DNA from: Candidatus Termititenax sp.
GTDB lineage: Bacteria > Margulisbacteria > Riflemargulisbacteria > GWF2-35-9 > DYQY01
Assembly: GCA_020719045.1 (NCBI GenBank)
Contig: DYQY01000018.1
Coordinates: forward strand, 1-28,422
Direction: 5' to 3'
Length of the DNA: 28,422 nt
In this document: one piece after another, positions 1 through 28,422 of the stretch
Numbering within the stretch: position 1 is the stretch's first letter
Layout of the letters: each line of letters begins with the position of its first letter
Made by a program: the position numbers and the translations under genes
The notes under the pieces: generated by a model
Databases searched by the model: none
Told to the model about the DNA's origin: nothing
The model's input: only the letters and a program-made list of their open reading frames with translations

Positions 1-2
1 GA

Positions 3-269
3 CTTAGACGGTTTGATACCAGGATGGGAACTATGTATTTAGTAATACCAAAAGTTAGAAAAGGAGGCTTAATAGACAAAAATAGCTAATTTTGCTTCAG
101 CTCTTGTTTTGAAGTTTTCTCTATACACTAATTCAACTTTAAGTGTCTTAAAGAATGTTTCAGTAATTGCGTTGTCATAACAATTACCTTTTCTGCTCAT
201 GCTTTGTTTAAGTCCTAATGTTTTTAGATACTCTCTAACATTTATTGAACTATATTGACTGGAATTACC
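3..269 (-). pseudogene. IS3-family transposase OrfB, C-terminal remnant
   Basis: Read on the minus strand from about 269, the frame gives SSQYSSINVREYL, then KQSMSRKGNCYDNAITETFF and KTLKVELVY. This is the hallmark C-terminal part of the DDE (rve) integrase core of IS3-family transposases, including the catalytic-glutamate region (NAITE). The frame hits a stop at 69-71. Beyond it, still in frame, comes another stop at 39-41, followed by a segment resembling the family's terminal HSSLGY-type motif (here IHSSHPGIKPSK). The N-terminal two thirds of OrfB and all of OrfA are missing: upstream of about 269 the sequence changes into repeat DNA. Two nonsense codons plus truncation mean it is inactive. 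The remnant continues to or beyond the left window edge. Confidence 0.85.
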
Positions 270-282
270 CCAAAAAGCTGGA

Positions 283-348
283 CAAGAAAAAATGAAGATA
301 AAGGTTAAGGATACTCCTTAAAAATAAAAATCTAAAAGATATCTTTTA
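283..348. repeat. Direct repeat copy A (38-bp identical core plus palindrome)
   Basis: Bases 283-320 are identical to 3093-3130 (38 of 38). Both copies are followed by a short A-rich stretch and then a TAAAAG-N4-CTTTTA hairpin (here 333-348, a perfect 16-bp palindrome; in copy B 3174-3189). Copy A lacks about 30 bp found between core and hairpin in copy B. It adjoins the transposase remnant and lies downstream of dinD. Bases 263-270 also match 3033-3040 (AATTACCC), so copy A may be an internally deleted version of a longer element. Confidence 0.85.
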
Positions 349-358
349 ACAAGCCATC

Positions 359-373
359 GTTAGTGCAACTAAC
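359..373 (-). terminator. Small hairpin downstream of dinD
   Basis: GTTAG-TGCAA-CTAAC forms a 5-bp stem with a 5-nt loop about 10 bases past the dinD stop, and is followed on the minus strand by the palindrome at 333-348 and then a T-rich run. It could end the dinD transcript, but the stem is short and no T-run follows it directly. Confidence 0.3.
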
Positions 374-382
374 AAAATAAAT

Positions 383-1252
383 TTATTCGTCTAGCATGAG
401 TTTTTTTATTGGATTTTTTAGTTTCTTCAATTGTTCACGTTCAATCACGCTGATACTTTTACTTGGTGTTGGTAATTCTTCTGGCATTGTTCCACCTAGC
501 TCCTCTATTGTTTGTCTAACTTTTTTACCAACTTCATAATGTACCTGATTTGCTTTTTGCTTACCTTTTATATTTTCTCGACGCAATTTATCTTCAGTTT
601 GTGTAGCTCGAAATAAATTGGCCGCTAGTTCAGTACTCCCCATATAATCAAGAATTTTCTGAGACTTCTTTAATCCTTTTTTTATATGAATATCTCTCTG
701 ACGAAGCCCTCCATATAGTCCCATGTAACCATGGTCTTGAAAGATAGCATAGTCAAGAGGATCTTTAACTCCAGCATTACTTGCTGCTTCCGCAAGTTGC
801 TTATTATGTTCTTTAAGTTCGTTTCTTAAAAATAATCTTTTATCATCTTCACTTTTAAGTGATTGGTATTCTGCCTGTTCAATTATTTCCTGTTTACGTG
901 TTTGGATGGCAAAATATGTTTGACCTAAAGCAACTATTTCCTTAGATGCATCAGCATTTTGAACTGCAAGATATGAGGCATAACGAGACAAACCCACTGA
1001 ATCCAGCTCTCTCTTTGCCCCTGACCCAATAGAAACCATTTCGAGAATATCCTCGAAATGGTCAATTACATTAAAACCACTTTTTTCACATGCAATCTTA
1101 GTTTTCTCTATAACAGGTAAAAAATGTCGATATTCAGAGTATCCCAAAACTTTAGCCAAATCCCTCGCTGACCAATATTCTACTTCTTCATTATTTTTAA
1201 GTTTAATTTTTTCAAAAATCGATTTATTAATATCATCCAACGAATATGTCAT
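383..1252 (-). CDS. dinD: DinD-like DNA-damage-inducible protein (BRO-N domain)
   Basis: About 289 aa, close to the roughly 275 aa of E. coli DinD and similar along its whole length. The N-terminal BRO-N-like part has YWSARDLAKVLGYSEYRHF. The middle has LSRYASYLAVQNAD and QTYFAIQTRKQE, and the C-terminal half has RLFLRNELKEHNKQL, GYMGLYGGL, LDYMGSTELAANLFRATQTE and ELGGTMPEELPTP. In E. coli, DinD is an SOS-induced protein reported to inhibit RecA filaments; that role is known only from the homologue. The ATG at 1252 is chosen. A TTG at 1258 in the same frame sits 6 nt from an AGAGAGG Shine-Dalgarno, against 12 nt for the ATG, so the start is uncertain. I see no E. coli-type LexA box upstream. 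It lies between direct repeats, with another accessory gene, which suggests acquisition by transfer. Confidence 0.93.
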   Translation of the reverse strand: MTYSLDDINKSIFEKIKLKNNEEVEYWSARDLAKVLGYSEYRHFLPVIEKTKIACEKSGFNVIDHFEDILEMVSIGSGAKRELDSVGLSRYASYLAVQNADASKEIVALGQTYFAIQTRKQEIIEQAEYQSLKSEDDKRLFLRNELKEHNKQLAEAASNAGVKDPLDYAIFQDHGYMGLYGGLRQRDIHIKKGLKKSQKILDYMGSTELAANLFRATQTEDKLRRENIKGKQKANQVHYEVGKKVRQTIEELGGTMPEELPTPSKSISVIEREQLKKLKNPIKKLMLDE

Positions 1253-1579
1253 AACCAACCAATTCCTCTCTGTAATATGTCAATATTTCTAGTATAAGCT
1301 AATTCTAGTAATTAATGTAGAAATGAAACGAGGTCATTTAACAATATAATTTGTTTTTGTATTTAAACACGCCCCCATTAATTGCACTGAGGAACCGTAC
1401 GGAAGTGAATATCTATGCATTAATGACATGAAGCGCACCAAATAACAGGACGTTATTTGGATGGCAACTGAAACAGGATGTTGAATTTGCCATGTAGCGT
1501 AATGAGTTTAGGTATAGAATGAACGAGAGTTTCGTGTTCTGAAGGCAACTAATAAAAAAATTGTATTCTTTTTTATGCT
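1253..1579. other. Non-coding gap with several stem-loops
   Basis: This gap lies between dinD and the ankyrin gene (both minus). Bases 1260-1360 are very AT-rich and probably hold the dinD promoter, though no convincing -35/-10 pair stands out. Bases about 1370-1550 are visibly more G+C-rich and contain a perfect hairpin (CCAAATAAC 1438-1446, loop AGGAC, GTTATTTGG 1452-1460), a second inverted repeat (TGGCAA 1462-1467 with TTGCCA 1487-1492) and a weaker third stem near 1520-1540. No hairpin is followed by a T-run. I cannot assign a function. Confidence 0.5.
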
Positions 1580-2818
1580 TTACTTTACCATTTTTTTTGA
1601 TACCAAATAATCCATTACCTTTGAAGAATTACTCCATAAATGAACTATTTGTTCTTTATCTACTTTAGTATTAGCACCTTTTTCAACCAAATACTTTATA
1701 ATCTCAAAGTTATTTTCTTTAAAATTCAATAGAGCAGAACTTAAAACACTTTCACCATCACTATTTACATAATTAACGTTGGCACCATTTTCAACAAATA
1801 GTTTAACTAAATCAAAATCAGCTCTACGAGCAGCTTCCATAAGTGGAACCGTCTCAAAACCACTAACCTTATTCACGTCTGCTCCAAGACGTATCAATTC
1901 CTTACACACCTCAGAAGCCTTGCTATATCCATTATCACTATCATGCCAAGCGACATTCATAATACCTGAAATTGTCAACAAAAGCGTACTATCTTTCTCG
2001 TCTTTTATATAGTTGTAATCTGGATTAAACTTTTTTGTTTTATCAAGTACATCCATCCAATTCATTTTTGAACCCAACAACAAAACATAAATTAATTCTT
2101 TAACAATTAAATGCCTATCTTCTGCTTTCTTATAAAAACCTAACATATACTCAGCTACATCATACTTTCCTTTGATAAAAGCTACTTCAAAGGAAGTTCT
2201 TCCATAATAACCAACGTTTCTATAAAAAATATCTGCACCACTATTAATTAACAACTTAACAACCGCTAAATTACCTTCCATAGAAGCATAAAACAATGGA
2301 GAACATCCATATTCATCTATTTCATTTACGGAAACACCCTGATGAATAAGATTTTGGACCTTATTCATATCATTAAACCAAACGGCAGAAGAAAGCTCAG
2401 ATAATTTTTTGTCATTTTGGTAGTCCTCTTTGTTTGTTTTCATCTTAATAAGTGATATTGAAACCTGTCCTTCCCCAAGAAGAAGTCTATTACCATTCAC
2501 GTTAAATTTTACATACCTTACAGATTCTAATATATTATTTTTTTCATCACACAACTTATTAACAATTGCTTGAACAGTACTTTTTTTACTAGAATTATCA
2601 AAACCCAATGTGTATAAATCTTTCATAGAATATTTAAGAGTATCTTCTTCTCCAAAATAAGGTATAGAAATAACGCAATCATTATCTCTAAATTCCATAA
2701 TAATTATCATTGGCGTCCCAACAGACTTCCATTTACCAATAATCTCTGAGGTGTAACCTATATTAAAACAAAATAATATTAATAATAATTGTATTTTACT
2801 TATAAATCTATTTTTCAT
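1580..2818 (-). CDS. Exported ankyrin-repeat protein
   Basis: 412 aa from the ATG at 2818, which has GGGGAG six bases upstream; the in-frame TTG at 2824 touches that Shine-Dalgarno and is rejected. The N-terminus (basic, then QLLLILFCFNIGYTSE) looks like a cleaved signal peptide. Residues about 25-125 are a beta-rich stretch beginning EIIGKWKSVG, reminiscent of lipocalin-like domains but not assigned. Ankyrin repeats follow in two blocks, about 145-225 (YGCSPLFYASMEGNLAVVKLLINSGADI) and about 305-400 (VPLMEAARRADFDLVKLFVENGANVNYVNSDG). The spacer between blocks is degenerate. Ankyrin repeats bind proteins; the partner is unknown. The export signal argues for a periplasmic or surface location. 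It may be monocistronic and sits in the repeat-flanked accessory segment. Confidence 0.85.
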   Translation of the reverse strand: MKNRFISKIQLLLILFCFNIGYTSEIIGKWKSVGTPMIIIMEFRDNDCVISIPYFGEEDTLKYSMKDLYTLGFDNSSKKSTVQAIVNKLCDEKNNILESVRYVKFNVNGNRLLLGEGQVSISLIKMKTNKEDYQNDKKLSELSSAVWFNDMNKVQNLIHQGVSVNEIDEYGCSPLFYASMEGNLAVVKLLINSGADIFYRNVGYYGRTSFEVAFIKGKYDVAEYMLGFYKKAEDRHLIVKELIYVLLLGSKMNWMDVLDKTKKFNPDYNYIKDEKDSTLLLTISGIMNVAWHDSDNGYSKASEVCKELIRLGADVNKVSGFETVPLMEAARRADFDLVKLFVENGANVNYVNSDGESVLSSALLNFKENNFEIIKYLVEKGANTKVDKEQIVHLWSNSSKVMDYLVSKKMVK

Positions 2819-3092
2819 GCTCAACTCCCCAAATATATGTAATATTTAAATAATACATATATTTCTATACTAAATAAAGATAAATATTTCGAAGTATTCA
2901 TTATCTACTTTTAAATAACTGTGTTGTTTTTGAGTGCGAAATTTGAGCAAGATGACTTTGTAGTAATTTTATGAGCATGCCCACATACGCATAAAAAAAA
3001 TAATTTTCCATACAACTAATGGGTGCGAAGAAAATTACCCAAAAGTCACGCAGGGAGTTGGAGCACTCTTGATTTTTTGCTTCGTTTTTTAT

Positions 3093-3189
3093 CAAGAAAA
3101 AATGAAGATAAAGGTTAAGGATACTCCTTAGAAAAGAAAGTAAAGAAATTCCTTTCTTAAAAAAAGAGGAATCTAAAAGTCCCCTTTTA
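3093..3189. repeat. Direct repeat copy B
   Basis: Bases 3093-3130 match 283-320 exactly and in the same orientation, and the same TAAAAG-N4-CTTTTA hairpin follows at 3174-3189. Between them lies an AAGAAAG...CTTTCTT inverted repeat that copy A lacks. The two identical cores are 2810 bp apart, so recombination between them would delete dinD and the ankyrin gene in one step. Confidence 0.85.
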
Positions 3190-3224
3190 AAAAATGACAT
3201 AGGTAACACTGTCATTTTTATAAT
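3190..3224 (+). promoter_or_regulatory. Possible rfaD promoter with overlapping inverted repeat
   Basis: TATAAT at 3219-3224 lies 45 bp before the rfaD start. An ATGACA (3194-3199) is a near-consensus -35 but with a long 19-bp spacer. The spacer and both flanks form a 10-bp inverted repeat, AAAAATGACA (3190-3199) with TGTCATTTTT (3210-3219), which could be an operator or simply a hairpin. Confidence 0.4.
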
Positions 3225-3268
3225 AAACTACTTATAATTAACAATAGTTAATTGCAAAGGAGTTATAA

Positions 3269-4213
3269 ATGATTATAGTAACCGGTGGGGCTGGATTTAT
3301 TGGTAGCAATATCGTAAAGGGACTTAACGACAAAGGCATTACAGATATACTAATTGTTGATAATCTTTCAAAACCAGAAAAACACCTTAATCTAAACTCA
3401 TTAAAATACTCTGATTATATAGATAAACAGGACTTCATTGCTAATCTAGATAAATTCAAAAACTACAGAACAATATTCCACCAAGGCGCTTGCTCTGATA
3501 CCACAGAGTCAGATGGTAAATATATGATGAAAAATAACTACGAGTACAGCAAAGAGATTCTGCACTTCAGTTTAAATAACGACATTGATTTATTATACGC
3601 TTCTAGCGCATCAGTCTATGGAAATGGCGACAAAGGATTTAAAGAAGATCCAATGTGTGAATACCCACTTAACGTATATGCTTTTTCAAAATTTTCATTT
3701 GATAACTATATTAGAAGCTTAAGACTAAAAAGAAAAAATATCGATAACCAAATACTTGGTCTAAGGTACTTTAATGTTTATGGCTACCAAGAAAACCACA
3801 AAGGCAAAATGGCTTCAGTGGCTTTCCATATGTTCAATCAGATTAAAAACAAAGAAGACATAAAACTATTTGAAGGCAGTGAAGGGTTTGTTAGAGATTT
3901 CATTTTTGTTGATGACATTGTAAAAATTAATTTATTCTTCTATGAAAACAAAAAACATGGCATCTACAACTGTGGAACAGGAAAAGCTAGAAGCTTTGTT
4001 GATATAGCTAAAACCATCCAAAACATCAACAAATCAGCAAAACTAACCTACACTCCATTCCCAGATAACCTAAAAGGAAAATACCAAGTATATACACAAG
4101 CGGATACAACCAAGCTACGGGCTGCAGGTTACACCCAAAACTTTACTACTTTAGAAGAAGGCGTAACTAAATACTATCATAAGTTTGAATCTACTGGTGG
4201 ATATTTTAAATAA
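3269..4213 (+). CDS. rfaD: ADP-L-glycero-D-manno-heptose 6-epimerase
   Basis: 314 aa, matching the roughly 310-aa family. It converts ADP-D-glycero-D-manno-heptose to the L-glycero form used for the LPS inner core, in the cytoplasm. It is a short-chain dehydrogenase-type epimerase with an N-terminal dinucleotide-binding motif [10 protein letters not shown] (residues 5-14). The family's [10 protein letters not shown] block is at 71-80, ASSASVYG at 111-118, and the catalytic YxxxK is Y137/K141. RYFNVYG and a C-terminal [10 protein letters not shown] block follow. AAAGGAG lies 6 nt upstream of the ATG. Its stop abuts the stop of the opposing lpxB-related gene with no intervening base. It implies a heptose-containing outer-membrane glycolipid. 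Confidence 0.95.
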
Positions 4214-5284
4214 CTAGCACTTAAGTATTGCGACTAACTCTTTAGCGATACTTAAAGAAGCACCACTTTTGCCCATCACATTAAAACCTTCAACCTTAAC
4301 TCTTTGTATAAATTCGACATCTTTTACCTTTTGCTTAATAACTTTGGAGATAATTTCACTGTCCTGCGAGTCAATATACACAGACAAATCACCTAATAAT
4401 TTCTTTTGATCTGTGAACCTTTTTTTCGTTGTTTGAGGACCAAAACCCTTAAAGGTGAACAAAGGAATCCCAAACCCTATAACCTGCTCATTTGCTGTAC
4501 CTGCAAGTCCAATCACAATATCAGCTGTTTTTATCAGTTTCTCAAAGTCCACTATCTCTACCTGACTATTTTCTATTAGAAACTTACTTTTATCCATGTT
4601 GCCGGCTACAGCGACTTTGTAGTTCCAATCGTTTGGTAAACAAAAAATAACCTGTTTAATTAAGATATAATTACTATAAGCCTCCAGCCTACTACCTGGA
4701 AGAATGCCTACGATGAACTTATCCTTATCGTTTTTCGGCAACCTCTTCACCTTAAACCCATCCATCATTACATTACCAACATAGGACGCGTTTATCCCTC
4801 TGGCGATTAAATTGTCTGCCGTAATACTGTCTCTTACGAAAACATTTGCGTTGGCTTTCTTAAAAAACCATCTCTCAATCGCAAAATGAGGCTCAAATAA
4901 ATCAGACTTAGCAGTTGAAACGAGCACTATTTTTTTGTATCTAATAAACAAATAGGAAAGAATTAATGGCAAAAAATCACCTACACAAACAACTAAATCA
5001 TACTTATTTTTTGAGGCATTTCTAATTTGCTTAAAGTGAAGAAATAGTAGCCCTGAAAATAAATCCTTCATCAAAGGAACAAAATTCTTCACAAACCCAC
5101 CAGATGGAGTTTCTTTCTGAGGACCAATTATCTCTAAATTCTGTTCTTTAAATACTTTTCCTTTACCTATCATAGGTAAAACATATATTTGGTCATCTTT
5201 ATTGAGTGACCTGTAGTCACTAATTATCCTTAAAGAGATTAAATCCTCGCCATGACCGTTAGAGATAAACAGAACCTTAGACAT
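4214..5284 (-). CDS. Lipid-A-disaccharide-synthase-related glycosyltransferase
   Basis: 356 aa. The start MSKVLFISNGHGEDL is characteristic of a family annotated as lipid-A-disaccharide synthase-related (TIGR03492), known from cyanobacteria and others. It has a GT-B-like layout: an N-terminal acceptor half with VVCVGDFLPL near residue 90, and a C-terminal half with GILPGSRLEAY and VIGLAGTANEQVIGFGIPLF, resembling the nucleotide-sugar site of LpxB/MurG. It is probably a glycosyltransferase acting at the inner membrane; the substrate is unknown and it should not be called LpxB. It overlaps the end of rdgB by 8 bp and is probably translated with it as the last gene of the purD operon. Confidence 0.8.
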   Translation of the reverse strand: MSKVLFISNGHGEDLISLRIISDYRSLNKDDQIYVLPMIGKGKVFKEQNLEIIGPQKETPSGGFVKNFVPLMKDLFSGLLFLHFKQIRNASKNKYDLVVCVGDFLPLILSYLFIRYKKIVLVSTAKSDLFEPHFAIERWFFKKANANVFVRDSITADNLIARGINASYVGNVMMDGFKVKRLPKNDKDKFIVGILPGSRLEAYSNYILIKQVIFCLPNDWNYKVAVAGNMDKSKFLIENSQVEIVDFEKLIKTADIVIGLAGTANEQVIGFGIPLFTFKGFGPQTTKKRFTDQKKLLGDLSVYIDSQDSEIISKVIKQKVKDVEFIQRVKVEGFNVMGKSGASLSIAKELVAILKC

Positions 5285-5876
5285 TTTGCTGTATATATTT
5301 TTTGAAATTACTCAAGGCATTGTAACGATGACTAAGCTTATTCTTTTGTTCTGAGCTTAGCTCTGCCATAGTTTTACCTAGCTCTGGAAGGTAAAAAACC
5401 GGATCGTAACCAAACCCATTAGAACCAACCATCTTATCAATTATTAGTCCATCAACGCTTCCCTCAAAGGTCATGATTGTTCTATCGTGAGGCTGATAGA
5501 ACGCTAGAATAGTAACAAAATGTGCTGTCCTCTCTGAAAAAGGGAAATCTTTAGTTTCTTCAATTAGCTTAGAACAAAGAGCTTGGCTACTTCTATCATT
5601 TCCAGCATATCTTGCCGACTTCACTCCAGGCTCACCATTCAAAACATCTACGGCTAACCCTGAATCGTCAGCTAAAATATACTCCGCAGAATACTTCTCT
5701 GCAACAGCAACTGCCTTTAATGAAGCATTATCAGAGAATGTCTCACCATCTTCAACTATTTCTTCAGTCCACTCAATATCTTTTAAGCTATAAACATCTA
5801 CGGCTAAATCCTGTAAAATATGTTTAACTTCTTCAGTTTTGTGCTCATTATGTGTAGCCAATATAATTCTGTTCAT
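5277..5876 (-). CDS. rdgB: RdgB/HAM1 non-canonical purine NTP pyrophosphatase
   Basis: 199 aa, typical for the family. It hydrolyses dITP, ITP and XTP to monophosphates, keeping deaminated purines out of nucleic acids. The N-terminus IILATHNEHKTEEV carries the phosphate-binding (S/T)xN...K pattern. It also has ADDSGLAVDVLNGEPGVKSARYAG (residues about 68-91), EGSVDG and GSNGFGYDPVFYLPE followed by KNKLSHRYNAL, all hallmark blocks. The ATG follows the purD stop by one base, so the two are co-transcribed; nucleotide synthesis and nucleotide sanitation are paired here. Confidence 0.96.
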   Translation of the reverse strand: MNRIILATHNEHKTEEVKHILQDLAVDVYSLKDIEWTEEIVEDGETFSDNASLKAVAVAEKYSAEYILADDSGLAVDVLNGEPGVKSARYAGNDRSSQALCSKLIEETKDFPFSERTAHFVTILAFYQPHDRTIMTFEGSVDGLIIDKMVGSNGFGYDPVFYLPELGKTMAELSSEQKNKLSHRYNALSNFKKYIQQNV

Positions 5877-5877
5877 T

Positions 5878-7143
5878 TTAGTAAATATATTTATAGGCCT
5901 TCTGTGCTATATCTTTACGATAATACTTCTTTTCAAATTCTATTTTCTCAACTGCGCTGTAAGCCTTTGCTATTGCTGTTTTTAAGTCCTTATCTAAGGC
6001 TGTCACGCCAAGAACTCTTCCGCCAGAGTTAACAACCTTTCCGTTTTCTAACTTTGTACCAGCATGAAAAACGATTGCATCATCTTGGTTAAGGTTCTTA
6101 AGCTCTATACCTTTAGGGTACGCATCAGGATACCCTTCTGAGGCTACTACAACACATACAGCATATTCCTCGTTCCATTCAATCTTAATTTCAGACAATT
6201 TATCATTAACAACAGCATTCATAATTGTATACAAGTCTGTTTTTAATCTTGGTAAAACCACTTGTGTCTCAGGGTCTCCAAAACGAACATTAAACTCTAG
6301 TACCTTTGGCTTTCCGTTTTTTATCATTAGACCAACAAAAATAATCCCCCTAAACACTATCTTCTCTGCCTTTAACCCAACCATAAAACGGTCGAGAACC
6401 TCTTCTTTAAATAGCTTCATTACAGAATCATCTACAATCGGAGCTGGAGAATATGTGCCCATACCACCAGTGTTTGGACCTTTATCGCCATCAAATATTG
6501 CCTTATGGTCTTGAGCAGGAACCATCGGAACAACTGTGTTAGCGTCAACAAAAGCAAGAATGGAGGCTTCTTCTCCCTCTAAAAACTCTTCAACAACTAT
6601 CTTATCGCCAGCTGAACCAAAATCCTTATCCTTCATTATTCTATCTAAAGCAGCTTGAGCTTCTTTTTGATTATTAACGATTATTACACCCTTACCAGCG
6701 GCTAACCCATCTGCCTTTAGAACTAAAGGATACTGCGCACTTTCTAAATAAATACTTGCTTTATAGTAGTCTGAAAATTCTTCATAACCTGCAGTAGGAA
6801 TATTGTACTTCTTCATAAAACGCTTAGCGAAGGCCTTACTTCCTTCTAATATAGCTCCATTTTTTTGTGGCCCAAAAACAGGAATATTCTGAGCGATTAA
6901 TACATCAGCCAAACCATTTACAAGCGGATCTTCTGGGCCAATAACAACTAATCCAACCAGATTATCATTAATAAAACTTATTATTGACTCGTCGTTCGAC
7001 AAATCAACATTAACATTTTGAGCTAACTCGGCTGTGCCAGCATTTCCAGGAGAAACAAAAATCTTATCCACTTCTCTACTTTTATTTAAAGACCAAGTGA
7101 TAGCATGTTCTCTACCGCCACTTCCAATAATAAGAATATTCAT
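5878..7143 (-). CDS. purD: Phosphoribosylamine-glycine ligase (GAR synthetase)
   Basis: 421 aa, the normal length. It catalyses ATP-dependent joining of glycine to 5-phosphoribosylamine, step two of de novo purine synthesis. The N-terminal domain begins MNILIIGSGGREHAI, with VVIGPEDPLVNGLAD near residue 70. The ATP-grasp region carries VLKADGLAAGKGV and VVEEFLEGEEASILAF, then HKAIFDGDKGPNTGGMGTYSPAP and VLEFNVRFGDPETQ (metal ligands), and the C-terminal domain has NSGGRVLGVTA. AAGGAG lies upstream of the ATG. It is the first gene of the purD-rdgB-lpxB-related operon. Confidence 0.97.
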   Translation of the reverse strand: MNILIIGSGGREHAITWSLNKSREVDKIFVSPGNAGTAELAQNVNVDLSNDESIISFINDNLVGLVVIGPEDPLVNGLADVLIAQNIPVFGPQKNGAILEGSKAFAKRFMKKYNIPTAGYEEFSDYYKASIYLESAQYPLVLKADGLAAGKGVIIVNNQKEAQAALDRIMKDKDFGSAGDKIVVEEFLEGEEASILAFVDANTVVPMVPAQDHKAIFDGDKGPNTGGMGTYSPAPIVDDSVMKLFKEEVLDRFMVGLKAEKIVFRGIIFVGLMIKNGKPKVLEFNVRFGDPETQVVLPRLKTDLYTIMNAVVNDKLSEIKIEWNEEYAVCVVVASEGYPDAYPKGIELKNLNQDDAIVFHAGTKLENGKVVNSGGRVLGVTALDKDLKTAIAKAYSAVEKIEFEKKYYRKDIAQKAYKYIY

Positions 7144-7171
7144 TTATAACTCCTTCAACTTTGCTATATGT

Positions 7172-7200
7172 AGAATAAACTACAATACAACCAACGTCAA
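7172..7200 (-). promoter_or_regulatory. Promoter of the purD operon
   Basis: On the minus strand TTGACG (7200-7195) is followed after 17 bp by TATTCT (7177-7172). That is a 5/6 match to the -35 and 4/6 to the -10 with optimal spacing, about 30 bp upstream of the purD ATG. No purine riboswitch or PurR-type operator is evident in this short leader. Confidence 0.6.
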
Positions 7201-7277
7201 ATATTTGAAAAAATAACTGCAATATTTTACTAAATAAAACGATAATCTATGTACTGAGAACTAAATAGGAGCAAAAA

Positions 7278-7745
7278 ATGAAAAATAAGTTAATATCAAT
7301 GGATAAAAATTTAGCAAAATGGCTAGACAACTTAACAGAAAAAGAAGAAATGCTCGCACTATATTTGAATATATCAAAAGGTAACTCACCAAAAAATCTA
7401 TCAATAGTAGGATTTTTCATGAACCCGCTAACAATTTTGCCAAGTGGAGCTGCAAGGGTTGCAAAAAATCTTGAAAACAAGTTGAGAGAAACATATAAAC
7501 AATATCCTCTAGTGTATATACGATTATCAACCAATATTCCTATGCTACAAAGAATTATGGTACTAGAACAACCAACAACATTAAGACTCTTAATGAATCC
7601 TTCCTTAAAAAAAAACGTTCGTTTAGCATTAGAGTGTAAACTAAGAGGTCTCAATGTCCCACCTTCAGATTTCCTTAAAGGATTTACAAAGCTAAGTGGT
7701 GGTTTTATCGTAGAAGCATTAAAAGATTTATGGAACATAGATTGA
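7278..7745 (+). CDS. Hypothetical protein, 155 aa
   Basis: Not recognised. The ATG has AGGAG six bases upstream, so it is a real gene. It looks soluble with no signal peptide. A mostly helical N-terminus (KNLAKWLDNLTEKEEMLALYL) is followed by a GFFMNPLTILPSGAARVAKNL stretch and by a basic, leucine-rich C-terminal half. It is divergent from purD. It precedes the larger unknown gene at 7787 by about 40 bp on the same strand, suggesting a two-gene unit. Function unknown. Confidence 0.75.
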   Translation: MKNKLISMDKNLAKWLDNLTEKEEMLALYLNISKGNSPKNLSIVGFFMNPLTILPSGAARVAKNLENKLRETYKQYPLVYIRLSTNIPMLQRIMVLEQPTTLRLLMNPSLKKNVRLALECKLRGLNVPPSDFLKGFTKLSGGFIVEALKDLWNID

Positions 7746-7786
7746 AAATACTATATATAGACAAACAATTCTAGTTGGTAGGGAAA

Positions 7787-9961
7787 ATGTATAAAAAAAT
7801 CTGTTCATTTACAAATAAAACCATATATATCAGTGAGCATTTAGAAAGAATTCTTGCTAAACATTCTGAGGCGCTTTCTCGTTTATCTGAAACCAGAAAC
7901 AAAAAAGAAGTCAGATATATATTCTTAGAATACTTTAATGCTCAAATCTCAGATGTCCCAAAAAACTCTAAAACACTACTGCTACTATTCCTCTATCATT
8001 CACTTAAATCTGTGCTTAACTGCTCTGATATCGTTATCTATCAAGCTGAAATGGATCAGATATTTGGCGAAGCCAATGACGAATATCTTTGGTTAAAGAC
8101 TCTTTTCGCAGACCCACACCATAGCTCAAGATTTGATGTTAAAACAATTTCATCTGAAGACAGTCCTTCTTGGCAAGTAGAGATTTTAGACGTATATTCC
8201 ATAGAAGGCACTGAAGAGTTTGAATTTGAAAAAATCATTACGCCAATCAAACTTGAAAATGGTGTACTATTTGCTGAAGCTACAGCTGTTAAAGACAGAA
8301 ATGGAAACATACTTTCAACAAAAAACATCGAGCTCTCTGGAAACTCAGGAAGCATTGCAGTAAGACTTCCAAAAAATTCTGAGAAAGCTCAAAGATTCAT
8401 GGAGCTGAATAACCCTGACAGCGAATACGCCATCAGAAAAGGTGATGACGGAAAACCTCTAGCAATCTTTTATCAAGAAACACCGGAAAATCTATCATCA
8501 TCAAAAAGAATGCTACACTCAGTGTATATAAAAACATTAATTGAATTATTAAAAGCAAGAAAGCAGGAAGCACTATTACCAGAAATATTAGGCTTTCTTT
8601 TTCATGAAGGAATAATGATTAATGTCCACAAAGAACAAGAATTCAATGGCAATGCTGGACTAAGGGTTATTGCTATGGCACACAACGTTAATCATTATAT
8701 AGAAATCATCATAGAGGCCCTACGTAGAGGCAAAAAATTATCTATAATAGGAAATTCTGTCTTAATTAACGGAAAACCAATTGAACTGCTTAACAGTGAT
8801 CCAGACCTACTAAAATCAAAAATTGATGTAGCCTTAACTATAATTAAAAACATACAAGACATAATAAAAAAACAAGATTTTGAAAAAATCAAAGAACAAG
8901 CAGAATCATTTCAACAGAACAAACAAAGAATTACAGAAAAAGAAAAAGAAAAATTATCATCTTCAGAGTTACAAGATACCCATGTAACATACTTTGCACC
9001 AATAAAGATAAATGATGTACTGTCCTTAATTAAAGAATCAAAAACTGCACAATTTCTAGAATACATAGCCACACATGATATGCTATTAACAACTACCGAA
9101 GGTCAATTTCTAAACTTCAAAAATCTAGGAAAAAGATCACAACTTGTAAACGAGTTCTTTAGTGGAAAGGTACCAGCTGACATACAAAAACTACTTCAAC
9201 CATCGCTCAAAGGTAAAGTTCTTTGCCAACCACACATCGCAAGTGACGGTATCACAATTCAAACCAAAGTAATAATAATTTTTGATAAACCTATACATAA
9301 AACACCAGAGGATTTATTTAACCCACTATTTATCCTAGATGAACTATCTTCCGAAAAAACTTTTGTAGACCCTAGATTTGAAGGATTTGCTGATTATGGT
9401 CCAGAAAGAGTTCCATTTTTTCATAAATCTAAAGATGGAACCACGCTTGAATGGATTATTGACTATGACATTTGGTCTTATCCTGATAGAAAGATTTTAT
9501 TCAGATTCTGCGAGGGTATTCATAATACTATTGAGTATGATGATAATGAAAAAATAAATAAAGCCACTGATATACCCAACATCTTGCTATCAAAAAACAG
9601 AGTTACTACTGCTAGAATTAATGAAAACTCAATTATGAAATTCTTTGAAAACATAACAAAAACTAGAAGATACAAAGTTGAATCTGAAAACGATGAATCA
9701 ATATTAACAAACTGTATAAAAAATAGAAATTTTAGAAGAACAGTACTCACATACTTTATTAGAAACCATATAACAGACTCAAATGCGATAAAAATTGAGC
9801 CAATGTTTGAAAGATTACTTTTTAGGTATCTAATCCTTGATATTGATGACGCGAAATTCGCACTAAGCCAAATAAAAGGTTATCATAATATTGAAAAGCT
9901 CAATAATAAACATAACCCTTTTTTCAGGTCAATAAAACTATATATACAAAACAACTCTTAG
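7787..9961 (+). CDS. Large hypothetical protein, about 724 aa
   Basis: Not recognised. The ATG at 7787 is taken as the start (weak GGTAGGG just upstream); a TTG at 7775 would add four residues. There is no signal peptide or membrane segment. Residues about 1-130 are helical. About 130-230 is beta-rich and acidic (LDVYSIEGTEEFEFEKIITPIKL region). A glycine-containing region NGNAGLRVIAMAHNVNHY lies near 290. A lysine/glutamine-rich probable coiled coil covers about 345-400, followed by another mixed region (PRFEGFADYGPERVPFF near 535) and a basic helical C-terminus. The stop overlaps that of the convergent tlpA-like gene by 3 bp. It is probably expressed with the 155-aa gene upstream. I see no nuclease, ATPase or transferase motif. 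Confidence 0.75.
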   Translation: MYKKICSFTNKTIYISEHLERILAKHSEALSRLSETRNKKEVRYIFLEYFNAQISDVPKNSKTLLLLFLYHSLKSVLNCSDIVIYQAEMDQIFGEANDEYLWLKTLFADPHHSSRFDVKTISSEDSPSWQVEILDVYSIEGTEEFEFEKIITPIKLENGVLFAEATAVKDRNGNILSTKNIELSGNSGSIAVRLPKNSEKAQRFMELNNPDSEYAIRKGDDGKPLAIFYQETPENLSSSKRMLHSVYIKTLIELLKARKQEALLPEILGFLFHEGIMINVHKEQEFNGNAGLRVIAMAHNVNHYIEIIIEALRRGKKLSIIGNSVLINGKPIELLNSDPDLLKSKIDVALTIIKNIQDIIKKQDFEKIKEQAESFQQNKQRITEKEKEKLSSSELQDTHVTYFAPIKINDVLSLIKESKTAQFLEYIATHDMLLTTTEGQFLNFKNLGKRSQLVNEFFSGKVPADIQKLLQPSLKGKVLCQPHIASDGITIQTKVIIIFDKPIHKTPEDLFNPLFILDELSSEKTFVDPRFEGFADYGPERVPFFHKSKDGTTLEWIIDYDIWSYPDRKILFRFCEGIHNTIEYDDNEKINKATDIPNILLSKNRVTTARINENSIMKFFENITKTRRYKVESENDESILTNCIKNRNFRRTVLTYFIRNHITDSNAIKIEPMFERLLFRYLILDIDDAKFALSQIKGYHNIEKLNNKHNPFFRSIKLYIQNNS

Positions 9962-10419
9962 TTAATAAACTTAGAAAAATATTTTTTATCTCTAAACCCT
10001 ACAACCTGATCAATTACTTTTCCTTTTTTATCAACTACAACCGTTACTGGTATACCAGAAACCTTAAAGTACTCTGAGATCTCACTTGTTCCCATTACAA
10101 CAGGAAAGGTAACACCAATACTATTAATCTTTCCGATTACCTTCTTCTTGTCATTATCAAAACCAATAGCTACATACTGAACTTTTGCAGAAGTTTCTTT
10201 TGACATCTCTTGAAAAGTCTCAAGTTGCTTAGTACACCAAGGACACCATGAAGTAAAAAACACTAAAAAGGAAACATCCTTATTTGCAGTGTAAGAATCT
10301 AACGAAACAACCTGACCACTCAAAGAGTTCAATAAAAAATTAGGAACTTTCTCTGATTCCTTTGCAAAATTTAATCCTAACATCGACAAAACAATAGCAA
10401 ACAAAATAATCTTCTTCAT
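9958..10419 (-). CDS. TlpA/ResA-like exported thioredoxin-family protein
   Basis: 153 aa. An N-terminal signal peptide (MKKIILFAIVLSMLGLNFA) directs it to the periplasm, as a soluble or membrane-tethered protein. The AhpC/TSA-Redoxin fold follows: VPNFLLNSLSGQVVSL, then the active site SWCPWC (C59, C62), and the conserved cis-Pro region GIPVTVVVDKKGKV near residue 120. It probably reduces disulfides or apocytochrome thiols, receiving electrons from the CcdA-like protein encoded 9 bp upstream. CTAGGAGG precedes the ATG. It is the last gene of the arsR-trxA-ccdA-tlpA operon. Confidence 0.9.
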   Translation of the reverse strand: MKKIILFAIVLSMLGLNFAKESEKVPNFLLNSLSGQVVSLDSYTANKDVSFLVFFTSWCPWCTKQLETFQEMSKETSAKVQYVAIGFDNDKKKVIGKINSIGVTFPVVMGTSEISEYFKVSGIPVTVVVDKKGKVIDQVVGFRDKKYFSKFIN

Positions 10420-10428
10420 AACTTCCTC

Positions 10429-11076
10429 CTAGCTTAATATTATCCAAACACCTAGCACAAATAATAGTGTACCAGATAACCACCCAAATAAAGATAAATA
10501 TTTATTAATACCTTTCATTCTTTGTCTAAAACTCACTGACATTATCGCTATAATTGTAAACGGTATAATAATGCCTAAACAATACATAAAAAGAATAACT
10601 AATTTACCATAGATACCAGAAATATTAGATGCCAACTCAATAACACTTCCAAGTAGTGGCCCCATACAAGGAGACCATCCAGCAGCAAATAAAATACCAA
10701 AAATAAAGGAGGAAGCAAAACTGAAAGTCCTTACCCCTATCTTCCTAGTATCCATATTTAATAGTGGAATATTAATTACTTTCCAATAATGAAAAGCAAA
10801 CAAAATCATGAGTAGCCCAAGAACTATTTTAAAGAAATAATACTTCTGCATAAAAGCAAAGAAAAAACTAATAGACATCCCGATAACTAAATAGACAGCT
10901 GTAAAGCCAATAAAAAATGCTAATAGATTTACAATTAATTTTGCTCTATTCTGAGGTGTATCTAAAGTCCCTGCCCCAGAAAAATATGCAATATATAATG
11001 GTGCTAACGGTAATACGCAAGGCGATAAAAACGAAAGCACCCCAGAAAGTAAAGCTAAAAAAGCATAAGTAATCAT
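10429..11076 (-). CDS. ccdA: CcdA/DsbD-type transmembrane thiol-electron transporter
   Basis: 215 aa, a six-helix membrane protein of the DsbD transmembrane-domain family. It passes electrons from cytoplasmic thioredoxin across the inner membrane to periplasmic thiol proteins. The two redox cysteines lie in pseudo-repeats: LSPCVLPLAPLY (C20) and WSPCMGPLLG (C137). Its start codon overlaps the trxA stop by one base (TAATG), implying translational coupling. It sits between thioredoxin and a TlpA-like acceptor, so donor, membrane relay and acceptor are in one operon. No cytochrome c genes are in the window, so its physiological client is open. Confidence 0.92.
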   Translation of the reverse strand: MITYAFLALLSGVLSFLSPCVLPLAPLYIAYFSGAGTLDTPQNRAKLIVNLLAFFIGFTAVYLVIGMSISFFFAFMQKYYFFKIVLGLLMILFAFHYWKVINIPLLNMDTRKIGVRTFSFASSFIFGILFAAGWSPCMGPLLGSVIELASNISGIYGKLVILFMYCLGIIIPFTIIAIMSVSFRQRMKGINKYLSLFGWLSGTLLFVLGVWIILS

Positions 11077-11396
11077 TACATTAAACTATTAATGTCTTTT
11101 AGCAATTGTGGTGCAGGTCTGAACCCGACTAAACGTTCAAATTCTTTACCGTTCTTGAAAACTATTAAACATGGAATACCTGTAATTTGGTATTGCATAG
11201 ATGTGTTTGGGTTATCATCTGTATTTAGTTTTACAATTTTTGCTTTATCTCCTAACTGTAGAGAAACTTGGTCTAATACTGGGGCCATCATTTTGCAAGG
11301 GCCACACCATTCAGCAAAAAAATCTACTACCACTAACTTATCCTTTACATCTAATACCTCTACCTTAAAATTACTATCTGTTACTTGTGAAACCAT
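11076..11396 (-). CDS. trxA: Thioredoxin
   Basis: 106 aa from the ATG at 11396, which has AGGAGG seven bases upstream; the longer frame to 11462 adds 22 residues with no homology and overlaps arsR. It shows the canonical WCGPCK site (C31, C34), VVVDFFAEW before it and the cis-proline GIPCLIVF near residue 73. There is an extra cysteine right after the cis-proline (GIPC), where most thioredoxins have threonine. As a cytoplasmic disulfide reductase it would be recharged by thioredoxin reductase (a trxB gene lies at 15100) and would feed CcdA next door. Confidence 0.95.
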   Translation of the reverse strand: MVSQVTDSNFKVEVLDVKDKLVVVDFFAEWCGPCKMMAPVLDQVSLQLGDKAKIVKLNTDDNPNTSMQYQITGIPCLIVFKNGKEFERLVGFRPAPQLLKDINSLM

Positions 11397-11415
11397 TTTA
11401 TTACCTCCTAATTTA

Positions 11416-11685
11416 TTATGAATACTTACAACAAAGCCCCAACAAATCCTTAACAAAATCATTTACCAAAACATACGTTACTTCCTTATGTTGTCTTATT
11501 GGTTTAACTATCCCCATCCTTTTTAAAACAGAAAGATGCTGAGAAACAGTAGACTGTGGCAAATTAAGCTTTTCTTCTATTTCTGACACACAACACTCTA
11601 CGCCAGAAACTTGCCTTAGTACCTTTAGCCTAACAGGATTTCCAAGGACTTTTAAAACTTCACTTAACTCTTCACATTTATCCAT
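11416..11685 (-). CDS. ArsR-family winged-helix regulator, cysteine-rich
   Basis: 89 aa, a minimal ArsR/SmtB repressor. ELSEVLKVLGNPVRLKVL is the family's N-terminal helix block, and VSEIEEKLNLPQSTVSQHLSVLKRMGIV is the recognition HTH (residues about 33-60). Cysteines are at 4, 31, 32, 85 and 86: a vicinal pair where ArsR has its ELCV metal site, and another pair five residues from the C-terminus. These could bind a soft metal or form disulfides. As first gene of a thioredoxin/CcdA/TlpA operon, it is more likely a thiol-redox or metal switch for that operon; the ligand is inference. GAGG lies 5 nt before the ATG. Confidence 0.9.
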   Translation of the reverse strand: MDKCEELSEVLKVLGNPVRLKVLRQVSGVECCVSEIEEKLNLPQSTVSQHLSVLKRMGIVKPIRQHKEVTYVLVNDFVKDLLGLCCKYS

Positions 11686-11702
11686 AAAAACCTCATATCC
11701 GT

Positions 11703-11743
11703 ATATTTAAATATGATAATAACACATGCAAAAAAAATGTCAA
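11703..11743 (-). promoter_or_regulatory. Promoter and candidate operator of the arsR-trxA-ccdA-tlpA operon
   Basis: On the minus strand a perfect TTGACA (11743-11738) is followed after 16 bp by TATTAT (11721-11716), a strong sigma70-type promoter. A perfect 12-bp palindrome, ATATTTAAATAT (11714-11703), starts one base past the -10 and would cover the transcription start. ArsR-family repressors typically bind such AT-rich dyads over the -10/+1 region, so autoregulation is likely. Confidence 0.7.
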
Positions 11744-11749
11744 CTAGAA

Positions 11750-12613
11750 TTATTCTATTAGCTCTCTAGGAATCATCACGATTGGAAAAACACTAATACT
11801 TGAGCTTACGACCTCAGTATTATTCTTTCTTGTATACTCTGGAGTAATCCGAAACTTAACTACACTTGTCCAGTCAGACAATGGCTTTGAACTAAGAAAA
11901 TCTGCTACGTCTACTAAGCTTGCAAATGGCCTTAATCCACTATCTGTTTCTAAATAATATGTATGTTTAAGCAACGCCCCTACCTGATCAGAATAAGATA
12001 ACTTTTCTCCATTTAGTCCCAATATTTCATGCCTACTCGAAGGTTGCTGCTGTTCATAGCTTGCGGCAATTGCTGACCTCTTTTCATAATCAAAATTAAT
12101 CAAATCAACACCAGAAGCACCAGTTCTAATATTTGACCTACCTATCACCCTAGGTCCTTCAACAAGCGGTCCAGCAGAAGCATCAGACAAAGACTCTTCC
12201 CTATTTAAAATAATTCTTATATGTTTATTTGTGTAATGCACTGATAGCTCTTGAGTAAATTCTTTTATCTTTCTATTTAACCCGTCTACTTCCTGACTCA
12301 ATTCATGCAAATCGCTTTCATCAAGACACCTTCCATCAAGAATTCCATCAACACTTTTATAACTTTCATAATCATTGATTATTTGCATAACATCTATCAA
12401 TCTATTATTTAACTTATTCATGATAAATTGAATTTCTGACATGGATAATCCGTCGTTTTGAAACAAAACACCCCTTAAACCTAAATACTTTTCAAGAGCA
12501 TCTATGCTCCAAGCCTTATAATCCATAAGCTTTTTATACTCAGAGTTTTTTTCAGCCCAGGTAAATAAATCCATTTGAACAGGACGCTTTATTGCTACTA
12601 CTTTTTTATTCAT
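11750..12613 (-). CDS. Hypothetical protein with central coiled coil, 287 aa
   Basis: Not recognised. AAGGAG lies 8 nt before the ATG. The basic N-terminus (MNKKVVAIKRPVQMDLFTW) is not a signal peptide. Residues about 55-130 look alpha-helical and coiled-coil forming (MNKLNNRLIDVMQIINDYES ... LSQEVDGLNRKIKEFTQEL). A low-complexity linker follows (about 135-195, rich in Ser/Gly/Gln), then a mixed C-terminal domain of about 90 residues. The architecture suggests a structural or scaffold protein, but nothing identifies its partner. It ends about 10 bp upstream of the arsR promoter, with no obvious terminator. Confidence 0.7.
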   Translation of the reverse strand: MNKKVVAIKRPVQMDLFTWAEKNSEYKKLMDYKAWSIDALEKYLGLRGVLFQNDGLSMSEIQFIMNKLNNRLIDVMQIINDYESYKSVDGILDGRCLDESDLHELSQEVDGLNRKIKEFTQELSVHYTNKHIRIILNREESLSDASAGPLVEGPRVIGRSNIRTGASGVDLINFDYEKRSAIAASYEQQQPSSRHEILGLNGEKLSYSDQVGALLKHTYYLETDSGLRPFASLVDVADFLSSKPLSDWTSVVKFRITPEYTRKNNTEVVSSSISVFPIVMIPRELIE

Positions 12614-12679
12614 CTATAACTCCTTGATAGAATACAAGATAAATATACCCACTAAACAGTAATTTTAAACTTTTTGAGA

Positions 12680-13297
12680 CTAATTAAATTTAGAGGAGAG
12701 TTCTTGGATGGCTTGCTTTACTGCTTCGTTATCTTCATCAATAGCAAGAATTGTTCTAAACGTACTTAAGGCTGAGTCGAAATCACCTAGATAATATTGA
12801 CCTACTGCTTTGTTGTATAAAGCATTAATGTTTGCTGGTTCAGACACTAAAACCTTCTCGCAATACTCAATTGCCTTTGCATACTCTTCGTTTTCTACAG
12901 AAATATTTGCTAAATTAAATAACGCATCTTTATGAAACTCATTTAATTCTATAACAGTCAAGAACGCTTCTTCTGCCTTATCAAAACGCTTTTTCTCATA
13001 ATAATACAAACCTAACTGAAACCTAGCGCTAATATTATTGGAATTAATCTGTAGAGAATCCTGAATCTCTATCAAAACCAAATCCACATCACGTTGCTTA
13101 AAGTAATGTTCCTTAATGCCTTCTAACTTCTGCCTAACCAAAAAGTTTTTTCTTTTAAGTATCGCTTGCATAATTGGTTTACTTAGCTCAACGTCTGGTA
13201 TCCCAAACCAATGCAACTGTCTTCCACAGTATGGACAGAAGTTACGCCTAACCGCCATTTTCTCAGATACTAATTTCTCACAATAAGTACAATACAT
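12680..13297 (-). CDS. Zinc-ribbon and TPR protein
   Basis: 205 aa from the ATG at 13297, preceded by GAGGG at 5 nt; the longer frame to 13345 adds 16 residues without homology. The N-terminus MYCTYCEK plus NFCPYCGRQL makes two CxxC knuckles spaced about 15 residues apart (a zinc ribbon). TPR repeats fill about 75-195 (ARFQLGLYYYEKKRFDKAEEAF, ALFNLANISVENEEYAKAIEYC, ALYNKAVGQYYLGDFDSALSTF). It is a cytoplasmic protein-interaction adaptor; the partner is unknown. Confidence 0.8.
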   Translation of the reverse strand: MYCTYCEKLVSEKMAVRRNFCPYCGRQLHWFGIPDVELSKPIMQAILKRKNFLVRQKLEGIKEHYFKQRDVDLVLIEIQDSLQINSNNISARFQLGLYYYEKKRFDKAEEAFLTVIELNEFHKDALFNLANISVENEEYAKAIEYCEKVLVSEPANINALYNKAVGQYYLGDFDSALSTFRTILAIDEDNEAVKQAIQELSSKFN

Positions 13298-13351
13298 AAT
13301 TACCCTCTCCCCCTTAACATACCATGGAACAAAACACATGTACATAAATCC

Positions 13352-13380
13352 CCCTCTCCTAAATAATATTTAGGAGAGGG
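13352..13380. repeat. Perfect GC-rich palindrome
   Basis: The arms 13352-13364 (CCCTCTCCTAAAT) and 13368-13380 are exact reverse complements around a 3-base loop, AAT. It stands out in AT-rich DNA, and the GGAGAGGG motif appears again in the leader of the gene starting at 13297. It resembles REP-type intergenic repeats more than a terminator, since no T-run follows. The last codons of the broken nth gene's second frame run into it. Confidence 0.75.
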
Positions 13381-13803
13381 TAAGGACACTTACTCTTTAA
13401 AAAACAATCATCACATTTTGGATTAAGAGGTAAACAAATGTTTTGACCTAGCAGAACCAAATATTGATTGATACTTTTCCAGTACTATATGTGCAATCTG
13501 ATGTAACTGTTCTGCTTTCCGTTTATAAAAGCCACATGGATATAAAAGATTAGTGAGTTCAGGTGTTGAAATGTTTAATAGTTGTTTATAGTTTGCTATC
13601 TTTTCAAAAACTTTCTCCGATACCTTCCAAGTTGTTGCTTCTTTTGTTCTTAAACTAATTACAGCTGAGACTAATACTTTAAAAGCCTTTTCCTGTATAT
13701 TAGCTACATCTTTAAGTTCATGTGAAATATATAATCTTGGCGCATCCTTAAGCTTCACCTCTATTTCCTGATAAATTAGTGGTAAATCACTGTAACTTAT
13801 CAT
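13359..13803 (-). pseudogene. nth: Endonuclease III, internally deleted and frameshifted
   Basis: From the ATG at 13803 the frame matches the N-terminal quarter to half of endonuclease III (AFKVLVSAVISLRTKEATTWKV, LYPCGFYKRKAEQLHQIA), then runs into unrelated residues and stops at 13423. In another frame, bases 13472-13386 encode INQYLVLLGQNIC and then C-x6-C-x2-C-x5-C (cysteine codons at 13436, 13415, 13406 and 13388), the family's C-terminal [4Fe-4S] loop. Against E. coli Nth about 74 residues are missing between the parts, including the helix-hairpin-helix, the catalytic lysine and the catalytic aspartate. It therefore cannot be an active glycosylase/AP lyase. The start lies inside the PLD gene (17-bp overlap), the usual layout of an operon. 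Confidence 0.9.
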
Positions 13804-14284
13804 AGGTAACAGCTTCCTTCCAAAGCTTACTAAACTCATCACTATATTTAGCAATAAGCTCTTTCTCCTCAAGTATCAAACAGTTCTCATAATTATACTT
13901 TTCAGCATTTGCGCTCCAATTATATGACCCTGTAACTAAATACTTGTTATTAATTAACATAAACTTATGATGCATCATTCCCCTAGTGCTTGAAGTTGGC
14001 AAATACTTAACTTGAATGTTTGCCTGTAGCAACTTCAGAACGCTATAACTGCCCTCTCCCTGACCTCTATCAGCTATTAACCTAATCTGTCTTCCTTTTT
14101 TGTGCTCTGCAAGCAAAGCTAATGCTAACTCCTTAGAAGTGAAACTATAAATAGCAATATCTATGTTACCGTTTGTTGTTTGAATAAGCTTAATAAGTTG
14201 TTCCCTAGTCCCACCATCAGGAGAAAAAAACACTTGTGAGGCAAAAATAAAAGACGTTGAAAGAATAAGTAATAACAATCTCAT
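13787..14284 (-). CDS. Secreted PLD-superfamily (Nuc-type) nuclease
   Basis: 165 aa with one HKD motif, the size of single-domain Nuc-like endonucleases that dimerise to form the active site. The ATG at 14284 begins a clear signal peptide (MRLLLLILSTSFIFASQ); the upstream TTG frame is rejected. NGNIDIAIYSFTSKELALAL at about 39-58 is the conserved N-terminal block. The motif MHHKFMLINNKYLVTGSYNWS carries H105 and K107, but the usual aspartate is Asn112. The catalytic His/Lys and GSYNWS are kept, so activity is plausible. It would act in the periplasm or outside the cell. No good Shine-Dalgarno is seen. Confidence 0.88.
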   Translation of the reverse strand: MRLLLLILSTSFIFASQVFFSPDGGTREQLIKLIQTTNGNIDIAIYSFTSKELALALLAEHKKGRQIRLIADRGQGEGSYSVLKLLQANIQVKYLPTSSTRGMMHHKFMLINNKYLVTGSYNWSANAEKYNYENCLILEEKELIAKYSDEFSKLWKEAVTYDKLQ

Positions 14285-14326
14285 TACTATATAATACAAT
14301 TGTTATTAAAAACTGGAAACTGATTT

Positions 14327-14403
14327 TGGTAGCGATGGTCGGGCTCGAACCAACGACACCACGGGTATGAGCCGTGTGCTCTAACCAACTGAGCTACATC
14401 GCC
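14327..14403 (-). tRNA. tRNA-Met (CAT anticodon), CCA encoded
   Basis: 77 nt on the minus strand. The acceptor arm GGCGATG pairs with CATCGCT (with a G-U at 1-72), followed by A73 and an encoded CCA (14329-14327). The D arm is GCTC...GAGC; the anticodon stem CACGG/CCGTG encloses loop CTCATAC with CAT at 14369-14367; the T arm is intact with GGTTCGAGCC. The paired first base and GCTCAGTTGGTTAGAGC D-arm look like elongator Met rather than initiator. A tRNA-Ile with a lysidine-modified CAT cannot be excluded without identity-element analysis. Confidence 0.95.
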
Positions 14404-14418
14404 ATAAATCGTCTGTAT

Positions 14419-14447
14419 ATTTTAAAACATATATTTTCATTCGGCAA
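14419..14447 (-). promoter_or_regulatory. tRNA-Met promoter
   Basis: On the minus strand TTGCCG (14447-14442), 17 bp, then TAAAAT (14424-14419). This places the transcription start about 8-10 bases before the mature tRNA 5' end at 14403. Confidence 0.55.
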
Positions 14448-14538
14448 TACAGGATAAATCAATCTATTTTCTCTGTTATATGTTTAAAATGTAAATATTC
14501 GGGTAATAGTACCATATAAACATATAGGAGGGGTAATT

Positions 14539-14655
14539 ATGGAGTTTGAAAGTAACATGCTTAGTTTTGAGTCAGAAATAAAGTTAATGAAACTATTAGG
14601 TGCTTCAGAGGAAGTAATTAACGAACTCCTAGAAATGAAATCAACGCACGAGTGA
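14539..14655 (+). CDS. Small acidic protein, 38 aa
   Basis: ATG at 14539, preceded by AGGAGGGG (6 nt spacing), one of the strongest ribosome-binding sites in the window. 38 sense codons end in TGA at 14655. The product starts MEFESNMLSFESEIKLMK and ends LLEMKSTHE; it is rich in Glu and Leu, with no Cys, Trp or Pro, and would form one or two amphipathic helices around a central LLGASEEV turn. It has no signal peptide and no homologue I recognise. It converges on rpiB with 4 bp between stops. A 7-bp hairpin (TGATAGA 14653-14659 with TCTATCA 14667-14673) overlaps its stop and may terminate it. Reality rests on the ribosome-binding site and clean frame only. Confidence 0.6.
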   Translation: MEFESNMLSFESEIKLMKLLGASEEVINELLEMKSTHE

Positions 14656-14659
14656 TAGA

Positions 14660-15091
14660 CTAGCCTTCTATCATTTCGACTCTACGTTGATGTCTTCCGC
14701 CTTCAAAATCGGTTGTTAGCCATACATTAGCAATATCTATAGCTTCATCTAATGAAGTTGTTCTTGCACCCAAAGCAAGCACATTTGCATCATTATGCTT
14801 TCTTGTCATCTCAGCAGTATATACATCTTTACACAACGCTGCCCTAACACCTTTTACCTTATTTGCCGCAATAGATATACCAATCCCTGTTCCGCAAATT
14901 ACAATCCCTTTATCCGCCTCTTTACTAGCAACAAGTTGAGCCACTTTCCTACCATATAATGGATAATCCACGGAATCTTCCGTGTCCGTTCCAATATTAA
15001 TTACTTCATACCCAAACTTATCTTCAATAAACTTAACAAGCATATTCTTCATCTCTACCCCAGCATGATCGTTACCTATTGCTATTTTCAT
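14660..15091 (-). CDS. rpiB: Ribose-5-phosphate isomerase B
   Basis: 143 aa, the normal RpiB/LacAB size. It interconverts ribose 5-phosphate and ribulose 5-phosphate in the pentose phosphate pathway. The N-terminus MKIAIGNDHAGVEMK holds the phosphate-binding D8/H9; GIVICGTGIGISIAANKV contains the catalytic Cys66 and the anion-hole GTGIG; NVLALGART follows near residue 105. TAGGAG precedes the ATG, and the gene begins 8 bp after trxB ends, so the two are probably co-transcribed. Confidence 0.96.
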   Translation of the reverse strand: MKIAIGNDHAGVEMKNMLVKFIEDKFGYEVINIGTDTEDSVDYPLYGRKVAQLVASKEADKGIVICGTGIGISIAANKVKGVRAALCKDVYTAEMTRKHNDANVLALGARTTSLDEAIDIANVWLTTDFEGGRHQRRVEMIEG

Positions 15092-15099
15092 GGTTACTC

Positions 15100-16032
15100 C
15101 TATCTTTCTAATTCACTTAAGTATTCATCGGCAGAAATAGCAGATACTGCTCCATCTGAAACAGCTGTAACAACTTGCCAAACATGTTTATTAAGCATAT
15201 CACCAGCAGCAAAAATGCCTGGAATTATTGTTCTCATTTTGCCATCTGCAACAACATAGCCTTGCTTATCTATTGTAACTATATCCTTGAATATGTCTGT
15301 ATTTGGGTCACTTCCAACATATACAAACACACCATCAACTTTTATGGTCTTTGATTCTGCGGTTTCAACATTTTTGACTATAATACTACTAACTTTATTC
15401 TCTCCCTCAATCGACTCAACAACATATGGAGTCATAATCTTAATCTTTGGGTTATTCTTTACTCGTCCTATAACTATCTTCTCTGCCCTAAATTCATTTC
15501 TTCTATGAATAAGAATAATCTCACTTGCAAACTTAGTTAAATACTGAGCTTCCTCAAAAGCAGCATTTCCACCACCAATTACAGCTATCTTTTTGTCTTT
15601 ATAAAAAGCTCCATCACATGTTGCACAAAAAGAAACGCCTCTTCCGATAAACTTTTCTTCACCAGCTACATTTAGTTTTCTTGGACTTCTTCCAGTAGCC
15701 AATATAACAGCATTAGCAATAATATCGCCACTATAAGCAGTTTTTACAATCTTCTCACTTCCGTTACTCTCAATAGACTTCACTTCATCAAACAAGAATT
15801 TAGCACCTTGAGCTTCTGCCTGAGCCTGCATCTTCTCAGCCAAGGCTATTCCAGAAACTGGATCCTTACCAGTGCCAGGATAATTCTCTAAATGTTCTGT
15901 CATGCTTTGTTGTCCGCCTACCATGGCTCTCTCAATTACTAGTACGCTTCTCGTTGTTCTAGCAGCATAAATTGCAGCACTTAGGCCAGCTGGCCCAGCC
16001 CCAATAATAACTATTTCATATTTATTTTCCAT
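15100..16032 (-). CDS. trxB: Thioredoxin reductase
   Basis: 310 aa from the ATG at 16032 (GAGG 6 nt upstream); the frame also has an ATG at 16044 that overlaps this Shine-Dalgarno. The low-molecular-weight flavoprotein uses NADPH to reduce thioredoxin. FAD binding: VIIGAGPAGLSAAIYAAR at the N-terminus and the C-terminal IPGIFAAGDML. NADPH domain: GGGNAAFEEA and the HRR of LIHRRNEFRA. The redox motif is CATC (C136, C139). It is separate from the trxA operon at 11076 but is its obvious electron source. It lies upstream of rpiB, an arrangement that links NADPH supply and use only loosely. Confidence 0.96.
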   Translation of the reverse strand: MENKYEIVIIGAGPAGLSAAIYAARTTRSVLVIERAMVGGQQSMTEHLENYPGTGKDPVSGIALAEKMQAQAEAQGAKFLFDEVKSIESNGSEKIVKTAYSGDIIANAVILATGRSPRKLNVAGEEKFIGRGVSFCATCDGAFYKDKKIAVIGGGNAAFEEAQYLTKFASEIILIHRRNEFRAEKIVIGRVKNNPKIKIMTPYVVESIEGENKVSSIIVKNVETAESKTIKVDGVFVYVGSDPNTDIFKDIVTIDKQGYVVADGKMRTIIPGIFAAGDMLNKHVWQVVTAVSDGAVSAISADEYLSELER

Positions 16033-16078
16033 AAGACACCTCATAAGAAAGTATACCGTATAGATGATTAGAGGTATA

Positions 16079-16106
16079 GGGGGATGTCGCTTCGCGACAG
16101 GGGGAT
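16079..16106. repeat. Palindromic repeat flanked by direct GGGGGAT
   Basis: TGTCGC-TTC-GCGACA (16085-16099) is a perfect 6-bp stem with a 3-base loop, flanked on both sides by GGGGGAT in the same orientation (16079-16085 and 16100-16106). The G+C content is far above its surroundings. It sits in the 65-bp gap between trxB and the site-2 protease gene and has no T-run, so a REP-like dispersed element fits better than a terminator. Confidence 0.7.
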
Positions 16107-16109
16107 TTG

Positions 16110-16802
16110 TTATAAAATAAACTTAATTATTACTTTGAAAAAAAAGTTAAAAATTGGATCCAGCACATTAAAATATAATAATCCAAAAATAACTAGAATG
16201 CCAAACTGCTCAAATCTTGCAAAAAACTGTTCCTGTGCTTTTCCCAAAAACGGATAAAGCAACCTACTACCATCAAGCGGTGGAATTGGAACTAAATTGA
16301 ACACAGCTAAGGCAGTATTAATAAAAACAAGCTGGATGAAGAACTCTAATCCTCCAAACAACCATGTATCTGCGAAAATAAGCTGTACCTTTACTGCTTC
16401 AGAGACCATAAAATAAGCTGTATATAAATCTTTACCGTGCTTTGCTAGGATTATTCCTTTTAAGAAGTTTAATGCAAAAATGCCAACAACTATAAGGGCA
16501 ATATTGACTAGCGGCCCAGCAACAGAAACCAAGGCTACATTCTTTTTAGAATCTCTGATTTTTGTCATATCTATCGGAACTGGCTTAGCCCAACCAAACA
16601 TAACTGGACTTTTGCTTATTGCCAAGATAGCTGGCAAAATAACTGAACCAAAAGGGTCTAAATGTTTAATTGGATTAAAAGATAATCGACCAACTCGCTT
16701 TGCTGTATCATCACCTAACAAATAAGCTGAATACCCATGAGCCAACTCATGAAACATAACAGATATAACTAGTACAGCAATCTTTATTCCAACTATTATC
16801 AT
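16110..16802 (-). CDS. Site-2 protease family (M50) membrane metalloprotease
   Basis: 230 aa, multi-pass inner-membrane protein. The zinc-binding HELAH (H18, E19, H22) lies in the first helix and NLVPIPPLDGSRLLYP (third zinc ligand Asp) near residue 175, as in compact S2P-like peptidases (the group often called YwhC/Rv2625c-like). GWAKPVPID near residue 70 and GPLVNIALI near 95 are further family blocks. Such proteases cut membrane-embedded substrates; the substrate is unknown. It overlaps the recombinase stop by 4 bp (ATGA). Confidence 0.9.
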   Translation of the reverse strand: MIIVGIKIAVLVISVMFHELAHGYSAYLLGDDTAKRVGRLSFNPIKHLDPFGSVILPAILAISKSPVMFGWAKPVPIDMTKIRDSKKNVALVSVAGPLVNIALIVVGIFALNFLKGIILAKHGKDLYTAYFMVSEAVKVQLIFADTWLFGGLEFFIQLVFINTALAVFNLVPIPPLDGSRLLYPFLGKAQEQFFARFEQFGILVIFGLLYFNVLDPIFNFFFKVIIKFIL

Positions 16803-17680
16803 GACCTCGGGTGTGCCTTTCTATAAACATCATGAAGTCTACCAGTATTTACCGCTGTATAGATCTCTGTTGTTGAAATGTTACTATGGCCAAGCATTTC
16901 CTGTATGAATCTCAAATCAATATCATTCTCAAGTAGCAATGTAGCAAAGGTGTGTCTTAGCATATGTGGGGATATTTTCTCTTGAATATCCAAATGTCTT
17001 TTCCAGTCCTTAATAATTTCCCAGATTCTTTGTCTTGTTAACGAACTTCCGTTCTTCTTAGTAAAAAAACCAGTCCTCACTATCTCTTTCCAGGCAATTG
17101 CAAACTCATTAGTCTTCTCACATATAACCTCAGCGATAGGGACTACTCTTTCTTTTTCTCCCTTGCCAAAAATCCTGAGTGTCCGTCTTGTTAGGTCAAC
17201 ATCTTTGACCGACAAATTTGCTACTTCTGAAACACGTAGCCCACAACCATACATTAAAGCCATCATAGCTCTATCACGCAAATAAACCATCTCATCAACA
17301 TAAAACTTCTTCATCTTCTGACCCCTCATTTTCTTAATGGTTTCTTTACTAACTGTCTTTGGTAAACGCCTGTTTTGTCTTGGAAAATCCAAAAATACTT
17401 TTAAGTTCTCCTTAATAATACCTTTCTTTAATAAATAATTTATAAAGGAACTTAGCGAGGAAAGTTTTCTTGTAAGAGTTTTCTTCTCAAACCCTCTTCT
17501 CTTCATCTGTAGCAAATATTCATTGATATGTGATAACGTGAAGGAATCTGTATCTTTTACTTTACTCCATTTAATTAATTGAGCTAAATCTATGTTATAG
17601 GATGAAAAAGTATTATTTGAATATCCCTTTTCATACTTCAAATACAATAAAAAATCTTCAACAGCTTGTTCTATCTTCAT
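16799..17680 (-). CDS. XerC/XerD-type tyrosine recombinase
   Basis: 293 aa, the size of Xer recombinases, which resolve chromosome dimers at dif. The N-terminal SAM-like DNA-binding domain spans about 1-90 and the catalytic domain 105-293. Catalytic residues are visible: R149 (YGCGLRVSEV), K173 (FGKGEKER), H239 and R242 (HMLRHTF), H265 (LGHSNISTTE) and the nucleophile Y274. It lies within a housekeeping operon next to a clpC-like gene rather than beside phage genes, supporting a chromosomal Xer role. XerC versus XerD cannot be settled from one copy. The ATG follows the upstream TAG directly. Confidence 0.93.
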   Translation of the reverse strand: MKIEQAVEDFLLYLKYEKGYSNNTFSSYNIDLAQLIKWSKVKDTDSFTLSHINEYLLQMKRRGFEKKTLTRKLSSLSSFINYLLKKGIIKENLKVFLDFPRQNRRLPKTVSKETIKKMRGQKMKKFYVDEMVYLRDRAMMALMYGCGLRVSEVANLSVKDVDLTRRTLRIFGKGEKERVVPIAEVICEKTNEFAIAWKEIVRTGFFTKKNGSSLTRQRIWEIIKDWKRHLDIQEKISPHMLRHTFATLLLENDIDLRFIQEMLGHSNISTTEIYTAVNTGRLHDVYRKAHPRS

Positions 17681-20374
17681 CTATGAAACAGAAAAGGTTA
17701 TCTCTCCCTGAGAGGAAAGCTTCAGGCTGACCGTTTGGTCAAACTTTATTTCTTTTTTAAGTAATCTTTGCGCTAATGGGTCCTCAATATTCTTCTCAAT
17801 AATTCTGCTGAGTGAACGAGCACCAAACTCATCGTACTGGGCATCAGCTATCAGTTTTTCTTTTACTGATTTTGATATTTTGATAACAATACCCTTTTCC
17901 TCAAGCCTACTAACTATATTCTTGGTAAGAAGCTCAAAAATCTTTAACATTGAGTCAAACCCAAGCGGCTTAAACACAACAACACCATTAATCCTGTTAA
18001 TAAACTCAACCTTAAAATTCTTCTTAATCTCGCTCTGAACATTTGACTTAAGTGTCTCATAATCACTTACTGAGCCACCTTTATTAAAGCCATATGCCTT
18101 TACTTGATCTGAACCCATATTGGTAGTCATTATTATTGTTGTATTACGAAAATCAATCTTCCTCCCCTGGCTATCTGTAACAAAACCGTTATCAAGTATT
18201 TGTAATAAGATATTAAATATCTCTGGGTGTGCCTTTTCGATTTCATCAAACAGTATAATACTGTAGGCATTACGCCTTACTTGAGCTGTAAGCTGTCCAG
18301 CTTCGTCATACCCAACATAACCAGGAGGCGCGCCAATTAGCTTTGAAATATTAAACTTCTCCATATATTCACTCATATCGTATCTGAGTAGTTTATCCTT
18401 ATCGCCCATCAAATACTCAGTAAGTACCTTTGCAAGCTCGGTCTTACCAACACCAGTTGGACCTGCGAAAATAAAAGAGCCTATTGGTCTATCAGGATTC
18501 TTTAACCCTGACCTTGCTCGTTTTAAAACTCTGGAAATCTCTTCTATAGCCTCTTCTTGACCAATGATATTCTTCTTAAGCTCTTCTTCCATTGTTGCAT
18601 ACTTATCTAACTCGTCTTCCTGCAAAGAATTCAAAGGTATTTTAGTCCAGTCAGATACTACATTAGAAATATCTTCTCGCTCAATCCTAACAACTTTACT
18701 TCCTTTTTTTGCCATCCACTTTTCTTTTTCCTCTGAAATCCAAGCTTCTAAACGCTCTATACTATCTCTATACTCAGCAGCCTTTTCATACTCTTGATTC
18801 TTTACCGCTGCTTTCTCATCTTTTTTAATTAAAACTAGTTCCTTTTGAACTCGTTTAATATGTTCAGGCATGGAAATAGAGTTAAGCCTAACCATAGCAG
18901 CTGCCTCATCAATAATATCTATTGCCTTATCTGGTAAGAACCTATCTGTAATATATCTAGCTGACATGTCAACCGCATACTCAATAACATCCTCATCAAT
19001 ATCAACTCTATGAAATGCTTCATATTTATCTCTAAGACCTTTAAGGATAGAAACGGTTTCAGCCTTACTTGGCTCCATAACGTCTATCTTCTGAAAACGC
19101 CTTTCAAGCGCAGCATCTTTTTCAACATATTTTCTATATTCATCAATTGTCGTAGCACCAATACACTGAATCTCTCCTCTTGCTAAGGCTGGCTTTAAAA
19201 TATTAGCCGCGTCCAGCGAATTTTCACCTACGGCGCCAGCTCCAATAATGGTATGAAGCTCATCAATAAACAGTATGATATTTGAGTCTTTCCTAGTTGC
19301 TTCCTCCAATAAACGCTTAAGTCTATCTTCAAAGTCACCTCTAAATCTTGTACCAGCGATTACAGATGATAACTGCAACTCTATAACTTTCTTTCCTATT
19401 AAATTCTCTGGGACTTCTTCATTCACAATCTCTTGCGCTAATCCTTCTACTATAGCTGTTTTACCAACCCCGGGGTCACCAATAAGTACTGGGTTATTTT
19501 TGGTTCTTCTGGAAAGAATTCTAATTATTCTTTTTATCTCGTTTTCCCTTCCAATTACTGGGTCTAAACGATTCTCTTGAGCTAATTTTGTTAAATCCCT
19601 ACCGAACTGTTCAAAGATATCAGTACCCTTCTGTTCGTTTTTCTTTGATTCAGCTTCCTGTCCACTAAAAAAGTTATTAAAGAAACTATTAATATCTTCG
19701 TCTTTTCTACTCTCTTTTTTATCAGGCATTTCTTTTTGAATAAACTGCAAGAAAGTATTGATAGAGACACCTCTTCTTGAAAGGTAAATAAAAGCTATTC
19801 CTTCTGCTTCACGCAATAAGCCAATTAGCAGATGCTCTGGACCAACATAAGGACTAAGCATTTCCTTGGCTGCATTATAAGAAAGCTCAACAACTTTCTT
19901 TGCTCTTGGACTCAGCTTAACACCCTCTTCTAGTCCCTCTGAAAGCTGTCCCTTTCCCATTGCATTCTCAACTTCTAAAATAAATCCATCAACATCAATT
20001 TTCTCTGATTCTAAATACTTTGTTACGATTCCCTTTTCTTTTAATAAACCAAGCAACATATGACCTGTATCTATAAGCCCATGCTCCAAACGTTTGCATT
20101 CTTCTTGTGCAATGTACATAGCCTTATTAGCATGCTCACTAAACATACCATATACCTTATCAAAAGAAGGCTGACTAAACTGCTTGAGTAGTGAATCTAA
20201 AAAAGGTGGCAAGTTCTGTTGTTTTGCTAATGAATCCAGAAATGGTTTAGGGAACAACATCTGATTCTTTTCCTGAGCGCATACCTGACAAATGTGTAGT
20301 GTTTTATTAACACCATTAATGTTAGTTTGAAGTGTTATAGTAGCGTTTCGTTTATTGCATATTTGGCATATCAT
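17681..20374 (-). CDS. clpC: ClpC/ClpE-type AAA+ unfoldase with N-terminal zinc finger
   Basis: 897 aa. Order of domains: a CxxC...CxxC zinc finger (C3, C6, C29, C32) as in ClpE; double Clp_N repeat (about 73-215) as in ClpC; AAA1 with Walker A GDPGVGKT (299-306) and Walker B around 367-372; a UVR-type helical middle segment (about 513-548, EYEKAAEYRDSIERLE); AAA2 with GPTGVGKT (638-645); and a YGF tripeptide at 761-763 in the loop that docks ClpP. It should unfold substrates for ClpP, which is not in the window. Having both the zinc finger and Clp_N is a hybrid of the Bacillus ClpC and ClpE layouts. No adjacent mcsA/mcsB/ctsR is present. It starts 7 bp after pdxJ with no Shine-Dalgarno and probably has its own promoter. 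Confidence 0.94.
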   Translation of the reverse strand: MICQICNKRNATITLQTNINGVNKTLHICQVCAQEKNQMLFPKPFLDSLAKQQNLPPFLDSLLKQFSQPSFDKVYGMFSEHANKAMYIAQEECKRLEHGLIDTGHMLLGLLKEKGIVTKYLESEKIDVDGFILEVENAMGKGQLSEGLEEGVKLSPRAKKVVELSYNAAKEMLSPYVGPEHLLIGLLREAEGIAFIYLSRRGVSINTFLQFIQKEMPDKKESRKDEDINSFFNNFFSGQEAESKKNEQKGTDIFEQFGRDLTKLAQENRLDPVIGRENEIKRIIRILSRRTKNNPVLIGDPGVGKTAIVEGLAQEIVNEEVPENLIGKKVIELQLSSVIAGTRFRGDFEDRLKRLLEEATRKDSNIILFIDELHTIIGAGAVGENSLDAANILKPALARGEIQCIGATTIDEYRKYVEKDAALERRFQKIDVMEPSKAETVSILKGLRDKYEAFHRVDIDEDVIEYAVDMSARYITDRFLPDKAIDIIDEAAAMVRLNSISMPEHIKRVQKELVLIKKDEKAAVKNQEYEKAAEYRDSIERLEAWISEEKEKWMAKKGSKVVRIEREDISNVVSDWTKIPLNSLQEDELDKYATMEEELKKNIIGQEEAIEEISRVLKRARSGLKNPDRPIGSFIFAGPTGVGKTELAKVLTEYLMGDKDKLLRYDMSEYMEKFNISKLIGAPPGYVGYDEAGQLTAQVRRNAYSIILFDEIEKAHPEIFNILLQILDNGFVTDSQGRKIDFRNTTIIMTTNMGSDQVKAYGFNKGGSVSDYETLKSNVQSEIKKNFKVEFINRINGVVVFKPLGFDSMLKIFELLTKNIVSRLEEKGIVIKISKSVKEKLIADAQYDEFGARSLSRIIEKNIEDPLAQRLLKKEIKFDQTVSLKLSSQGEITFSVS

Positions 20375-20380
20375 ATTTTT

Positions 20381-20389
20381 ATTATAGCA
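20381..20389 (-). promoter_or_regulatory. Extended -10 promoter of the clpC-like gene, leaderless mRNA predicted
   Basis: On the minus strand TGCTATAAT (20389-20381) is a perfect extended -10 (TGnTATAAT), made from the last codons and stop of pdxJ. Only six bases separate it from the ATG at 20374, so transcription should begin at or next to the start codon. There is no good -35 at 17 bp and no ribosome-binding site before this ATG. Confidence 0.6.
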
Positions 20390-21095
20390 CGTTAACCAAT
20401 GCCTTCATTTCTTTGATTGCCTGCTCTAGACCAACAAAGACAGCCCTAGAAATAATGCTATGTCCGATATTAAGCTCTACAAGTTTAGGAATTTTGGCAA
20501 TATATCCAACGTTCTGGTAATTAAGCCCATGTCCTGCATGAACCTCAAGTCCAATCGAATCAGCATACTTAACTGCTTTTTTTACTTTCTCCAACTCAAC
20601 TTGAAAATCTTCACCTTTAGCATGTGAATACTGACCAGTATGAATCTCGATAGCATCAGCACCTACGTCTTTTGAATCTTTTATAACATCTAATGATGGG
20701 TCAACAAATAAGCTAACAATAATTCCTTCATTTTTTAATCTCTTAATAACTTCCACTAACCTTTGTCTATATAAATCAACATTCAGACCACCCTCAGTTG
20801 TTATCTCTTCCCTTTTTTCAGGAACAATCGTGACCTTATATGGTTTTATAGCTAATGCTTTAAGCACTATCTCTTCAACTAATGACATCTCGAAATTCAG
20901 TGGGATCTTGATGTTAGCCTTAATTTGATCAACATCCCTATCTTGGATATGTCGTCTGTCTTCTCTTAAATGTATCGTAATTAAATCTGCTCCTGCTTGT
21001 TCAGCAACAATGGCAGCATCTAATACAGATGGTTCAACACCCATTCTGGCTTGCCTAAGAGTTGCTACATGATCTATATTTATGCCAAGTAACAT
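20382..21095 (-). CDS. pdxJ: Pyridoxine 5'-phosphate synthase
   Basis: 237 aa, normal for PdxJ. It condenses 1-deoxy-D-xylulose 5-phosphate with 3-amino-2-oxopropyl phosphate to make pyridoxine 5'-phosphate in the DXP-dependent vitamin B6 pathway. The hallmarks are LGINIDHVATLRQAR at the N-terminus, AGADLITIHLREDRRHIQDRDV, TIVPEKREEITTEGGL near residue 75, ADAIEIHTGQYSHA and HAGHGLNY, and a C-terminal LNIGHSIISRAVFVGL that binds phosphate. AAGGAG lies before the ATG. It follows the RlpA-like gene by 10 bp. PdxJ implies the proteobacterial-style B6 route rather than PdxST. Confidence 0.97.
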   Translation of the reverse strand: MLLGINIDHVATLRQARMGVEPSVLDAAIVAEQAGADLITIHLREDRRHIQDRDVDQIKANIKIPLNFEMSLVEEIVLKALAIKPYKVTIVPEKREEITTEGGLNVDLYRQRLVEVIKRLKNEGIIVSLFVDPSLDVIKDSKDVGADAIEIHTGQYSHAKGEDFQVELEKVKKAVKYADSIGLEVHAGHGLNYQNVGYIAKIPKLVELNIGHSIISRAVFVGLEQAIKEMKALVNVL

Positions 21096-21105
21096 TTCTT
21101 TCTCC

Positions 21106-21762
21106 TTAAATAACTTCTACCTTAACTCTGCTCTTTGACTGAAGGCCAAGTGCTTTAAGAGTATTCTCATCTACACCCAAAGAACCCTCATCCATTGTTT
21201 TATCATTATCTATCACTTTAATTACCACTGTCCAGTCTGTATCCTGATTAAGAAGCCGCAACATCGTACCTGGTTGATAGTTTGCATGAACAGCTGGCAA
21301 AATACCATCATAGGAAACCAAATCACGTTTATAGAGAACCATAGTTCTATTTAATGACTGCTCATTCTCATTAACAACAACGACTTTATCTCCAGTGTTT
21401 TCGAAAACCTTAGACGATTTAACAATATCATTTTTCCTGTGATTATTAATGTTCATTTCATCCTGAGATAATTCCGCTATCATTTCCTTATCCCAATACA
21501 AATAGTATTTACCCTTAGATTTTTTCCAAGATAAATCCTTAAATGAATAATTAAGTTCACTTAGAAGCTGAATTTGTGCAAGAACAGAAACAATTCGCTC
21601 TAGTGTTTTCTGGTCATTGCCAAGCAAACTCAACACTTCTTTTCCATCTAAAAAAGCTGAAGTTATCTCTTTTCCTTGATATACGGTTCTTATGCACTCA
21701 AAATCTTGAGAAGCAAAGACAGACGCTAACAAAAGAATTAAGACTAGTAAGCGCCTTGCCAT
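21106..21762 (-). CDS. Exported protein with RlpA-like double-psi beta-barrel C-terminus
   Basis: 218 aa. The N-terminus MARRLLVLILLLASVFASQ is a signal peptide. About 25-125 is an unassigned domain with helical and beta segments (LLGNDQKTLERIVSVLAQIQLL, YYLYWDKEMIAEL). Residues about 150-218 resemble RlpA: GILPAVHANYQPGTMLRLLN, then VVIKVIDNDKTMDEGSLGVD and LKALGLQSKSRVKVEVI, equivalent to the family's VRINDRGP...LSxxAAxxLG...GxxxVxVEV. RlpA proteins act on peptidoglycan or bind denuded glycans at the cell envelope; the catalytic aspartate may be the D in VIDND. It overlaps the glycosylphosphotransferase by 19 bp. Confidence 0.7.
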   Translation of the reverse strand: MARRLLVLILLLASVFASQDFECIRTVYQGKEITSAFLDGKEVLSLLGNDQKTLERIVSVLAQIQLLSELNYSFKDLSWKKSKGKYYLYWDKEMIAELSQDEMNINNHRKNDIVKSSKVFENTGDKVVVVNENEQSLNRTMVLYKRDLVSYDGILPAVHANYQPGTMLRLLNQDTDWTVVIKVIDNDKTMDEGSLGVDENTLKALGLQSKSRVKVEVI

Positions 21763-23165
21763 GTTGTAACGTAAACTAATGTTTTTATTATTATCTTAAT
21801 ATCAAATAGTAGTGACCAATTATTAATGTAATACAAGTCATACATTAACTTCTCATCAACTCTTGTAGATAATGCTGACCTGCCATTAAGTTGAGCCCAG
21901 CCTGTTAACCCTGGCGAAACATTATGTCTTAAATCATAGTCAGGATACTTTTGCTTGAATTCTTCAACAAAAATTGGTCTTTCAGGTCTAGGACCAACGA
22001 TACTCATCTCGCCTTTCAAAATATTAAACATCTGAGGTAACTCATCTAAAGAAGTTTTTCTAAGTATCTTACCAACTAAGGTAGCTCTGCTTGTTGTTTT
22101 CTCGGTATTAATAATTGGACCAGTTTCCTTCTCAATATTCTCCGGCATAGACCTAAACTTATACATATTAAAAGATTTACCTTGAAATCCAACTCTCTCC
22201 TGAACAAAAAACACACTACCTCCATCTGCAATCTTGATACATGCAGAAATAATAAACAAAAGCGGAGCAAAGAAAATGATGCAAGGAATAATAATCATCA
22301 AATCAAAGATTCTTTTTAAAACAAACTGAAATTCTGATAACCTACTAGGTTTTATGCTAAAAAAAGCCATACCTAAATCATCACTGCTCTCCAACTTCCC
22401 TAAAGCAATATCAAGAAAAGAAGGCTGAAACTTAACTGAAACACCAAGCTGTATAAGCTTTTCAAGCAAGACTGAAACTTCATCTATACTTAGTTCTGCA
22501 GTAATTATGAAAACTGTATCAACTTTATTTTTCTCTATATAGTCTAAAAAAATATCTCTTTTACCTAAATAGTTAAAATTTGAAGCTACTGAATAAATAA
22601 GCTTATCAGGCTTTTTACCAAAAGCACCCAATAGCTCGTAGGTGTGTCTTTCATTAACTAAAATTCTTGCATATACATTTTGAGCTGTTTCATCTGTGCC
22701 TAGAACAACAGCCTTTTTACAATTACCTCTTAACGTTTTCATAAATGACCTAACCTTAAAATTAAGCTGATGGTTAATAAAAACAAAGAAAATTGATAAT
22801 ACAGCTCCATACAAAAATACATAACGAGAATAGTCACCACCATACAACATGAAAGTAGTTGTAATTATTAATGCTGTAGATAAAACCCCTGACTTAGTAA
22901 TACTGAGCAACTCATCTATTCCAGATAATATTCCCTTTCTTTCCCTATAAACTCCAAATAAAACCAGAGCAAATAACCATATCAAAACAATCAAATATAC
23001 TAATTCAATATAAGGCTCGACCTGAGCATGTGAAACATAATTACCATAGGTAACTTCTGTTAAATCCCAAGAAAATTTCATTTTAAACTTAATTATGTAA
23101 GATAATATATAAACGAAGCTTATTATTAAAAGGTCTACAAGAATCTCAACTAAGAAGAAAACCAT
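21744..23165 (-). CDS. Polyprenyl glycosylphosphotransferase (sugar transferase)
   Basis: 473 aa, the length of WbaP/WcaJ/EpsE-type initiating enzymes, which transfer a sugar 1-phosphate to undecaprenyl phosphate and start O-antigen or exopolysaccharide repeat units. Four to five N-terminal membrane helices (about 1-125) precede a Rossmann-like cytoplasmic region (KAVVLGTDETAQNVYARIL). The catalytic C-terminus begins KRIFDLMIIIPCIIFFAPLL and has VQERVGFQGKSFNMYKFRSM, LRKTSLDELPQMFNILKGEM, SIVGPRPERP and PGLTGWAQLNGR. It starts one base after the TPR gene's stop. The sugar transferred cannot be read from the sequence. Confidence 0.95.
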   Translation of the reverse strand: MVFFLVEILVDLLIISFVYILSYIIKFKMKFSWDLTEVTYGNYVSHAQVEPYIELVYLIVLIWLFALVLFGVYRERKGILSGIDELLSITKSGVLSTALIITTTFMLYGGDYSRYVFLYGAVLSIFFVFINHQLNFKVRSFMKTLRGNCKKAVVLGTDETAQNVYARILVNERHTYELLGAFGKKPDKLIYSVASNFNYLGKRDIFLDYIEKNKVDTVFIITAELSIDEVSVLLEKLIQLGVSVKFQPSFLDIALGKLESSDDLGMAFFSIKPSRLSEFQFVLKRIFDLMIIIPCIIFFAPLLFIISACIKIADGGSVFFVQERVGFQGKSFNMYKFRSMPENIEKETGPIINTEKTTSRATLVGKILRKTSLDELPQMFNILKGEMSIVGPRPERPIFVEEFKQKYPDYDLRHNVSPGLTGWAQLNGRSALSTRVDEKLMYDLYYINNWSLLFDIKIIIKTLVYVTTWQGAY

Positions 23166-23166
23166 A

Positions 23167-24273
23167 TTAAGGTTGCCTTGTTCTTCCTATAAAAGAATTA
23201 ATCTTCTCATAATCGTCTCTGGCTTTTACGTCAGTGTTGTTTGATTTAAAATATCTATTAAAATTTTCCTTACTACTATTTACTAGACCAATATTGTAAT
23301 ACAGGTAAGACAAGTATTTATACACATCTTCCTGGTCAGGATTTAACGATATAGACTTCTTATAACAATAAATAGCACGTTCTAGTTGATTACTTTGATG
23401 ATAAGCCATCCCAAGACCTTTCCAAGCTAAAGGATCATTTTCATTCATTTCTAATGTCCACTTATAATATTCAATCGCTTTGTTCATGTCTTTTTTATAA
23501 GAAAAATATAGTTCAGCTAACTTCTGACGATAATTATTAAAATTACCACCCTTAACCCAACCCTCATATGATCCCTTTTCAATAAAATGTGTTCTGTCAG
23601 CTTTCGCCATTCCCTCTAAATACTCAATTGCTTTATCATAATTTCCTCTACTTAGCTCTACCTCGGCTAGTCGATAAAAAGCTTCAACAAACCAATTGTC
23701 TAACTCAATACATCTTTGATAATACTTAATTGCTTCTTCAATCTTTCCTGAACGATGTAAATAAAAGCCATAAGACATTTGGAAAAGTGGATTTAGTATA
23801 TCTGCATCAGCAGCATTTTTATATGCAATTCCTGCTTTATCAAAATAGTCCTTACGTTCTTCAGGTATTTGTGAAAGATTAAATAAACTTAAATAAATTG
23901 AAGATATACCATTCCAGTACCAAGGGTTCTCTGGATTAATTTTTAACATATATAAGTATAAATCTTTTGCCTTTACTAACCACTCTCTCTGCTTAATTAT
24001 ATCTGTTTCTTGTCTTGATAGCTCCTCGTAATTACGAGCTTGCGTAATAAAATAATATGTTTCCCATGGAGTTAACTCCATGCATTTATCTAAAAAAGTA
24101 ATAGAAGATTGAAACTGCCCCTGACTATTTGCAATAAATCCATTACGATAATTCTTTTCTGAAAACCATGGAAGCAATATCTGCCAGTAGCCAACCGCAA
24201 CCATTATTAATATGATAATTACTATAATAATACGAGTATCTTTACTTAATTTTTTTTCCACACCATTCACCAT
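23167..24273 (-). CDS. Membrane-anchored TPR protein
   Basis: 368 aa. An N-terminal uncleaved membrane helix (about 15-35, IIIVIIILIMVAVGYWQILL) is followed by TPR repeats filling about 40-360, with typical units such as MSYGFYLHRSGKIEEAIKYY, AFYRLAEVELSRGNYDKAIEYL, AWKGLGMAYHQSNQLERAIYCY and VYKYLSYLYYNIGLVNSSKENF. The repeats would face the periplasm. Similar anchored TPR proteins sit in polysaccharide export clusters as assembly scaffolds. The position between an O-antigen ligase/polymerase gene (3 bp gap) and a glycosylphosphotransferase gene supports that role, but direct evidence is lacking. Confidence 0.85.
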   Translation of the reverse strand: MVNGVEKKLSKDTRIIIVIIILIMVAVGYWQILLPWFSEKNYRNGFIANSQGQFQSSITFLDKCMELTPWETYYFITQARNYEELSRQETDIIKQREWLVKAKDLYLYMLKINPENPWYWNGISSIYLSLFNLSQIPEERKDYFDKAGIAYKNAADADILNPLFQMSYGFYLHRSGKIEEAIKYYQRCIELDNWFVEAFYRLAEVELSRGNYDKAIEYLEGMAKADRTHFIEKGSYEGWVKGGNFNNYRQKLAELYFSYKKDMNKAIEYYKWTLEMNENDPLAWKGLGMAYHQSNQLERAIYCYKKSISLNPDQEDVYKYLSYLYYNIGLVNSSKENFNRYFKSNNTDVKARDDYEKINSFIGRTRQP

Positions 24274-24276
24274 TAG

Positions 24277-26313
24277 CTACTCACTTTTACCTTCTAAAAA
24301 TCTATCTGAAACAGTGTTCCCAAAACCATAGTATCCTATGGCTAAGCCAAGACCCATTAACATATAGGCAAACGAAGCAGTTGCTACAACACCAAAGTTA
24401 AAAAGAACCTGTCCTTGATAAAAAACAAACCCAGCAAATGTTGCAGCAATTAAATACAAAGATGGCTTACTTCTATTCTGATACATATAACCAATAATCA
24501 TGAACAAATAAAACCCAATAACTAAAACATATCTGCCAATTACCCCTAATAACCCCGTAGCAGCAAAAGTATTTACGTACTCATTGTGAAGTCTATCAGG
24601 AGTCAAATTGTGACCACCTTCTCTTCTGGCATATTCAACTCTTCTATAGGCTGGATAAACTTCTTTGATAGTATCTACGCCCGTACCTAATATAGGATTA
24701 TCAAGCCCCCAAGTAATGCCACTCTTCCACATACTCATTCTAGCTGATTTATCACCTATGGCTTCAGAAGAATAAGATCCTATTTTCCCTTTTGCAGTGT
24801 TTAAAACATTAAGTTGTAATTGCTTATGACCAAAATTATTGGCATAAATTGTAGTTTTAGGAACAAAATAGAAAGAAATCAAAACTAATATAATAACGGT
24901 TATAATATTTACGGTTTTAGGTGAAACAATAATTTCTGAGATGCTTTCCGTATCAAACATAGGCAATAGCTTAACAACATATGCTAAAAACATAATCCCT
25001 AAATAAATAAACATTATTCCAAAATCCTTAATTGATGGAGAAGCAACAATATAGCCAAAACAAATCAGTAGTAGGAAAATCAGTTTATTTTTAAGTAAAA
25101 CACTATTTTCCTTGTACACTAACTTATGTATTAAATAAATGCCCAATAAAAGAATGTTATAAGCAAAAAAATGAGTTAAACTAATTGAAATTATTTGCAT
25201 AATATAGGTTAAAGCAATAATGTGTACTCGCTCTAACAAATTCCAAAAACCCTTATTTTTAATAACCAAATAAGCATATCCTGCCACCAACATGATAATT
25301 GGTACAAAAGCTATTAATGGCAATACTTGATAGACGTTAAACAGGAACATTATATAAGTTAATCCAACAATCATTGTTGTCATAATAATATCTGCATAAT
25401 ATCGAAGCTTAGTATCTTCAATGAAGCTTCTACCTGAAAAGAACAAAAAGAAAGTAAGTGCTCCCTGAAAACCAAGCCAAGTACCCCTACCCCATGAAAG
25501 GAACATGGCAGTAAAGGTTATTATAGTAAGGACAAAGGAAAATAAATAGAGAGAATGAAAAGACCATTTACTCATCGAATCTTGAAAATTCTTAATATTT
25601 ATCATATATCCAAAAGCAAGACAAATCATCATCCCTACATAAGGACCATAATGTACTGGATTATTTATACTACCAAAAGCTCTGGATGTTGCATCTGCTG
25701 ACCAGCGCATAAAATCGATACCATTGCTTTGAACGATACCATAAGTTGCTGACATGGATGCTGAAAATATAAAAGAAAAAAGCATCCAATAAAAAAATCT
25801 AATTGAGTCTACTTGTTTAGCAAAAACCATCACTAAAAAAGCATAATTAAAAACAGTTATTAATCCTTCCCACCTATCATACGCACCAATAATGGAAACA
25901 TAAATATTTCTGCTTAGTATTGTAGATGCGACATTTACTATAAGCCAAAAAAGCAGTGGTATCTCTAACCCTGTTTTGTACCATTTAATTCCCAAGATAC
26001 TGTAATAAGGTTTCCCTTGATGAGCGGGATCTTCCTCTTGTTTATCATAATCAACTAGCAAAGACTTAACTACCCACAAACCTAATACTGCAAGAGAAAC
26101 GAATCGAAGTAAAATCATTTTATTAACTTCAAAGACGCTTCTTGTTTCAGATGTAAAAAATATTGGAACACCAAAAACAAAAACTAACATCAATCCATTG
26201 ATGGCTCTTTTAACAGGATGAACTTTTTTTTCAGTGAAAAAATAAGACAAAAATAGACACGTTACAATGAATATCTCAACTAATAAAAGGTTGTTACGGA
26301 TAAACTCAATCAT
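24277..26313 (-). CDS. O-antigen ligase/polymerase (Wzy_C/WaaL) family membrane protein
   Basis: 678 aa from the ATG at 26313 (a TTG at 26322 would add three residues; neither has a good ribosome-binding site). There are a dozen or more predicted membrane helices across the length. The family's periplasmic loop lies near the C-terminus: NPILGTGVDTIKEVYP, then GGHNLTPDRLHNEYVNTFAATGLLGVIG, with the conserved Arg and His-Asn-Glu. An earlier block, FLSWGRGTWLGFQGAL (near 270-285), is typical too. Such proteins ligate O-antigen to lipid A-core or polymerise repeat units; which one cannot be told here. It is the first gene of the glycan operon, downstream of groEL. Confidence 0.9.
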   Translation of the reverse strand: MIEFIRNNLLLVEIFIVTCLFLSYFFTEKKVHPVKRAINGLMLVFVFGVPIFFTSETRSVFEVNKMILLRFVSLAVLGLWVVKSLLVDYDKQEEDPAHQGKPYYSILGIKWYKTGLEIPLLFWLIVNVASTILSRNIYVSIIGAYDRWEGLITVFNYAFLVMVFAKQVDSIRFFYWMLFSFIFSASMSATYGIVQSNGIDFMRWSADATSRAFGSINNPVHYGPYVGMMICLAFGYMINIKNFQDSMSKWSFHSLYLFSFVLTIITFTAMFLSWGRGTWLGFQGALTFFLFFSGRSFIEDTKLRYYADIIMTTMIVGLTYIMFLFNVYQVLPLIAFVPIIMLVAGYAYLVIKNKGFWNLLERVHIIALTYIMQIISISLTHFFAYNILLLGIYLIHKLVYKENSVLLKNKLIFLLLICFGYIVASPSIKDFGIMFIYLGIMFLAYVVKLLPMFDTESISEIIVSPKTVNIITVIILVLISFYFVPKTTIYANNFGHKQLQLNVLNTAKGKIGSYSSEAIGDKSARMSMWKSGITWGLDNPILGTGVDTIKEVYPAYRRVEYARREGGHNLTPDRLHNEYVNTFAATGLLGVIGRYVLVIGFYLFMIIGYMYQNRSKPSLYLIAATFAGFVFYQGQVLFNFGVVATASFAYMLMGLGLAIGYYGFGNTVSDRFLEGKSE

Positions 26314-26334
26314 AGATAGCAATTATATCATCAT

Positions 26335-26370
26335 TATATTTCTTCTGCACTAGCGTGCAGAAGAAATATA
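26335..26370. terminator. Long perfect hairpin downstream of groEL
   Basis: A 16-bp stem with loop TAGC: the left arm is 26335-26350 and the right arm 26355-26370, centred on CTGCAC-TAGC-GTGCAG. It begins 10 bases past the groEL stop. No T-run follows on either strand, so it may be a factor-dependent terminator, or a 3' structure that protects groESL mRNA. Confidence 0.6.
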
Positions 26371-26379
26371 TAAAAAATC

Positions 26380-28026
26380 CTACATCATACCAGGCATGCC
26401 ACCCATGCCTCCGCCCATTCCGCCACCACCCATTGGCTTTTCTTCTTCTATATCAGCAATCAATACTGATGTAGTTAAAAGCATAGACGCTATACTTGAA
26501 GCGTTTTGCAATGAAGATCGTACAACTTTAACAGGGTCAACAACGCCTGCTTTAAATAAATCTTCATATTCTTGGGTTAACGCATTGTAGCCAAAGTTGC
26601 CTTTAAGTTCCTTAACTTTCTCAACAACAACAGAACCTTCAACACCTGCATTGGAAGCAATTGTCTTAAGTGGAGCTTCTAACGCTCTTTTTACAATAGC
26701 TATACCTGTCTTTTCATCTTCGTTTACTGTTTCTGCTTCAAGTTTTGCAACAACATCGATTGCTCTAATTAATGTTGTTCCACCACCAGCAACTATTCCT
26801 TCTTCAACTGCTGCTTTTGTAGCTTCTTTTGCATCTTCAATTCTGTGTTTCTTTTCTTTAAGCTCAGTTTCTGTTGCTGCGCCAGCTTTAATAACAGCTA
26901 CTCCACCAGCAAGCTTTGCAAGTCTTTCTTGTAGCTTTTCTTTATCATAAGTTGAATCAGATAATTCTAATTCCTTTTTGATTTGTGCTACTCTAGCCTT
27001 AATATCTTCTGAAGAACCTGCACCTTTAACAATTGTTGTATTTTCTTTGGATACTGTAATTTTTGAAGCTTTACCTAACATTTCTAACTCTGTAGCTTCT
27101 AATGTGTAACCTGTTTCTTCAGAAATAACTGTTCCACCAGTAACAATTGCGATGTCTTGAAGCATAGCTTTTCTTCTATCACCAAAACCAGGAGCCTTTA
27201 CTGCAACAACATTCAACGTTCCTCTTAATTTGTTAAGAACGATCGTTGCTAATGCTTCTCCTTCAAAATCTTCAGCAATAATCATTAACGGCTTACCAAG
27301 ATTCATTGTCTTCTCAAGAATTGGAAGTAAATCTTTAATAACAGAAATCTTTTTATCTGTAATTAAAATAAAAGGATTATCCATTACTGCTTCCATTCTC
27401 TCTGAATCAGTAATCATGTATGGGGAAACATAACCTTTATCAAATTGCATACCTTCAACTACTTCTAAAGTTGTTTCAAAACCTTTTGACTCTTCAACAG
27501 TTATAACACCATCTTTTCCAACTTTATCCATAGCCTCAGCAATAAGGTTACCAATCTCGCTATCATTGTTTGCAGAAATTGATGCTACCTGAGCAATTGA
27601 ATCCTTTGTTTCAACTTTCTTGCTTCTTGATGTAATATCTTTTACTGCTACTTCAACAGCTTTCTCAATACCTCTTTTAACAGCTGATGGATTCATTCCC
27701 ATCTTTACGCTCTTAAGACCTTCTCTGAAAACTTCATAACCAAGAACTGTTGATGTTGTTGTTCCATCACCAGCAATATCGTTTGTTTTAGAAGCGATTT
27801 CTTTAATAAGCTGAGCGCCCATATTTTCGAAAGGATCTTTAAGCTCAATCTCTTTTGCAACAGTAACTCCATCTTTTGTAATTGTAGGCGAACCCCACTT
27901 CTTTTCAATTACTACGTTATGTCCTCTAGGCCCTAAAGTTACCTTTACTGCCTCGTATACTGCTTTCGCTCCTGCATCTAAATGTTTCCATGCATCTTCA
28001 TTATAAACTAATTGTTTTCCTGCCAT
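26380..28026 (-). CDS. groL: Chaperonin GroEL (Hsp60)
   Basis: 548 aa, the normal length. It forms the double-ring cage that folds proteins with GroES and ATP. Hallmarks: [29 protein letters not shown] at the N-terminus, [13 protein letters not shown] near residue 85 (nucleotide and Mg binding), the apical-domain region [29 protein letters not shown], and [13 protein letters not shown] near 405. The C-terminal tail is Gly-Met rich ([16 protein letters not shown]). AAAGGAG precedes the ATG. It lies 12 bp after groES in a bicistronic operon controlled by CIRCE. Confidence 0.98.
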
Positions 28027-28038
28027 TTTTATCTCCTT

Positions 28039-28320
28039 TTAGTATTTTGCTAAAATGTCTGATTCGCTAATTATAATAACTTCTTCGTCATCAAGCTTGA
28101 ACTTCATTCCTGCATAACTTGAATAAACAACTAAGTCTCCAACCTTTACGTCTAGCGCAACTAACTTACCCTCATCCGTTCTCTTTCCAGGACCTACAGC
28201 GACAACCTCGCCTTGATTTGGTTTATCCTGAGCTGAACCAGGAAGAACAATCCCTGATTTTGTTTTAACTTCTGCTTCGCTTTGTTTAATGATTACTCTG
28301 TCTGCTAACGGTTTTAACAT
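28039..28320 (-). CDS. groS: Co-chaperonin GroES
   Basis: 93 aa from the ATG at 28320, which has AAGGAGG five bases upstream; the frame extends to 28335 but those five codons include the Shine-Dalgarno itself. It begins MLKPLADRVIIKQSEAE and shows the mobile-loop region KTKSGIVLPGSAQDKPNQG, then EVVAVGPG and DLVVYSSYAGMKFKLDDEEVIIISESDILA. It caps GroEL. Promoter elements are not clearly seen before the window edge, but the CIRCE operator lies about 50 bp upstream. Confidence 0.97.
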   Translation of the reverse strand: MLKPLADRVIIKQSEAEVKTKSGIVLPGSAQDKPNQGEVVAVGPGKRTDEGKLVALDVKVGDLVVYSSYAGMKFKLDDEEVIIISESDILAKY

Positions 28321-28372
28321 TTTTTCCTCCTTCATAATTAGTGAATAGTGAAAAGCAAATCCTTCTCACAAT

Positions 28373-28399
28373 TTAGCACTCTCTATGGTCGACTGCTAA
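28373..28399. promoter_or_regulatory. CIRCE operator (HrcA site) upstream of groESL
   Basis: TTAGCACTC (28373-28381), a 9-base spacer, then GACTGCTAA (28391-28399). The CIRCE consensus is TTAGCACTC-N9-GAGTGCTAA, so only one base of the right arm differs. In other bacteria the HrcA repressor binds this site and releases groE on heat shock. hrcA is not in the window. Confidence 0.93.
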
Positions 28400-28422
28400 A
28401 TTCCATGAAATAGTTTATTACA

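Follow-up and report, generated by a model that had tools for sequence, protein, structure and literature searches.

Two described systems stand closest to the locus that we analyzed. The first is endonuclease III (Nth), in whose functional form we looked for three features: the helix-hairpin-helix (HhH) motif LPGVGRKxAN with its catalytic lysine, the motif VDxHVHR with the catalytic aspartate, and an iron-sulphur loop in which four cysteines are spaced C-x6-C-x2-C-x5-C. The second is the class of young bacterial pseudogenes produced by deletion between short direct repeats, in which one out-of-frame deletion lies between intact flanks and functional syntenic orthologues are present in relatives. 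Gene loss through small deletion is common; a literature search returned nothing specific to the case described here.

The window, by which we mean the whole stretch of 28,422 nucleotides that was analyzed, comes from a 1.75-Mb draft genome of Candidatus Termititenax sp. (31 contigs, 99% complete) that is the sole genome for its species. The only other genome of the genus in our comparison set is designated G001.

Two remnants of nth in different reading frames

On the minus strand, positions 13803-13381 correspond to nth, with the first approximately 111 codons and the last approximately 29 codons in different frames. The N-terminal remnant (codons 1-111; 13471..13803, minus strand) is an open frame that translates as MISYSDLPLIYQ...IVLEKYQS, departs from the Nth family at about 13470, and then runs through approximately 15 residues unrelated to Nth to a stop at about 13423. 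It matches the HhH-GPD profile PF00730 (E=1.1e-12, profile positions 1-67 of 108) and the nth model TIGR01083 (positions 25-100 of 192), and it is 73% identical in amino acid sequence to the Nth of G001. The C-terminal remnant (13381..13472, minus strand), INQYLVLLGQNIC, holds the [4Fe-4S] loop and was recognized from its translation and from the sister alignment. In the other frame, starting at 13472, it reads INQYLVLLGQNICLPLNPKCDDCFLKSKCPYPLLNII and carries the C-terminal end of Nth, four cysteines included (INQYLVLLGQNICLPLNPKCDDCFLKSKCP); the alignment to the end of the G001 protein is gap-free, with 83% identity over 29 codons. The Nth identity of both remnants is far beyond chance.

The original prediction had assigned the two parts of Nth to different frames, and the minus-strand translation, the PF00730 and TIGR01083 matches and the sister alignment bear this out. 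It had also given the cysteine spacing as C-x6-C-x2-C-x5-C, which is what the translation contains. The iron-sulphur loop is therefore present, but in a frame that differs from that of the N-terminus. The HhH motif with the catalytic lysine, present in P0001 and in the order relatives, is absent from the window and was not found in the whole of this genome, and the aspartate motif is missing from the remnants.

An intact gene occupies the same locus in G001, where a 220-residue Nth (TIGR01083, E=3.4e-48) has the PLD-like nuclease gene on one side and the zinc-ribbon-like/TPR gene on the other, and the DNA on either side of nth is collinear between the two genomes at approximately 67-85% identity. 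In another family of the order, five genomes (G002-G006) likewise carry an intact nth beside the same PLD gene, a neighbor that is thus common to all six intact relatives (6/6). Because the syntenic gene is intact in G001 and in these five genomes, we place the deletion within an ancestrally intact nth. The locus combines a disabling lesion with an intact syntenic orthologue in close relatives, the combination that marks a pseudogene, and we consider it very probable that nth is a young pseudogene, intact in the ancestor and broken in this lineage by one out-of-frame deletion of approximately 224 bp.

In the window itself, the upstream neighbor, a PLD-like (NucT-like) nuclease gene assigned by PF13091 (E=3.7e-29) and by synteny, lies at 13787..14284 on the minus strand and overlaps the start of nth. 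Downstream, at 12680..13297 on the same strand, is a gene for a zinc-ribbon-like and TPR protein, in the same order as in G001. The reading frames of the flanking genes common to the window and G001 are open. At the end of the C-terminal remnant we found a perfect 14-bp inverted repeat, CCCTCTCCTAAATA / TATTTAGGAGAGGG (13352..13380), which is predicted to form a strong RNA hairpin (z -4.4) and has no counterpart at the corresponding place in G001. It is possibly a terminator-like hairpin; a mobile repeat was also considered and rejected, as the element occurs in a single copy in the genome.

Three other genes of the window drew our attention. At 17681-20374, a ClpC-type ATPase begins with approximately 41 residues (MICQICNKRNATITLQ...CQVCAQEK) that match the McsA N-terminus (NF053706, 50 bits, below the model's curated whole-protein cut-off), and a single reading frame appears to join a McsA-type zinc finger to ClpC. 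A 728-aa protein (7775-9961) corresponds to a protein at the equivalent position in G001 and has no Pfam match, and a 287-aa protein (11750-12613), also lacking a Pfam match, has a protein of similar size at the same place in G001.

The 224-bp gap and its junction

By alignment and length count, the interval between the start codon and the last cysteine codon is 224 bp shorter in the window than in G001, and since 224 is 3x74+2, and no multiple of three, the frame changes across the gap. The gap corresponds to sister residues ~112-185 and contains LPGVGRKVANL, with the HhH and Lys131 of the sister numbering, and GICVDIHVHR, with Asp149. Both motifs are conserved across the aligned relatives, and we take their lysine and aspartate to be the catalytic residues by homology to E. 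coli Nth. An internal deletion of about 74 residues (about 220 bp), covering the HhH, the catalytic lysine and the catalytic aspartate, had been proposed from the DNA alone, and alignment to the full-length G001 gene recovered it in each of these respects as one 224-bp gap.

Alignments and the length count against G001 place the junction within AAGTATCAATCAATATT (~13466..13476, minus strand), where the sequence reads AAGTATCAATCAATATTTGG. The earlier placement was near 13465-13473; the position is resolved only to a few bases (about 13466-13476). G001 has diverged at both ends of the gap (left AAGCATCAGGG, right ACGATTAACCAATATT), which leaves only an approximate length for any repeat there; we nevertheless infer, reasonably in our view, an ATCA/ATCAA-type match at both ends. 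It is plausible, along the lines of the slippage idea in the original prediction, that short direct repeats of this type gave rise, through replication slippage or end-joining, to a single deletion of approximately 224 bp in a gene intact in the ancestor of the genus. The deletion took out codons ~112-185, including the helix-hairpin-helix, Lys131 and Asp149, and the only product left to the gene would be one of 126 residues, predicted to be catalytically dead.

Two other explanations of the junction were considered and rejected: an intein or splice event, as the window carries no insertion and is instead shorter than the relatives, and a programmed frameshift that would rescue the gene, as no frame encodes the catalytic residues.

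Age of the loss

None of the order-invariant Nth residues is changed in either remnant (0/24 in the N-terminal part and 0/16 in the C-terminal part, 0/40 in total), and neither remnant contains a further stop or frameshift. Departures from the family in the N-terminal part number none that are specific to this genome versus three specific to G001, and in the C-terminal part one in this lineage versus none in G001; this lineage shows no excess of them and no acceleration. Pairwise dN for the N-terminal part is 0.20, a value that falls among those of the other compared genes (0.07-0.29); synonymous sites were near saturation, and so YN00 estimates were not available for most genes. A simple simulation of neutral evolution, with substitution rates set equal, gave the N-terminal part a probability of staying free of stops of 0.83 at 0.01, 0.34 at 0.05 and 0.14 at 0.1 substitutions per site. 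Because the invariant residues are unchanged and no extra stop or frameshift has accumulated, the loss is probably recent or, less likely, an artefact; the deletion, if real, would be young compared with the divergence from G001.

The artefact in question would be an assembly error or a strain mixture, in which nth is intact in the true or majority genome and the contig represents an erroneous or minority path. Remnants free of decay are what a gene that is really intact would show, and the assembly is a draft and the only one for its species. The junction nevertheless speaks otherwise: the stretch of 76 bases around it occurs once in the assembly, and the other matches in the genome are partial, at 17-31 bases. 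No contig contains the missing segment, though the same query finds the G001 gene with E=4e-49, and the shared flanking genes are open. A repeat of some 8 bases, as at the junction, is not long enough to lead an assembler astray and lies far below the assembly k-mer. Given the unique flanks, the short repeat and the absence of the missing piece from the assembly, we judge an assembly error or strain mixture to be quite unlikely.

Conservation of the two open frames might also suggest that both fragments are retained for a function, for example as a truncated helical protein or as a fusion to the iron-sulphur loop by frameshift. This we regard as highly improbable: the catalytic lysine, the aspartate and the HhH are gone in whatever frame, the N-terminal frame ends in its out-of-family tail, and recency explains the conservation equally well.

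Repair genes elsewhere in the genome

The original prediction had left the repair of oxidized pyrimidines to other enzymes or to a second nth. One intact Fpg/MutM, above the curated cut-off, remains, and the search of the genome detected neither a second nth nor mutY nor any further HhH-GPD (PF00730) gene. One Xth and one PF01261 match are also present. Oxidized pyrimidines may consequently be repaired less well, or their repair may fall to Fpg, nucleotide excision repair or other routes. Neither genome of the genus yielded a MutY-like HhH-GPD protein, though fpg/mutM is present.

A single-protein scan of named genomes found no close relatives, and a profile scan matched named relatives in Candidatus Margulisbacteria and Marinamargulisbacteria, among which it places the order. 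Because Nth was undetected in 15 of the 55 genomes searched in the phylum, near-complete ones (98-99%) included, by counts that come from the search alone, loss of nth is likely to be recurrent in the phylum. A more tentative reading, which we think somewhat doubtful, is that base excision repair is shrinking stepwise, with mutY already undetected in the genus, nth just lost, and Fpg alone among the oxidized-base glycosylases searched for. If true, this shrinkage would be a natural experiment in mutation-spectrum change. The case itself is of modest value in that it offers a well-placed related pair, one member with nth and one without it, mutY being undetected in both; if the loss is confirmed, the effect on mutation spectra could be measured there.

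Comparison with known systems

Most likely, the broken nth here is a recent pseudogene of an ordinary kind, made by an ordinary mechanism. The locus resembles endonuclease III in that both remnants align to the sister gene, the N-terminal part aligns to the family, and the four iron-sulphur cysteines are kept; it differs in that 224 bp with the HhH, the lysine and the aspartate are gone and the two ends lie in different frames. With young bacterial pseudogenes that result from deletion between short direct repeats it shares the single out-of-frame deletion, the intact flanks and the functional syntenic orthologues, and nothing sets it apart from them, the repeat itself being a plausible feature here.
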